Notes under the pieces: model-generated | The model's database searches: none | Told to the model about the DNA's origin: nothing | The model's input: the letters and a program-made list of their open reading frames with translations, nothing else | Virus record (IMG/VR): IMGVR_UViG_3300041405_000097 | Location: 1 to 45,468 of that record | From: a virus | Length of the DNA: 45,468 bases | Direction: 5' to 3' (one strand) | In this document: positions 1 through 45,468 of the stretch, in pieces | How positions within the stretch are numbered: position 1 is the first letter of the stretch | Layout: each line of letters begins with the position of its first letter | Program-made: the position numbers and the translations under genes

Positions 1-123
1 TCTCGATTTGACTTCAACACCTTCCGTTTCATATGCATAGGTATTACCGCGCTGACGGGTAACGTACCTTGGATCATAAACTGCTTCTTCGTATGGTACT
101 GGTTTCGCTTTAAGGTTAGTCAT
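1..123 (-). CDS. Partial hypothetical protein, N-terminal 41 residues
   Basis: An open frame runs leftwards from an ATG at 123 to the window edge without a stop, giving 41 residues that begin MTNLKAKPVPYEEAVYDPRY. A weak purine-rich stretch (ATACAGAG) precedes the start. It lies downstream of the large minus-strand gene at 307-2736 in the same direction but is separated by about 180 bases with hairpins, so it may be a separate transcription unit. The fragment is too short to assign a function. Confidence 0.6.
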   Translation of the reverse strand, partial: MTNLKAKPVPYEEAVYDPRYVTRQRGNTYAYETEGVEVKSR

Positions 124-306
124 CTCTGTATCCTATTCCCATAATGGGATGTGGTTTCAGTTTATGTAGCTTTATTGCTACACCTTATTATTACTTGGGG
201 TATTATTTCAGACGGCATAAAACCCATCACCCAGGTTTAGAGGATGATGAGTTCTACGCGAGACTACTAGTTTTACCAAGTAAATCAAGGTGTTACATAT
301 AATTGC
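124..306. other. Intergenic stretch with small inverted repeats
   Basis: No convincing gene is present. Three symmetrical elements can be read: a 13-base near-palindrome TCCCATAATGGGA (137-149) just upstream of the partial minus-strand gene, a small hairpin TGTAGC/GCTACA (165-182), and an imperfect terminator-like hairpin (221-253, listed separately). The palindrome could be an operator or simply chance; nothing in the sequence decides this. Confidence 0.4.
221..253 (-). terminator. Imperfect terminator-like hairpin after the 809-residue gene
   Basis: AACCCATCA pairs with TGATGAGTT with one C-A mismatch. On the minus strand the stem is followed by TTATGCC. It carries the CATAAA box (216-221) seen beside other terminators in this window, which is the main reason to list it. 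The U-tract is short, so it is a weak call. Confidence 0.4.
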
Positions 307-2736
307 TTATTTTGCTGATGCTTCCAAGATCATCAATGTACCCCGTACTACCCCATCCACGTTATCCCAGGCTGGAGTAAACGCATTAAAGAAACTCTTC
401 TCTACGTTGTCGGCGCTTTCACCAATTTTAATGGCCAGTTCTTTTGCCGGTCCATTAAGCTTGCTGGTTACTTCACCACCATTACCGTAGCGTACTTTAC
501 CAGAATCGGTATACATCAGCTTATACATGCCTTGTGAGTATAGGGCATCTGTAGTACGACGATACTTAACCGCTTCAATAAAGACTTCGGCTGCTTTAAG
601 AATACCTTCCTGACTAAGCCCTTTAACTGTACCACCATCGTCGAAATCTGCTTCATCGGCTACGGTGAGATCACGAGGTTTACGAACTTCAAACATGTCT
701 AACAGTGCTTTGATTTTAGCATCATCCCCAGAGGTAAGAACTTTAGTAAACTTACTCAGATACTCAACTTCTTCTTTGACGTAATTACTTGCATCAGTAA
801 CCGCTTTATGGTTGAGTTGTTTAACCTTTTCAAATGCTTTAGCTGGGTCCGCTGCAACCCCACTGAAATATTCGATCTTGATCGGTTTATCAGTATTAAG
901 ACGGCGACCTTTAACCCACTGTGGATTAGCGTACGTCGATTTAACAGCATCTACAGCTTCGTCGTATGCGGCATTGATCCTTGGTAGATTATCGTAGTTA
1001 CCACCGAACAAGTACTTTACTGCACCCCAGATACCCTCGTTAGAGACACTTACGCAACGATTACCGATGGCGGCACACATAGCTTTAAGTTCCTCATTGG
1101 AAGGTACTGTTGGAGCATTTAACGACTCAAGGCTATTAGTCGTTACGGTAGTACCCGATAGAGGTGTGGACAGGACATCAGCTTGAGTCATCGATTCCAA
1201 ACCAATCGCCATGAACTGACGAGCAGTTGTGTCTAGACCATCGGAGCCAGCTTTAGAAAGTTGTGCCTGATAGGTGTTCATTGTGTTATGCATGTATACC
1301 TCATTGCCGAGTGCATTGGACTCAGCAGATTTAACGTATGCGACCAAGGCTTTAAGAATCAGTTCGATACGGTCTTCGATAACACCGAAGTGATCAAGTG
1401 ATGTATTAGCTGCGTCCATATGGTATTTAAACCCATTCAGGACTTCGGAAACATCGCTCTCAAAGTAATAACCACGGAAAGGGGGATCTGTGAAATCGTA
1501 AGCTACATATGTCAATTTCTCACTGACATCATAACTGGTCAGCAGGAATTTCCCAAGCTTACCGATCATTGCAACTACTTGGCGGGTATTAACTTCATTG
1601 ATCAACGGGATCTTAACTGTGGGAGCTGGTGCCATTGGATAATTGCCAAAGCCATATTCGCCGTCCCAATGACCTTTACCCCAACCCAAGAAATCATAGT
1701 TGTTACGGAAAACTGTGTGCCATGGGGCAGGTTGTTCTTTAATAGCTTCTTTAATGACAGCAACAAATTCATCTTTTCGATCGGTATCACCCAAGAACTC
1801 ATCAAACCGGGCGTCCCACTTATTATGCCAAGCTGCCAACTTACGGTCATAAGCAGTTAGTTCTTTGGTAATACGTTCATATTGACGAATGTCAGAATCT
1901 AGCGGCGCAAGCCAATTAGGGTTATACGCGCCATTGATCTGGAAGATAGCCGAATTAGAACTCGTTTCAAGCAATTGACTAGGTGGCGACTTTTCGATCT
2001 TGGCGGCGTCATCCCAGACATAGGTCGGCTCAACTGGTTTAGTTGGAGTTTTCTCTTTCTGTTCGGCGATAAACAGACGTTTAATGGTATCAAAGATACC
2101 TTCGTTACTGACTGTACTCATTTTTGCATTCCTAAAGGCGTAAAGCAGCTGTAGACGTTTATTAGCTTGTTGACGATAATGTTCCATACCAGGACGGATC
2201 AGGATATTACCTTTGATGTTGCGACCTGCATAACCGTCTTTTGAAATACGCATGATAAAGGAATTGAGTCCCCGTCCCTCAGCGGCGTATTTTTTCATTT
2301 GTTCTATGTTCTCATAAGTGGTTGACTTATGAGTGTAGAGATATTTAGCCCCGGTGGTGAAGTTAACCAGAATCCAATCTTCTCCAGTTACATACGAATC
2401 CACACCCGAGTTACCGCCAGTGTTAGCGTAGGCCGTACCGTTACCATGTTGATCCAATAGCTGTGACAACGTTGGCTTAGGTATGCCGATCTCTTCAGCT
2501 ACTTCGGTGTCGGTGTCATTCCAATAGGAACTGACAGTATTAGCTGCCTCGTCCCAATATTGTTTGACGACATCCATAGCGTCTTCAGTGGATACCTTAA
2601 TCGGATCTTCAATCCGCTGTATCAGTTGATCTAATCTGGTCATTTTAGTTCCAGGGTAATTGACAATATAAGATTGTCCTTTGGGTAATGGCTTAATTGT
2701 ATGTTTAACACTAATAAGCTTGGGGAAACCTATCAT
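307..2736 (-). CDS. Large virion protein, probable inner-head precursor with repeated S-x-E cleavage-like sites (809 aa)
   Basis: The ORF is open further upstream, but the ATG at 2736 has a strong ribosome site (AGGAGG, nine bases upstream), so this start is preferred. It gives MIGFPKLISVKH. Four similar blocks recur: VSTE-DAMDVVKQYW (Glu51), VSNE-GIFDTIKRLF (Glu212), VSNE-GIWGAVKYLF (Glu567) and LSQE-GILKAAEVFI (Glu710). Each is S-x-E followed by an amphipathic helix. In phiKZ-like phages the prohead protease cuts head and inner-body proteins after S/A/G-x-E, so I infer a precursor that is cut into several pieces. A weaker internal start exists at 2121 (AGGA, nine bases upstream). It is oriented away from the divergent gene at 2735. 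Virion location is inferred, not shown. Confidence 0.65.
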   Translation of the reverse strand: MIGFPKLISVKHTIKPLPKGQSYIVNYPGTKMTRLDQLIQRIEDPIKVSTEDAMDVVKQYWDEAANTVSSYWNDTDTEVAEEIGIPKPTLSQLLDQHGNGTAYANTGGNSGVDSYVTGEDWILVNFTTGAKYLYTHKSTTYENIEQMKKYAAEGRGLNSFIMRISKDGYAGRNIKGNILIRPGMEHYRQQANKRLQLLYAFRNAKMSTVSNEGIFDTIKRLFIAEQKEKTPTKPVEPTYVWDDAAKIEKSPPSQLLETSSNSAIFQINGAYNPNWLAPLDSDIRQYERITKELTAYDRKLAAWHNKWDARFDEFLGDTDRKDEFVAVIKEAIKEQPAPWHTVFRNNYDFLGWGKGHWDGEYGFGNYPMAPAPTVKIPLINEVNTRQVVAMIGKLGKFLLTSYDVSEKLTYVAYDFTDPPFRGYYFESDVSEVLNGFKYHMDAANTSLDHFGVIEDRIELILKALVAYVKSAESNALGNEVYMHNTMNTYQAQLSKAGSDGLDTTARQFMAIGLESMTQADVLSTPLSGTTVTTNSLESLNAPTVPSNEELKAMCAAIGNRCVSVSNEGIWGAVKYLFGGNYDNLPRINAAYDEAVDAVKSTYANPQWVKGRRLNTDKPIKIEYFSGVAADPAKAFEKVKQLNHKAVTDASNYVKEEVEYLSKFTKVLTSGDDAKIKALLDMFEVRKPRDLTVADEADFDDGGTVKGLSQEGILKAAEVFIEAVKYRRTTDALYSQGMYKLMYTDSGKVRYGNGGEVTSKLNGPAKELAIKIGESADNVEKSFFNAFTPAWDNVDGVVRGTLMILEASAK

Positions 2737-3973
2737 GTTTGAATTCCTCCTAACGACAGGTCCAGCTACCCCTGTATCGGATGACAGTAATTTACCATTT
2801 CCAGCTGGGACACCATTTAAAGGAGTGGTGAGTGCTCGCAATTTTATTTCTGGTTCTCAACTGGCCGATCAAATTGGTTTAGTTGCAGGTATACCTATTA
2901 ATAGTGATGCGGGTTGGCTACACTTTGTGGAAGATAATGGTTACAATATTTACATCGCTAAGAAACCATTACGTTTTAACCTAACTTGGACTAGTATCGA
3001 TACGGCACAGACTGGTAAAGAAATTGTTCTAGGTGGTAAAACATTCTTAGTAGAATTTATAACCGGTATGAAAGCTGAGGATCAACCTGCAACAGCGGAT
3101 AACGCTGGTGGAGCTTGGAACAAATATATTTACAATGTGTACGCCGGTGAACGTGCAAATGAATTGCCTAGTAGTCGATTGGATTGGGGTTCTTATACCG
3201 AGACGATGCTGGGTATTCCTTTAGGTTCAGCGGGTGCTACACCTATAGCAAGTTATAGCTGGGTTAAAGACACTGTAAGTACTGGTGGTCGGGCTACTCG
3301 AGGTGTGAGCTATAATAACTCCGCTGTCCCTAACGTAATGGGTGTTTGGTACGGTAGTCTTAGTGACGTAGGTAATCACTATGCTTGGCGTCCTATGTTG
3401 GTGGAGAAAGGTACCTCACCTCCTGCTCCAGTAACCCCATTCAAAGGTGAAGTTGCGCAAGCGGACTTCATCACCTTTAGTGATCTAGCGACAGCTGTTG
3501 ACATTACTACAGGTACTGTTATTAACGATACCGCGCCATGGTTGAAGATTGTTCAGAATGGGACTACCTATTACTGGCCTAAAGCTTCTATTCGCTCTAA
3601 TCTGTCACGTGAGACACTTGACGCCAAGAATCTGGTCACTGGTAATACCACTGTGGTTATTGGTGGACTTACTTATAAAGTGCGATTGATTACTGGTCGA
3701 GATGCGGACATTAGCACGACTATTGGACGTGAGTGGTTAGACTGGGTAACGAATCTAACTAACGGTAATTGGGCAGGCTACTCAGCAGCTCAACTTGTAA
3801 CAGGTACGGGTGGAGCAACTAACGGTGAGTTGGTTCTTACTCAAGAAAGGCACACTGAGACAACTTGGGCAGCTAACGGTTATCCTAATCTGTTAGCGAA
3901 CGGTTGGTATCAGAATCCAAATGCAACTAACGGTGGCTATGGATGGCGACCAGTGTTGGAGTTGGTTCCATAA
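2735..3973 (+). CDS. Two-repeat beta-rich protein, possible virion appendage or adhesin (412 aa)
   Basis: The protein consists of two copies of a roughly 190-residue unit. Each begins TPFKG-(V/E)-V and continues with ..DFI...(D/Q)LA.., a Thr/Gly/Asn-rich middle with an I.LITG(R/M)-like strand, and ends with a Trp-rich motif (YAWRPMLVE in copy one, YGWRPVLELV in copy two). The start ATG at 2735 overlaps the divergent gene's start codon; its own ribosome site is only GGGGA, so a start inside the first repeat (GTG at 2825 or 2828) cannot be excluded. The gene ends at a bidirectional terminator. The duplicated, aromatic, Thr/Gly-rich make-up is typical of phage surface proteins, but I do not recognise the family. 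Confidence 0.7.
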   Translation: MFEFLLTTGPATPVSDDSNLPFPAGTPFKGVVSARNFISGSQLADQIGLVAGIPINSDAGWLHFVEDNGYNIYIAKKPLRFNLTWTSIDTAQTGKEIVLGGKTFLVEFITGMKAEDQPATADNAGGAWNKYIYNVYAGERANELPSSRLDWGSYTETMLGIPLGSAGATPIASYSWVKDTVSTGGRATRGVSYNNSAVPNVMGVWYGSLSDVGNHYAWRPMLVEKGTSPPAPVTPFKGEVAQADFITFSDLATAVDITTGTVINDTAPWLKIVQNGTTYYWPKASIRSNLSRETLDAKNLVTGNTTVVIGGLTYKVRLITGRDADISTTIGREWLDWVTNLTNGNWAGYSAAQLVTGTGGATNGELVLTQERHTETTWAANGYPNLLANGWYQNPNATNGGYGWRPVLELVP

Positions 3974-3976
3974 CGG

Positions 3977-4010
3977 CATAAAGTCCCTGCTCAATGGCAG
4001 GGACAATATG
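3977..4010. terminator. Bidirectional terminator between convergent genes
   Basis: Perfect 8-bp stem GTCCCTGC / GCAGGGAC (3983-3990 and 3997-4004) with loop TCAATG. CATA (3977-3980) and TATG (4007-4010) can pair again outside an AA/AA internal loop. It sits between the convergent genes ending at 3973 (+) and 4016 (-). Confidence 0.7.
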
Positions 4011-4015
4011 TTGTC

Positions 4016-4309
4016 TCACGTTGCTTCCAACTCTAAACCAGCGAAGATAGCTTTAATCGCCAAAGCACCTTCTTCTTCAGTACGATCCCCTAGCCAATGT
4101 TGGTAATCATTGAAGTGATATGTGCAACTACCAGTCTTAATGGTCTCAATCCACCAAGCGTCATGTTTATGTTTAGTAACAACGACTACTTGTTCTTTAG
4201 GGTGTACCGACGCGAGGTATTTAGCCAGCGCATTGATCATGTCACGACTTGATGGAAAGTGAGTATCCACCGTTTCTTCGTAAAACTTGTATACTAGATC
4301 GTAAACCAT
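4016..4309 (-). CDS. Hypothetical protein (97 aa)
   Basis: Start ATG at 4309 follows TAGGATTCAAA, giving an AGGA ribosome site. The protein begins MVYDLVYKFYEETVDTHF and has a predicted helix, a short hydrophobic strand (EQVVVVTKHK), an aromatic-rich middle (DAWWIETIK, YHFNDYQHWL) and an acidic C-terminus. There is no signal peptide or membrane segment. It stands alone between a bidirectional terminator and the nrdB terminator. I do not recognise the family. Confidence 0.6.
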   Translation of the reverse strand: MVYDLVYKFYEETVDTHFPSSRDMINALAKYLASVHPKEQVVVVTKHKHDAWWIETIKTGSCTYHFNDYQHWLGDRTEEEGALAIKAIFAGLELEAT

Positions 4310-4341
4310 TTTGAATCCTATTTAGTCAAAGGGGAAATAAA

Positions 4342-4361
4342 GTCCAGCCCGAAGGCTGGAC
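4342..4361 (-). terminator. Terminator of nrdB
   Basis: 8-bp stem GTCCAGCC / GGCTGGAC closed by a stable tetraloop (TTCG on the minus strand), followed on the minus strand by TTTATTT. It lies 111 bases past the nrdB stop. The interval 4362-4472 holds no gene I can support. Confidence 0.7.
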
Positions 4362-4472
4362 CCTACACACAAACCAACACTAAAGGAGAAACCACATCGT
4401 GCAACCCACCAAGTCGCATTCAATGGAGTAACGACGACAATTTCGTTACATACTATCTACATGAAAGCATGC

Positions 4473-5633
4473 TTAACTGAGGTCGAAGTCGAAAGTGTCT
4501 TCTTCACGCGAGGTGTCTACAGCGTTAACCATATATTGATTATTGTCACATTCTTGAGGACTAGTTTGGTTGGCAGCGAGGTCAAGGTACTCAGTCATGT
4601 AAGGCAGTGGGTTCTTTTCAGGGAACTCCAGATCAAAGCCAGTGGTAGCCAAGAACTCTGCACGCATCTCGTCGGTGATGAGATCTTTAACGCCGGTAAA
4701 GGTACCAGCTGCGTTACCGTTAAACAGAACCCATTGGATCATTTTCTTCTGGGTTACACCCGGTAGTTCACGACCTTCCGAGAACAGATACATCAACCAC
4801 CGAACTTCGGTCATGATGATTTCCCAGAACAGCTTCAAACCTTCTTCCATGGTGTCTTGGTAAGCTTGTTTACCGCGTGGAGTCTTCAGCATCGCTTTGA
4901 TGACTTCTTGACCGAACTGAGCATGTACTTCAAACTCGTCGATAGCGATCTTCTGTACACCCATAGCGATCGGTTGGAAACGACCCATCTTACCGAAAGC
5001 GAAGGTTACAGCAAACGAGGCCATGAATTGGATACGCTCAAGGTAATACAGCGCCAGCAAGAACTTGAAGATCTTGTTGTACAGGTTCTGGTCGTTCGGG
5101 ATAGTACCGCAAGCATAAGCGTGGGATGCATCGTGTGCTTCACCCATGACCTTAGCCACAGTCAGCATACGTTCCTGAGCTTCTTTAACCTTCAGGATCT
5201 CATCGAGAATAACCTGTGGGTTCTTGAACGAGTTACGCACGATCTCCGAATAAGTCAGAGCATGTAGGTTCTCGTTAGAGTTAATCAGAACATAACCAGC
5301 CCATACGCGGGAGTCAGTAATCACCGGACCCAAGATGTTAACGATAGCACGCGATGCGGTAGCGTCAGCTTCCCATTGCCATGCCAAGGTCTTAACCATC
5401 ATGTCATAATCACTACGACTAGCGGTTTCGAATTCATGCAGGCAATCACCATAAGGGAATTCGTTCTCATCCCAGTCCATCATCTTCAGACGTTTGTACA
5501 GGTTAAACAGAACCGGGTGATGGTTGTTGATCGAATCGAATAGACCGGGTTCTTGACCGAGGATAATCTCAGATGAATCGTAATCGGTCTTTTGGTTGTT
5601 AAAGATTTTGATTGGAAGTTCTACGTGGGACAT
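4473..5633 (-). CDS. nrdB: Ribonucleoside-diphosphate reductase, class I small (radical) subunit
   Basis: NrdB (R2) houses the di-iron centre and tyrosyl radical that start ribonucleotide reduction by NrdA in the cytosol. The 386-residue length fits the family. Recognisable blocks are WQWEAD (86-90), ENLHALTY (121-128, matching the E. coli metal ligands Glu115/His118 and radical Tyr122), LERIQFMASFAVTFAF (198-213, Glu199 as ligand) and IDEFEVH (231-237, last metal block). The acidic tail TFDFDLS resembles the C-terminal peptide that docks into NrdA. The start ATG at 5633 has AAGGT upstream. Its partner nrdA lies in the same direction about 3.1 kb upstream, separated by an opposite-strand cassette. 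Confidence 0.95.
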   Translation of the reverse strand: MSHVELPIKIFNNQKTDYDSSEIILGQEPGLFDSINNHHPVLFNLYKRLKMMDWDENEFPYGDCLHEFETASRSDYDMMVKTLAWQWEADATASRAIVNILGPVITDSRVWAGYVLINSNENLHALTYSEIVRNSFKNPQVILDEILKVKEAQERMLTVAKVMGEAHDASHAYACGTIPNDQNLYNKIFKFLLALYYLERIQFMASFAVTFAFGKMGRFQPIAMGVQKIAIDEFEVHAQFGQEVIKAMLKTPRGKQAYQDTMEEGLKLFWEIIMTEVRWLMYLFSEGRELPGVTQKKMIQWVLFNGNAAGTFTGVKDLITDEMRAEFLATTGFDLEFPEKNPLPYMTEYLDLAANQTSPQECDNNQYMVNAVDTSREEDTFDFDLS

Positions 5634-5714
5634 TTGGTGACCTTTAGTGAAGTTGTGATTTCTACATTAGATATCCAAGCTCAGTAACTTTTGGATTAGA
5701 ACCTATTTAAAGAG

Positions 5715-5722
5715 TATATTAC
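5715..5722 (+). promoter_or_regulatory. phiKZ-type early promoter (TATATTAC)
   Basis: TATATTAC, the known core of phiKZ early promoters used by the virion RNA polymerase. It lies 28 bases upstream of the start at 5750 in the gap between divergent genes. Upstream sequence TTAGAACC..TTTAAAGAG is almost identical to that before 33247. Confidence 0.75.
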
Positions 5723-5749
5723 TAATGGGAATTAACTAGAGTAACATAC

Positions 5750-6118
5750 ATGAAAAAGCTTGACTTGAAACTGATTCAGCGTGAATCGTTCTGCAACCAG
5801 CGCAGCTACGAGGCTGCTATTTATGCCGCCACGATCATTAACCGCATGCTGGCTTTATCCAAGCAAGGTCATTTGATCTTGAGCTACGAGAACGTTGTAA
5901 AACTCAATGCTCGTATTGAGTTAGATGCACTAGGTGAATTCCAGTTCATCATGATCGGTGATCACGAAGAAGCCAACGTAATGTTGGTGGGTGATGAAAC
6001 CATGGAATTCGGTGATACAAGTAAGATCTACTGCACTAAGAAAACCATCCGTGAATTCTTCAAGCTGTGGCGTGTATGCCGCATCACTAACGTCGTTAAA
6101 GCAACTGACCTGACCTAA
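5750..6118 (+). CDS. Hypothetical early protein (122 aa)
   Basis: First gene of the plus-strand cassette that splits nrdB from nrdA, directly behind a TATATTAC promoter. It begins MKKLDLKLIQRESFCNQRSY, with an N-terminal helix, a beta segment (GEFQFIMIGDHEEANVMLVG) and a basic C-terminal helix (TIREFFKLWRVCR). No membrane segment or known motif is visible. The next gene starts 17 bases on, so the two are probably co-transcribed. Confidence 0.75.
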   Translation: MKKLDLKLIQRESFCNQRSYEAAIYAATIINRMLALSKQGHLILSYENVVKLNARIELDALGEFQFIMIGDHEEANVMLVGDETMEFGDTSKIYCTKKTIREFFKLWRVCRITNVVKATDLT

Positions 6119-6134
6119 TACAAGGACTATTGAA

Positions 6135-6752
6135 ATGCTGCAAGAATACATCGAATCCGTTACTAAAGCTACTCCAGTTTTCGAAATCCCTGTTGTACTG
6201 GAAAAGAACGCAATCCGAGATACATTCTTCCCAGTATTCAAGGGTTGCAATGTAGTCGTGCTAGAAGATTCCGATCGAGTAGGCGATCCAACCAACCTGT
6301 TGGATGCTGAGGTGATTATCGATCAACAGTCGATCGATCGCCGCATCGAACCATGTTACCAAGCTGAGCTTTCTCGTATCCATTCCGAGGCAATGGTAGA
6401 AGATCTCACTGATCGTCTGAAGTCTGGTGAGTTATCCGACGACCCACTGGTTGAAATGCCAGAGAGCTTTGTTAGTCGTATCGCCGATATGTTGGAACGC
6501 CGCCGTATCAAACTAGCTAATGAGAAGCTGGTATGGTTCACCATGCGCGAAGATCATTCGGGACATATGTTTCTCAGCTGGCCACTCAGTGGTTACATGC
6601 CAATCACTGGCGGTATGATCTTTCATGATCTCAAGGTACAGAAAGCGTGCACCCGTCTGAAGAATCGGCACCACATCAAGAATATCCAAGTAACTGGTTC
6701 GGTAGTACCATCTGCGGTTCCAGTCTATTTCGATTGGATTCCGACCGAGTAA
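6135..6752 (+). CDS. Hypothetical early protein (205 aa)
   Basis: Start ATG at 6135 has AGGA eight bases upstream. The N-terminal half is acidic and mixed alpha/beta. A central helical region has alternating charges (LTDRLKSGELSDDPLVEM, then IADMLERRRIKLANEKL). The C-terminus is beta-rich and aromatic (MFLSWPLSGYMPITGGMIF). It forms a probable two-gene operon with 5750. I do not recognise a family. Confidence 0.75.
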   Translation: MLQEYIESVTKATPVFEIPVVLEKNAIRDTFFPVFKGCNVVVLEDSDRVGDPTNLLDAEVIIDQQSIDRRIEPCYQAELSRIHSEAMVEDLTDRLKSGELSDDPLVEMPESFVSRIADMLERRRIKLANEKLVWFTMREDHSGHMFLSWPLSGYMPITGGMIFHDLKVQKACTRLKNRHHIKNIQVTGSVVPSAVPVYFDWIPTE

Positions 6753-6773
6753 TACTAGAACCTGTTTTACGGC

Positions 6774-6781
6774 TATATCAC
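6774..6781 (+). promoter_or_regulatory. phiKZ-type early promoter variant (TATATCAC)
   Basis: TATATCAC differs by one base from TATATTAC and is preceded by TAGAACC and a T-rich stretch as at the other sites. The following TGTTGTGAATT is nearly repeated after the 7183 promoter. It lies 34 bases before the start at 6816. Confidence 0.6.
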
Positions 6782-6815
6782 TGTTGTGAATTTACCTATC
6801 CCTTGGAGTACTGAA

Positions 6816-7178
6816 ATGTCGATGTGCCCTAAAACCGATGCGATGGAAAATGGTCTGAAGTCGATCGTTGACGAGTTGATCGGTGCTGTGTGGGTTGAAT
6901 CCGGTAAGGCAATCCCAAGCTTCAACATCTGGGAAGCTGATAAAGCGATTGAAGTTATCCCCATCGATCGTGAAACCGAAAACTATCAGATCGACATGCG
7001 TGTCGGTAAGAAACAGTTGCGCTTCAAGTGGAAGTCCGGTGAGATGATCCTCAAAGGTTGTGGGGTGTATTTCTACGACTGGGGTGATTGCAACATGGAT
7101 GAACTGGCTATTGCCGGTGGTCTGATGTTGATGTACTATGGTCAGGCAATGGCCGAAGAAACATCAGAAGCAATTTAA
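6816..7178 (+). CDS. Hypothetical early protein (120 aa)
   Basis: The frame is open from 6786, but the ATG at 6816 has a good GGAG site eight bases away and lies correctly downstream of the promoter, so it is preferred over the GTG at 6786. It begins MSMCPKTDAMENGLKSIVDE. An N-terminal helix is followed by beta strands (KAIEVIPID, YQIDMRVGKKQLRFKW) and a C-terminal hydrophobic helix (LAIAGGLMLMYYGQAM). It is a single-gene unit: another promoter overlaps its end. No known motif. Confidence 0.75.
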   Translation: MSMCPKTDAMENGLKSIVDELIGAVWVESGKAIPSFNIWEADKAIEVIPIDRETENYQIDMRVGKKQLRFKWKSGEMILKGCGVYFYDWGDCNMDELAIAGGLMLMYYGQAMAEETSEAI

Positions 7179-7182
7179 ACGC

Positions 7183-7190
7183 TATATTAC
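7183..7190 (+). promoter_or_regulatory. phiKZ-type early promoter (TATATTAC)
   Basis: Exact TATATTAC four bases after the preceding stop, with ATTTAAACG upstream and TTTTGTGAATTAATC downstream, the same arrangement as at 6774. It serves the gene at 7224. Confidence 0.75.
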
Positions 7191-7223
7191 TTTTGTGAAT
7201 TAATCACATCAATGGAGTTAATC

Positions 7224-7700
7224 ATGTCGGAAGACAATATCAAACGTGTTGTAGAGATTCAGAAAGAAGTCTCTCTGCACGTTCAGCACCGGATGGCAGC
7301 TCTGATCGGTACCCCAGAAGAACGTCCTTTCATGACCAAGTGCATGGAAGCCGCAATTGAAGTATCGACGCAGCTGCGCGATCTGGTTGTCTCCGGCATG
7401 ACTTACGAGTCGTGGCGAGACTACTTCGTCGATCGTGCAACTAACTCGGCGTTCCTGCAATTGATCGACAACGAAGCCCGTGACCTGAACCGCCTGTACG
7501 AAGAGATCCAATCCATGGATCTGACCGAGTACTACGCCGTGATGGTCGACGGTAAAATTGATCTGACTGAGTTGAATCAACAGATCATCGAGATGGAGCA
7601 CAATCGTACCTGTCTGCTCGAAATCTGGGCAGAAGAAGACGCAGAGCAAAATGAAGTCGAGCGTCATGGTGATCCAGACGCCGATAAACGTCTTCCGTAA
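7224..7700 (+). CDS. Helical protein, first of three tandem paralogues (158 aa)
   Basis: ATG 7224 (MSEDNIKRVVEIQKE) has GGAG at seven bases and is preferred over the upstream ATG at 7212, which includes that site. The protein is almost all helix, with heptad-like charge patterns. The segment YESWRDYF..N.AF.QL......L..LYEEIQSMDLTEYY aligns with the two following genes (YPEWYAAF.. and YLTWVAGT..), marking a divergent paralogue set. Its C-terminus is acidic (AEEDAEQNEVE). It has a phage-type promoter, unlike the other two copies. Function unknown; the repeated helices recall phasin-like or structural helical bundles only loosely. Confidence 0.75.
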   Translation: MSEDNIKRVVEIQKEVSLHVQHRMAALIGTPEERPFMTKCMEAAIEVSTQLRDLVVSGMTYESWRDYFVDRATNSAFLQLIDNEARDLNRLYEEIQSMDLTEYYAVMVDGKIDLTELNQQIIEMEHNRTCLLEIWAEEDAEQNEVERHGDPDADKRLP

Positions 7701-7706
7701 TAATGC

Positions 7707-7735
7707 TTGACCTGTAATACAAACCACGCTACACT
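7707..7735 (+). promoter_or_regulatory. Host sigma70-type promoter
   Basis: TTGACC (7707-7712) and TACACT (7730-7735) are spaced by exactly 17 bases. It lies just after the stop at 7700 and 35 bases before the start at 7771. There is no TATATTAC motif here. Confidence 0.65.
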
Positions 7736-7770
7736 GGCTACATCAACCACCAAACCCAAGGAGTAACACC

Positions 7771-8202
7771 ATGTCTGCAAACACTTTCGATGCATTGAAC
7801 GCTCGCGCTACCGTTATCGGTATGGCGATGGGTGCTCGCGCGGTACACGAGAACAACGTTGAAGTACTGCGTAAGATGCGTGAAAGCGCTGATAAGCTGT
7901 ACGACATTGTGATCGCGCTGGCTGAGGGTAAGGCTGACTACCCTGAGTGGTATGCTGCATTCATCGATCTGAACGTGAATAATGCGTTCCATGAGATGGA
8001 TGAAACCGGCGAATTCACTCGCATCGTTGATGAACTCAAAACCATCGACGCAACCGGCTACTACTTCTCCACCATCGTTCCATTGATCAAGGCTGGCCCT
8101 GCTGTCCTGATCGACGAACGTCGTCGCATGATGCTCGGCTTCGATATGGTGATCGAACAAGTGATCGCTAACCGTCGTGCCCTCATCAAGCCAGTTGAAT
8201 AA
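7771..8202 (+). CDS. Helical protein, second of three tandem paralogues (143 aa)
   Basis: Starts MSANTFDALNARATVIGMAM with AAGGAG upstream. Long amphipathic helices dominate. The block DYPEWYAAFIDLNVNNAF..M..........IVDELKTIDATGYYFSTIVP is shared in pattern with 7224 and 8295; the C-terminal AVLIDERRRMMLGFDMVIEQV aligns with VMLIEGKTEMIQGLDIAIAEM of the third copy. It has its own sigma70-like promoter. Role unknown; strong translation and promoter signals suggest an abundant product. Confidence 0.8.
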   Translation: MSANTFDALNARATVIGMAMGARAVHENNVEVLRKMRESADKLYDIVIALAEGKADYPEWYAAFIDLNVNNAFHEMDETGEFTRIVDELKTIDATGYYFSTIVPLIKAGPAVLIDERRRMMLGFDMVIEQVIANRRALIKPVE

Positions 8203-8216
8203 CAACTGAAATAAAT

Positions 8217-8243
8217 CTGGATTAGGGGTTGACTCTAATCCAG
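8217..8243 (+). promoter_or_regulatory. Inverted repeat around a -35 box, candidate operator
   Basis: Perfect 9-bp arms CTGGATTAG / CTAATCCAG with a 9-base centre that contains the -35 hexamer TTGACT (8229-8234). No U-tract follows and the stem is not GC-rich, so an operator is more likely than a terminator for the preceding gene. This is inference from position only. Confidence 0.6.
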
Positions 8244-8257
8244 GTCCCGCTTATAAT
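8229..8257 (+). promoter_or_regulatory. Host sigma70-type promoter
   Basis: TTGACT and a consensus TATAAT (8252-8257) with a 17-base spacer, 37 bases before the start at 8295. It is the best bacterial-type promoter in the window. Confidence 0.75.
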
Positions 8258-8294
8258 AGCTACGCAAATCAATCATACCTCTAGGAGTTTCACC

Positions 8295-8729
8295 ATGTTC
8301 AACATCGAATTCCCTTTCTCGTCCGTTACTGGTTACGCTGAAGTACAGAAAGTCTTTCTGGACCACAGTATCGAAATGGCAGCCAAGGCTGTCGAAGCTC
8401 AAGATCTGGTTTATATGGAAGCGCTGCGCGCCGACACTCTGACCGTCATGAACTTCACCATCGAATGCGTCAGCAATCGGTACGATTACCTGACCTGGGT
8501 AGCTGGTACGAATTACATCAATCGCACCAGTAAATTGGTTGGTCTTGATAAGTCTGGCAAGTTGATGAAGGTAATAGAGATGATGGAGAAGCTGAACGCC
8601 GAAGCCTACTATCATGCGGAAGTGGTGCCGGTGTTCAACACCCCTCTGGTCATGCTCATTGAAGGTAAAACTGAAATGATTCAAGGTCTAGATATAGCCA
8701 TCGCAGAGATGCGTGAAGCTCGCGCCTAA
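8295..8729 (+). CDS. Helical protein, third of three tandem paralogues (144 aa)
   Basis: ATG 8295 (MFNIEFPFSSVTGYAEVQKV) has AGGAG upstream; the frame is open further up but that part contains the promoter. The protein is helical, with alanine- and methionine-rich amphipathic helices and no membrane segment. DYLTWVAGTNYINRTSKLVGL....L.KVIEMMEKLNAEAYYHAEVVP and VMLIEGKTEMIQGLDIAI align with the preceding gene. It is driven by a consensus sigma70-type promoter whose -35 box sits inside an inverted repeat. It ends at a strong terminator facing nrdA. Function unknown. Confidence 0.8.
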   Translation: MFNIEFPFSSVTGYAEVQKVFLDHSIEMAAKAVEAQDLVYMEALRADTLTVMNFTIECVSNRYDYLTWVAGTNYINRTSKLVGLDKSGKLMKVIEMMEKLNAEAYYHAEVVPVFNTPLVMLIEGKTEMIQGLDIAIAEMREARA

Positions 8730-8732
8730 CAG

Positions 8733-8780
8733 CATAAAGCCCCCTCCCGTAAGGAAGGGGGCATTTAGCTTTATTTTTTT
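8733..8780 (+). terminator. Strong intrinsic terminator between convergent genes
   Basis: CATAAA box then GCCCCCT (8739-8745) pairing with AGGGGGC (8756-8762), followed by TTTATTTTTTT. It closes the cassette 5750-8729 just before the end of nrdA. Confidence 0.85.
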
Positions 8781-8783
8781 GCT

Positions 8784-11072
8784 TTACATCTTACATGCAC
8801 CGCTACCGCAGTCGATGTCTTCAGTCACATTACCTACAGCAGATTCCATTGCATCCAACGAGAGGTTAGCAGTGGTTTCAGTGTTGAAGTAGTAACGAGT
8901 CTTCATACCCATCTGGACTTGATAGAAGTAGTTCTTGAGCAGTTCGTTAGAGTCGATCTGTTCTTTACCTACGATACGACGCCACAGGTCAGCACTGATC
9001 GATTGGTCACAGAACTTCTGAATGATCGCGTAGCAGTCAATCATGTCCTTGGTTGGGATGTCCCAAGCCAGTTCGTATTTGTAAGCTGGATCATCGCCGT
9101 AAGGAGCGGCCCAGTACAGTACGTTGTTCTGATCGTTCTTCGACAGGGTCAGACGACGGACAGGGTAAACAGAGTTAGCGCCACCCAGAGCTTTAGAACT
9201 GGATTCACCCGGCATGTATGCACACAACACGGAGTGACCAATACCACCATTCTCGATGATCTGTTTACGCAGACGTTCCCAGTTGAAGTATGAGTCAAAG
9301 TTAGTGCCATCCTTCTTGATCTTGTCTACAGAGCGTTTGTAGGTGTCGATTGGCAACCAACCTTCAGGCCACAGAGTCTTATGTATCCAAGGAGCCAGAC
9401 CACGTTCTTTGGAGATCTGCAACGAAGCTTCGATCAGGTGATACATGTGACGTTCAGCGATGAAGTGAATCTCTTGCTTACCAGCATCAGACGAATAGCT
9501 CAGACCAGCCTTAGCCATGTGAGTAGCCAGACCCATGATACCAACACCAGCACTCATACGTTGCTTAGCGGTGAACTCAAGGTGAGGGAACACATAGGAG
9601 CTGTTCAGGATGCAATAGTCGATCATCTTCAGAGCGTAGTAGCAAACCTTCTTATAGGTTTCAGTGTCTTCGATGTTCTCAACCGATACAGCTGCCAGCG
9701 AGCAGGTAGCGATCTCACCACGACCATGGTCTTCACTGGAGTACAGATCCATCATGTCGTAGTATGGAGCGGTAGGTTCAGCGATTTCCATGCACAGGTT
9801 AGAACTGCGGATAGGATCTTTGAACGGGGTGTGACGGTTCATCTCATCGATCTGACCAACGTAGGCTACGCCGGTTTCTTGTGCTTCTACCAACGAGGTA
9901 CGCAAAACGTCACGAGCCGATGCCCAATGCTTAACGAAGGTTTCATCAGCTTCGTATTTAGCGTAAAGGGTCTTGAACAGTTCGATGTCTTTACCGTAGA
10001 ATGCTTCATGTAGATCAGGAGCGGTATACGGGTTGAATGCGAAGATCTGTTCTTTCTTCATCGCCTTCTGTGCGAAGTGCGCGTTAGCCAGCATAGCGAA
10101 GTGCATATCACGGTTACGACGGTCTTCAGTCGAGCGTGGGTTACGCAGAGCTTGGATCATGTCTACTTCTTGGTCGAATGCTTCGAAGAAACAAGTTACA
10201 GCACCGCCACGACCAGCTTGGGTGTTAGCTACGATGGACTTACCCATCGAGTCGTAATATTTCTTCTTACCGTGGTGTAGGAACAGACCGTTACGTACCG
10301 CATCGCCTACAGCGCGAGTCATGATGTTAACACCAATGCCCGCAGACATCTGGGTCATCTTGTCGCCGATGTAGTTCCCGATAGCCAGCGAAGTGCCATT
10401 ATCACCAGAAGCAAAAAGGCAGCAGCTAGCAAAGCCACGGTGAACAGTACCCAAGTTAATGTAGTTAGGAGTAGGTGCCGACAGTTGCTTACGAGCAAAG
10501 AGTTCGTAATAGTCACGTACCACTTGCAGACGAGTTGCTTTAGGCTCTTTCTCGGCCAAAGCCATAGCCATGCGCATATAAGTAAATTGAGGTGACTCAT
10601 ATTCTTTACCTGTTACTCGGTTGCCCAGTGCGTACTTCTTACGGATCTGGTGCAGAGCGAAGTGAGGTTGCTCGAAGTCGATTTCATGATTGATGAATTT
10701 CTCGATCTTCAGGTAGTCTTGCGTGGTGTACTTGAGTTTTACCATCAGGCCGTCTTGCTGCATGCGAGTGTGCAAAGCTTTAACGGTTGGGATACCAGTA
10801 GGGTACAGGTGTTTATGAATCCACACAGCGTACAGGCGACCCGCCAGTAGGTAGTGGGACCAGCTACGGCCACCCAGAATGGTTTCGATCAAGTGCATCT
10901 GGAAATCTTGGGATGTTACTTTCTTCGGGAGCGGTTGAATCGCTTCCATCAAAATGGAGGACCAATCGATCTTGTCCTTAAGATGCTCGGTACCCCATTC
11001 CATCCAGCGGTTCGGTTTCGCAGGAATGAATGGTTCTTCTGTACCGTCGAGTTTGATGATGGTTTCGATCAT
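8784..11072 (-). CDS. nrdA: Ribonucleoside-diphosphate reductase, class I large (catalytic) subunit
   Basis: NrdA (R1) reduces NDPs to dNDPs using the radical from NrdB. At 762 residues it has the length of class Ia enzymes. Visible active-site parts: Cys217/Cys218 (GFASCCLF; one corresponds to E. coli Cys225), SNLCMEI (424-430: Asn425, radical Cys427, Glu429), Cys457 in ATCSLAA (E. coli Cys462), Tyr727-Tyr728 for radical transfer, and the C-terminal redox pair C755-GSGA-C760 as in E. coli CESGACKI. The N-terminal ~90 residues resemble a divergent ATP-cone (IIKLDGTEEPF). Start ATG 11072 has GGAAG upstream. Its partner nrdB is not adjacent: six opposite-strand genes lie between. Confidence 0.97.
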   Translation of the reverse strand: MIETIIKLDGTEEPFIPAKPNRWMEWGTEHLKDKIDWSSILMEAIQPLPKKVTSQDFQMHLIETILGGRSWSHYLLAGRLYAVWIHKHLYPTGIPTVKALHTRMQQDGLMVKLKYTTQDYLKIEKFINHEIDFEQPHFALHQIRKKYALGNRVTGKEYESPQFTYMRMAMALAEKEPKATRLQVVRDYYELFARKQLSAPTPNYINLGTVHRGFASCCLFASGDNGTSLAIGNYIGDKMTQMSAGIGVNIMTRAVGDAVRNGLFLHHGKKKYYDSMGKSIVANTQAGRGGAVTCFFEAFDQEVDMIQALRNPRSTEDRRNRDMHFAMLANAHFAQKAMKKEQIFAFNPYTAPDLHEAFYGKDIELFKTLYAKYEADETFVKHWASARDVLRTSLVEAQETGVAYVGQIDEMNRHTPFKDPIRSSNLCMEIAEPTAPYYDMMDLYSSEDHGRGEIATCSLAAVSVENIEDTETYKKVCYYALKMIDYCILNSSYVFPHLEFTAKQRMSAGVGIMGLATHMAKAGLSYSSDAGKQEIHFIAERHMYHLIEASLQISKERGLAPWIHKTLWPEGWLPIDTYKRSVDKIKKDGTNFDSYFNWERLRKQIIENGGIGHSVLCAYMPGESSSKALGGANSVYPVRRLTLSKNDQNNVLYWAAPYGDDPAYKYELAWDIPTKDMIDCYAIIQKFCDQSISADLWRRIVGKEQIDSNELLKNYFYQVQMGMKTRYYFNTETTANLSLDAMESAVGNVTEDIDCGSGACKM

Positions 11073-11172
11073 TGGTTTACTTCCAGTTTAGTGTTTTGGT
11101 GGTTTGTGAAATAATCTAACATAGTCTTTGTCTGCCAAGTAAAATTAAACTTCGTTTTCCGCTAGCATAAGG

Positions 11173-11203
11173 TTGACAGAAAATATTTCAAATTTACATT
11201 ATG
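11173..11203 (+). promoter_or_regulatory. Candidate promoter with consensus -35 and a shared AT-rich element
   Basis: TTGACA (11173-11178), a 16-base spacer and TACATT (11195-11200) resemble a sigma70 promoter. The element at 11185-11203, ATTTCAAATTTACATTATG, is nearly repeated at 36692-36710 (two differences), so it may instead be a second phage promoter class. It supports a start at 11240 rather than 11201. Confidence 0.5.
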
Positions 11204-11239
11204 AATGTGCAGGTACCTAACTATGGTGTTGAGGGTTTT

Positions 11240-11755
11240 ATGGAAGCTAAAAAGTTACTGGCGCAAGTAAGTCGACCTGTGTTGAATGTTGGTGCGATGT
11301 TTGATATTCCAACGGGGAAGATTGAGGTAGGTGATCTACCCTCAACTGAAGAAATGTTGAATGGTGGTAAGGTTCTCGGTTATATGCTCTCTCACCGTCC
11401 TCTGAGCGGTCGTAGCACGTATCTAATGAACTTGCTAGAGAAAGGTATTGCCGAGACCAAAGGCGGTACTCCAGAGCGTTTCCGCTATGCTTGCAACCTC
11501 TTCGGTCTGCTGGGCTTTGCAGTGAAATGGGCTGGTACTCTGGAAGTTCCTGAAGTAACGTGGATGGATACCGAGGGCTGGTCTGAAGGTTGGGATGTTG
11601 CAGCATTTATCCGTAAGAAGCTGTATGAAGACGTAGTACCTGATAAACCTGATCATGAACTGTTGGGTGAGCACTTCTATGCTCAAGTACAGAACCTGCA
11701 AGCTAATCAGAAGCACCGGGTGTGTCTGATTGATTCTGTCTCTGACATGGACTAA
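11240..11755 (+). CDS. Hypothetical protein (171 aa)
   Basis: The frame has an ATG at 11201, but that codon lies at the end of the promoter element and has no ribosome site. ATG 11240 has TGAGGG close upstream, giving MEAKKLLAQVSRPVLNVGAM. The protein is mixed alpha/beta: a strand-rich N-terminus, a hydrophobic centre (YACNLFGLLGFAVKWAG) and an acidic, Trp-containing C-terminal half (WMDTEGWSEGWDVAAFI). No motif I know. It is a single-gene unit, divergent from nrdA and closed by a terminator. Confidence 0.75.
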   Translation: MEAKKLLAQVSRPVLNVGAMFDIPTGKIEVGDLPSTEEMLNGGKVLGYMLSHRPLSGRSTYLMNLLEKGIAETKGGTPERFRYACNLFGLLGFAVKWAGTLEVPEVTWMDTEGWSEGWDVAAFIRKKLYEDVVPDKPDHELLGEHFYAQVQNLQANQKHRVCLIDSVSDMD

Positions 11756-11760
11756 ATAGA

Positions 11761-11800
11761 ATCCCCTCCTTCGGGAGGGGGTACTTAGTTTTAATTTTTT
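11761..11800 (+). terminator. Intrinsic terminator
   Basis: ATCCCCTCC / GGAGGGGGT stem (one G-T pair) closed by a TTCG tetraloop, then ACTTAGTTTTAATTTTTT. It follows the gene ending at 11755. Confidence 0.85.
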
Positions 11801-11848
11801 ACTCACCATACCCTAGTTTATGTAATGGTATTTTCGGAGTATCGCTAG

Positions 11849-12211
11849 GTGGCTCTTTATTCTGCTTTATCCCCTGTGCTAGAAGCACATCAGTGGTTAC
11901 GTAATGGTGACCATCCAGAAGACCGTACAATCAACCGTATCAATACGGGACGAATAGTACAACGTCATGAACTGTATCGACCTCATGTCGATCATAACTC
12001 ACTATGTGAAACCTGTGGCAAGCCTATGGGTGAACACGGTAAGTTGAATCCACAAATACATCTCTGGATTGAAAACGAAGATACAGAGGTATGTCCAGGT
12101 GATTACATCGTAACACATCGTGATAAGAATGGACGTGTACGCGGTTATACTATGTATAAACAAAAACTCTTTGATTACTTCTACGGACCATACAAGGAAC
12201 CTGAAGAATGA
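11849..12211 (+). CDS. Conserved phage protein with a CxxC...H zinc-like site (120 aa)
   Basis: GTG start at 11849 with GGAG nine bases upstream. Sequence features are an N-terminal segment with WLRNGDHPED, then LCETCGKPMGEHGKL (Cys53, Cys56, His63) and EVCPGDYIVTH (Cys82). This order (W..NGDHP, C..C....HG, CPGDyIvT, C-terminal aromatic segment) is common in small hypothetical proteins of many tailed phages. Metal binding is likely from the Cys/His spacing but the role is unknown. Its stop overlaps the next start by four bases, so it begins an operon leading to dihydrofolate reductase. Confidence 0.8.
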   Translation: MALYSALSPVLEAHQWLRNGDHPEDRTINRINTGRIVQRHELYRPHVDHNSLCETCGKPMGEHGKLNPQIHLWIENEDTEVCPGDYIVTHRDKNGRVRGYTMYKQKLFDYFYGPYKEPEE

Positions 12212-12762
12212 CTTATATCGCTAAACCCATCATCGTGGACAACCACATCCTGAATGACGTAGCACGTGACTGCTTGATCAAGACCGAAGATCCTAACAAG
12301 ACTATGTTGCGTCGTGGCTTTAAGCTGCTGACTGAAGATGGTATTGTACATGAACTCACCTTTGCTCAACTAGATGGGTTGATCAATATCCTTGATCTGT
12401 CTCGTGATGTATCTGGTATTACCCCATTGCAGTATTTGTGTCAGACATATGACCTAAAAGATTTGATCGAGATGGGCGAAGCTGGTTGGGTAGTCCCTGA
12501 GTACTCCATCGTTGTATTGCATAATGCTAAGACCGTTCGCTTTGAAGGGCTGTTGTCTAAGGGTGGCCACACTGATAAACTGTTCTCCTTTGCGTTGGGT
12601 GATTTCGATTTCATTCAACAGTTCAGCCTGAGTCGAGTTATTGCTAATCAACACGAACAACTGGATGCGGTTAAAGGTACTTTCGATATGTCGTATGAAT
12701 ACTCATGGGGTGTTGACGGCATGCGATTGAAGGCACTGGAGATCACCTCCAATGAAGCTTAG
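12208..12762 (+). CDS. Hypothetical protein upstream of DHFR (184 aa)
   Basis: ATGA overlap with the previous stop shows translational coupling. It begins MTYIAKPIIVDNHILNDVAR. An N-terminal alpha/beta part (FKLLTEDGIVHELTFAQLDGLINIL) is followed by a segment with short strands and helices (PEYSIVVLHNAKTVRFEGLL). There are no transmembrane segments or known catalytic motifs. It overlaps folA by 11 bases. Confidence 0.75.
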   Translation: MTYIAKPIIVDNHILNDVARDCLIKTEDPNKTMLRRGFKLLTEDGIVHELTFAQLDGLINILDLSRDVSGITPLQYLCQTYDLKDLIEMGEAGWVVPEYSIVVLHNAKTVRFEGLLSKGGHTDKLFSFALGDFDFIQQFSLSRVIANQHEQLDAVKGTFDMSYEYSWGVDGMRLKALEITSNEA

Positions 12763-13303
12763 TCTGATCGTAGCACGATCATACGACAATGTAATCGGTA
12801 TTGACGGTAAGCTCCCTTGGGATTGCCCTGAAGACCTCTTGCAGTTTAAAGAGATCACCAGTGGTCCTAACAAAGCTGTTGTGATGGGTCGGAACACTTG
12901 GGAATCCCTACCTAAGAAACCATTACCCGGTCGACTTAACATCGTTGTAACCAGTAATCCAAAAAATGTAACCGTGTACCATGATGATCTTTTTGTAGTC
13001 AGAAGCTTGGCGACCGCTATAGGGTTTGGTCGAATGAAGGGCATTGAAGAAATGTTCTTTATCGGGGGTAAAGCAATTTATGATGAGGCCATTAATCTCG
13101 TAGATGAGATCCATTTGACGGAGATGCACTGGGATACCAAGAGCGATAATGACCGTGACGGCGAACGTGTTTACTTCGATCATGACTTCCCATACACTGA
13201 TTCCAGTAACGCTCAACCATGGTCGGTTAAAGATCGTGTAACCTGTCTTAGATCCGGTACGGGTGAAGCACTGTTCGACTATATGCACCTTGTAAGGAAA
13301 TGA
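12752..13303 (+). CDS. folA: Dihydrofolate reductase
   Basis: DHFR reduces dihydrofolate with NADPH, regenerating the cofactor for thymidylate synthesis. The family signatures are in order: IGIDGKLPWDCPEDLLQFK with the catalytic acid Asp28, VVMGRNTWESLPKKPLPGR (43-61, NADPH-binding loop), and FFIGGKAIYDEAINLVDEIHLT (102-123, Gly-Gly of the nucleotide site). At 183 residues it is slightly longer than E. coli FolA, with an Asp/Asn-rich insertion (KSDNDRDGERVYF) near residue 130. It is translated in an overlapping operon. No thymidylate synthase is in this window. It belongs with the nrd genes in the phage's dNTP supply. Confidence 0.95.
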   Translation: MKLSLIVARSYDNVIGIDGKLPWDCPEDLLQFKEITSGPNKAVVMGRNTWESLPKKPLPGRLNIVVTSNPKNVTVYHDDLFVVRSLATAIGFGRMKGIEEMFFIGGKAIYDEAINLVDEIHLTEMHWDTKSDNDRDGERVYFDHDFPYTDSSNAQPWSVKDRVTCLRSGTGEALFDYMHLVRK

Positions 13304-13308
13304 TATGA

Positions 13309-13326
13309 AGAGAGCTTCGGCTCTCT
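13309..13326 (+). terminator. Terminator-like hairpin after folA
   Basis: AGAGAGC / GCTCTCT with a TTCG loop six bases after the folA stop. Only CTTAT follows, so termination may be partial. Confidence 0.5.
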
Positions 13327-13355
13327 CTTATCACGTCTAAGCAAGGAAACACCGT

Positions 13356-13814
13356 ATGTCTACATTCACACGGTTTGATGGGGACCTCCATACCCATCCT
13401 GCGCCGGAGGCTTCTAAGATTCTTGGAAGTGAACACCGGTGGATTGATCCAGGTTTCATCTATTACCTAGACGCTGACAACGATGAGTACGTCGCTGTAG
13501 AGTCAGGCTATTTGTCTGATGGCGCTAGTGTGCCTAAGTTGTTTCAATGGTTAATCCATCCATGGGGTAAGCATGGTCAGTGCGCTGTACTGCATGACAA
13601 GCTCTGTGAGACGTGGAAAACCAGTAAGCGTACCCTAACTCGGAAACAGGTCGATGAGATCTTCTTCGAGTCTATGCGCGTTGCTGGGGTGAATGTATTC
13701 CGTCGTAAGGCAATTGAGCTAGCTGTAACGGGTTATCGCTTGTGGTCTAACCCTAGTGGTCCATCTGATGCATCTGCTAAACAAGCGTTGACTGACGAAT
13801 ACAACAAAAGATGA
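13356..13814 (+). CDS. DUF1353 family protein (152 aa)
   Basis: Starts MSTFTRFDGDLHTHPAPEAS with AAGGA upstream. The central block YLSDGASVPKLFQWLIHPWGKHGQCAVLHDKL followed by DEIFFESMRVAGV is the hallmark of DUF1353 (family pattern: T/S-DGASVP..W..I.P.G....A.vlHD.L....D..F.eaM). These small phage/prophage proteins have no agreed biochemical role; some lie near lysis or structural genes. Conserved His80, Asp81 and the DGAS residues suggest a metal or catalytic site. It ends at a strong terminator that abuts terL. Confidence 0.85.
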   Translation: MSTFTRFDGDLHTHPAPEASKILGSEHRWIDPGFIYYLDADNDEYVAVESGYLSDGASVPKLFQWLIHPWGKHGQCAVLHDKLCETWKTSKRTLTRKQVDEIFFESMRVAGVNVFRRKAIELAVTGYRLWSNPSGPSDASAKQALTDEYNKR

Positions 13815-13820
13815 CATATT

Positions 13821-13860
13821 GCCCCTCCGTAATGGAGGGGCTTTATGACGTTTCTTTTTT
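13821..13860 (+). terminator. Intrinsic terminator overlapping the terL stop
   Basis: Perfect 8-bp stem GCCCCTCC / GGAGGGGC, loop GTAAT, then CTTTATGACGTTTCTTTTTT. The CATAAAG box appears here on the opposite strand. It sits between convergent genes and its U-tract reaches the terL stop codon. Confidence 0.85.
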
Positions 13861-16054
13861 AGAAGTAAGCGTGTTGTCCACGGAAGCGTTCACGTTGTGC
13901 GCGCTCTACATCACCGAAGCGATTGGTACGCATACGACGTACGCGGTCTTCATGAACTTGTTTGATCATGGCATCAATACCCACACCACCAGTCTCACCC
14001 ACATCAATCCAACGAGAGATAGCACGAATGCGCATTTCCAGTTTAGCGACCAACATCTTATTCGACTCACCCTTCAATTGCTCAATGAGTTTATCGAACT
14101 CTTCTTTGTATTTCTTAGACTGCGATTCACGATACAGCTCAACGCTAGTTTGTTCAACATCACGAGTAGTAGCACGAGAGAAAATAGTCTTAGGATTGAT
14201 GCTGTAGTATTCCAAGTTCTCACCACGAATACAGACCCAGTGAGCCAACAACATCGATACGCACATATCGTCGTGTGCGTCGTTATTGTGGTCAATACGC
14301 CCGTTCTTAATAGTGAGTGCAAGCATCTCTGTAATCAGCTGCTTGTCGTTCATGGTACGACCACCCAGATCTACGGAACTACCCAGCGAGTCTTTATACA
14401 GAGCGTTACGAGAGTAACGACCAGAACCAGCTGTGTTGAATCCGAAGTGGCGCTTGAATCGATCGTAGAACTGTGGAGTACGTTGCGATACTGGAGTAGT
14501 CCGAATAGTTTCGTATTCAGATTCCATGAGTTGTGCTTCGTCCACCACTCGGTTAAAGATTCTACGGAATGGATCAATTCCTTTAGAATGCAGAATCAGA
14601 ATCACGATGTCGATCAAACTGATACCAGTAGACTTACGTTCAGGTACCCATGTAATACCAGGGTAACGAATCAACAGGTCAGCGATATAAGTAGCCAGCA
14701 TAGAAACGTTGGTTTCATTATAACGTCCAGCGAACAGAATTTCATGAGTTTCAGTATCGATACCTACCAAGCCGGTGGCGTCGTTGTCTTCACCCAGCAA
14801 TTCACTAGGGTCACAACCCATCACTACTTTACAGTTAGCCATACGGGCTTCAATCTGTTCTTTAGGGATGTACCAGCGGAGCATATAACCATCATCGTTC
14901 TGTTCGTAATGCAATGGTTCACGCATGGCTTCTTTCAGGATCTTCTTCTGTTCGAGAGTCAAAGGTGAACCTTCACCACCCACAGTCCAGATATTAAAGA
15001 AGTCTCGATCCGCAATCTCGCCAAAGGAACTAGATTCCCGTAGCGTACGGTAGAGCCATAGATCGTCGCGACCTAGTTGTCGATGGTTAAACGCGCCGTA
15101 GATCAGAGGCGTCTTACCTGTGGTTCCTTTCTCCACCATCAGTTCTACAGCTGCTTGGCCGGGTAGGTCAAAGTACGTCTCACTCCAGATAGCACCACCG
15201 GTCATGAACCCGTGTGCAAACTTACCATCTCGTGTGGTTACGTTACCAGCAGTTGTAGTGAAGATGTTACCGAAGAACTGTTTCTCACGCCGTGCAGAGT
15301 CACGAGCAGCAGATCCAGCAGCTAGTGCTACCGGGAGCGAAATCTCGATCAAGCTAATATATGCAAATTCGTCGAACTGCATGATAGGTACGGTCAAACC
15401 CCGACCGAGTTTGTCAGCTGCGATCTTGTCGTTTCGTGCTACTGCGGTTTTGTAACGGTTCTTCAAACGCAAACAAGTAATCAGCTCAGAGTTGTCGGCA
15501 TCGTTACGGTCAACCATGTCGATGTAATCTGGTAAGAGTTCCCGCATCTCTTTAAGACGTTCGATGTTCGAGTCGCGGAGCTTGGCGTCTTTAGTGATCA
15601 GGTTGATGGTGGTCTTGTAACCCCAGATGAACATCAGTCCAACCATCAGTACGTCTGTTGACACGGACTTACCGGTCTGACGTGGTTGTAGCAAACCAAA
15701 GTTAATGTGGTTAAAGAAACTCCAGTACAACGCGATATTACCACGGTTGGCCAAGAACTTTGAAGGTACAGCACCCACTTGTGGAATACGAGCTACTTCC
15801 CTAAAGTAGTACCACGGGTTATACTTACATTCAAAGGCGATCTTGGCTTTTGTCGTAATATCAAGATCCTCGTCATAAGGATCTACACCCGATAGCTCAG
15901 GTTGCATCAGGGCGAGAGGAAACTTCCAGTTCTTAACTTTCAGTTCATCGCGATACAGGTGAGCTAACTTAAGGAAGGTCGTATTAGTGGTATTGAAGTC
16001 GGCTCGCGCAGTGTGGAAGCGATCCCAGTCCGACGCGAAAAGCAGCATATCCAT
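13859..16054 (-). CDS. terL: Terminase large subunit (ATPase and nuclease)
   Basis: TerL is the motor that packages DNA into the prohead and cuts the concatemer. 731 residues. Walker A is QPRQTGKS (123-130), Walker B is IMQFDEF (224-230, Asp228/Glu229) and the coupling motif is FTTTAG (265-270). The RNase H-like nuclease follows with VMGCDPSELLGEDNDATG (Asp415), WVPERKSTG (Glu472) and NDAHDDMCVSMLLAHW (Asp595/Asp596). A basic, helical C-terminal extension of about 120 residues follows. ATG 16054 has GAGG upstream. In phiKZ, TerL (gp25) is followed by large virion proteins and then sheath and tube; that order is kept here, but with about 20 early-type genes inserted. The gene is uninterrupted. 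Confidence 0.95.
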   Translation of the reverse strand: MDMLLFASDWDRFHTARADFNTTNTTFLKLAHLYRDELKVKNWKFPLALMQPELSGVDPYDEDLDITTKAKIAFECKYNPWYYFREVARIPQVGAVPSKFLANRGNIALYWSFFNHINFGLLQPRQTGKSVSTDVLMVGLMFIWGYKTTINLITKDAKLRDSNIERLKEMRELLPDYIDMVDRNDADNSELITCLRLKNRYKTAVARNDKIAADKLGRGLTVPIMQFDEFAYISLIEISLPVALAAGSAARDSARREKQFFGNIFTTTAGNVTTRDGKFAHGFMTGGAIWSETYFDLPGQAAVELMVEKGTTGKTPLIYGAFNHRQLGRDDLWLYRTLRESSSFGEIADRDFFNIWTVGGEGSPLTLEQKKILKEAMREPLHYEQNDDGYMLRWYIPKEQIEARMANCKVVMGCDPSELLGEDNDATGLVGIDTETHEILFAGRYNETNVSMLATYIADLLIRYPGITWVPERKSTGISLIDIVILILHSKGIDPFRRIFNRVVDEAQLMESEYETIRTTPVSQRTPQFYDRFKRHFGFNTAGSGRYSRNALYKDSLGSSVDLGGRTMNDKQLITEMLALTIKNGRIDHNNDAHDDMCVSMLLAHWVCIRGENLEYYSINPKTIFSRATTRDVEQTSVELYRESQSKKYKEEFDKLIEQLKGESNKMLVAKLEMRIRAISRWIDVGETGGVGIDAMIKQVHEDRVRRMRTNRFGDVERAQRERFRGQHAYF

Positions 16055-16116
16055 AATTACGGACCTCTAAAAAGGTAATGTGTTCATAGGGTTGCTAATA
16101 GAACACCTTTAAAGCC

Positions 16117-16124
16117 TATATTAC
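16117..16124 (+). promoter_or_regulatory. phiKZ-type early promoter (TATATTAC)
   Basis: TATATTAC with TAGAACACCTTTAAAG upstream, in the gap between divergent terL and the 16160 operon, 36 bases before the start. It probably drives most of the operon to the terminator at 22669. Confidence 0.75.
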
Positions 16125-16159
16125 TAACGTGATCTACCCACTAAAATGGAGTATGTTTC

Positions 16160-16534
16160 ATGACACCGAAAGACATCATGATGAAACAGGAACGTCGTAA
16201 TCTGGACATTGCGTTCATGACTACTGCAATCGAGCAGCTCTATCGTGAAGGATACGATGACTGCATGTTGAAGCTAACCAATACCGATATCACGGTAGAA
16301 GGTCTGGTTTACAATATCGCTGTGCGGGAAGGTAAATGGACCATTCAACGCAGTGGAGATAAAGGTTGGGAAGTCTCCTACCTGCTCAACTGTAGTCCAG
16401 ATCATGCAGAGCCATACAGTCTGAAGATTGATTGGGCTTACTGCTTGAACCGCTCGATCATTTCCGAGTTATCCAAGCTGGTCATTTACATCCTCACAAC
16501 CTATCATCCCGATGGGCGTTTCATTAAGCATTAA
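16160..16534 (+). CDS. Hypothetical early protein (124 aa)
   Basis: First gene of the long plus-strand operon, with GGAG before ATG 16160. It begins MTPKDIMMKQERRNLDIAFM. It looks alpha/beta: an N-terminal helix with a Met-rich face, two beta strands (VEGLVYNIAVREGKWTIQR, WEVSYLLN) and a C-terminal helix (IISELSKLVIYILTTY). No known motif. Confidence 0.75.
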   Translation: MTPKDIMMKQERRNLDIAFMTTAIEQLYREGYDDCMLKLTNTDITVEGLVYNIAVREGKWTIQRSGDKGWEVSYLLNCSPDHAEPYSLKIDWAYCLNRSIISELSKLVIYILTTYHPDGRFIKH

Positions 16535-16547
16535 TAAGGATATCGCG

Positions 16548-17156
16548 GTGCGTCATTGTAAGGAGTTACCTTCGTTAGAAACACAAGCTGGATGGAAATC
16601 ACGCTTTAAAAAGGTTTCCCTTCATGACGAGTGGGACAACCGGCGGCAGATCATTAAAGATACGTCGTGGTGCATCCTTACTAAGGAAGTCGCTGAAGCA
16701 CTGGGCAACTGGTTGAAAGGCTTTGATCTAGTGATCGAGCCTTTCGCCGGTACCGGCCATATTGCCGAACACCTTCGTCGCGTAAGTGGACTGAGTCGTA
16801 AACAGTATCGTGCTTATGATCCTTGTCGCAGTCACTGGCGATCGAGTGAACGTAAGAACTACGGCTTTACTAAGTCGGGATGCTTTAACATTAACCTGAA
16901 GAAGGCCGACGTTGTAGTAATGACTTGGCCAAACTACAATGAGAATCTGGCTTACCGGATTGCTCGTAAGATGGTATCGGGTCAATGGCTGGTTTACAAT
17001 GGTGAAGGTAGCTACGGCTGTACCGGCGATGACCAGTACCATGAATTGTTAGATAATGAATTCGAGCGCTTTGAATTATTCGAAGACTCACTGAATGAAC
17101 ATCATGTACGGTTTCAGGCCATACATGATCGTTGGTATATCTACCGTAAACGTTAA
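16548..17156 (+). CDS. SAM-dependent methyltransferase-like protein (202 aa)
   Basis: The GTG at 16548 has AAGGA seven bases upstream and follows the previous stop by 13 bases; an ATG at 16512 would need a 23-base overlap, so GTG is preferred. Motif I is IEPFAGTGHIAEHL (63-76, SAM-binding glycine loop), followed by YRAYDP (88-92, acidic residue at the end of strand 2) and DVVVMTWPNYNENL (121-134), which resembles motif IV ((D/N/S)PP(Y/F)) with WPNY in place of PPY. This fits a class I methyltransferase fold; the substrate (DNA, RNA or protein) cannot be read. The changed motif IV leaves amino-methylation of DNA uncertain. Confidence 0.65.
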   Translation: MRHCKELPSLETQAGWKSRFKKVSLHDEWDNRRQIIKDTSWCILTKEVAEALGNWLKGFDLVIEPFAGTGHIAEHLRRVSGLSRKQYRAYDPCRSHWRSSERKNYGFTKSGCFNINLKKADVVVMTWPNYNENLAYRIARKMVSGQWLVYNGEGSYGCTGDDQYHELLDNEFERFELFEDSLNEHHVRFQAIHDRWYIYRKR

Positions 17157-17166
17157 GGAAGACATC

Positions 17167-17271
17167 ATGCGTCGTAAAACTAAGGTACGCCCCATCGACC
17201 GTAATTGGGGTATCGCAATTCTTCTACTTGATCTCGTTATGGCTATCGCCAGTATCGGACTAATTCTCTAA
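17167..17271 (+). CDS. Small single-pass membrane protein (34 aa)
   Basis: MRRKTKVRPIDRNWG is followed by one hydrophobic helix (IAILLLDLVMAIASIGLIL) that ends the protein. AAGGA lies seven bases upstream of ATG 17167. The basic N-terminus suggests it stays in the cytoplasm with the helix in the inner membrane. It sits between the methyltransferase-like gene and 17281 with tight spacing, which supports it as a real gene. Confidence 0.7.
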   Translation: MRRKTKVRPIDRNWGIAILLLDLVMAIASIGLIL

Positions 17272-17280
17272 GGATTTAAA

Positions 17281-17784
17281 ATGCAGTACTGCGCTTATGG
17301 TACCCCTGAATTCGAAAAGATCTACAACACGGCAGCTCTGTTCTGGCAAGCTTTATTCGGTAAGCCGGATGACTTCAAGGCAGTTGTAGAACGTAACGTC
17401 CGTAAGATCTGTGAACAGGTAGCACAGACCAAACTGGGTGTTACTCGCTGGAGTTGCGAAGGTCACCCAGAAATGGTCTTGAAAGACCAAAGTAATTACA
17501 AAGATGCTGAAGGTTATATCTTCATCATCGCTAAGGATCAAGTTAGCTCAAGTAAGCTAATCGAGATCTTTGGTCGCGTATGGGCCGACATGGCCGAAGA
17601 TTGGGGATTCGATTATGTACCTGACGTGGAAGCAGATAATGCTACGTTGTCGGGTGATGAATGTTATCCAGTTGTGATTGTACGTAGTCCAGCATTAGCT
17701 ACACGCACTGCACGTAATGCATGGTGGAAAGCTGTTACCGTTTCTTTCAAACATCACTCCAAGGAGTACAAACGCAATGCCTAA
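17281..17784 (+). CDS. Hypothetical early protein (167 aa)
   Basis: Starts MQYCAYGTPEFEKIYNTAAL with TAAGGA upstream. Mixed alpha/beta with a beta segment (AEGYIFIIAKDQVSSSKLIEIFG), a Trp-rich middle (RVWADMAEDWGFDYVPDVEAD) and a basic C-terminus (FKHHSKEYKRNA). It overlaps the next gene by eight bases. No recognised family. Confidence 0.75.
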   Translation: MQYCAYGTPEFEKIYNTAALFWQALFGKPDDFKAVVERNVRKICEQVAQTKLGVTRWSCEGHPEMVLKDQSNYKDAEGYIFIIAKDQVSSSKLIEIFGRVWADMAEDWGFDYVPDVEADNATLSGDECYPVVIVRSPALATRTARNAWWKAVTVSFKHHSKEYKRNA

Positions 17785-18478
17785 CTATAACGCTTCAAAG
17801 GTTCGTAAGATCGTCGAGTCTCTGGCAACCGTCTATGGTATCGATGACTCTGAATTCATGTTGACCTATGGTACTGCCATGGTAATGCATGGTCTGTGCC
17901 AAACTACAGATGACATGGACATCACCGTTAACAGTACGGTGTTCGATAAGCTGCGTCAGTGGATTACACCGACCACCGATGCACTCGGTGAAGTAATCTG
18001 GATGCCAGGTGCGATCGAGATTCGTCCACTGTCTACCCTGCGTACCGGAAGCTTCTTCCAGCGCATTAACCACTGTCAAGTCCAGACTCTGGATTCACTG
18101 TTGCAGGCGTATCGTGATCTGCAAGCTGATCCGATCAAGGATCGTTCTAAGTGCGATGAAGATCTGCGCAAGATCAATGTACTCGTGACTGAGATCAATC
18201 GACTCAATAATGAAACAGATGCTATTGTGAAACGGTCTGGTAAGATCATTGCTGAAGAAGCGCAGCACTTGATGATCGAATTGGCCGCTTCGAGGTTTTT
18301 CGAGAAACTCGAAGGACCACTGCGACTGACCATCAAAGATCCAATCAATCGGAAATGGACGGTGACGTTCAATCCTGCTGATCAGTCAATCGAGTTTTAT
18401 GAACTCGATGAAGTTGATATGAACGGTATGGTCAAACATCACAAATTCATTTACTCCCATGAGGTAAAGAAAGTATGA
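17777..18478 (+). CDS. Nucleotidyltransferase-like protein, AbiEii/MNT type (233 aa)
   Basis: ATG 17777 has AAGGAG ten bases upstream and overlaps the previous stop. Residues 26-51 (EFMLTYGTAMVMHGLCQTTDDMDITV) match the core of minimal and AbiEii-type nucleotidyltransferases: a G-T/S glycine turn, HG, then T-x-D-x-D with metal-binding Asp46/Asp48. Residues 103-136 (QTLDSLLQAYRDL...KDRSKCDEDLRKINVL) match the later block (..LL..K..R.KD..DI..L) of that family. The last ~90 residues are an unassigned helical then beta domain. AbiEii proteins are toxins in host type IV systems; a phage copy might modify host RNA or protein, but the target is not visible. No antitoxin-like (AbiEi) partner is next to it. 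Confidence 0.65.
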   Translation: MPNYNASKVRKIVESLATVYGIDDSEFMLTYGTAMVMHGLCQTTDDMDITVNSTVFDKLRQWITPTTDALGEVIWMPGAIEIRPLSTLRTGSFFQRINHCQVQTLDSLLQAYRDLQADPIKDRSKCDEDLRKINVLVTEINRLNNETDAIVKRSGKIIAEEAQHLMIELAASRFFEKLEGPLRLTIKDPINRKWTVTFNPADQSIEFYELDEVDMNGMVKHHKFIYSHEVKKV

Positions 18479-18711
18479 AAGCTTTGCTGATCTCCACTCT
18501 GGTCGGTTTCATCAGTGGTAATGAACGTCCACCAAACGTAGACCAGATGCATATTTGGTTTGAAGGTCCTGCTGCGCATGTCGAGTGTGATCGCACTGAA
18601 AGGGACATGGCTGTTGGTGTAATCACTGTAGTAGATGGTGATAAAGTGTCCAGCCAAGAAGCGGGTACTGGTAAAGTCACTCGTCGTACTCGATGCGTGA
18701 AATTCAACTGA
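18475..18711 (+). CDS. Hypothetical small protein (78 aa)
   Basis: ATGA overlap with the nucleotidyltransferase-like gene, so it is translationally coupled to it. MKALLISTLVGFISGNERPP could be a weak signal anchor, but the hydrophobic part is short. The rest is beta-like with a basic end (VTRRTRCVKFN). No known family. Confidence 0.7.
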   Translation: MKALLISTLVGFISGNERPPNVDQMHIWFEGPAAHVECDRTERDMAVGVITVVDGDKVSSQEAGTGKVTRRTRCVKFN

Positions 18712-18718
18712 GGTCGGC

Positions 18719-19105
18719 ATGAACGAATTACGGGAGCGGTTTATCGAAGATGCTAAGCTGTGCCATCCAAACAAACCATTAGACTTTCGTACCAGTACGA
18801 CAAAAGGTCAGGAGGGGCGGTTTGTGGACAAGAAGACTCATCAACTGTGGTTGGGTTATGAGTTGGCACATACCGCGAGCATGCGTATAGAACGTGGGGA
18901 AGAGTCAACTGGTTTGATGGGTTCCTACATCATCGGCAATCATGTTGGTCCTGGACCTAAACTCATTACGGGTTTTCGTCCATTCGTTCACCGTAATAAG
19001 CGCTTGGCTTTTGAAGAAGCACAGCGCTTAACCGAAGTTCTTGGGAAACGCTTTGCGGTATTTCGTTGTATTAAAGACTTTCAACCCACTCCAGTAGAAG
19101 TGTAA
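18719..19105 (+). CDS. Conserved phage hypothetical protein (128 aa)
   Basis: Starts MNELRERFIEDAKLCHPNKP seven bases after the previous stop. Two parts are seen: an N-terminal segment with EGRFVDKKTHQLWLGYELAH, and a C-terminal segment with GFRPFVHRNKRLAFEEAQRLTEVLGKRFAVFR. Both patterns (GrFvd..t...w.GY..A and H...eA..EA.RLt...Gk.F.VF) turn up in small proteins of unrelated tailed phages. The function is unknown. A short GC-rich hairpin follows the gene. Confidence 0.75.
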   Translation: MNELRERFIEDAKLCHPNKPLDFRTSTTKGQEGRFVDKKTHQLWLGYELAHTASMRIERGEESTGLMGSYIIGNHVGPGPKLITGFRPFVHRNKRLAFEEAQRLTEVLGKRFAVFRCIKDFQPTPVEV

Positions 19106-19113
19106 ATAAACCG

Positions 19114-19129
19114 GCCTTCTTTGGAAGGC
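19114..19129 (+). terminator. Weak hairpin, possible attenuator
   Basis: GCCTTC / GAAGGC with loop TTTG, followed by ATTTCAATTCTT. The stem is short and the U-run broken, so partial termination within the operon is the most I can claim. Confidence 0.4.
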
Positions 19130-19155
19130 ATTTCAATTCTTAAGAGGATCTTACA

Positions 19156-19923
19156 ATGAGTACTGTTCCTAGTACCGATATCCGAGGTGAAATGGATAGC
19201 GTCGAGTTCTACAGAACTCGGAAAACACTTATCTCTGGTACTTACCAGATTACAGAGCATGACGGTGAGATAAATTACGCCGTAGTTGATCGTTACTCAA
19301 ATGTCAAGTGGTATTCTCAACGAGAGTATGATTTGGCAATCGAACAGGGTATCCATGACCAAGATCAAGATGCCCGGTTGGACGCTATCATGATGTTTGA
19401 TGATGATCTCGATCAACAACTGATGGATTCATGGGACATCGCAATGCATCGGCAAGACGATACCCGCAAGGCTGATGAAATCGCAATGGCTGATCACGAT
19501 GAGTTCCGTCGTGTGGATGCACATGACTTCGCTAACGATGATGATCGTGTCGATACAGCTGTGGATGCTTTTGACGAGCGTGCTCTGGATAACGATCTCG
19601 ACGCTAATCGAGTCCCAGGTAAAACACTCGGTGAACTCCTACGTGAGTCGATGATGACTTCTCCTTTGGTTACCGAGTCTGGTGGTTATCAGGTAGGTAC
19701 TCAAGAGGACCATGATGCGTTCATGGCGAAGCGTAATGCTTCCATGGGTGTAGATGCTATTGACGATGGCTATGGCTTTGAAGTCGAGCATGAAGAAGAT
19801 ATCGTTAGTGGTTCTGAGTTCGAACAGCATAAAGCTGATCTCACCCAGTTCATACAAACATCCAGCGAGCAACTGGATCGTTCGATGGCTAACAAGCCTG
19901 CCGATCTGGGTGACCTGCTATGA
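19156..19923 (+). CDS. Highly acidic early protein (255 aa)
   Basis: Starts MSTVPSTDIRGEMDSVEFYR with AGAGGA upstream. The N-terminal ~65 residues look folded (YQITEHDGEINYAVVDRY). Residues ~70-150 are extremely rich in Asp (for example MMFDDDLDQQLMDSWD, FANDDDRVDTAVDAFDERAL), followed by a helical acidic tail. No catalytic motif. An Asp-rich, early-expressed phage protein could be a DNA mimic or a scaffold-like binder; this is speculation from composition alone. Its stop overlaps the next start. Confidence 0.75.
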   Translation: MSTVPSTDIRGEMDSVEFYRTRKTLISGTYQITEHDGEINYAVVDRYSNVKWYSQREYDLAIEQGIHDQDQDARLDAIMMFDDDLDQQLMDSWDIAMHRQDDTRKADEIAMADHDEFRRVDAHDFANDDDRVDTAVDAFDERALDNDLDANRVPGKTLGELLRESMMTSPLVTESGGYQVGTQEDHDAFMAKRNASMGVDAIDDGYGFEVEHEEDIVSGSEFEQHKADLTQFIQTSSEQLDRSMANKPADLGDLL

Positions 19924-20120
19924 TCTACTTGATCCGAATGTTGTTGGGCCTGTGTAACCATAACTACATTCCACTCAAGATTGAGGATGTTCCTTACTCT
20001 GGGTTGGAAGGTGGGATGCAGGTGATTGATAAAGCTCATCGTGGTGATATCAAACACAGGCTCTACCATTCGTGCTGTACCAAGTGCCCAAAAGTTATCA
20101 CTCAAAAGGTAAAACTGTGA
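19920..20120 (+). CDS. Small Cys-rich protein (66 aa)
   Basis: ATGA overlap with the previous gene. It starts MIYLIRMLLGLCNHNYIPLK and carries LCNH near the N-terminus and HSCCTKCPK near the C-terminus, so Cys12/His14 with the HSCC..C cluster could bind a metal ion. The N-terminal ten residues are hydrophobic but too short for a sure membrane anchor. Its stop overlaps the next GTG start. Confidence 0.65.
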   Translation: MIYLIRMLLGLCNHNYIPLKIEDVPYSGLEGGMQVIDKAHRGDIKHRLYHSCCTKCPKVITQKVKL

Positions 20121-20380
20121 AACGTACTGCCCCAAACTTCCGTGCTGAAATCCGTGTAAAACCAAAGGCTGACAACATTATCGATTTCATCGGTCGTGAA
20201 AAGATCATGGACGCCGGTCTGTGCGTTACCTATACCGGTGCCACCTTCGATGACTCCGTTTGGGTTGAGGCTAAAGAAGCTCACCTCAAACGGGTTATTG
20301 GTCAACTGAACCTTGAGGTCGTTACACCTATGCAAGAAATCCCACGTGCTAAGCCTCCAGTAGGAGCGACATTCGCATGA
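20117..20380 (+). CDS. Hypothetical protein (87 aa)
   Basis: GTG start at 20117 overlapping the previous stop (GTGA), with AAAAGG upstream; a start at 20072 would need a long overlap and has no ribosome site. It begins (V)KRTAPNFRAEIRVKPKADNI and is a small mixed alpha/beta protein with strands RAEIRVKPK and GLCVTYTGATF. No known family. Confidence 0.65.
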   Translation: MKRTAPNFRAEIRVKPKADNIIDFIGREKIMDAGLCVTYTGATFDDSVWVEAKEAHLKRVIGQLNLEVVTPMQEIPRAKPPVGATFA

Positions 20381-20646
20381 TGATCGCACTTCATCTCTTC
20401 AGTTTTGTTGTAGTATGGCTCGGTGTGGTATTGAACCTTACCGCCATGTTGTCCAAAGCTGCTGTGCTGTATCGTAGTACCTTAATGGGCACTGATCTGG
20501 AATACGCCTTACTGAATATCGTTGTTGTACCCGCGGCTGCGTTCATAGGCTTCGGGTATGCCTATGCGCTGGTTTGGAAATCTTATCGAACTCACGTAAC
20601 GAAGGAGTGTATGAAGTGCAAGTGCAAAAGTTGTGCAAAAAGTTAA
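20377..20646 (+). CDS. Two-helix membrane protein with a Cys-rich tail (89 aa)
   Basis: ATGA overlap with the gene before. Two hydrophobic helices (about residues 3-25 and 43-67) are separated by a short polar loop. The protein ends in a basic, Cys-rich tail, CMKCKCKSCAKS, with five cysteines in 12 residues. It is a likely inner-membrane protein; the tail could bind metal or form disulphides. The ribosome site and start of the next gene lie inside this tail. Confidence 0.7.
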   Translation: MMIALHLFSFVVVWLGVVLNLTAMLSKAAVLYRSTLMGTDLEYALLNIVVVPAAAFIGFGYAYALVWKSYRTHVTKECMKCKCKSCAKS

Positions 20647-20819
20647 AGTTCCATTGGCTGACATTCCGACTTCGTCGTGAATACAACCGGCGGTTGGATG
20701 AAGTAGTCGAGAATCGCTTTGTCCACCACAAGCTTGGTCTGATGACTAAGCAACGTAAAGCCATTCATGAGTGGTATGCTGTTGAATGGTCCAACCTGTA
20801 CGATCAATATTACAAATAG
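20616..20819 (+). CDS. Small basic protein (67 aa)
   Basis: GTG at 20616 has GGAG eight bases upstream; the open frame runs further up but without a better start. The product is strongly basic (KLCKKLKFHWLTFRLRREYNRR) then amphipathic helix (KQRKAIHEWYAVEWSNLYDQ). It overlaps the membrane-protein gene by 31 bases in another frame. The basic, aromatic N-terminus could bind nucleic acid. No known family. Confidence 0.6.
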   Translation: MQVQKLCKKLKFHWLTFRLRREYNRRLDEVVENRFVHHKLGLMTKQRKAIHEWYAVEWSNLYDQYYK

Positions 20820-20828
20820 GGTGACATC

Positions 20829-21029
20829 ATGGATTTCAATTATCGCGTTAAAGTGTTAGGTACGTCTCTGCAAGCTCTGCTCGATATGGGTTTTGCTGTG
20901 AATGCACATGACTGCCAAACCGGTGAATATTGGTTGATCGGTTGTGGACGTACTTCGTTGGAAACTCAAGTTACCCACCGTAAACTCGTAACCGTTTCTG
21001 AATATGAGTGCTTGCGTGGCGGTGTGTAA
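20829..21029 (+). CDS. Hypothetical small protein (66 aa)
   Basis: Starts MDFNYRVKVLGTSLQALLDM with AGGG upstream. Small alpha/beta protein with two internal cysteines (HDCQTGEYWLIGCGRTS). TAATG overlap couples it to the next gene. No known family. Confidence 0.7.
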   Translation: MDFNYRVKVLGTSLQALLDMGFAVNAHDCQTGEYWLIGCGRTSLETQVTHRKLVTVSEYECLRGGV

Positions 21030-21232
21030 TGGCAATGAGTATTCCGATCTCCTGCTTTCGTCGGTTTGAGAAAAAGGATAACGGTCAACGTTGGGGCCAG
21101 CAGTTCTATGAATACATGGAACTGCATAAAGTCACCAATCCTTTCGATAAGGTTTGGTGTGATGCGCTGTATAACGCCTCAGATGTAACTGCACGTCAGA
21201 TGGTACTCAATGCAATCGATCACGGCAACTGA
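21029..21232 (+). CDS. Hypothetical small protein (67 aa)
   Basis: ATG 21029 shares a base with the previous stop (TAATG). It begins MAMSIPISCFRRFEKKDNGQ and is helical, with a Trp/aromatic-rich middle (RWGQQFYEYMELHK). No motif recognised. A 45-base gap follows. Confidence 0.65.
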   Translation: MAMSIPISCFRRFEKKDNGQRWGQQFYEYMELHKVTNPFDKVWCDALYNASDVTARQMVLNAIDHGN

Positions 21233-21277
21233 GACTTACCTGTAAAATATCTAAACTGCATTACAAGGAAGCTGAAA

Positions 21278-21613
21278 ATGTTTGAACAACGCGATGATAC
21301 TCTGCCGCGCGCTGGTGTCATACTGAGTCATTTCCGTCGCAATCTTGAAGCAGAGATGCTGAACATAGTTCGCGATGAGTTCAAGAACCAATGGTCTAGT
21401 CCAATCCAAATTAAAAATCCGCTGGACTTTAAAGTGGAGATCTGGTTTGATCGGGTAATACCGGAAGACATCCTGAAGTCCATCCACTCCGAGTTGGCTG
21501 AACACGGTTGGAAGAACTATCTCCTTGATCTGAAAGCTAAGGAAGTAGGTGGTACAATGCACCATTACTTGCTGGTTAAACTGGATCACGCTGAGGCATG
21601 CAAGTATGCCTGA
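21278..21613 (+). CDS. Hypothetical protein, member of a small local paralogue set (111 aa)
   Basis: Starts MFEQRDDTLPRAGVILSHFR with AAGGA upstream. A helical N-terminus is followed by a beta-alpha-beta unit: FKVEIWFDRVIPEDILKSIHSELAEHGWKN then HHYLLVKL. The same order (strand with an Asp-Arg, 'P', helix ending in a GW turn, strand) recurs in 22387 and, less clearly, in 21606. Function unknown. Confidence 0.7.
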   Translation: MFEQRDDTLPRAGVILSHFRRNLEAEMLNIVRDEFKNQWSSPIQIKNPLDFKVEIWFDRVIPEDILKSIHSELAEHGWKNYLLDLKAKEVGGTMHHYLLVKLDHAEACKYA

Positions 21614-21863
21614 GATCGATGAACTGGTACGCCTGATCAAGATCTCCATAAGTGCACCACCTCACCGTAGCGTGTATACCAGCGGTTCTGAATGGTGCTG
21701 GCGTATCGCTATGCCACACTGGATGTCTCCTGAAGAACAACTGGCGATTGAAAAAGGTCTTGGCTTGTTACCCGAAGATTATGTGTTCTGCGGTAATACC
21801 GATAACAACGGTAAAACGCAGGTAATGAAAATCTGGGTAAATAGGGTGCAATGGGATGACTAA
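21606..21863 (+). CDS. Hypothetical protein, possible paralogue of 21278 (85 aa)
   Basis: ATG 21606 overlaps the previous stop by eight bases and has GAGG upstream. It begins MPEIDELVRLIKISISAPPH. The stretch WCWRIAMPHWMSPEEQLAIEKGLG, a later VMKIWV strand and overall length match the beta-alpha-beta plan of its neighbours. No known family. Confidence 0.65.
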   Translation: MPEIDELVRLIKISISAPPHRSVYTSGSEWCWRIAMPHWMSPEEQLAIEKGLGLLPEDYVFCGNTDNNGKTQVMKIWVNRVQWDD

Positions 21864-22224
21864 GGGTTCATGGGCAGATGTTGATAGCAGTCTACCTGCT
21901 ATGGATGCACTGCGCAAATGTTTTCGTGATGGCATAATGACTAACGGCGATCGTTTCTGGACGTTCGTCGTAACCTATGGTGTCTCCGGTACAACATACG
22001 GTGGTTATCGTCATGTAACGTTGGCTGAGATCGAAGAACGGAAGGCTAAGGTTATCTGGTTCGAAGGTCTTGAGGTACATTGGACTGACGTAGTACGTGA
22101 CGATCGACCTGGACGTATTGATACGCGCACTAAGTTCACCGACCTGTCTCCTGAACATCAGCAATCAGTACTGGCTAATATCCATGCCCGCACTCACAAA
22201 CATGAAGGTCCTCGATATGGCTAA
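21856..22224 (+). CDS. Hypothetical protein (122 aa)
   Basis: ATG 21856 overlaps the previous stop by eight bases. Beta-rich first half (FWTFVVTYGVSGTTYGGYRHVTLAEI) and a charged second half (WTDVVRDDRPGRIDTRTKF). The C-terminus is His-rich (HARTHKHEGPRYG). No known family. Confidence 0.7.
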   Translation: MTKGSWADVDSSLPAMDALRKCFRDGIMTNGDRFWTFVVTYGVSGTTYGGYRHVTLAEIEERKAKVIWFEGLEVHWTDVVRDDRPGRIDTRTKFTDLSPEHQQSVLANIHARTHKHEGPRYG

Positions 22225-22375
22225 GCGATTGACGAAAGGTAAGCACCGATATCTACTTGATCTGTGTCGGCATGCAACCTACCTAGAACGCTGGACTGCG
22301 GATCGAGATCGCAGAGCTAAGCAGCAAGCTTTCGAAATTCGTCAGAACCGTGCCTATATGGCAATCTACTGCTAA
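22217..22375 (+). CDS. Small basic protein with TKGK leader (52 aa)
   Basis: ATG 22217 has AAGG nine bases upstream and overlaps the previous stop by eight bases; an ATG at 22202 is possible but less well placed. It begins MAKRLTKGKHRYLLDLCRHA and is a basic helical protein. The N-terminus resembles those at 36744 (MAKISKGK), 37995 (MGRVSRGK), 38156 (MISKGK) and 38539 (MSRISKGR). Confidence 0.65.
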   Translation: MAKRLTKGKHRYLLDLCRHATYLERWTADRDRRAKQQAFEIRQNRAYMAIYC

Positions 22376-22386
22376 CAGGAATAAGC

Positions 22387-22659
22387 ATGCTACCCAACAA
22401 AATGGATGTTCTACGTAAGTCGTACGGCCCAGAGTTCATCGAACTGATGAATATGGTAAGTGCTAAGTTGATGGATGTTACCATCCCTGAAGACACCCCG
22501 TATCAGTGGGAACTCATCATTCCGGTAGATCGGGTGTTGACACCACTGGAAGGGTTCAAACTTCGTCAAGAGTTGAACGAGGCGGGTTGGGGATTCGTAC
22601 AACGCCTGAAGACCCTGACGTCCGAGGAACTGGTGATTTACATCCCGGTTAGAACTTAA
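22387..22659 (+). CDS. Hypothetical protein, paralogue of 21278 (90 aa)
   Basis: Starts MLPNKMDVLRKSYGPEFIEL with AGGAA upstream. It has the same plan as 21278: N-terminal helix, then WELIIPVDRVLTPLEGFKLRQELNEAGWG and the final strand ELVIYIPV. Last gene of the operon before a strong terminator. Function unknown. Confidence 0.7.
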   Translation: MLPNKMDVLRKSYGPEFIELMNMVSAKLMDVTIPEDTPYQWELIIPVDRVLTPLEGFKLRQELNEAGWGFVQRLKTLTSEELVIYIPVRT

Positions 22660-22662
22660 CAA

Positions 22663-22710
22663 CATAAAGCCCCTACCAATTGGTAGGGGCGATATGACTT
22701 ATTTTTTTTT
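22663..22710 (+). terminator. Strong intrinsic terminator of the 16160 operon
   Basis: CATAAA box, then a perfect 9-bp stem GCCCCTACC / GGTAGGGGC with AATT loop (22669-22690), GATATGACTTA and a run of nine T. It lies between convergent genes. Confidence 0.9.
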
Positions 22711-22714
22711 CGTG

Positions 22715-24376
22715 TTACGGACCAGAACGCTGGAATACCGGAACGGCTGTAGTTGCCAACTGAAGATCGGAGTCATACAACTCACAAACCCAGTGGATAG
22801 TCAGCGATGCACCCGGAACCAAATCGTTGTTAACGCGTAGAACAGAATTCCATTGGTTAACGTCGAACTTGTAACTGTTGTGAGCAAACTCTACGATAAA
22901 GTGAGTAGGCTCTGGAGCAAACTCCTCAGCTTCTGTATTGACCAATGGTTGAGCATCGTAGAACATACGTTGCAGCCACTGAGTCTTAGTCTGCGCAGCG
23001 TTACCAAGACGCATGTCCCAGTTGTTGGTACTCACATAATCCATATCCGCGATCAGATTGCGACCGTAGGATTCAGGTTGATCAGGACGAGGGAATACTT
23101 CCCAGCTTGCTTTAGTCTCACCAGAAGTCAGCAAAGCCAACTGGAAGGTAGTCACATACCGGAATGGTGCAAATCGACCATCTACCTTATTCAGGTTAAC
23201 CGCATAGGTCAACGTTTGAACTTCACCATACGCTCGTGGACGGTAAGCCAGTGAGTTAACACCCAGCTCAACATACGGAGTAACGTTGAAATATTGTTGA
23301 CGATCCAAGTTATACAACCAGAACTCAAGACGATAACCGGTAGCGGCATTGACCCAAGTTGGATATACAAACAGACGGCAGCTATAAGCACCATCGGCAG
23401 GGATAGTCCGTGCAACGTACTTTTCAGTAATAGCTCGATCAGCGGTTGGTACCAGAGCGTAACTGATTTCATCAGCCGCCAATTGATAACGCAACGTGAT
23501 CGGGAACTCTTGACCTTCACTGGTAGCAACGTAGTTCTCAAGACCCATGATCGTCATCGGAGCAATACCAACGTCCATACGGCTTTGCTTACCACCACGA
23601 TACTTAATCAAACCTTGCATCGGGAGTTGCTTAACCATTACGTTGAGCGGGAACTCAATAACCTTAGGATCAGAAGTCGACAAGAACGGCGTATCGATCG
23701 AGATACCTTCGATGTAACGTTTTGACTGGTCGGTCTGACGCAACACTTGAGTATTCATGACCAGCAGCTGAGCATAGCTCACCACGCCTTCTTTGTCATC
23801 GTAGGCTACCAATGTCACACGTTCGCCATCTTCAAGATCGGTAGAGGTGTTACCCACCATCGGTGCCTTAATAGTAGCTACGGATTGACCTTGGATCTCT
23901 ACGGCTTCCAAAGGAATGAAAGGACCAAGGAAATTCCCCGACGAATCGTAAAACGTTGAGATCAGATCACCAGTTTCTTTGTTGATATCGCTACCACGGA
24001 ATACCGCATAGCTTGCAACCATCGAACCATAGAAATGCAAACGCTTGTCAGGAGACAATACGTACGGCGTTACTGAAGTGTCGATAAAGCAGCGGTAGGA
24101 TTCAGAGCTATAGCCTGGACCAACGCCAACCAATACGTTCTCTTCGCCATCTGGGTCAGTATGTTTCTTAGGTTCCCATGCCTCAAGGGTTGGAACCCAT
24201 GTACCTTCTTCTACGTCCGTTACCCGTTCAAAACCCATGTCGTAATCTACGACTAGGTCATTGACGTTTGCTACCCAACGGTCAGTCTGGTTAGCCGCCA
24301 ACTTAATGTCGGATTTGAACCAAACCCGGAAACCTCGATCCGGGTTATAGAAGTTCGAGTTAGTGTAATCGGCCAT
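22715..24376 (-). CDS. phiKZ-like virion structural protein (553 aa)
   Basis: Starts MADYTNSNFYNPDRGFRVWF. Long, beta-rich, without membrane segments or Cys clusters; it contains many aromatic residues and polar turns typical of phage virion proteins. It is the last of three minus-strand genes packed with gaps of three and ten bases. In phiKZ the genes between TerL (gp25) and the sheath (gp29) are also virion proteins, which is the basis for the call. Homology to a named phiKZ gene was not tested. Confidence 0.7.
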   Translation of the reverse strand: MADYTNSNFYNPDRGFRVWFKSDIKLAANQTDRWVANVNDLVVDYDMGFERVTDVEEGTWVPTLEAWEPKKHTDPDGEENVLVGVGPGYSSESYRCFIDTSVTPYVLSPDKRLHFYGSMVASYAVFRGSDINKETGDLISTFYDSSGNFLGPFIPLEAVEIQGQSVATIKAPMVGNTSTDLEDGERVTLVAYDDKEGVVSYAQLLVMNTQVLRQTDQSKRYIEGISIDTPFLSTSDPKVIEFPLNVMVKQLPMQGLIKYRGGKQSRMDVGIAPMTIMGLENYVATSEGQEFPITLRYQLAADEISYALVPTADRAITEKYVARTIPADGAYSCRLFVYPTWVNAATGYRLEFWLYNLDRQQYFNVTPYVELGVNSLAYRPRAYGEVQTLTYAVNLNKVDGRFAPFRYVTTFQLALLTSGETKASWEVFPRPDQPESYGRNLIADMDYVSTNNWDMRLGNAAQTKTQWLQRMFYDAQPLVNTEAEEFAPEPTHFIVEFAHNSYKFDVNQWNSVLRVNNDLVPGASLTIHWVCELYDSDLQLATTAVPVFQRSGP

Positions 24377-24379
24377 CGA

Positions 24380-27031
24380 TTAAGTCCTCGTGATGTAAAT
24401 GAAAGGTGAAAGCTCCATTTCTTGACGCAACATGAGTTTCAGAATGCGACGATAATAGTCGTACTGATCATCAGTCAGGGCAACGGGAGACTCGAACCAA
24501 TGTGGATATACTTTCACATGGTTGGTATTGTATTCACGGTTGAGGATGTCGAAAGGCTTAAGCCACTCATACTGCTTCAGCTGATTCACGATATCCATGT
24601 CCGTATACCGACCATTCACGAATGGGGGTGCTAGACGACCGGCCAGAATCTCGGTGAGGATTTTCTGGGAGTAACTCGAGAATACATGGTAATGGCGAGG
24701 GATATTATCCGGGTTCGCTCTGACGCGTTTAGGGAAGTAATAACCCATAGCGTCACTAGTCCACTGGTCACGTTCGTCATCTTCTCTACGGGCCTTTAGA
24801 TCGTCTTTAAACACGGTCTTTAGGGTCACCTGCGGAGTTTGGACTTGGAACGGAGCACCATTGCGTTCATTCTGTACAGTCAGACCATTTCGGGCTTCCT
24901 CGAACACCACATCACGATAGTCTTTATAATGTCCATCGACTACGATGCGTTGCATTTTGTTCTGGTGAATGTGGTATGTAGAGTCGTTAGACAATACCCC
25001 ATATTCAACAAACCCAAACTCACTCGGTGGTAACCGCTTAAGATCAGGACCACAGAAACCAGAGCCACGAACCAGTACGGTTTGTACTCCAAGATTACTA
25101 CGGTACTCGAGGTTGTTGATGACGATCAAGTCACCATCATCAAAGAAGTCCAGCCCTTGGATCAATGCTCGGTTGTTCTGGATCAGATCAAGTTGGCCGA
25201 ATGGGATCTCCAAAGGCTTATTGACTAGTCCGGCACCCATGTCTTCCCAAGCAGCGATTTGGAATCGTAGTAGTCCAACCGTATCCAAGAAACGAATTTC
25301 TTTCAGGTAGAAGTACTCGTCTGTCCGAACATAACCCAAATATTGATTAGCCGGAATCGTCCATACCCACTTAGGGCTATAAAGGTCATCGTCAAAGAAA
25401 CCGTATTGATCACGGTCTTCAGCATCGGTGATGTCACGCCATTCGTTAGTAGGAACACCGCCCCAGACTTTAGTTACGTACACCCGGAAGTTGTAACCGT
25501 ACTTAATAGGTACTTCGGTATTACCGTAGACACCATTAAGGTTGTCAGAACCTTTACCGGCGATGCACTCAACCATCGTACACGATTGATAACGAGGGAA
25601 ATATTGACGGCCACCCGGATGGTAGTAGTAACCTAGTAATTCGCCTGCTACGTCATACTCAAACACCGTGCAATCGCGCCAGTAATAGAAAGCCAGATCA
25701 GCTCGACGAACACCAGTCATTGGATCGGGGATTACTTTAGCTGGGTTATCAGCCAGTAGCTTACCGCAACCATAATAACCATAGACCTCGGCAGCGAAGT
25801 TCTGTGCATCTACCTTACCTTGAGTATTCAACTCAGGCTCGTTAAACGTAATCGGGTAAATGAACTTAGGGTCTGCTGACATGAACCGAACATAGGCCGA
25901 TTGTTCAAGGTTTTCTGCACGCCACAATGGATTAAGTGCATCAACCCCAGTCATGTTGTTCAGAATCTGAGTAGACGTCAAACGGTACAGTTCCCAGATG
26001 CGGCTGGCATCTGCAACCAATGGTCGATCATATCCACCTTCACGGATATACATCTTCACCAACAAACCGCTGGCATCAGTCCATTCATCGTTTTCTGCTA
26101 CGAGTTGCTGCACCTTAGCCACAGGCATGCTGTAGTCTTTGTGGGTGAGCTGTCGCAACCAGATACCATCGTTATGGTGATACGTCACACCTTTAAACTG
26201 ATCTGCCGTTGTCCCCTGCTTAACCAGATGGATACTAATGTCATCATAGAAGTCGATTTTATTAGCCGTACTGTCGGTGTAATGCAGGATGTATTTACGC
26301 TGGGAGTCTAAGGTCGAATTAAATGTTTTCAGGTTACTGACCGGGAAAGTAATAACCTTTCTGATCGAGCCATCCAAGATAAAGTCGCAGTGATCACCCG
26401 GTACCGCTGTAACGATGCTAATCTCGTGTACAGGACGTCCATTGACGAAGTACATACCAACGCCACCCTTAGCAGCGATCGTGTCCATATTGCGAATCTG
26501 GAGCTGTCTGATGGCATCTTGGTTAACTGCCACGATAGACTCAGTAAAGATCCAACGTCGATTAGCTGTAGTCGAGCGTTTAGACTCGAAGTAAGCATTA
26601 TGGTAAAGGTGCAAGAAGATCTGATGGTCATCCAGCGTCGGGAATCGATCGCTAAGCTTCACAGCTACCAAAAGGTTCTCACGACTGGTAACCATCACGT
26701 AGGTTTCAGACATGCTGTAACGAATACCATTTGTTTGGTAGACGCTTGCTAATGTCAGGTGATCAGACGCCAGATCTTTCAAAGCGATCCAAGTATCTCG
26801 ACGCAGCAAACCCATACCGACGTTTGCTGGGATAACTTGACCGATCTGATAGACATGATAATAGTCACGGTTGTTGTTAGTCGGCATGAAATACCGATTC
26901 TGTTCAACAACGTAGTTGCCCCGGACGCCGTAGCGCGGGGTCAACTGCTGGAGAGCATACGTGAACTGATTATCATCAGCTGGGTTACACCAGACATTAT
27001 CAATTGCTTGACGCAAGAGATAGTTATCCAT
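24380..27031 (-). CDS. Large phiKZ-like virion structural protein (883 aa)
   Basis: Starts MDNYLLRQAIDNVWCNPADD. A large alpha/beta protein with no catalytic motif that I can see, rich in Tyr, Asp and Asn, with a central Gly/Tyr segment (EVYGYYGCGKLLADN) and a basic, helical end (RRILKLMLRQEMELSPF). Middle gene of the three-gene minus-strand block beside the divergent sheath gene. Probably part of the tail, neck or baseplate, by position only. Confidence 0.7.
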   Translation of the reverse strand: MDNYLLRQAIDNVWCNPADDNQFTYALQQLTPRYGVRGNYVVEQNRYFMPTNNNRDYYHVYQIGQVIPANVGMGLLRRDTWIALKDLASDHLTLASVYQTNGIRYSMSETYVMVTSRENLLVAVKLSDRFPTLDDHQIFLHLYHNAYFESKRSTTANRRWIFTESIVAVNQDAIRQLQIRNMDTIAAKGGVGMYFVNGRPVHEISIVTAVPGDHCDFILDGSIRKVITFPVSNLKTFNSTLDSQRKYILHYTDSTANKIDFYDDISIHLVKQGTTADQFKGVTYHHNDGIWLRQLTHKDYSMPVAKVQQLVAENDEWTDASGLLVKMYIREGGYDRPLVADASRIWELYRLTSTQILNNMTGVDALNPLWRAENLEQSAYVRFMSADPKFIYPITFNEPELNTQGKVDAQNFAAEVYGYYGCGKLLADNPAKVIPDPMTGVRRADLAFYYWRDCTVFEYDVAGELLGYYYHPGGRQYFPRYQSCTMVECIAGKGSDNLNGVYGNTEVPIKYGYNFRVYVTKVWGGVPTNEWRDITDAEDRDQYGFFDDDLYSPKWVWTIPANQYLGYVRTDEYFYLKEIRFLDTVGLLRFQIAAWEDMGAGLVNKPLEIPFGQLDLIQNNRALIQGLDFFDDGDLIVINNLEYRSNLGVQTVLVRGSGFCGPDLKRLPPSEFGFVEYGVLSNDSTYHIHQNKMQRIVVDGHYKDYRDVVFEEARNGLTVQNERNGAPFQVQTPQVTLKTVFKDDLKARREDDERDQWTSDAMGYYFPKRVRANPDNIPRHYHVFSSYSQKILTEILAGRLAPPFVNGRYTDMDIVNQLKQYEWLKPFDILNREYNTNHVKVYPHWFESPVALTDDQYDYYRRILKLMLRQEMELSPFIYITRT

Positions 27032-27041
27032 GGAAGGTCCC

Positions 27042-27983
27042 TTAGTTGAAGTTTTCGTACTGTTCGCTTACTTGACGGAATACGAGATCCGTAAAGCTTT
27101 TGAGTTCATGTGGGCGTGCCACAGTTTCAGCGCGTTGCGATAGCACAGTCTTACGATAGCTACGGTCACCCACAGCCATATAAAGCATAGCGATAAAGGT
27201 CGGTGGATGTTCCAGAGCCACACCTACGTTCTCACGGGCATTGGTACCGAACCAGCTACTCGACAACAATAGGTACACGTCTTGGAACTTAAGACGACCG
27301 GTACGTTCTTGATAAGACTTAGTAGACATCGCTTCAGCCAAATCATCTGCATTACGCAGCGGACCTACTTCCAGAATGGTGTTGATCACGAAATCTGGTG
27401 GAACGCCTGTAATCCGAGATACTACCGGGGCAAACTGCTGTCGGCTCTCTGGATTAGCATCTTGCAGTTCAGGCATGCACATTGCGTAATAGTAGTAGGC
27501 GCCAATTACGAACAAAGCCATCTGCGATTCAATCGACAGTCCGAACTTTGTAACCAACGGTCCACTTACCCAACGGCTAAACACCTTAGCTGGGATGTCG
27601 CCAAAGCGACTGAACATAGCTTCATCGCCTTTCAGAACACGACTATTCAGAGCCATGCGGATGCATTGAAAACTCCAGTCATTGTTTGCTGTCAGACGAT
27701 ATGTACCTGAACGCGGCTCATACTTGAAATATTGTCGTCCGTCGATCAGCAACTTAGGTTCATCACGAGTTCCAATATCCACAAACTGGGTGAACATAGG
27801 GATGTCTTCGTGCTCTGGCAACGGAGTAACAAAATAGCAGTTCTTGAGCAGGTAACTGGCTGGCGTCTTTACCTGAGGGAATGGCAGAGTCAGGGCAGCA
27901 CGACTAACTTCACGGTGGAGTTTATCGAGGTTGGCCTGTGGGTAAATGCTACAGATTTTCGTTTGATACGGCAGGGTATACAT
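27042..27983 (-). CDS. phiKZ-like virion or tail-assembly protein (313 aa)
   Basis: The frame extends to a TTG at 28031, but ATG 27983 has AAGGA eight bases upstream and is preferred (MYTLPYQTKICSIYPQANLD). Mostly helical in the C-terminal half (SQMALFVIGAYYYYAMCM, TFIAMLYMAVGDRSYRKTVL); these hydrophobic patches are too polar or short to be sure membrane helices. First gene of the minus-strand structural block, divergent from the sheath. Confidence 0.7.
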   Translation of the reverse strand: MYTLPYQTKICSIYPQANLDKLHREVSRAALTLPFPQVKTPASYLLKNCYFVTPLPEHEDIPMFTQFVDIGTRDEPKLLIDGRQYFKYEPRSGTYRLTANNDWSFQCIRMALNSRVLKGDEAMFSRFGDIPAKVFSRWVSGPLVTKFGLSIESQMALFVIGAYYYYAMCMPELQDANPESRQQFAPVVSRITGVPPDFVINTILEVGPLRNADDLAEAMSTKSYQERTGRLKFQDVYLLLSSSWFGTNARENVGVALEHPPTFIAMLYMAVGDRSYRKTVLSQRAETVARPHELKSFTDLVFRQVSEQYENFN

Positions 27984-28112
27984 TGCTGTGTATCCTTCTT
28001 TAGGGTGGTAAAATTTAACTAGTGACGTCAACTATGTTTAATAAATATGATTGACTGTTAGTTAACACTCATAACATCGAGTTCAAAGCTCCATACTTGG
28101 GAGAACCAAAAG
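27984..28112. promoter_or_regulatory. Divergent structural-gene control region
   Basis: 129 bases between the minus-strand virion block and the sheath gene. There is no TATATTAC. It holds TGACGTCAACT (28023-28033, a palindrome TGACGTCA plus flank, repeated at 36675-36685) and two TATG-containing stretches (ACTATGTTTAATAAATATGATTG). Late phiKZ promoters have a TATG core, so late promoters are plausible here, but the exact start sites cannot be read. Confidence 0.4.
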
Positions 28113-30209
28113 ATGGCAACTTTCACTAATGCGGTCCCGCGTGTAATTTTTAACGGGATTCGTGATCGTAGTCGTCGGGCACTTATTCGTCCTGACGAGT
28201 CCTACGCTCAACACACACCTTTGCTGCGTCTCTTCACCGAGACTGGTCCTACTGCCACCACCTACGTTGGTGATACCGATGATGGCTTTGCTGGCATCTA
28301 CGGTCAGATGTCGCTCGATCCTCGCAGCAAGTATTTCAACCAACAGGCTCTGCTTGCTTTGAACCTCTTGGGTCAAGGTAACGGTTTCTATGTAAAACGT
28401 TTGAAACCAGAAGACGCTGGTAACACCGCTCGTATCATCCTGGCCATCGATATGGTTCGTGATATGGTACCTAAGCAGGTTTCCAGCCTTAGTGGTTTCG
28501 TTTACCCTACCACCGGCACTAACGGTGTTACTGGTGGTGTAACAACTCTGGCTGATGAACTGGTAGAAGGTTTTAAAGCCCGTATCGTTCTGATCCATGA
28601 TAACGATGCAGAAGTGGGTACCCAGCGCGTTCTGCCTGGTGGTTTCCAATCGAGCATCGACGGTACACAGTCTACCATGTATCCGCTGTTCGAGCTTCCA
28701 GCTTCGTTCTTCGGTCTGCTGGGTAACCAACTGGGTATGCGTGTTTGGTGTCCGACCGCTCTGGACACTGAAGGCTACGATGAGGCTGTAACCGACAAGT
28801 TCGATACACGTCTGTTTGGCTTCCAGTTCGTTGAACTGCAAAATGGCCTGAACACCCCAACTATCATCAAGACTGTAACTGGTGCAGACTATGTTACTGT
28901 ATCCTTCGATGAAGGCGTTTGGTCTGAAGCTACCGACGGCGAACTGTCCATCGGTGAAGTACTGATTCCGTCGTATGAAGATGACGGTATTGAATCGGGT
29001 GAGACTCCACTGTTCTCTCCATTCAGCCAGTGCTACGTTTACAGCGATAACATCACTGAAGTACAGAACAAGATCTTCGACTCGGAGCTGGTGTATAACC
29101 CTGCGTTCGCCGATCGTGTTAAAGGTCCGGGTCAAATCGACTTCCTGACCATGCTGAACTTCGATGGCGATCAGTATCAGACTATCCAGTTGATGGGTGC
29201 TCTGGAAGGCGGCGTATTGCTTGGTAAGAATGCTTCGGTATTCGCAACCGGCGGTGCTGACGGTACTACTGACTTTGCTGAATACGTTAAGCAGGTTGAC
29301 TTCGAGAACACCAACTTCGGTGATCTGGAAGACCAGTATGAAGACGTTGCACGCTTCCAGTTCGGTTTCCTTTACGATACCGGTCTGCCGCTGGCGTCGA
29401 AGTACAAGATGATGCAGACTCTGGCTAAACGTCAGGACTTGCAGTGCATGTTCACTACCTTCGTAGAAACCGATGCACGCGGCTTGACCGCTGCTGACGA
29501 AGTTTCCCGTTGCATCGCTATCATGACTCGTCTGAAAGCATTCCCTGAATCCGTCCTGTACGGTACTCCAGTTGCTCGGGCGATGATTGTTCTGCAATCC
29601 GGTAAGCTGATGGGTGGCGGTTACAACAAGCGCGTTCCTGCTGTAACTGACGTGGCTATGGCTTGGGCTAAGTATGCTGGTGCTGGTAACGGTATCCTGC
29701 GTCCTGGCTTCGAAATGGACGCAAGTCCTAACAACGAAGTGTCCATGATCAAGAACCTGAACGTACCGTTCTTCAACGCACGTACCGCCAGCAACCTCTG
29801 GACCAACGGTGCTACCTACTCGACTACGTACAATAAACGTCGTCAGTATTACGCTTGCATGCGTTCTGTTTACTTGGATGATACCTCGGTATTGCTGTCC
29901 CCAGTAACCGTAAACATCTGCTGCGTGATCATGCGCTTGATCCACAAAGTGCATGCTAAGTTCACCGGTAATGCTTCGCTGACCAAGGAACAACTCGTAG
30001 AGCGTTGCGACCAAGAAATCTTGGACCAAACTCGTGACCTGTTCGGTGGTCGTGTAGATATCATTCCTCGGACTGAGATCACCAAGGTAGACGATAACAA
30101 CGGCTTCAGCTGGACTTGCACCGTGACTGTTGCGGCTAACAACCCGCGCACCACCATGGACTTCAAGCTGGAAACCATCCGTCGTGATACCGTAACTCAA
30201 GTCGCTTAA
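28113..30209 (+). CDS. Tail sheath protein, phiKZ gp29-like (698 aa)
   Basis: Forms the contractile outer tail. Starts [20 protein letters not shown] with GGGAG upstream. Size (~700 residues), N-terminal segment, Gly/Ser/Thr-rich middle, and a C-terminal domain with [40 protein letters not shown] and a final beta strand pair fit the phiKZ-family sheath. It is followed after 34 bases by the tube gene, the usual pairing. Leu, Ser codon choice is strongly biased (almost no TTA, CTA, TCA), leaving a 705-codon antisense frame, as expected of a very highly expressed gene. Confidence 0.9.
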
Positions 30210-30243
30210 GGCGGCTTGGGTTCCTTCACTAGAGGAATAATAG

Positions 30244-31119
30244 ATGAAACGCTATAATGACCCTATTGCACCCGTATCTAGCTACGGTGCTGGTGGTTCG
30301 AAGAACACCATCAACTTGGCTCAGGCGGGTACCGATGTATTCCGTCCTGACTTGGCCAACTTGGCCAGTAACACTCCTTACGTCAGTCGTAACGTTGTTC
30401 CTTTCCTGCTTGAAGCACCACGGTTCTTCCAGTACGCTAAGGACCCACGTCAACTGGTACGTTCCCTGAAGGCTCTGGTTGAGAACCATGTTCGGACTAT
30501 TGATGGTCTGCAACAGACTTATCAAGTAGATACCGCGGACGCCCCTTGGGGTGGTTCGGGTGAAGCTATTCAGGTAGCTACCAACGTAACTCGTGCACGT
30601 TCTAACCCATCGCTGGGCTGCTGGGAACTGCAAGGCCGTGCTATTCAGCGATTCCTTCGCTGGTGGATCACTTACGGTATCGGTGATGAGAACACCAAAG
30701 TTCCACGTATTGTGGCAGAAGGTAACGTTCCTGTCGAGAAGTATGATGCAACCTTCTACGGTGCAACTGTACTCTTCGTAGAACCGGACCCAACTTTCCA
30801 AGACGTAGTTAGTGCATACCTGTGCACCAACATGTTCCCTCTGTCTACCGGTCCATGGGAATCCCGTAAGGATGCTTCTCAGATTGGTCAGAACCTCGAT
30901 CTCTCGATTGAGTTTGCTGCCATGACCGACGTATCGGAAGGTGTTCAGATGTATGCTCGTGAGTTGTTCCAACGCATGAACATTCGTGGTATGAACCCGA
31001 ACGATCAACGTACCTGGACTGAAGGTATCGCTGCTGACGTTAACGCCGCTAACATCGGTCTGAAACAACAGCTGGAACGTTCTGCCGGTAACCGCGTAAC
31101 CTACAACGGTGCTAACTGA
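30244..31119 (+). CDS. Tail tube protein, phiKZ gp30-like (291 aa)
   Basis: Builds the inner tube through which DNA passes. Starts [20 protein letters not shown] with AGAGGAA upstream, directly behind the sheath gene. It is of the right size for the phiKZ-family tube, with hydrophobic core strands ([27 protein letters not shown]) and a helical C-terminal arm ([20 protein letters not shown]). The assignment rests mainly on position and size. Confidence 0.85.
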
Positions 31120-31124
31120 TAACC

Positions 31125-31409
31125 ATGGCCCAGTCAGGAAATAATCCTTACCCGCTACAACATTCGCAAGATAAGTTTACCGGGAAGTCTCCATCGGCTA
31201 CAACTGATGAAGCGCAGCGATATAAAGACTTGCTGGGCTTCTCAGCTGCTGGCGAAGACGTTGGGTTGTTCTATCAACTCAACCAAGTCGCCGCCGCTGA
31301 GCCGGAGGAAGTTCAAGCTTACACTAATAGTGGCAGTCGTCAATTACAGAATATCAGTAATTATGGGAACTACTCCCAACCGATTGAAGCTGGCGGTAAA
31401 TACGCGTGA
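31125..31409 (+). CDS. Hypothetical tail-operon protein (94 aa)
   Basis: Starts MAQSGNNPYPLQHSQDKFTG only five bases after the tube stop. Polar, Gln/Asn/Ser-rich, low in hydrophobics, probably partly disordered, with an Ala/Glu-rich helix (LNQVAAAEPEEVQAY). It may be a tail chaperone or minor virion protein because of its place; no direct evidence. It ends at a terminator. Confidence 0.7.
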   Translation: MAQSGNNPYPLQHSQDKFTGKSPSATTDEAQRYKDLLGFSAAGEDVGLFYQLNQVAAAEPEEVQAYTNSGSRQLQNISNYGNYSQPIEAGGKYA

Positions 31410-31413
31410 CAAC

Positions 31414-31446
31414 ATAAAGCCCCGACCGAAAGGCCGGGGTCTTATG
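31414..31446. terminator. Bidirectional terminator after the tail operon
   Basis: CATAAAG box, then CCCCGACC / GGCCGGGG with one A-C mismatch and GAAA loop (31420-31439), then TCTTATG; CATAA and TTATG can pair as an outer stem. It sits between convergent genes ending at 31409 and 31454. Confidence 0.7.
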
Positions 31447-31453
31447 CCGTGTT

Positions 31454-31879
31454 TTACAGAAGCCAGCGAGCTTCAGCAGCCATCGCTTCTGTTTCAGTAG
31501 CACCCTCTTGTATACGAGCACGTACCCGAGAGCTATGAATTTTACCACGTTGTTCTGGAGTGTATAGTGTTACGTCAGTAGTATCGGTAATTGCATCATC
31601 GTGACAAGTAGCTATGGTGTCATAGACTGGTTTACTGCGTGCCCAAAAAGAAGCTACAGTCTTACCCGTTTCACTCATCACGTAAGCATTACCGGTAATA
31701 GGGTATTCGATACATTGACGATCATCCCCTTTACCCGCAATAACTGTAACGATTGGTTCACCTTGCGCATTGTGACCGAACTCGAATGTATCGCCAGCAT
31801 CGACGAGAATCATTTTAAACCCTTTACCCACATCGGAGTCGGCTAGGTTTTCACCGGACATGATTTTGATAGAGTACAT
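31454..31879 (-). CDS. Hypothetical protein (141 aa)
   Basis: The frame is open to 31924 but ATG 31879 has AAGG upstream and is preferred (MYSIKIMSGENLADSDVGKG). N-terminal half is beta-rich (FKMILVDAGDTFEFG, EPIVTVIAGKG) with the pattern GNAYVMSETGKTVASF, which recurs in phage hypothetical proteins. The C-terminal half is helical. Second gene of a minus-strand pair with 31938. Function unknown. Confidence 0.7.
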   Translation of the reverse strand: MYSIKIMSGENLADSDVGKGFKMILVDAGDTFEFGHNAQGEPIVTVIAGKGDDRQCIEYPITGNAYVMSETGKTVASFWARSKPVYDTIATCHDDAITDTTDVTLYTPEQRGKIHSSRVRARIQEGATETEAMAAEARWLL

Positions 31880-31937
31880 CTTATTGCCTTCTAGTAGTAG
31901 TGTAGCGATAGTGCTACACATCATGTCCAGCCGAGTA

Positions 31938-33182
31938 TTACTTTGTATAGAACTTCATCGTCATTGCACGAAGGATGAGATACAGCGTCAAGCCCGTACG
32001 AGTAGCGGCGATCTGGCCAGAGTGTTTAGAGTTGGTAGCGTTCTTAACGATCTGGTCACCCATATCCCGAATCAACAATACACGTGGATCGGAAGACTTA
32101 GGTGCCATCAACAACAAACGTAGTCGAGTAGTTAGATCCTTAAGGTCGTTCTGACGTTGTACCGACTGCTTAATAGACTGCATGTACTCAAAGCAATAGA
32201 GCAATGTTTCATCAACGAACTTAGTGAGGTCCTTAGATCGAGGCTGGTTAAAGTTACGAGCTAAGAATTCCAAAGAGTTGATCAACATTTGTTCTGGCAT
32301 CGTGTGCATGGCATTACCAACTACACCAAGCAAGTCTGACTTGATCAAGTTATCTTTGTTCGTGCACACATTGTGCATATAGCCGATGTAGTTACGGTAA
32401 CCGTTTACTTTGTCACGCAGTGCCATCTCACCGTCGGTATTGATCATGATGTCGGAAGTAGTCCGAATCATAGCACCCGCGTTCAAGGTAGCGATGTACA
32501 CTGAGTAGTATTTGTTGATCAGTTCACGGATACGAGTTTGAGTGTCGGTTACAACACGTCGTGTCCAGTAATCATAATCTACATCAGGTTGTTCTGACAG
32601 TACCGGGTAGTAGATAGACTCCGGTGAGATAATCCCTTCAGCTCGATCCTTAACCAGATTACCCCAGCTACCCAGTGTCTTGATGTCGAACTTATAGTTG
32701 AGCGCGGCAAAGGCGGCTTCTGCTACCTCACGTCTCGCAGCATACTTAAAGCGACGCACTAACAGCGAGGTGATGTACTTGTAGTGTAGAACTTGAAACG
32801 CGTGCTTACACGCTTCCTGACGCGTTCTGAGTGGGATATCGGTTTCCTTCATAAGACGCATCGTAATGTAACCCGGAGTGTAGTTCATCACGTCTGATGC
32901 CACTTTCTGGTTTACTGGGTCTACGCCTTCTGCACGCTGGAAATCATGTTGCAGGTGATCTTCATCTATACGCAATACGTCATCGAACCAAAGCTCTCGG
33001 TCTGTGTCATAGAAGTAGACTGGGTTCACGCCCATCAATACCCCACCGAAGAAAGCAGAGTGGTCTTCATTACGGTTCATGAAACGAATCGAATACTCAA
33101 TGATCCGTTTACATAGGGCTGTATCGAACTTGACATTTTTGAAATGTTCATCCATTACCTCCCGCATTGTTTTCTTAGCCAT
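31938..33182 (-). CDS. phiKZ-like hypothetical, possible virion protein (414 aa)
   Basis: Starts MAKKTMREVMDEHFKNVKFD with AGAGG upstream. Largely helical, with repeated basic and Tyr-rich helices (YKYITSLLVRRFKYAARREV, TQTRIRELINKYYSVYIATL). No known motif. In the structural region on the minus strand; the size and codon bias fit the neighbouring virion genes, but virion membership is inferred only. Confidence 0.7.
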   Translation of the reverse strand: MAKKTMREVMDEHFKNVKFDTALCKRIIEYSIRFMNRNEDHSAFFGGVLMGVNPVYFYDTDRELWFDDVLRIDEDHLQHDFQRAEGVDPVNQKVASDVMNYTPGYITMRLMKETDIPLRTRQEACKHAFQVLHYKYITSLLVRRFKYAARREVAEAAFAALNYKFDIKTLGSWGNLVKDRAEGIISPESIYYPVLSEQPDVDYDYWTRRVVTDTQTRIRELINKYYSVYIATLNAGAMIRTTSDIMINTDGEMALRDKVNGYRNYIGYMHNVCTNKDNLIKSDLLGVVGNAMHTMPEQMLINSLEFLARNFNQPRSKDLTKFVDETLLYCFEYMQSIKQSVQRQNDLKDLTTRLRLLLMAPKSSDPRVLLIRDMGDQIVKNATNSKHSGQIAATRTGLTLYLILRAMTMKFYTK

Positions 33183-33246
33183 GGCTATAGCCTCTTGATT
33201 AATCAGATTATTGGGTATGGGTGTAGATTAGAACCCTTTTAAAGAG

Positions 33247-33254
33247 TATATTAC
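33247..33254 (+). promoter_or_regulatory. phiKZ-type early promoter (TATATTAC)
   Basis: TATATTAC with GATTAGAACCCTTTTAAAGAG upstream, the closest match to the 5715 site. It lies 37 bases before the start at 33291, between divergent genes. Confidence 0.75.
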
Positions 33255-33290
33255 TATTTCGAATATACTAACATTAACAGGAGTTAATAG

Positions 33291-33683
33291 ATGACTCGTT
33301 CAGATAAAGTAGAAGCGGCTTTTAAAGCGTGTGGTATTGGTGGACGTTTTAGTAAGTTCAGTTTACAGCGAGACGGCACTCGCGTGAAGATGATCGATCA
33401 AGGTAAGCCTTCATTAAACCGTTGGAACTACCGCTTGCTTGACCAGTTCAATGCGAGTAACTATACTGAAGTCAACAGCGTGATGGCGGAACGAATGGTT
33501 AAAGATGACTCAGTCTGGGTCAGCCATTTCAATACCGCTCAAAAAATTATCGCCCACATGGTTCGGGTTGTTGACAGACCTGTTCTGCCAAGCGATAATC
33601 GCTACTTCGTAGATCGTAAGTCTGATTCGATCTTTATCGTCAACCACGGGTATTCCATCGGAATCGTTCCGGCTGTTAACTGA
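33291..33683 (+). CDS. Hypothetical early protein (130 aa)
   Basis: Starts MTRSDKVEAAFKACGIGGRF with AGGAG upstream, the first gene behind a TATATTAC promoter. Alpha/beta with a basic N-terminal half and a final beta pair (DSIFIVNHGYSIGIVPAVN). Start of a plus-strand run to 35416. No known family. Confidence 0.75.
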   Translation: MTRSDKVEAAFKACGIGGRFSKFSLQRDGTRVKMIDQGKPSLNRWNYRLLDQFNASNYTEVNSVMAERMVKDDSVWVSHFNTAQKIIAHMVRVVDRPVLPSDNRYFVDRKSDSIFIVNHGYSIGIVPAVN

Positions 33684-33691
33684 GTAGACAC

Positions 33692-34075
33692 ATGCAACTA
33701 GAAATACAGGATGTATCACTAGACCAGATCCTCGACTATACCTGTAAACAGGATATGGTTGGCATTGAGATATGGGAGCGAGTGGTACTTGATTCCGCAA
33801 TGATTATCCCGATGATGCGCAATGGGACTTACTCTAAACTGCGCAAGGGTTATGGGTTATTCATCGAAGGGGTGATGGTAGGTTACGCTGTAACTTACCC
33901 GCCCGAGAATTCGCTGGAACTATTGCATATCACCAAAGGGTGCCGTGGCAATGGTTTGGCTCAATGGTTCCTGCGTGACCTGTGTGTCGATAACGTAAGT
34001 GTTGACGTTAACAATCAAGCAGCAATTAATCTTTACACGAAACTCGGTTATGAAATCGATTTGATCAAGGAGTAA
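33692..34075 (+). CDS. GNAT-like N-acetyltransferase (127 aa)
   Basis: The C-terminal half shows GNAT signatures: GLFIEGVMVGYAVTY (strands 2-4), CRGNGLAQWFL (84-94, the R-x-x-G-x-A acetyl-CoA pyrophosphate loop), and SVDVNNQAAINLYTKLGYE (103-121, the N..A..lY.k.GF motif of RimI-like enzymes). The N-terminal half (to about residue 50) is divergent and the protein is slightly shorter than a full GNAT domain (~150 aa). It would acetylate an amino group of an unknown host or phage target. Overlaps nothing; spacing to neighbours is 4-8 bases. Confidence 0.8.
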   Translation: MQLEIQDVSLDQILDYTCKQDMVGIEIWERVVLDSAMIIPMMRNGTYSKLRKGYGLFIEGVMVGYAVTYPPENSLELLHITKGCRGNGLAQWFLRDLCVDNVSVDVNNQAAINLYTKLGYEIDLIKE

Positions 34076-34079
34076 CACC

Positions 34080-34373
34080 GTGTCACGTTTCTTATTCAGT
34101 CCTGCTTTTAGATTCACCCAAGAATTAATAGAATGGTTCGAAGATCAACCCGAACCATATGGTCGAACCGTAGCACGTGTACTGGCTGCACCAATCAGTG
34201 GTGGCCTGCGAATCAATAACCTCGAGAAGTCTAAGAATGTGACTATCGAGGTTAGCGGCGCATTGGTCCAAGTGGACTACTATGGTGAACAAGAAAGACC
34301 CCTCGAAAGCAACTGGCGTGCAATTGATGAGGTATCCACCATCGGTGAAGAAATCGTAGAATTCTTTAAATAA
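34080..34373 (+). CDS. Hypothetical protein (97 aa)
   Basis: GTG start at 34080 with AAGGAG upstream. (M)SRFLFSPAFRFTQELIEWFE; a helical N-terminus, a beta unit (KNVTIEVSGALVQVDYYG) and a C-terminal acidic helix (IGEEIVEFFK). Part of the operon 33291-35416. No known family. Confidence 0.7.
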   Translation: MSRFLFSPAFRFTQELIEWFEDQPEPYGRTVARVLAAPISGGLRINNLEKSKNVTIEVSGALVQVDYYGEQERPLESNWRAIDEVSTIGEEIVEFFK

Positions 34374-34388
34374 CTAGGAGTAATACCA

Positions 34389-35126
34389 ATGGCTGTAGTT
34401 CGTACTTTCAATGTAAGTTCCCGTGCTAACGTCATCAATGCAATGATTGCATTGCAAATGAATGACGACCACCCAGATGATCTGTTCATCTCCAATGCTG
34501 ATGATGGCTATCGTTTCTCCACCTGGGGTGGTGAGCGTAGCGTCGTAGTTATCGGTCATCCCATCAGCTTGGACGTTGTCCGAGTGACTTGGAAAGAACT
34601 CGCTGGTGACGGTGAGCGGGCATGGGATGAAGATATCACCACCCACAGTATGCTGTCGGCTGAAGCGCTGGCTAAGACCATCGTGGAATTTATCTGCGCT
34701 GGTTCATGGCCTCCGTGCTGTGTACGTCACCGTAAGCGCATGCCGCACGTGACTACCATGCGTGATGATAAACCATACGGCACTGTCGATGTGGTTGTTC
34801 AGATCAATTCCAGCTATGAAACGATGGCTTTGTTCTCTGAATTCAAAGAGCACAACATGTCATACAAGCAAGACATGGGTGGTTACATGCACACCATCGG
34901 TCATATCAATGACCGCCCTATTTGCGTCTCGCCTATGATCCACGTGATTGATGGCGTAAACGTAATGTACGTCGAAGCTACCAGTGGTTTGGTAGACTGG
35001 GACTTGATTGAGGAATGGATCAAAGGCATTGTCCCTGAAGATGTACGGATCGTAACTGATCCAACCAACCTACTGGGTGAAATTCGCTCAGTAATCCGCA
35101 ACCGCGAGGCAGAAACGGCTACATAG
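34389..35126 (+). CDS. Hypothetical protein, two alpha/beta halves (245 aa)
   Basis: Starts MAVVRTFNVSSRANVINAMI with AGGAG upstream. Two units are seen: residues ~1-105 (strands around RSVVVIGHPISLDVVRVTW, ending in a helix AEALAKTIVEFI) and ~125-245 (strands YGTVDVVVQINSS, GVNVMYVEATSGLVDWDLIE). They are linked by a Pro/Cys/Arg-rich stretch (WPPCCVRHRKRMPH). Might be a fused pair of related domains. No known function. Confidence 0.7.
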   Translation: MAVVRTFNVSSRANVINAMIALQMNDDHPDDLFISNADDGYRFSTWGGERSVVVIGHPISLDVVRVTWKELAGDGERAWDEDITTHSMLSAEALAKTIVEFICAGSWPPCCVRHRKRMPHVTTMRDDKPYGTVDVVVQINSSYETMALFSEFKEHNMSYKQDMGGYMHTIGHINDRPICVSPMIHVIDGVNVMYVEATSGLVDWDLIEEWIKGIVPEDVRIVTDPTNLLGEIRSVIRNREAETAT

Positions 35127-35137
35127 GAGTACGTCAC

Positions 35138-35416
35138 ATGAACCACGATCGTGATCAGATCATGATGGTGACTTGCAATCCAGTAATGACGGAGGCGAGT
35201 TCTCTCGGGTTTGTGAAGAACATCATTCATCTGCCTGATGGTAAGTGGAACGTATCCCTTACCCCCGATGCTGATGAAGCGCTCATCTATGGCGATGAGT
35301 GCGAGGTTCTGATCAACTGGCTGAACGATGGTACCGATATCGTAATTGTTGATATCGATCCAACTTTCGTATGTCAGTTTTCCCGAATGCACAAAAAGAT
35401 CCTGCATCACTCTTAA
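35138..35416 (+). CDS. Hypothetical protein (92 aa)
   Basis: Starts MNHDRDQIMMVTCNPVMTEA with AGGAG upstream. Alpha/beta, acidic in the middle (LTPDADEALIYGDECEVLI) and ends FSRMHKKILHHS. It closes the operon at a strong terminator. No known family. Confidence 0.7.
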   Translation: MNHDRDQIMMVTCNPVMTEASSLGFVKNIIHLPDGKWNVSLTPDADEALIYGDECEVLINWLNDGTDIVIVDIDPTFVCQFSRMHKKILHHS

Positions 35417-35421
35417 CCGTG

Positions 35422-35458
35422 GCCGCTCCTTCGGGAGCGGCTTCTGTTTCTTTTTTCT
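35422..35458 (+). terminator. Strong intrinsic terminator
   Basis: 8-bp stem GCCGCTCC / GGAGCGGC closed by TTCG, followed by TTCTGTTTCTTTTTTC. It ends the 33291 operon. Confidence 0.9.
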
Positions 35459-35496
35459 TCTATCATGTGTAATCAATAGCATTAACCGAGGTCACT

Positions 35497-36312
35497 ATGA
35501 GTTGCTGCGGCATAAGAGAAATCCCGGATTCAAACATTCCGTTTGATCACATGGGTTGTCCATGCGACACTTGGGCACACCTGAAAGATATGTTCGTGTA
35601 TCTTAAGGACGAACGTGCTGGCGTTGTACCCTGTAAACCAGAACAGTTTAATGTCCAGTGGACCTTTATCGATGCGACTACTTATATGTTCGCTGTCACC
35701 GATAAACTGACTGGCGAAATAATCGAATATAGCGTGGTAAAAGAGTTCTCTCAAGAATCTCCTGAGCAAGCTTTTGAGCGCGACTGGCGCCAAAGGGAAC
35801 TCGTGTATAACCGTGGAGTTAATCGTGCCTTGGAGGATCTCCTAGAGGCCATGGAGGAGACTAACCCACAGATTCAATACAAGCTCCAACGAGTACCAAT
35901 GCGTTCACACGTAATTCACAAGCCTATTCGTGAAGACTTGGGCGTAGTCCTATTTAAAGTGGATTATGTCGTAGAAACCCGAGTAGGTGAACCCTACGGA
36001 AAAGACGTGTGGGATACCACGTATCAAGATACTGTGATTCAACTCCCACCGATCATCGATAAGATCGCTTATGGTACTGATGTACTGTTGAAGCGTTTCC
36101 GTAAACTGGGTGTTCGATTTACCGGTATCGTTAACGAAGAACTGGAAGACCTTAAACGGTTTACTATCACTGGTGTTAGTTATCGTGACAACACTACCAA
36201 TACTAAAGTACTAATTAGTTATCAGGAAATGGATCTAGAGAATCCTATCCTGCGTGCATACCACGAGTACTTCACTGACAAAGGACCACAGAATGGCTAT
36301 TTCAACTGCTGA
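35497..36312 (+). CDS. Hypothetical protein (271 aa)
   Basis: Starts MSCCGIREIPDSNIPFDHMG with CGAGG upstream. The N-terminus has a CC and a CPC (Cys3-Cys4, Cys21, Cys23), which could bind a metal ion. The rest is mixed beta/helix (FNVQWTFIDATTYMFAVTD; ALEDLLEAMEE). No catalytic motif recognised. Overlaps the next gene by 20 bases. Confidence 0.75.
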   Translation: MSCCGIREIPDSNIPFDHMGCPCDTWAHLKDMFVYLKDERAGVVPCKPEQFNVQWTFIDATTYMFAVTDKLTGEIIEYSVVKEFSQESPEQAFERDWRQRELVYNRGVNRALEDLLEAMEETNPQIQYKLQRVPMRSHVIHKPIREDLGVVLFKVDYVVETRVGEPYGKDVWDTTYQDTVIQLPPIIDKIAYGTDVLLKRFRKLGVRFTGIVNEELEDLKRFTITGVSYRDNTTNTKVLISYQEMDLENPILRAYHEYFTDKGPQNGYFNC

Positions 36313-36646
36313 TCGATTTGAATACGATGTACCCACTCAAGCTACTGCTATGGGGATTCCTCCAAGCATTCTTAAAGTGGTAATTCGTAAGTTGTTTGGT
36401 TTCGCTACCCAAGGGATCGTACCAGATAAACTACACTTCGTTGAACAAGCTAAAGCGTTTGCTAATAACAAAGACCGCGATGGTAACGTATTAGCTGTGC
36501 ATGCCTCTACTCGATTGCTACTGAATAGTGAAGATACCATGACTATCGGTTTGCGTCCAGGTGAAGGCACTGACTTGGCTACCTTACAAGCCTACATCGA
36601 TAAAGCTGCTCCGATGGTGTCTGATCTGAGTGCTTGGAAGGCATAA
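36293..36646 (+). CDS. Hypothetical protein (117 aa)
   Basis: ATG 36293 has AAGGA upstream and is preferred over the earlier in-frame ATG at 36254. It begins MAISTADRFEYDVPTQATAM. Mostly helical, with basic residues in ILKVVIRKLFGFATQ. Its N-terminal codons overlap the end of the preceding gene. It ends just before a hairpin terminator. No known family. Confidence 0.7.
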   Translation: MAISTADRFEYDVPTQATAMGIPPSILKVVIRKLFGFATQGIVPDKLHFVEQAKAFANNKDRDGNVLAVHASTRLLLNSEDTMTIGLRPGEGTDLATLQAYIDKAAPMVSDLSAWKA

Positions 36647-36650
36647 TAGC

Positions 36651-36670
36651 GTCCTCCCTTCGGGGAGGAC
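36651..36670 (+). terminator. Terminator-like hairpin
   Basis: 8-bp stem GTCCTCCC / GGGAGGAC with a TTCG loop, the same stem-loop as at 43139. It is followed by ATTATGACG, so the U-tract is poor. Confidence 0.6.
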
Positions 36671-36691
36671 ATTATGACGTCAACTCAAAAG

Positions 36692-36710
36692 ATTTCAAAT
36701 TTATATCATG
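36692..36710 (+). promoter_or_regulatory. AT-rich element shared with the 11240 gene's upstream region
   Basis: ATTTCAAATTTATATCATG differs at two positions from 11185-11203. Both copies lie just upstream of plus-strand genes lacking TATATTAC and just after a gap or terminator, so a second phage promoter class is possible. Confidence 0.45.
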
Positions 36711-36743
36711 GTAGGGTATATTGACAAATAAAGGTGTCCTTAA

Positions 36744-36965
36744 ATGGCGAAGATCTCCAAGGGTAAGTTCCGTTGGTTACGGGCAGTGTACAAGGCCCAC
36801 ATTCCACGAATGTTTTACAACCGAGACGGTGACCTGTGCATGCAGTACTTAACTAAGGTATTCGTTGGTGTACGGATGTCTGGCGTTCAGGGCATGAAAG
36901 GTCCGTCGGGTCAAGAACTAAATAACACTTTGGAATACACGATCGATTTCACAGGGAATAAATAA
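36744..36965 (+). CDS. Small protein with SKGK leader (73 aa)
   Basis: Starts MAKISKGKFRWLRAVYKAHI with AAGG upstream. Basic N-terminal half and a beta-rich C-terminus (ELNNTLEYTIDFTGNK). It shares the N-terminal (I/V)S(K/R)G(K/R) signature with 37995, 38156 and 38539. TAATG overlap with the next gene. Function unknown. Confidence 0.7.
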   Translation: MAKISKGKFRWLRAVYKAHIPRMFYNRDGDLCMQYLTKVFVGVRMSGVQGMKGPSGQELNNTLEYTIDFTGNK

Positions 36966-37138
36966 TGTTCTGGTTCGGATTGTTCTTAGTTATTCTGGGT
37001 ACTATACTCGGTACTCTTACCTTCACGTTATTTCCTAACCGTAATACCTCCGAATGGAAAGATTCATTAGGTTTGTATTGCATCTGCTTCGGGTTGATTG
37101 CTTGGGGTGCTTATGTACTATACCCGGTATCGACGTAA
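36965..37138 (+). CDS. Two-helix membrane protein (57 aa)
   Basis: ATG 36965 shares a base with the preceding stop (TAATG). Two hydrophobic helices: MFWFGLFLVILGTILGTLTF at the N-terminus and LYCICFGLIAWGAYVLY near the C-terminus, joined by a short polar loop (PNRNTSEWKDSLG). A likely small inner-membrane protein. The overlapping next gene and tight spacing support it. Confidence 0.75.
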   Translation: MFWFGLFLVILGTILGTLTFTLFPNRNTSEWKDSLGLYCICFGLIAWGAYVLYPVST

Positions 37139-37388
37139 GCGAACATCTCAAAATGATAAGTACTGCGTCTACGGTGGTGTAAGGATATTAACCTTAGATC
37201 ATGACGGCGTCGATGATGAAATTGATGGTGTTGGTCGTCAACATGCTGAACCAAATGGTTATCCATCGAGTCGCGAACTGATAGGCCGTGGTCGAGACAC
37301 CCGAGAACGTCGTCATATGGAAGCATGTGATCCATTTAATGAATGGCGTTCTAATGAGTCACTTCGTGAACGATGGGGTATCGAATGA
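37113..37388 (+). CDS. Charged protein, first of three tandem paralogues (91 aa)
   Basis: ATG 37113 overlaps the membrane-protein gene by 26 bases. It begins MYYTRYRRKRTSQNDKYCVY. Very hydrophilic and rich in Arg, Asp, Glu, Gly and His (RGRDTRERRHMEACDPFNEW). It shares the N-R-x-Y and D.DR...ER....P(F/W)..EA pattern with the next two genes. No structural domain is evident; it may be disordered. ATGA overlap with the next gene. Confidence 0.65.
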   Translation: MYYTRYRRKRTSQNDKYCVYGGVRILTLDHDGVDDEIDGVGRQHAEPNGYPSSRELIGRGRDTRERRHMEACDPFNEWRSNESLRERWGIE

Positions 37389-37684
37389 AAGGTGGTGTAT
37401 ACAAGAATCGATACTACATGGGGGTTCGTCCGGGTTTAGGCGTACGTACTCGCGATGATAACACTCATGGTCTTGCAACAATGGATCGTGATCGTAAACC
37501 TCTTGAGCGTGATGTACCTTGGTTTACGGAGGCCATGCGGGGTGAACCTACTGACGAAAGCCTTTGGCGTGAATCGGATAAAGCTCGTTGTGAAGTAGAC
37601 ATTTTCTGGTCGATGAATAACCGGAATTGCAGTGCATTCGCTGATCACGATGATTATCGAGCTGACTGGGGTACTGGTCGATGA
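37385..37684 (+). CDS. Charged protein, second of three tandem paralogues (99 aa)
   Basis: ATGA overlap on both sides shows operon coupling. It begins MKGGVYKNRYYMGVRPGLGV. Hydrophilic and charged throughout (MDRDRKPLERDVPWF, DESLWRESDKARCEV). The stretch ESLWRE resembles ESLRER of the first copy. No known domain. Confidence 0.65.
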   Translation: MKGGVYKNRYYMGVRPGLGVRTRDDNTHGLATMDRDRKPLERDVPWFTEAMRGEPTDESLWRESDKARCEVDIFWSMNNRNCSAFADHDDYRADWGTGR

Positions 37685-38007
37685 GGTTTAAGAACCGTTG
37701 TTATGAACAAGTCCGTGTGGCTTATAAAGGCATGGGTTGTGAATGGACGCATGGTTATTACCAAACAGATGAAGCGGCACGTCAACATCGGAGACCACAT
37801 GGTAATCGGTTTGATCACGATGATCCAAACTATGATCTTGGTCGTAGACGTGACTCTGAAGACAACCCAGACATCTGGGATGCTTCTGAAGGCGAGGGTA
37901 AAGGGTTTCCATTTGAACGCGGTGCAGAGCGTGGTAACGCGTGGCATCGTAAACGCACTGAAGGTTGTGTTATACCAGAAGAGGACGATGAACAATGGGT
38001 CGAGTAA
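37681..38007 (+). CDS. Charged protein, third of three tandem paralogues (108 aa)
   Basis: ATGA overlap with the preceding gene. It begins MRFKNRCYEQVRVAYKGMGC. Rich in Arg, His, Asp, Glu and Gly (RRPHGNRFDHDDPNYDLGRR, GFPFERGAERGNAWHRKR). N-terminal KNR-C/Y-Y matches KNRYY of the second copy. Function unknown, possibly nucleic-acid or RNA binding given the charge pattern, but that is conjecture. Confidence 0.65.
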   Translation: MRFKNRCYEQVRVAYKGMGCEWTHGYYQTDEAARQHRRPHGNRFDHDDPNYDLGRRRDSEDNPDIWDASEGEGKGFPFERGAERGNAWHRKRTEGCVIPEEDDEQWVE

Positions 38008-38159
38008 GTCGCGGTAAGGTTGCCGATTTAAAGAAACGTTTGAATGTCATTCATCCGGCATTGCTACCCTACGTTGATATGTACCGTAAAGAAGGTGAAC
38101 GGTTGTTTGGCTTGACTGGATTCAATCCATGTCCGATTAACATGCGGGGCTTGAAATGA
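37995..38159 (+). CDS. Small basic protein with SRGK leader (54 aa)
   Basis: ATG 37995 with GAGG upstream and 13-base overlap with the previous gene; ATGA overlap with the next. It begins MGRVSRGKVADLKKRLNVIH and ends in a Pro/Cys-containing tail (FNPCPINMRGLK). Shares the SRGK/SKGK N-terminus with its downstream neighbours, so it belongs to the same family. Confidence 0.7.
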   Translation: MGRVSRGKVADLKKRLNVIHPALLPYVDMYRKEGERLFGLTGFNPCPINMRGLK

Positions 38160-38542
38160 TTTCCAAAGGTAAACGTCAGAATCTAGTACGTACGTTTGCG
38201 TGCCTTGACTTTATCCGTAAGATGGGTTTACCTAACGGTAGTATCGATGTCTTTGGATTGTGTGCACGTGCTGGTCGACTAGCCCATATCCGTCAACCAA
38301 GAACACCAGAACCATTCGACTACGACAAGTTCTTAGCTACGGCTATGGGGTCATGTAAGGCATGGGACACCGTAGGTAAGATATCGCTTGAGATCGGTGA
38401 GGAGATACTGCGTCGTCAAGAACAGCAGTTGGTGCATAAACCTCGGGTAGTGGTGGTACGCGAGATCGATCATTCTGATCCAACCCTACCGCAAGGTGAT
38501 GGATATTTTTATCTACCCTTCCCAGAGAAAGGTCCATTATGA
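38156..38542 (+). CDS. Protein with SKGK leader (128 aa)
   Basis: ATGA overlap with 37995. It begins MISKGKRQNLVRTFACLDFI. The C-terminal half KISLEIGEEILRRQEQQLVHKPRVVVV aligns with DVEIAISIERRSIHKPYLEI in the next gene, so the two are paralogues beyond the leader. Mixed helix/strand; ends acidic (PFPEKGPL). Function unknown. Confidence 0.7.
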   Translation: MISKGKRQNLVRTFACLDFIRKMGLPNGSIDVFGLCARAGRLAHIRQPRTPEPFDYDKFLATAMGSCKAWDTVGKISLEIGEEILRRQEQQLVHKPRVVVVREIDHSDPTLPQGDGYFYLPFPEKGPL

Positions 38543-39168
38543 GTCGCATCAGCAAAGGTAGGTTGAAAAACTTGTGGTCATTGTACAACGTCTGGTTGTT
38601 CATTGAACTGCGTGCTTATTATGCCACTGCGGCTAAGTGGCGTAGTCGGTTAGCCGATCCACGTGTTAAAGCTCGGATCGGAGCATTCCGTAGTAGGGTT
38701 CCATCGGAAATGCCCTTTGTTCGTGAAGTGGCAGCTAAAGGTTATTATGATGGCTGTCGGTCGATCTCATCTGAACTAGATGTTGAGATAGCAATCTCTA
38801 TCGAGCGCAGATCCATACATAAACCATATCTCGAGATTAAACGTGGTCGTCATCGCAGTGGGTTAGTTTCAACACGTGGTCCGAACGGTGAATTGTTGTC
38901 GACGTTGTTTGATCCAGCTGGTAACATATTGGCATATGACCTTGAAGCGGATGTAATAAGCGTTCGAGCTGGCCAGCTTCGTCGGGAAAGTAGTATGCCC
39001 GGTGTGATCTATACCGACCATGCGATCGATGCAGCATTGCTGGCATACGGAATTGATCAACTTGCAGACCTTAATGTCGCGGATACTTATCCAAAGACAA
39101 TCACGGTTACAGATGAAGCTAATCTGGATCGATTGTCAGACGACATAAAAAGCGCGCGCGGCGCATAA
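38539..39168 (+). CDS. Protein with SKGR leader (209 aa)
   Basis: ATGA overlap with 38156. It begins MSRISKGRLKNLWSLYNVWL. Basic N-terminal half; the block CRSISSELDVEIAISIERRSIHKPYLEI pairs with 38156. The C-terminal half is Leu/Asp-rich and more compact (TDHAIDAALLAYGIDQLADL). Last gene before a hairpin-rich gap. Function unknown. Confidence 0.7.
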   Translation: MSRISKGRLKNLWSLYNVWLFIELRAYYATAAKWRSRLADPRVKARIGAFRSRVPSEMPFVREVAAKGYYDGCRSISSELDVEIAISIERRSIHKPYLEIKRGRHRSGLVSTRGPNGELLSTLFDPAGNILAYDLEADVISVRAGQLRRESSMPGVIYTDHAIDAALLAYGIDQLADLNVADTYPKTITVTDEANLDRLSDDIKSARGA

Positions 39169-39180
39169 GTAATTCTAGGT

Positions 39181-39234
39181 AAAGCAATTTACAACGATAA
39201 ACTTGTTTATCTAAAGAGCTGTTTAAATTGCTTT
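39181..39234 (+). terminator. Nested AT-rich hairpin, possible operon terminator
   Basis: A perfect 11-bp outer stem AAAGCAATTTA / TAAATTGCTTT (39181-39191 and 39224-39234) encloses a second perfect stem GATAAAC / GTTTATC (39196-39211). TTCCTT follows. It comes 12 bases after the stop at 39168, fitting a terminator, but the stem is AT-rich with a long loop, so another role is possible. Confidence 0.5.
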
Positions 39235-39262
39235 TTCCTTAAAAGGTTTTATAAATAAATAG

Positions 39263-39270
39263 TATATTAT
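39263..39270 (+). promoter_or_regulatory. phiKZ-type early promoter variant (TATATTAT)
   Basis: TATATTAT within an AT-rich stretch, immediately followed by GAGGGGGGG. One base off the consensus. Transcription from it would produce a leader starting in or just before the GC hairpin at 39276. Confidence 0.55.
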
Positions 39271-39275
39271 GAGGG

Positions 39276-39330
39276 GGGGTTGGGCACCCCGAATAATATT
39301 CCTTATTCTTAGTATAGCGTGAGCTATGCT
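39276..39330 (+). ncRNA. Three-hairpin structured 5' leader (candidate RNA element)
   Basis: Three hairpins follow each other almost without gaps: GGGGT / ACCCC with TGGGC loop (39276-39290), GAATAA / TTATTC with a 6-base loop (39291-39308), and AGTATAGC / GCTATGCT with a GTGA (GNRA-type) tetraloop and one G-U pair (39311-39330). They lie between a candidate promoter (39263) and the ribosome site AAGGA (39344) of the 39356 gene. Such stacking is unlike other gaps in this window. It could be a regulatory leader, stability element or small RNA; only the pairing is observed. Confidence 0.55.
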
Positions 39331-39355
39331 AATTTATGCCCAAAAGGATCTAAAG

Positions 39356-40513
39356 ATGCCAACAGAATACAGATACGCCCATCGCATTCTGCGAGGTGGG
39401 CAATCAGTAAACGTTCGTAGTAACTCCACCTACGAAGAGATGGGTGAAGCCTACGGTGAAGAATACCTAGGTGAAGTATGTAGTGCGTCAGGAATGTTGA
39501 AACGACCTTATGTATCTCCTCGTATAGAGGAACTTATTCGTGAAGCAGCATTTGAGTTCAGTCAAGGACCACAAGGTAAGACTGCATTCGATCTATGGTG
39601 TGGCCTAAAAGGTAACAACACTGACAAGACCTATTCAACTTTCATTAAAGAACTCTCTCCTCCTGAAGGTAAACCTATGCACGATCCATTGCATGAATCC
39701 GTATTCGGCGAATCTAACCTTGCTACACCTCAGCTTGGTAATCTAACATGGCAAGAACTGTATGCGCAGGACTGTCAAGACTTCGGTGTAGAATCGGCTA
39801 ATGAACGACTGGCACAGCGTAGCGTAGAAAATGCATACCGTCTACCAGAACGTCAACGTAGTGAACTGGAGAAACTGTTGGAAGCTACTGAAATCAAACA
39901 CCCTGATCAAGTAGGTATCATTACTCCGACACGTGAAGACTATAGCGCTGCCTGTAAGGGCGAACGACCATGGCCAGTGGTACCACAGTTCTTGGGTCAA
40001 ATCCAACAACTGCTGTCCGGTAGTAATGAACCGCTCCCTGAAATCAAAGGGGTTGTATTGCGTGGATCTAAACTACCTGCTCATCTACAGGCGATTATCG
40101 ATGATGTGATGAGCCAACCAGCGATGTCACCTGATAACATCTTTGCATTCCTTGAAGAAGTGAATCGTCAGGAGGCTATGCGATTCTTGGTCACTTCACG
40201 TAGTGAAGAAGTCATCAAAGCTCTACGTAAGTGGATCAAGCGGATGCGTAACCGTGCTGAGACCGAATCATTGAATCGCCGCAGTGCTGAGAAGCAACTG
40301 GCGTTGTTCAAGATTAACGTTGAGCATCTTGAGCGTCAGACATTTGTGGTATTGGCAGATATCTTTGACACCCAAGGGTTCCGTCGTGAATACATCATCG
40401 ATAACGTTGAGGATACTACTTTCAATGTATCGATCAAAACTAAGAATGGTGGTGTACCAATCATGACCATCCGTTATGATGACTACGGCTTCGTGGTCAA
40501 GGCTCATCGCTGA
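39356..40513 (+). CDS. Hypothetical protein with coiled-coil (385 aa)
   Basis: ATG 39356 has AAGGA upstream and is preferred over the in-frame start at 39326. It begins MPTEYRYAHRILRGGQSVNV. The N-terminal half is mixed; around residues 300-330 there is a charged helix (KALRKWIKRMRNRAETESLN) followed by a beta-rich end (DTTFNVSIKTKNGGVPIMTI). No catalytic motif. First gene of a plus-strand run to about 42091. Function unknown. Confidence 0.75.
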   Translation: MPTEYRYAHRILRGGQSVNVRSNSTYEEMGEAYGEEYLGEVCSASGMLKRPYVSPRIEELIREAAFEFSQGPQGKTAFDLWCGLKGNNTDKTYSTFIKELSPPEGKPMHDPLHESVFGESNLATPQLGNLTWQELYAQDCQDFGVESANERLAQRSVENAYRLPERQRSELEKLLEATEIKHPDQVGIITPTREDYSAACKGERPWPVVPQFLGQIQQLLSGSNEPLPEIKGVVLRGSKLPAHLQAIIDDVMSQPAMSPDNIFAFLEEVNRQEAMRFLVTSRSEEVIKALRKWIKRMRNRAETESLNRRSAEKQLALFKINVEHLERQTFVVLADIFDTQGFRREYIIDNVEDTTFNVSIKTKNGGVPIMTIRYDDYGFVVKAHR

Positions 40514-40806
40514 TGAACTTTTATCGGTGTCCTAAGTGTTGGGATACCCAGTGCAATTGCCCACCGGGTGATGACCTCAGTGAATGGGGTTTAAAGCGTA
40601 TGGGTACCCTAGAATTCAATCAACTTAAACAACGTGTAGATGCTGAACACAACCGCCGCAATCAAAAGGTTACTACCAGCAACAATACTGTACCGGTAGG
40701 ACCACTTAAAATGATGCGGTCGACTGTTCAACAATCTACCGTGCAGTTAGCCGGTAGTTTCATTCCCAACCGAGCTAATACACATGATGACAACTCTTCA
40801 AATTAA
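40513..40806 (+). CDS. Small protein with N-terminal Cys4-like cluster (97 aa)
   Basis: ATG 40513 shares a base with the preceding stop (TGATG). MNFYRCPKCWDTQCNCPPGD holds Cys6, Cys9, Cys14 and Cys16 (C-x2-C-x4-C-x-C), a likely zinc or metal knuckle. The remaining ~75 residues are polar and probably disordered, rich in Asn, Thr, Gln and Arg. Partner unknown. Confidence 0.7.
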   Translation: MNFYRCPKCWDTQCNCPPGDDLSEWGLKRMGTLEFNQLKQRVDAEHNRRNQKVTTSNNTVPVGPLKMMRSTVQQSTVQLAGSFIPNRANTHDDNSSN

Positions 40807-40822
40807 CCACAGGCACGTTAAC

Positions 40823-40951
40823 ATGAACAACCTCATGCAAGATACCATCGACCAAGGCGGTCGTCTGGAATTGGTAGTTGGTAAAGATAACTACCAGCAC
40901 TTCGATATGATCCCAGCTGAAGTTGTAAAACAGGAAACCGAAGATGCTTGA
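40823..40951 (+). CDS. Very small protein (42 aa)
   Basis: ATG 40823 has a weak AGG upstream and its stop overlaps the next ATG by eight bases. It begins MNNLMQDTIDQGGRLELVVG and is acidic. An in-frame ATG at 40787 inside the preceding gene would add 12 residues. Its tight coupling to both neighbours is the main support. Confidence 0.5.
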   Translation: MNNLMQDTIDQGGRLELVVGKDNYQHFDMIPAEVVKQETEDA

Positions 40952-41447
40952 TTCGAAAGCCGTAATGAAAGAAGCCGTTGAACATATGCGCACCAAGTTC
41001 ACCATGGATCAACTAATGGAGAACTGCTTTGCTGATAGTATTCCGTTGACTAACCATCAAGCTCGTGAAATCACAGCACTGGCTGAACGTACTATCGATC
41101 TGGGTGGCTTCTACACGATGGCCCAGATGCAAGACAATCGTGGTACAGCTTTCTGTTTCTATAACACCGTGGGTGAAGTGGTTCAATCGATCGTATTGAA
41201 TCTACCGGACATCGCTAAAGATCGTAAGATCCCTAGCCGTAGTTGGCTGATAACTTTCTTCAAGCACATCGGTTATCACAACCAGCGCTTGGAAGTTAAG
41301 TATATGGAATCGTTGATCGAATCCCATGTGCGTGATGGCGGTAGCTGGGAATCGAGTATGGCGGGTGAATCCATCCACTTCGTATTCCGTATGAACAACC
41401 GTGTCAAAGCTCGATACGATTTCTACAAAGAGAACCTATCTCAATGA
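40944..41447 (+). CDS. Hypothetical protein (167 aa)
   Basis: Starts MLDSKAVMKEAVEHMRTKFT with AGGAAACCGAAG upstream. Helical N-terminal half, a beta segment (AFCFYNTVGEVVQSIVLNLP) and a basic C-terminus. ATGA overlap with the next gene. No known family. Confidence 0.75.
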   Translation: MLDSKAVMKEAVEHMRTKFTMDQLMENCFADSIPLTNHQAREITALAERTIDLGGFYTMAQMQDNRGTAFCFYNTVGEVVQSIVLNLPDIAKDRKIPSRSWLITFFKHIGYHNQRLEVKYMESLIESHVRDGGSWESSMAGESIHFVFRMNNRVKARYDFYKENLSQ

Positions 41448-41785
41448 GTGAACCAGAAATCGGTTGTGCGTTAGACGTGAACACATTCACTGTATTCTTG
41501 GTGGGTAAACCGCTCATCAAGGATATCTTTGAAAATCTCACGGAATCGTTACATGCTCACTCGATGGAGACCTACAATAAAGTCGCACTAGCGATAGTTC
41601 GTATCCATGGGCCAGCATATGGCATTGATCCACAGAACATCCCTGAACCTGAACGTTGGTCTCTTGGGACCGTGAATAAGGAAGACCTTGATTACATGCG
41701 GAGCTTCCTTCCAGTTAAAGAACTCATGCGTTCCGAAGTTGTATCCTACACTAACGAAAAAGCTATTACCCCTGATAAGGAATAA
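41444..41785 (+). CDS. Hypothetical protein, first of a tandem pair (113 aa)
   Basis: ATGA overlap with 40944. It begins MSEPEIGCALDVNTFTVFLV. The block YNKVALAIVRIHG..YGI......ERWSLGTVNKEDLDYMRSFLPVKEL aligns with 41789 (FNNMAVAIVTQFG...GV......SEWVLGALAKSDVEYLHSFLKPEER). Helical with acidic patches. Function unknown. Confidence 0.75.
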   Translation: MSEPEIGCALDVNTFTVFLVGKPLIKDIFENLTESLHAHSMETYNKVALAIVRIHGPAYGIDPQNIPEPERWSLGTVNKEDLDYMRSFLPVKELMRSEVVSYTNEKAITPDKE

Positions 41786-41788
41786 GTT

Positions 41789-42091
41789 GTGGACTCGAAT
41801 ATCTCCTACGTCATCAATGCTTTCGACCGTGCGGTAATTTTGTTGAACCGTGAATCGATTGATACGATGATGGCTCAAAGTGGTGTTAAGACGCTTCGCG
41901 GTTTCAATAACATGGCTGTAGCTATCGTTACGCAGTTTGGTGAAGAGAAAGGTGTTAAGCTAGTTCCGGGTGAAGAATCCGAATGGGTATTGGGTGCTCT
42001 GGCTAAGAGCGACGTAGAATATCTTCACAGCTTCCTGAAGCCTGAAGAACGTTGTGAAATTGTAGACCTGATGGCAGCTCGCGCTGCCTGA
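41789..42091 (+). CDS. Hypothetical protein, second of a tandem pair (100 aa)
   Basis: GTG start at 41789, four bases after the previous stop, with AAGGA upstream. (M)DSNISYVINAFDRAVILLNR. It matches 41444 over most of its length, so the pair arose by tandem duplication. Helical; ends DLMAARAA. Function unknown. Confidence 0.75.
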   Translation: MDSNISYVINAFDRAVILLNRESIDTMMAQSGVKTLRGFNNMAVAIVTQFGEEKGVKLVPGEESEWVLGALAKSDVEYLHSFLKPEERCEIVDLMAARAA

Positions 42092-42157
42092 TAGTTTACT
42101 GGCTTTACTAGTAGTATGTACAAAACTGTTTCTTACTAATTTGGAGTTACACCTTTG

Positions 42158-43132
42158 ATGAAAGCTTACGATTTCGAAGCACCAGCACAGCCTGTAAAAA
42201 CCTGTCTGATCTTCGCTGGCGGTTGTGGTCTCAACGTAGCCACCCATCTGGTAGACCTGCCAGACGTACACTGCATTGACACCTGCGATAAGAACATCGT
42301 AGATGCGCACCGTAAGGCCAAGGTCTTCCTGACCCAAGGTACTCGTGGTGCTGGTAAGAACCGTGCATTCATTTTGCCGAAGGTTCGTCCACAGATGTCA
42401 ACCTTCATGGGTACTCTACCAGAAGCTGATTTCTACATCCTGTGCTATTCACTGGGTGGTGGTTCGGGTTCGGTACTGGGTCCTTTGGTTACAGGTGCTC
42501 TGGCTGCTGAAGGCAAAGCGTTCATTACATTCGTTATCGGTGCTATGGAATCTCCTGAGGTTCTGCAAAACGATATCGATACCATGAAGTCGCTGGAATC
42601 CATCGCGGTAACCCGCTCGACTCCGATCGTGGTTAACTACACCCCGAACGTTAACGGTCAATCGTACGAGTTCATCAACAGCCAAGTGGCTGAGAACATC
42701 CGTCGTGTTGTGTGCCTGACTAATCAGAACCATGCCCGTCTGGACGTCCATGATGTAAACAACTGGGTACGTTTCACCGATAAGCATAAGACCCTGATCC
42801 CTCAGGTGTGCGAACTGCATATTAGCGATAACCGTAAAGACGCTGAAGCTATTCCAGAACCAATTGCGATCGCTAGTCTGTATCTTGATCCAGCTAAAGA
42901 ATTCGCATTCGGTACTCCGGTAGTACGTACTACTGGTATCATGAAGCAAGACGATCTCAGTGTAACTGAAGAACAACTCCACTTCGTGATCAACTCGGTT
43001 GGCGTAGTAGAAGTGATGAAGTCGATCAGCGATACCAAAACTGAAGTGACTCGTCAACAGGCCAAGTTCGTACAGCGTAACCCGCTGCTTGACCCTGATG
43101 ACGTAGCTGATGCAGATGGCATGGTTGTCTAA
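42158..43132 (+). CDS. phuZ: PhuZ-like phage tubulin (324 aa)
   Basis: PhuZ is a GTP-dependent tubulin/FtsZ homologue that forms a spindle to centre the phage nucleus and carry capsids. ATG 42158 has GGAG upstream; the TTG at 42155 is in frame. Visible GTPase parts: FAGGCGLNVATHL (19-31, T1 loop), YSLGGGSGSVLGP (97-109, tubulin signature G-G-G-S/T-G-S/T-G; the last Gly of FtsZ's motif is a Val here), PIVVNYTPNVN (156-166) and HARLDVHDVNNWVRF (192-206, the catalytic T7 loop, compare FtsZ N-x-D-x-x-D). The C-terminal tail is acidic (LLDPDDVADADG), as expected of a filament-forming PhuZ. Position some genes after the tail sheath fits phiKZ, where PhuZ is gp39. Confidence 0.9.
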   Translation: MKAYDFEAPAQPVKTCLIFAGGCGLNVATHLVDLPDVHCIDTCDKNIVDAHRKAKVFLTQGTRGAGKNRAFILPKVRPQMSTFMGTLPEADFYILCYSLGGGSGSVLGPLVTGALAAEGKAFITFVIGAMESPEVLQNDIDTMKSLESIAVTRSTPIVVNYTPNVNGQSYEFINSQVAENIRRVVCLTNQNHARLDVHDVNNWVRFTDKHKTLIPQVCELHISDNRKDAEAIPEPIAIASLYLDPAKEFAFGTPVVRTTGIMKQDDLSVTEEQLHFVINSVGVVEVMKSISDTKTEVTRQQAKFVQRNPLLDPDDVADADGMVV

Positions 43133-43138
43133 ATAACT

Positions 43139-43164
43139 GTCCTCCCTTCGGGGAGGACTTTATT
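43139..43164 (+). terminator. Terminator after phuZ
   Basis: GTCCTCCC / GGGAGGAC with TTCG loop (43139-43158), followed by TTTATT. The same stem-loop as at 36651, with a better U-tract. Confidence 0.75.
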
Positions 43165-43178
43165 CCGCTGGAGTCAAC

Positions 43179-43400
43179 ATGAGCGACAAACTAAAAACGG
43201 GCCAAGATATCAGTCCTGGATTTCCCGGTGACTTAGATATCGTAGTTGTTGATGCGACGAATCAGTTCGTTACGGTACAAACTACCAAACCTAATGCACT
43301 GACCCACGAAGTGCTTTGGAAACACAGTTACAAATACGTTGGTCCATCAATACCAGTTGATCTTGTATATTGGCACCTAACATACCAGCGTCATTTCTGA
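43179..43400 (+). CDS. Hypothetical small protein (73 aa)
   Basis: Starts MSDKLKTGQDISPGFPGDLD with GGAG upstream. Beta-rich with a hydrophobic strand (LDIVVVDATNQFVTVQTT) and aromatic end (VDLVYWHLTYQRHF). Part of a short operon to the phosphatase-like gene. No known family. Confidence 0.7.
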   Translation: MSDKLKTGQDISPGFPGDLDIVVVDATNQFVTVQTTKPNALTHEVLWKHSYKYVGPSIPVDLVYWHLTYQRHF

Positions 43401-43407
43401 GGTTTAC

Positions 43408-43743
43408 ATGTCCAAGTTTAAAGATGGTGAAGGCGTAGTAGTTATTGAACCCACCCCATTCACCTGCACGGCTCTTAAGTCAGGGAATGTTTATTCGGTT
43501 CTGGTATTGGGCGGAGGTGATGTAATTGAACGTACCAATGTCAAGGCTGGTCGCATCAAGGAATTCAACGCTAACCCGAGTGACGAGATGTTCCTCTACA
43601 TGCATGACGGAGAAACCGTAAGCCTGTTCAGTAAGTCTCGTATCTTTATGACTAACTACGTCACTGATTTCGACGTGATCATCAAAGAACTCGATGGCAC
43701 GACGTTGAAAATGCTTTCGAACGTAGAGGTTAAACGTGGCTAA
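43408..43743 (+). CDS. Beta-rich hypothetical protein (111 aa)
   Basis: Starts MSKFKDGEGVVVIEPTPFTC, seven bases after the previous stop. Almost all beta strand (NVYSVLVLGGGDVIERTNVK; SLFSKSRIFMTNYVTDFDVI), with hydrophobic, polar alternation that suggests a small barrel. Overlaps the next GTG by eight bases. No known family. Confidence 0.7.
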   Translation: MSKFKDGEGVVVIEPTPFTCTALKSGNVYSVLVLGGGDVIERTNVKAGRIKEFNANPSDEMFLYMHDGETVSLFSKSRIFMTNYVTDFDVIIKELDGTTLKMLSNVEVKRG

Positions 43744-44197
43744 GGTAACCGTCCTTAACTGCTGGAATGCTGAGAAGTATCCTCTGCCAGTTCCGGTAAT
43801 TAGCTTTAATGAGTGGAATGGGTTAACACCGGGTGAACGCCATACGTATCCACTGGGCACGCACCACAAAGACGTACAGCGTATCTACGTAGACGATGTA
43901 GAAGAACAAATCGATTCTACTTATCGACTGTTCGATTACATCGATGCTCTGAAAATCCTGACCTTCCTTGAGAAGTATCCGGGTGAAGATATTATGGTCC
44001 ATTGTGCTGCCGGTGCATCTAGATCACCAGCTTGTGCAAAGTTCATGGTAGACTATCTGGGTTATGAACTGGACGAAATCAATAACACTCCTGATTTCGC
44101 TAAGTGTCATAATACTCACGTCTACTATACTTTGAAACGGGCGATTTATGATCACCCACGAATTCAACAAACACTTAAGGTAGCTAACAATGGCTAA
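43736..44197 (+). CDS. Dual-specificity / tyrosine phosphatase-like protein (153 aa)
   Basis: GTG start 43736 overlapping the previous stop. The signature VHCAAGASRSPACAKFM (88-104) holds the HC-x5-R active-site loop: His89, Cys90, Arg96, then SRS-x-A as in dual-specificity phosphatases. Asp53/Asp54 (YVDDVEEQID) is a possible general acid; the N-terminus (KVTVLNCWNAEKY) fits the first strand of the fold. A phage phosphatase could remove phosphate from phosphoproteins, or act on capped RNA or nucleotides; the substrate is not visible. Next to phuZ, with early-type neighbours. Confidence 0.8.
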   Translation: MAKVTVLNCWNAEKYPLPVPVISFNEWNGLTPGERHTYPLGTHHKDVQRIYVDDVEEQIDSTYRLFDYIDALKILTFLEKYPGEDIMVHCAAGASRSPACAKFMVDYLGYELDEINNTPDFAKCHNTHVYYTLKRAIYDHPRIQQTLKVANNG

Positions 44198-44390
44198 GCA
44201 AAAGAAGTTCAAGGGTAACAATGCTCGAATCGTTGGCGAAACTCGTCTGACCCAGCGTGAGATGAAAAAGATGTCAGCAGCTTACTTCAACGTGCAGCGT
44301 GACTTCGCTACCCGCACCATCGTTGAACAGGCCAACCCTGCTCGCACTACCGAAGACGTAAAGCCTGCGGTATTCGATGAGTTGAGTTAA
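44190..44390 (+). CDS. Small basic protein (66 aa)
   Basis: ATG 44190 overlaps the phosphatase-like gene's stop by eight bases. MAKQKKFKGNNARIVGETRL then a mixed-charge helix (TQREMKKMSAAYFNVQRDFA) and an acidic end. The N-terminal KQKKFKGN again has a lysine-glycine leader but is not a clean SKGK match. Function unknown. Confidence 0.65.
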   Translation: MAKQKKFKGNNARIVGETRLTQREMKKMSAAYFNVQRDFATRTIVEQANPARTTEDVKPAVFDELS

Positions 44391-44412
44391 TTCATTTCGA
44401 GTTAGGTGAACT

Positions 44413-44916
44413 ATGTCCAAGTCCAAGAAACGAATCGATGATTCTGTAGCTTGTGACTTAGGGCTTGTACTTTCAACCCATACCAAAAGTATTCGGGAGA
44501 TAGCCGAGGACCCAGAGCACACGTTGTGTCTGATCTTTGCTTATATGCTAGACGACTACGTGTGTTATGACCTGGTGCCAGTTTGGCGTGAAATTAATGG
44601 GATGCGAATCAAGATACCTAAGTTCCAGTCGCATCCCACTGTGGTGGAGCGGCTGAGCAAGCAATTCTACAGACGCTATTACACAACGGATGGTTATCAA
44701 CTAACACCGCTTAAGGTTAAGACTCCCGCTGAGTTTGAGCGTAGGCTTCCGTTTGAAGTAGGTAATCTGACCAATTGCCTATCCACCATAATCGAACCTG
44801 ACCTAGTCATGGGACTTCGATCCAAACCACTACTCTTTCACCGAAGGAAAATTCAATATGAAAGAAATTACAACGTACAACGAGACGACTCTCACGATCT
44901 TCAAACTGCTGCGTGA
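44413..44916 (+). CDS. Hypothetical protein, long overlap with next gene (167 aa)
   Basis: Starts MSKSKKRIDDSVACDLGLVL with TAGGTG upstream. A basic helical start, then mixed fold (MLDDYVCYDLVPVWREINGM; VVERLSKQFYRRYYTTDGYQ). Its last ~20 codons overlap the next gene by 59 bases in another frame, unusual in this window, where overlaps are 4-31 bases. The C-terminal tail (HRRKIQYERNYNVQRDD) may therefore be a read-on extension. No known family. Confidence 0.65.
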   Translation: MSKSKKRIDDSVACDLGLVLSTHTKSIREIAEDPEHTLCLIFAYMLDDYVCYDLVPVWREINGMRIKIPKFQSHPTVVERLSKQFYRRYYTTDGYQLTPLKVKTPAEFERRLPFEVGNLTNCLSTIIEPDLVMGLRSKPLLFHRRKIQYERNYNVQRDDSHDLQTAA

Positions 44917-45232
44917 AGCCAACCGATGGTATTCCGATGCTCTCGCCGTGGGTGAGTTCAAGGTAGCCAACGTTCGTGGACTAACTCCAGTATGGCGTCC
45001 TCATGAAGGTCGTTTGACGATCCTTATGGATACAGATCATCGTATCTACGCTACCATTGAGTGGACCCCTAAGGACGGTGAGTTGTTTATTCAGGATGTA
45101 AAGTTCCGTATCTCTGAAGCGGCGGTCGATCATGATGAGATGCTGGAACACATGCTGATCGGTGTGGTACGTCTATATTCCAAGTTCAAGGACAAACAAG
45201 AATGCATCGTAAACCAGAGCTGCTTAGGTTAA
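44858..45232 (+). CDS. Hypothetical protein (124 aa)
   Basis: Starts MKEITTYNETTLTIFKLLRE with AAGGA upstream, inside the end of 44413. N-terminal helix, beta sheet (GRLTILMDTDHRIYATIEWT; ELFIQDVKFRISEAAV) and C-terminal helix (MLEHMLIGVVRLYSKFKDKQ). The arrangement is similar to the partial gene that follows. No known family. Confidence 0.75.
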   Translation: MKEITTYNETTLTIFKLLREANRWYSDALAVGEFKVANVRGLTPVWRPHEGRLTILMDTDHRIYATIEWTPKDGELFIQDVKFRISEAAVDHDEMLEHMLIGVVRLYSKFKDKQECIVNQSCLG

Positions 45233-45468
45233 TTGGGGACTGGCTGGAACTGGAACTCGAGTCGACCTGTGTGTCGCTTGATCAGTTCACCTCGGTCGAA
45301 GTGAAACACTTCGGTAAGCGTATTACGTTTACCAAGAAACTACGGGGTAAAGAAGACGAAATCGCTGGACTTTATTTCGACCAAGTTGGTGGATTAACAG
45401 GGTTAGTGATTAGCGGCGATACCACTCTGGTAATGTCTCTAATGTTGTTCTCACTGGAGAAAGCAATT
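45202..45468 (+). CDS. Partial hypothetical protein, N-terminal 89 residues
   Basis: ATG 45202 has AAGGA nine bases upstream and overlaps the end of 44858 by 31 bases. It is open to the window edge. It begins MHRKPELLRLIGDWLELELE; helix, then beta strands (VEVKHFGKRITFTKKLRG; GLYFDQVGGLTGLVISGD), then helix (LVMSLMLFSLEKAI). Same helix-sheet-helix order as 44858. No function assigned. Confidence 0.65.
   Translation, partial: MHRKPELLRLIGDWLELELESTCVSLDQFTSVEVKHFGKRITFTKKLRGKEDEIAGLYFDQVGGLTGLVISGDTTLVMSLMLFSLEKAI

Follow-up and report, generated by a model that had tools for sequence, protein, structure and literature searches.

The sigma70-like sites at 7707 and 8229 of the window (the whole 45,468-nucleotide stretch of viral DNA analysed here) are best explained, at a probability of about 0.47, as a single homologous pair of promoters of sigma70 type, located where orthologous leaders have the virion-RNAP early promoter. 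The cassette that contains them lies between nrdB and nrdA, consists of small early genes that are paralogues of one another, and changes quickly. To judge from its sequence, the site at 8229 would probably be used by host RNAP on naked DNA; use of either site by the host enzyme during infection is doubtful, because the phage genome is enclosed.

By gene content, the window comes from a phage of the 201phi2-1/Viktualia-like (phiKZ-like) nucleus-forming group, Chimalliviridae, and the phiKZ-like assignment proposed in a first-pass annotation of this DNA is borne out by phiKZ-type structural genes, PhuZ and a 201phi2-1-type gene content. The window encodes PhuZ (phrog_4733, 1.6e-96), tail sheath, terminase and ribonucleotide reductase, has the gene order nrdB, small genes, nrdA, terminase and structural genes in common with 201phi2-1 and Viktualia, and carries at 24380-27031 an 883-aa protein with 65% and 63% identity to these two phages, respectively. 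Of the full-length relatives, 201phi2-1, Viktualia, G002 and G003 have multisubunit RNAP genes, in a region that lies beyond the 45-kb window. The closest contigs by NrdA are G001 (L008; 93%), G002 (L009; 85%) and G003 (L012; 84%). Searches by blastn and tblastn returned no homologues in other phages except one early-promoter match in Viktualia, and relatives were located via neighbouring genes instead.

The first-pass annotation gave the coordinates, hexamers, spacers and downstream genes of both sites exactly (Table 1). It had called both near-perfect, a description that suits 8229, with 11 of 12 consensus positions, and overstates 7707, with 9 of 12. Both hexamers of each site are near consensus and both spacers measure 17 nt (criterion 16-18 nt). 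The sigma70 PWM was composed of approximate E. coli hexamer frequencies that are not database-derived, and the perfect consensus TTGACA-17-TATAAT scores 15.6 on it. The -10 hexamer starts 43 nt before the ATG of 8295, 41 nt before that of 7771 and 46 nt before that of the G001 orthologue of 8295. In their hexamers, 17-nt spacer and placement upstream of an SD-led gene, the sites are like a bacterial sigma70 promoter; they differ from one in lying in a phage with msRNAP-encoding relatives, in the position of the 8229 -35 within a hairpin loop, and in being known here from sequence alone.

Table 1. Promoter-like sites, genes and hairpins of the nrdB-nrdA cassette.
Feature	Coordinates	Strand	Remarks
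Early core TATATTACTAATGGG of gene 5750	5715..5729	+	PWM 50.2
Early core variant TATATCACTGTTGTG of gene 6816	6774..6788	+	PWM 40.3
Canonical early core TATATTACTTTTGTG of gene 7224	7183..7197	+	PWM 50.3; closest upstream promoter for read-through into 7771 and 8295
Gene, 158 aa, third paralogue	7224..7700	+	canonical early promoter
Sigma70-like site TTGACC-17-TACACT	7707..7735	+	upstream of gene 7771; 9/12 consensus positions; PWM 10.27
Gene, 143 aa, paralogue of 7224 and 8295	7771..8202	+	
Perfect 9-bp inverted repeat (8217-8225/8235-8243), loop 9 nt	8217..8243	+	14 nt past the stop of gene 7771; loop contains TTGACT of 8229
Sigma70-like site TTGACT-17-TATAAT	8229..8257	+	upstream of gene 8295; 11/12 consensus positions; PWM 13.95
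Gene, 144 aa, paralogue	8295..8729	+	all-helical predicted fold
Terminator-like hairpin	8739..8762	.	cassette end, between convergent gene 8295 and NrdA

Across five related phages, 8229 ranks first by sigma70 PWM among 1,460 gene leaders, the gene starts being those of a simple home-made gene caller and not of a curated annotation, and it is the top sigma70 site in their 95 kb of upstream DNA. Sites of this quality are expected about 0.005 times in the 4,353 upstream bases of the window and about 0.15 times in all 95 kb (Markov-1). Such rarity weighs against the explanation that 7771 and 8295 have no dedicated promoters at all and lie behind decayed or promoterless gaps in an early operon read from 7183, their TTGAC-17-TAnnnT being a chance product of a single ancestral leader that duplication then copied. 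We regard this explanation as a real, if tentative, possibility, and among its grounds are the following: 7707, although its leader ranks 8 of 1,460, is of a quality expected 0.75 times in the upstream DNA of the window and is thus at chance level taken singly, and sigma70-like sites within a gene of the window, at 33439-33467 and 33571-33599, reach PWM scores of 12.4 and 12.6. In view of these in-gene matches, a good match to sigma70 proves little by itself. The two in-gene sites are 132 nt apart and fall within the conserved gene 33291-33683. In G002, G003 and 201phi2-1, upstream sites of this kind are not enriched (14 observed versus about 30 expected, with 14 reverse-facing), which indicates that they are not a general strategy of the clade; clade-wide use of host promoters was accordingly ruled out, no excess being found over reverse-facing or Markov controls.

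The early promoters of the phage itself were defined from 52 TATATTAC sites upstream of genes in the five phages, and the resulting consensus, tTAtTAGAAgCcaTTTAAAGnC-TATATTAC-tattGTGAATTa, matches the published 201phi2-1 motif (PMC7058600, Table 2). The TATATTAC core lies mostly 41-45 nt ahead of the start codon. The window has early promoters of this type on its + strand only, at 5715, 6774, 7183, 16117 and 33247; the cassette genes 5750, 6816 and 7224 have one whereas 7771 and 8295 do not. On the early PWM, 8229 scores -14.7 and 7707 scores -34, both at background, whereas almost every true early promoter scores between about 20 and 57, and a reading of the two sites as degenerate early promoters was ruled out by these scores. 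The upstream TTTAAA and downstream GTGAATTA elements of the early promoter are also absent at 7707 and 8229. The 201phi2-1/phiKZ early promoter resembles the window sites in occupying the same cassette at the same start-codon distance, being present in orthologous leaders of G002 and G003, and differs from them in having the core, TTTAAA and GTGAATTA.

The absence of these elements and the background scores also argue against a divergent class of phage promoter, served by the vRNAP or nvRNAP of the lineage and merely resembling sigma70, in which the -10-like TATAAT or TACACT would sit in the place of TATATTAC. This seems rather improbable to us, even though the distance of the -10 to the ATG at 8229 and 7707 falls in the early-core distribution (mode 41-45 nt), the trinucleotide CGC stands directly upstream in both window leaders, and TATATTAC itself generally reads as a -10, with TTATTA 16 nt upstream occupying the -35 place; such a class would leave the TTGAC hexamer unexplained, and the late TATG motif was not found at 7707 or 8229, a single instance occurring at the G001 site. 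As separate observations, gene 11201 has an early promoter (window 11173-11209) of unusual but conserved form, cATAAGGTTGACAGAA...TATATTAC-like, which doubles as a sigma70-like TTGACA-16-TATATT/TACATT in the window, G001 and G003, and not in G002, 201phi2-1 or Viktualia; and exact TATATTAC..GTGA early promoters share one direction per genome in the window, G001, G002, G003, 201phi2-1 and Viktualia.

The leaders of 7771 and 8295 are homologous to each other, and the 7771 leader is also homologous to that of the 8295 orthologue in G001 (shuffle p <= 0.002 in both comparisons). The two window sites therefore represent one event, not two, and independent sites were ruled out. The G001 leader carries TTGACC-17-TACTAT (G001 30964), shares TTGACC and the 17-nt spacer with the 7771 leader, and ranks 11 of 1,460. 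That three homologous leaders have all retained the 17-nt spacing within the top 11 of 1,460 speaks for promoters rather than promoterless gaps, as does a similar arrangement in the cultured relative Viktualia, in which APQOYWFA_CDS0181, a gene of the same type, is preceded by TTGACG-17-TAATAT (score 9.96, top 0.6% of leaders), although the -35 sits there in the 3' end of the preceding gene.

True early promoters precede the G002 orthologue of 7771 and the G003 orthologue of 8295. The 8295 orthologue in G002 lacks both promoter types, early and sigma70-like, a point against the promoter reading, and the G003 orthologue of 7771 has a weak TTGATT-17-TATTCT (8.24), with leader homology to 7771 that is not significant (p 0.11). 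These two genes and the G001 orthologue of 7224 lack the early core, and such gain and loss of promoters within the cassette fits promoterless gaps in an early operon as well. Family members without an early core outscore other gapped genes on the sigma70 PWM (Mann-Whitney p 0.003; p 0.047 with the three homologous leaders counted once), in a test devised post hoc when the pattern was already known. Earlier interpretation of this DNA is supported in part, by the phage class, by the two leaders without early promoter and by the recurrence of the sigma70-like arrangement in homologous leaders, with use of the sites by host RNAP staying a conjecture; it had overlooked the hairpin at 8229 and the early promoters, both those of the G002 and G003 orthologues and, in the window, those at 5715, 6774 and 7183.

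This hairpin folds as RNA (8217-8243) at -21.2 kcal/mol with z = -4.08, and its simplest reading, which counts against a promoter with its -35 in the loop, is that of a 3'-end hairpin of gene 7771. Of 454 codirectional gaps in the five phages, 36 contain a perfect hairpin of 9-12 bp, whereas shuffled gaps give 1.5; most of these hairpins lie 3-20 nt past a stop codon. Both the fold and this frequency could be taken to mean that the repeat is the key feature, insulating 8295 from read-through and regulating it as a 3'-end hairpin, a processing hairpin or an operator that covers the -35, with the sigma70 match being secondary. We hold this to be very unlikely, given that the repeat accounts for only one leader of the two, has no T run and provides no start for 8295. 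It may nevertheless cut read-through into 8295, in which case 8295 would need a promoter of its own. On the + strand between 7183 and 8738, no terminator-like site with a T run was found; 7771 and 8295 can thus be reached from 7183 by read-through, in keeping with an operon that needs no further promoters. Where orthologues of 7771 and 8295 in L009 and L012 have their leaders, a hairpin AGGTGATAT..ATATCACCT starts directly after the early core, and the mRNA 5' end would there be the stem.

The relatedness of 7224, 7771 and 8295, which had been proposed as a paralogue set, holds. The block 5750-8729 between nrdB and nrdA shifts rapidly in gene content and promoter state among close relatives, and the flanking genes are >80% identical. 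No PHROGs family was found for the paralogues. The 8295 protein is predicted to adopt an all-helical fold (pLDDT 90.8), for which no solved structural relative was found, its best structural match being an uncharacterised Phabio protein of 158 aa. A Phabio gene of 158 aa at L006 8179, likely to encode that same protein, has a TATATTAC early core upstream; its product shows no BLASTP similarity to 8295. Viral-contig matches to gene 7771 (L002/L127 and L126) were set aside as weak, with uninformative upstream DNA.

Taking the two sites as a homologous pair of sigma70-type promoters, we infer promoter activity, the polymerase and the order of events as follows. In the leader of an ancestral paralogue, the TATATTAC promoter would have given way to TTGACY-17-TAnnnT, with no change in the distance to the start codon (the -10 being some 41-46 nt ahead of the ATG), and tandem duplication would then have carried this leader to 7771 and 8295, the 8295 copy being the nearest to consensus. 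Host Esigma70 would transcribe naked 8229 DNA from about 8264. In the cell, most expression of 7771 and 8295 would come from read-through that starts at the vRNAP promoter at 7183, host RNAP contributing only at such times, if any, as it can get to the DNA. A stronger version, in which a few early paralogues of this lineage have passed from the virion RNAP to the host sigma70 RNAP, for expression from DNA within reach of the host enzyme, e.g., ahead of its enclosure in the early vesicle or while this takes place, appears unlikely.

The first-pass annotation had suggested that host promoters could let genes be expressed ahead of the phage programme or independently of it. The development of phiKZ is resistant to rifampicin (PMC4666361), and PMC7598289 and PMC12908238 describe phiKZ transcription as rifampicin-resistant and the phage genome as shielded at all stages; this resistance and enclosure leave little room for such expression. 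Among jumbo phages with msRNAPs, from which the phage of the window, known from sequence only, is separate, growth of RSL2 and RSF1 is rifampicin-sensitive and that of AR9 is reduced by rifampicin, and the authors could not exclude host RNAP transcription of some AR9, RSL2 and RSF1 genes, according to the relevant parts of PMC7598289 and PMC5312081, which name no host promoter in these phages.

Transcription in phiKZ-like phages is held to proceed independently of host RNAP, on DNA that stays enclosed. If the present reading is true, a working host promoter would mean that host RNAP meets the phage DNA at some stage, and would offer a simple reporter of when it does so; the cassette would also be a case of promoter switching between two unrelated polymerases inside one gene cassette.

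Follow-up and report, generated by a model that had tools for sequence, protein, structure and literature searches.

A conserved, covarying hairpin in the phuZ region of phiKZ-like Pseudomonas phages and its possible role in transcription termination

The window analysed here, a stretch of viral DNA of 45,468 nt, comes from the genome of a phiKZ-like Pseudomonas phage, of which it covers 45 kb. It encodes the phage tubulin PhuZ at positions 42155-43132 and carries early-promoter sequences of the form TTTAAAGAGTATATTAC at 5714 and 33246. Our analysis concerns the non-coding gap at 39169-39355 that precedes the ORF at 39356-40513. A preliminary description of this gap proposed that a promoter-like box is followed by three abutting hairpins, forming either a structured 5′ leader of the 39356 gene or a small RNA, possibly undescribed. 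The ribosome site on which this proposal drew is present, as the Shine-Dalgarno sequence AAGGA (39344-39348) lies ahead of the ATG at 39356 (39344-39358 in all, plus strand). On the other side of the gap, small neighbouring genes at 36744-36965, 37995-38159, 38156-38542 and 38539-39168 encode products with similar starts (MAKISKGKFRWL, MGRVSRGKVADL, MISKGKRQNLV and MSRISKGRLKNL), as if duplicated, and the product of 38539-39168 matches a fragment of a divergent DnaB-like ATPase family (Pfam PF20307). An AT-rich hairpin at 39181-39234 on the plus strand (hairpin 0, AAAGCAAUUUA/UAAAUUGCUUU), possibly the terminator of the upstream gene, has variable counterparts in related phages.

Comparison with other phages by blastn aligned positions 39223-39341 with 201phi2-1 at 82.7% identity and gave shorter matches to Viktualia, Phabio, phiKZ and approximately 40 phiKZ isolates. 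What is conserved in these matches is the non-coding stretch itself rather than the gene behind it. Reading of gaps by eye, a fuzzy scan and a covariance model added PhiPA3, PA1C, Psa21, Noxifer, PS119XW and approximately eight IMG/VR contigs, which join phiKZ, 201phi2-1, Viktualia and Phabio as carriers of this unannotated element. The core of the element spans 39254-39312 on the plus strand of the window (R1 model match, 73.7 bits, E = 1.6e-12), and the covariance-model match in phiKZ lies at 31185-31250, also on the plus strand. In one scan the model matched 12 of 17 records, and PS119XW was matched separately. Each matching record holds one strong match, with hits on the reverse strand reflecting the palindrome. 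LucasX, FLC9, SNUABM_DT01, RAY and Moabite gave no match to the model, and the single hit in Eowyn was no better than chance (E = 0.74); the element was thus seen in phiKZ-like phages of Pseudomonas and in related contigs. An exact pattern scan of viral contigs with AATATTCCTTATTNTTAG returned mostly unrelated matches. One further contig (L055, IMGVR_UViG_3300035492_000331, positions 6150-6850) has a long gap upstream of phuZ that holds three G/C hairpins, each followed by CCTTATTNTTC; these are possibly diverged and multiplied relatives of the element, though the model gives them no score. Minus-strand hypothetical proteins annotated over or beside the element in PhiPizzaParty and PhiPA3 (L008:951-1049 and 1130-1225; L045:3791-3949) look spurious.

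The three inverted repeats are found at or near the positions first proposed for them, all on the plus strand: hairpin 1 (GGGGT/ACCCC, 39276-39280/39286-39290), hairpin 2 (GAATAA/TTATTC, 39291-39296/39303-39308) and hairpin 3 (UUAGUAUAGC and GCUAUGCUAA around a GUGA loop, 39309-39318/39323-39332). The minimum free energy (MFE) structure computed by RNAfold for 39263-39360 consists of exactly these three hairpins (-28.8 kcal/mol). Its z score is only -1.67, with 14 of 200 shuffled sequences folding equally well, which makes folding energy alone marginal evidence; the interval 39250-39345 gives a z score of -2.02. A further complementarity that the preliminary description missed joins ATATTAT at 39264-39270 with ATAATAT at 39293-39299. 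This pairing continues hairpin 1 at its base, in competition with hairpin 2, whose 5′ arm reuses the 3′ arm of the longer stem.

An alignment of 17 sequences (A4) distinguishes between these structures. RNAalifold yields one consensus helix, helix A, in which two stems, P1 and P2, are stacked across a purine junction into one long hairpin. The element begins at 39254-39263 with a near-invariant motif, (A)ATAAATAGT (alignment columns 158-166). The 5′ arm of P1 follows (AUAUUAU, 39264-39270), then the GA at 39271-39272 that forms the 5′ side of a GA/GA internal junction, and the 5′ arm of P2 (GGGG, 39273-39276), which belongs to hairpin 1 as first described. A G-rich bulge (GGG) and the loop UUGGGCA extend to 39286 and are followed by the 3′ arm of P2 (CCCC, 39287-39290), the 3′ GA of the junction (39291-39292) and the 3′ arm of P1 (AUAAUAU, 39293-39299). 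In other lineages the junction is GU/AU, AU/AU or AU/GU. A fixed 3 nt spacer, UCC, and a conserved, terminator-like U-rich tail, UUAUUCUUAG, complete the element at 39300-39312. The upstream motif may also pair weakly with the tail sequence UUAUUCUU (P0), as it does in the MFE folds of Phabio, Psa21 and two further members (L081 and L088). As a family trait, pairing of AAA(U/G)AGU with AUU(A/C)UUU is only suggestive: it is complete in phiKZ, Psa21, L081, L088, Phabio and Noxifer, carries one U.C mismatch in most others, and is broken in the members L057 and L060. The top of the hairpin, GGGGGGGACCCTTTGGGGGGGTCCC, hardly differs between distant phages, among them phiKZ, PhiPA3, PA1C and Psa21-like phages (for example L006:3020-3046). 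With its four runs of at least three G residues, a G-quadruplex is conceivable in those phages; the window copy has fewer G runs.

The structure of the long hairpin is shown by covariation. Helix A is paired in 98.3% of alignment cells, and four of its pairs are changed on both sides, in 12 cells altogether, a number reached in none of 500 shuffles, as is its covariation score of 0.247. When the partner strand was slid by one to three columns as a control, pairing fell to 38-61% and double changes disappeared. The pair at columns 171/209, for example, is UA in nine sequences, GC in five and AU in two. Moreover, the nine rows with a 1-base insertion in the 5′ arm of P1 (column 167) are the same nine in which column 216 holds an additional base; the insertion is thus matched on the opposite side of the stem and the 3 nt spacer before UUAUU is preserved. 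One-sided changes at 182/200, 174/206, 175/205 and 176/204 are G-U wobbles on the plus strand, and A-C pairs are absent from helix A save for one misaligned Noxifer cell. These wobbles favour a plus-strand RNA that includes the 5′ arm of P1 over a DNA palindrome, and since this arm takes part in the pairing, the RNA presumably starts upstream of 39264. Some of the compensatory change could stem from template-switch correction of quasi-palindromes.

Alignment of relatives, which had been suggested as a check on the three stems, reveals compensatory changes, but the stems are not maintained equally. Hairpin 1 forms the G/C stem P2 of helix A, and hairpin 3 covaries where it is present, in the 201phi2-1-like clade (compare GTATAGC/GCTATAC in IMG34358 with GTGTAGAC/GTCTGCAC in IMG41411), and is absent from Psa21-like phages. 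Hairpin 2, which excludes P1, pairs in just 73.5% of cells, and three of its six pairs are disrupted in 7-9 of the 17 sequences. We rejected it as a conserved stem, and three abutting hairpins are not supported as the conserved architecture. In the window the two folds are nearly equal in predicted energy, at -27.5 kcal/mol for the three hairpins versus -26.1 kcal/mol for the long hairpin, with a P1 probability of 0.42, whereas P1 is clearly preferred (0.71-0.96) in 11 of 16 members. The two folds are equally stable in 201phi2-1 (-36.7 versus -36.6 kcal/mol), where, as in its clade, the three-hairpin fold is closed by pairing of GAGGG with CCCUC just before the Shine-Dalgarno sequence. A two-state RNA is therefore possible in this clade, of which the preliminary description saw one state. 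Just ahead of the Shine-Dalgarno sequence, UGCCCAA at 39337-39343 (plus strand) is complementary at all seven bases to the loop of hairpin 1, UUGGGCA (39280-39286), with which it could form a pseudoknot; its CCC also closes the three-hairpin fold. This complementarity is confined to this phage, because the loop is changed in 201phi2-1 and others, and it was rejected as a family trait.

The genomic context associates the element with phuZ. In all 16 loci that reach far enough, phuZ lies 0.7-3.3 kb downstream of the element and is the sole downstream gene common to them, while the families of the genes directly flanking the element vary from lineage to lineage. The product of ORF 39356-40513 has no relative in the phage collection, whereas the element has relatives there, and we therefore assign the element to the phuZ operon region and not, as originally proposed, to the 39356 gene. 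The first gene may begin 33-45 nt past the element in several lineages; in phiKZ, PhiPA3 and PA1C the distance to the gene start exceeds 100 nt. PhiPA3, PA1C and PS119XW have an ordinary terminator ahead of the element and an early promoter approximately 170 nt after it. In the remaining lineages examined, the interval from the element to phuZ yielded no such early promoter.

Given its position and its resemblance to the terminators of these phages, we tentatively prefer to view the element as a conditional or leaky intrinsic terminator within the phuZ operon leader that sets how far transcription reaches into the operon, a reading to which we give a probability of about 40%. According to this model, an RNA begun upstream of 39264 would carry the element where the phuZ operon begins, either in its leader or in the space separating two cistrons. 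P1 (39264-39270/39293-39299), the GA/GA junction and P2 stack into the long hairpin, followed by the 3 nt spacer and the tail, and in this hairpin the phage RNA polymerases would meet an intrinsic terminator of weak or conditional action. A share of the polymerases would stop at the element and leave a short RNA, which in phiKZ would end at UUAUUAUUAG, near 31250, and the remainder would enter the phuZ operon. Perhaps the ratio of stopping to read-through would depend on a phage factor or on formation of the three-hairpin fold.

Partial rather than complete stopping is proposed because the element is laid out like an ordinary terminator but its U tract is broken. The order of parts in ordinary terminators of these phages is gCAUA-AA-GC stem-GA-UAUG-CC-UUAUUUUUUU. 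The element likewise presents a G/C-rich stem-loop, formed by P2 and P1, but in place of an uninterrupted U tract directly after the stem it has UCC-UUAUUCUUAG, in which the U residues are interrupted by A and C/A. Its U-tract score is 2.5-3.2, compared with 2.1-6.2 for ordinary terminators of the same phages. Other observations also argue against termination. The conservation of ATAAANAGT and GGGGGGGACCCTTTGGGGGGGTCCC is much stricter than a terminator would require, and termination would seem idle in PhiPA3, PA1C and PS119XW, given the terminator already before the element and the early promoter after it. The model also calls for a promoter upstream of the element, and none was identified. 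A further point against it is that the late promoter motif, TATG, falls within P1/P2 in most members.

The element might instead serve, as a hairpin in the 5′ leader, to protect the mRNA of the phuZ operon or to position it, acting as a barrier to RNase E or as an element governing ribosome access, without any termination. This account is possible but doubtful. In every lineage the element stands at the start of the operon, and it can lie close to the first gene; UCCUU in the window can pair with the Shine-Dalgarno AAGGA, and the MFE folds of L057 and L060 pair UUUCC with AGGAA/GGAA of that site. A transcript beginning at the G of TATG would also leave GAGGG or GUGGG paired at its extreme 5′ end; such a start, however, would exclude the covarying 5′ arm of P1 from the RNA. 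The distant gene starts in phiKZ, PhiPA3 and PA1C likewise do not fit, and UCCUU is replaced by UCAUU in four members (201phi2-1, Psa21, L081 and L088), so that we rejected an anti-Shine-Dalgarno role as a family trait.

We consider it unlikely that the element represents a new regulatory RNA family of jumbo phages, a bistable leader in which the terminator-like hairpin and the three-hairpin fold alternate to gate RNA polymerase into the phuZ operon.

A similarly low likelihood attaches to a role for the palindrome as DNA, be it as a promoter (TATG as a late promoter, or TATATTAT and an inverted repeat as an early-like one) or as a replication or packaging site. The late promoter motif recognized by the nvRNAP of phiKZ is TATG (T-3ATG+1, with +1 at the G; PMC4666361), and its early promoters are rich in A and T, with their centre close to -10 (PMC7598289). 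TATG is present at 39268-39271 and in most relatives, and is replaced by TGTG in Phabio and TATA in Noxifer; the motif is very common by itself. On its 5′ side the phiKZ element (ATATAAATAGTATATTAT) matches 15 of 18 bases of phiKZ early promoters (ATTTAAACAGTATATTAC), and the site occurs in a single copy, has a GC block and an AT-rich flank upstream, and is situated between terminator and promoter in PhiPA3 and PA1C. A late or an early motif could be read into the 5′ side of the element, and neither is conserved across the family. In place of the early-promoter core TATATTAC the window has TATATTAT (39263-39270), the box first taken for a promoter. Its relatives vary in sequence (ATATTAT, ATATTGT, AATTATAT, AATAGTAT and ATTTATA), each with a matching 3′ partner. 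The box therefore has the behaviour of a stem arm rather than of a site recognized by a protein, and the restriction of G-U wobbles to the plus strand also speaks against a DNA-level function.

Less probable still is an independent small RNA of approximately 100-160 nt, running from the GC block to UUAUUCUUAG, of which the element would be the 3′ part and helix A the terminator. Conservation does reach upstream (the GC block, hairpin 0 and CUUUUUCUUAAAAGAAAA), and the stretch is bounded in PA1C and PhiPA3 by the preceding gene's terminator on one side and the next early promoter on the other. A GC-rich block, ATAAGTAATT, an AT hairpin and CTTTTTCTTAAAAG within 39150-39250 recur in Psa21, PA1C and others, and the conserved region may be approximately 160 nt long. 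In the 17-sequence alignment, however, RNAalifold returned no consensus structure upstream of helix A, hairpin 0 included, and a Grad-seq survey of phiKZ found two ncRNAs, both at other loci (PMC8545117). An origin of replication was discarded, as the GC skew of phiKZ and PhiPA3 has no switch at the element.

The element is a genuine and conserved, apparently undescribed RNA element of phiKZ-like phages. This much of the preliminary description holds, although the fold differs from the one proposed and the role probably does too. Searches of Rfam 15 with the window and three relatives gave no match at the gathering score and only a chance miRNA match far below its cut-off, and we know of no conserved cis-acting RNA element in leaders of phiKZ-like phages. 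No description of the element was found in the literature searched; phiKZ dRNA-seq studies, in which its start or 3′ end may already be mapped, lay outside this search. The retention of its structure while PhuZ drifts to approximately 30% identity points to strong selection on the element as a control point for the phuZ region. phiKZ-like phages use two RNA polymerases of their own. The element could expose how these unusual polymerases terminate or are regulated, and it is directly testable in phiKZ, a laboratory model.

Several known systems resemble the element in part. The two ncRNAs reported for phiKZ derive from the 3′ UTR of PHIKZ298 and the 5′ UTR of p40 (Gerovac et al., 2021; PMC8545117). 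The latter is also a structured phiKZ leader RNA, with a proposed end at a premature terminator (PMC8545117), but p40 (PHIKZ117.2) is encoded at 114533-114628 on the minus strand, and its distance from the element at 31.2 kb on the plus strand excludes identity with this RNA. The element shares TATG and the TATATTAT box on its 5′ side, in the window and in phiKZ, with the late and early phiKZ promoters; it differs in that the box is not conserved in PhiPA3, PA1C, Psa21-like phages and Noxifer and that its 3′ complement changes with it. From phiKZ-like terminators (CAUA-AA-GCCCC..GGGGC-GA-UAUG-CC-UUAUUUUUUU), with which it has in common an AU lower stem, a purine junction, a G/C upper stem and CCUUAUU, it is set apart by its broken U tract (UUAUUC/AUUUAG), its G-rich bulge and loop, its occurrence as a single copy at one syntenic place, and the conservation of its sequence across distantly related phages. 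Attenuators and antitermination leader RNAs, such as the put RNA of phage HK022, are cis-acting structured leaders that alter termination. The element may resemble them in this respect.
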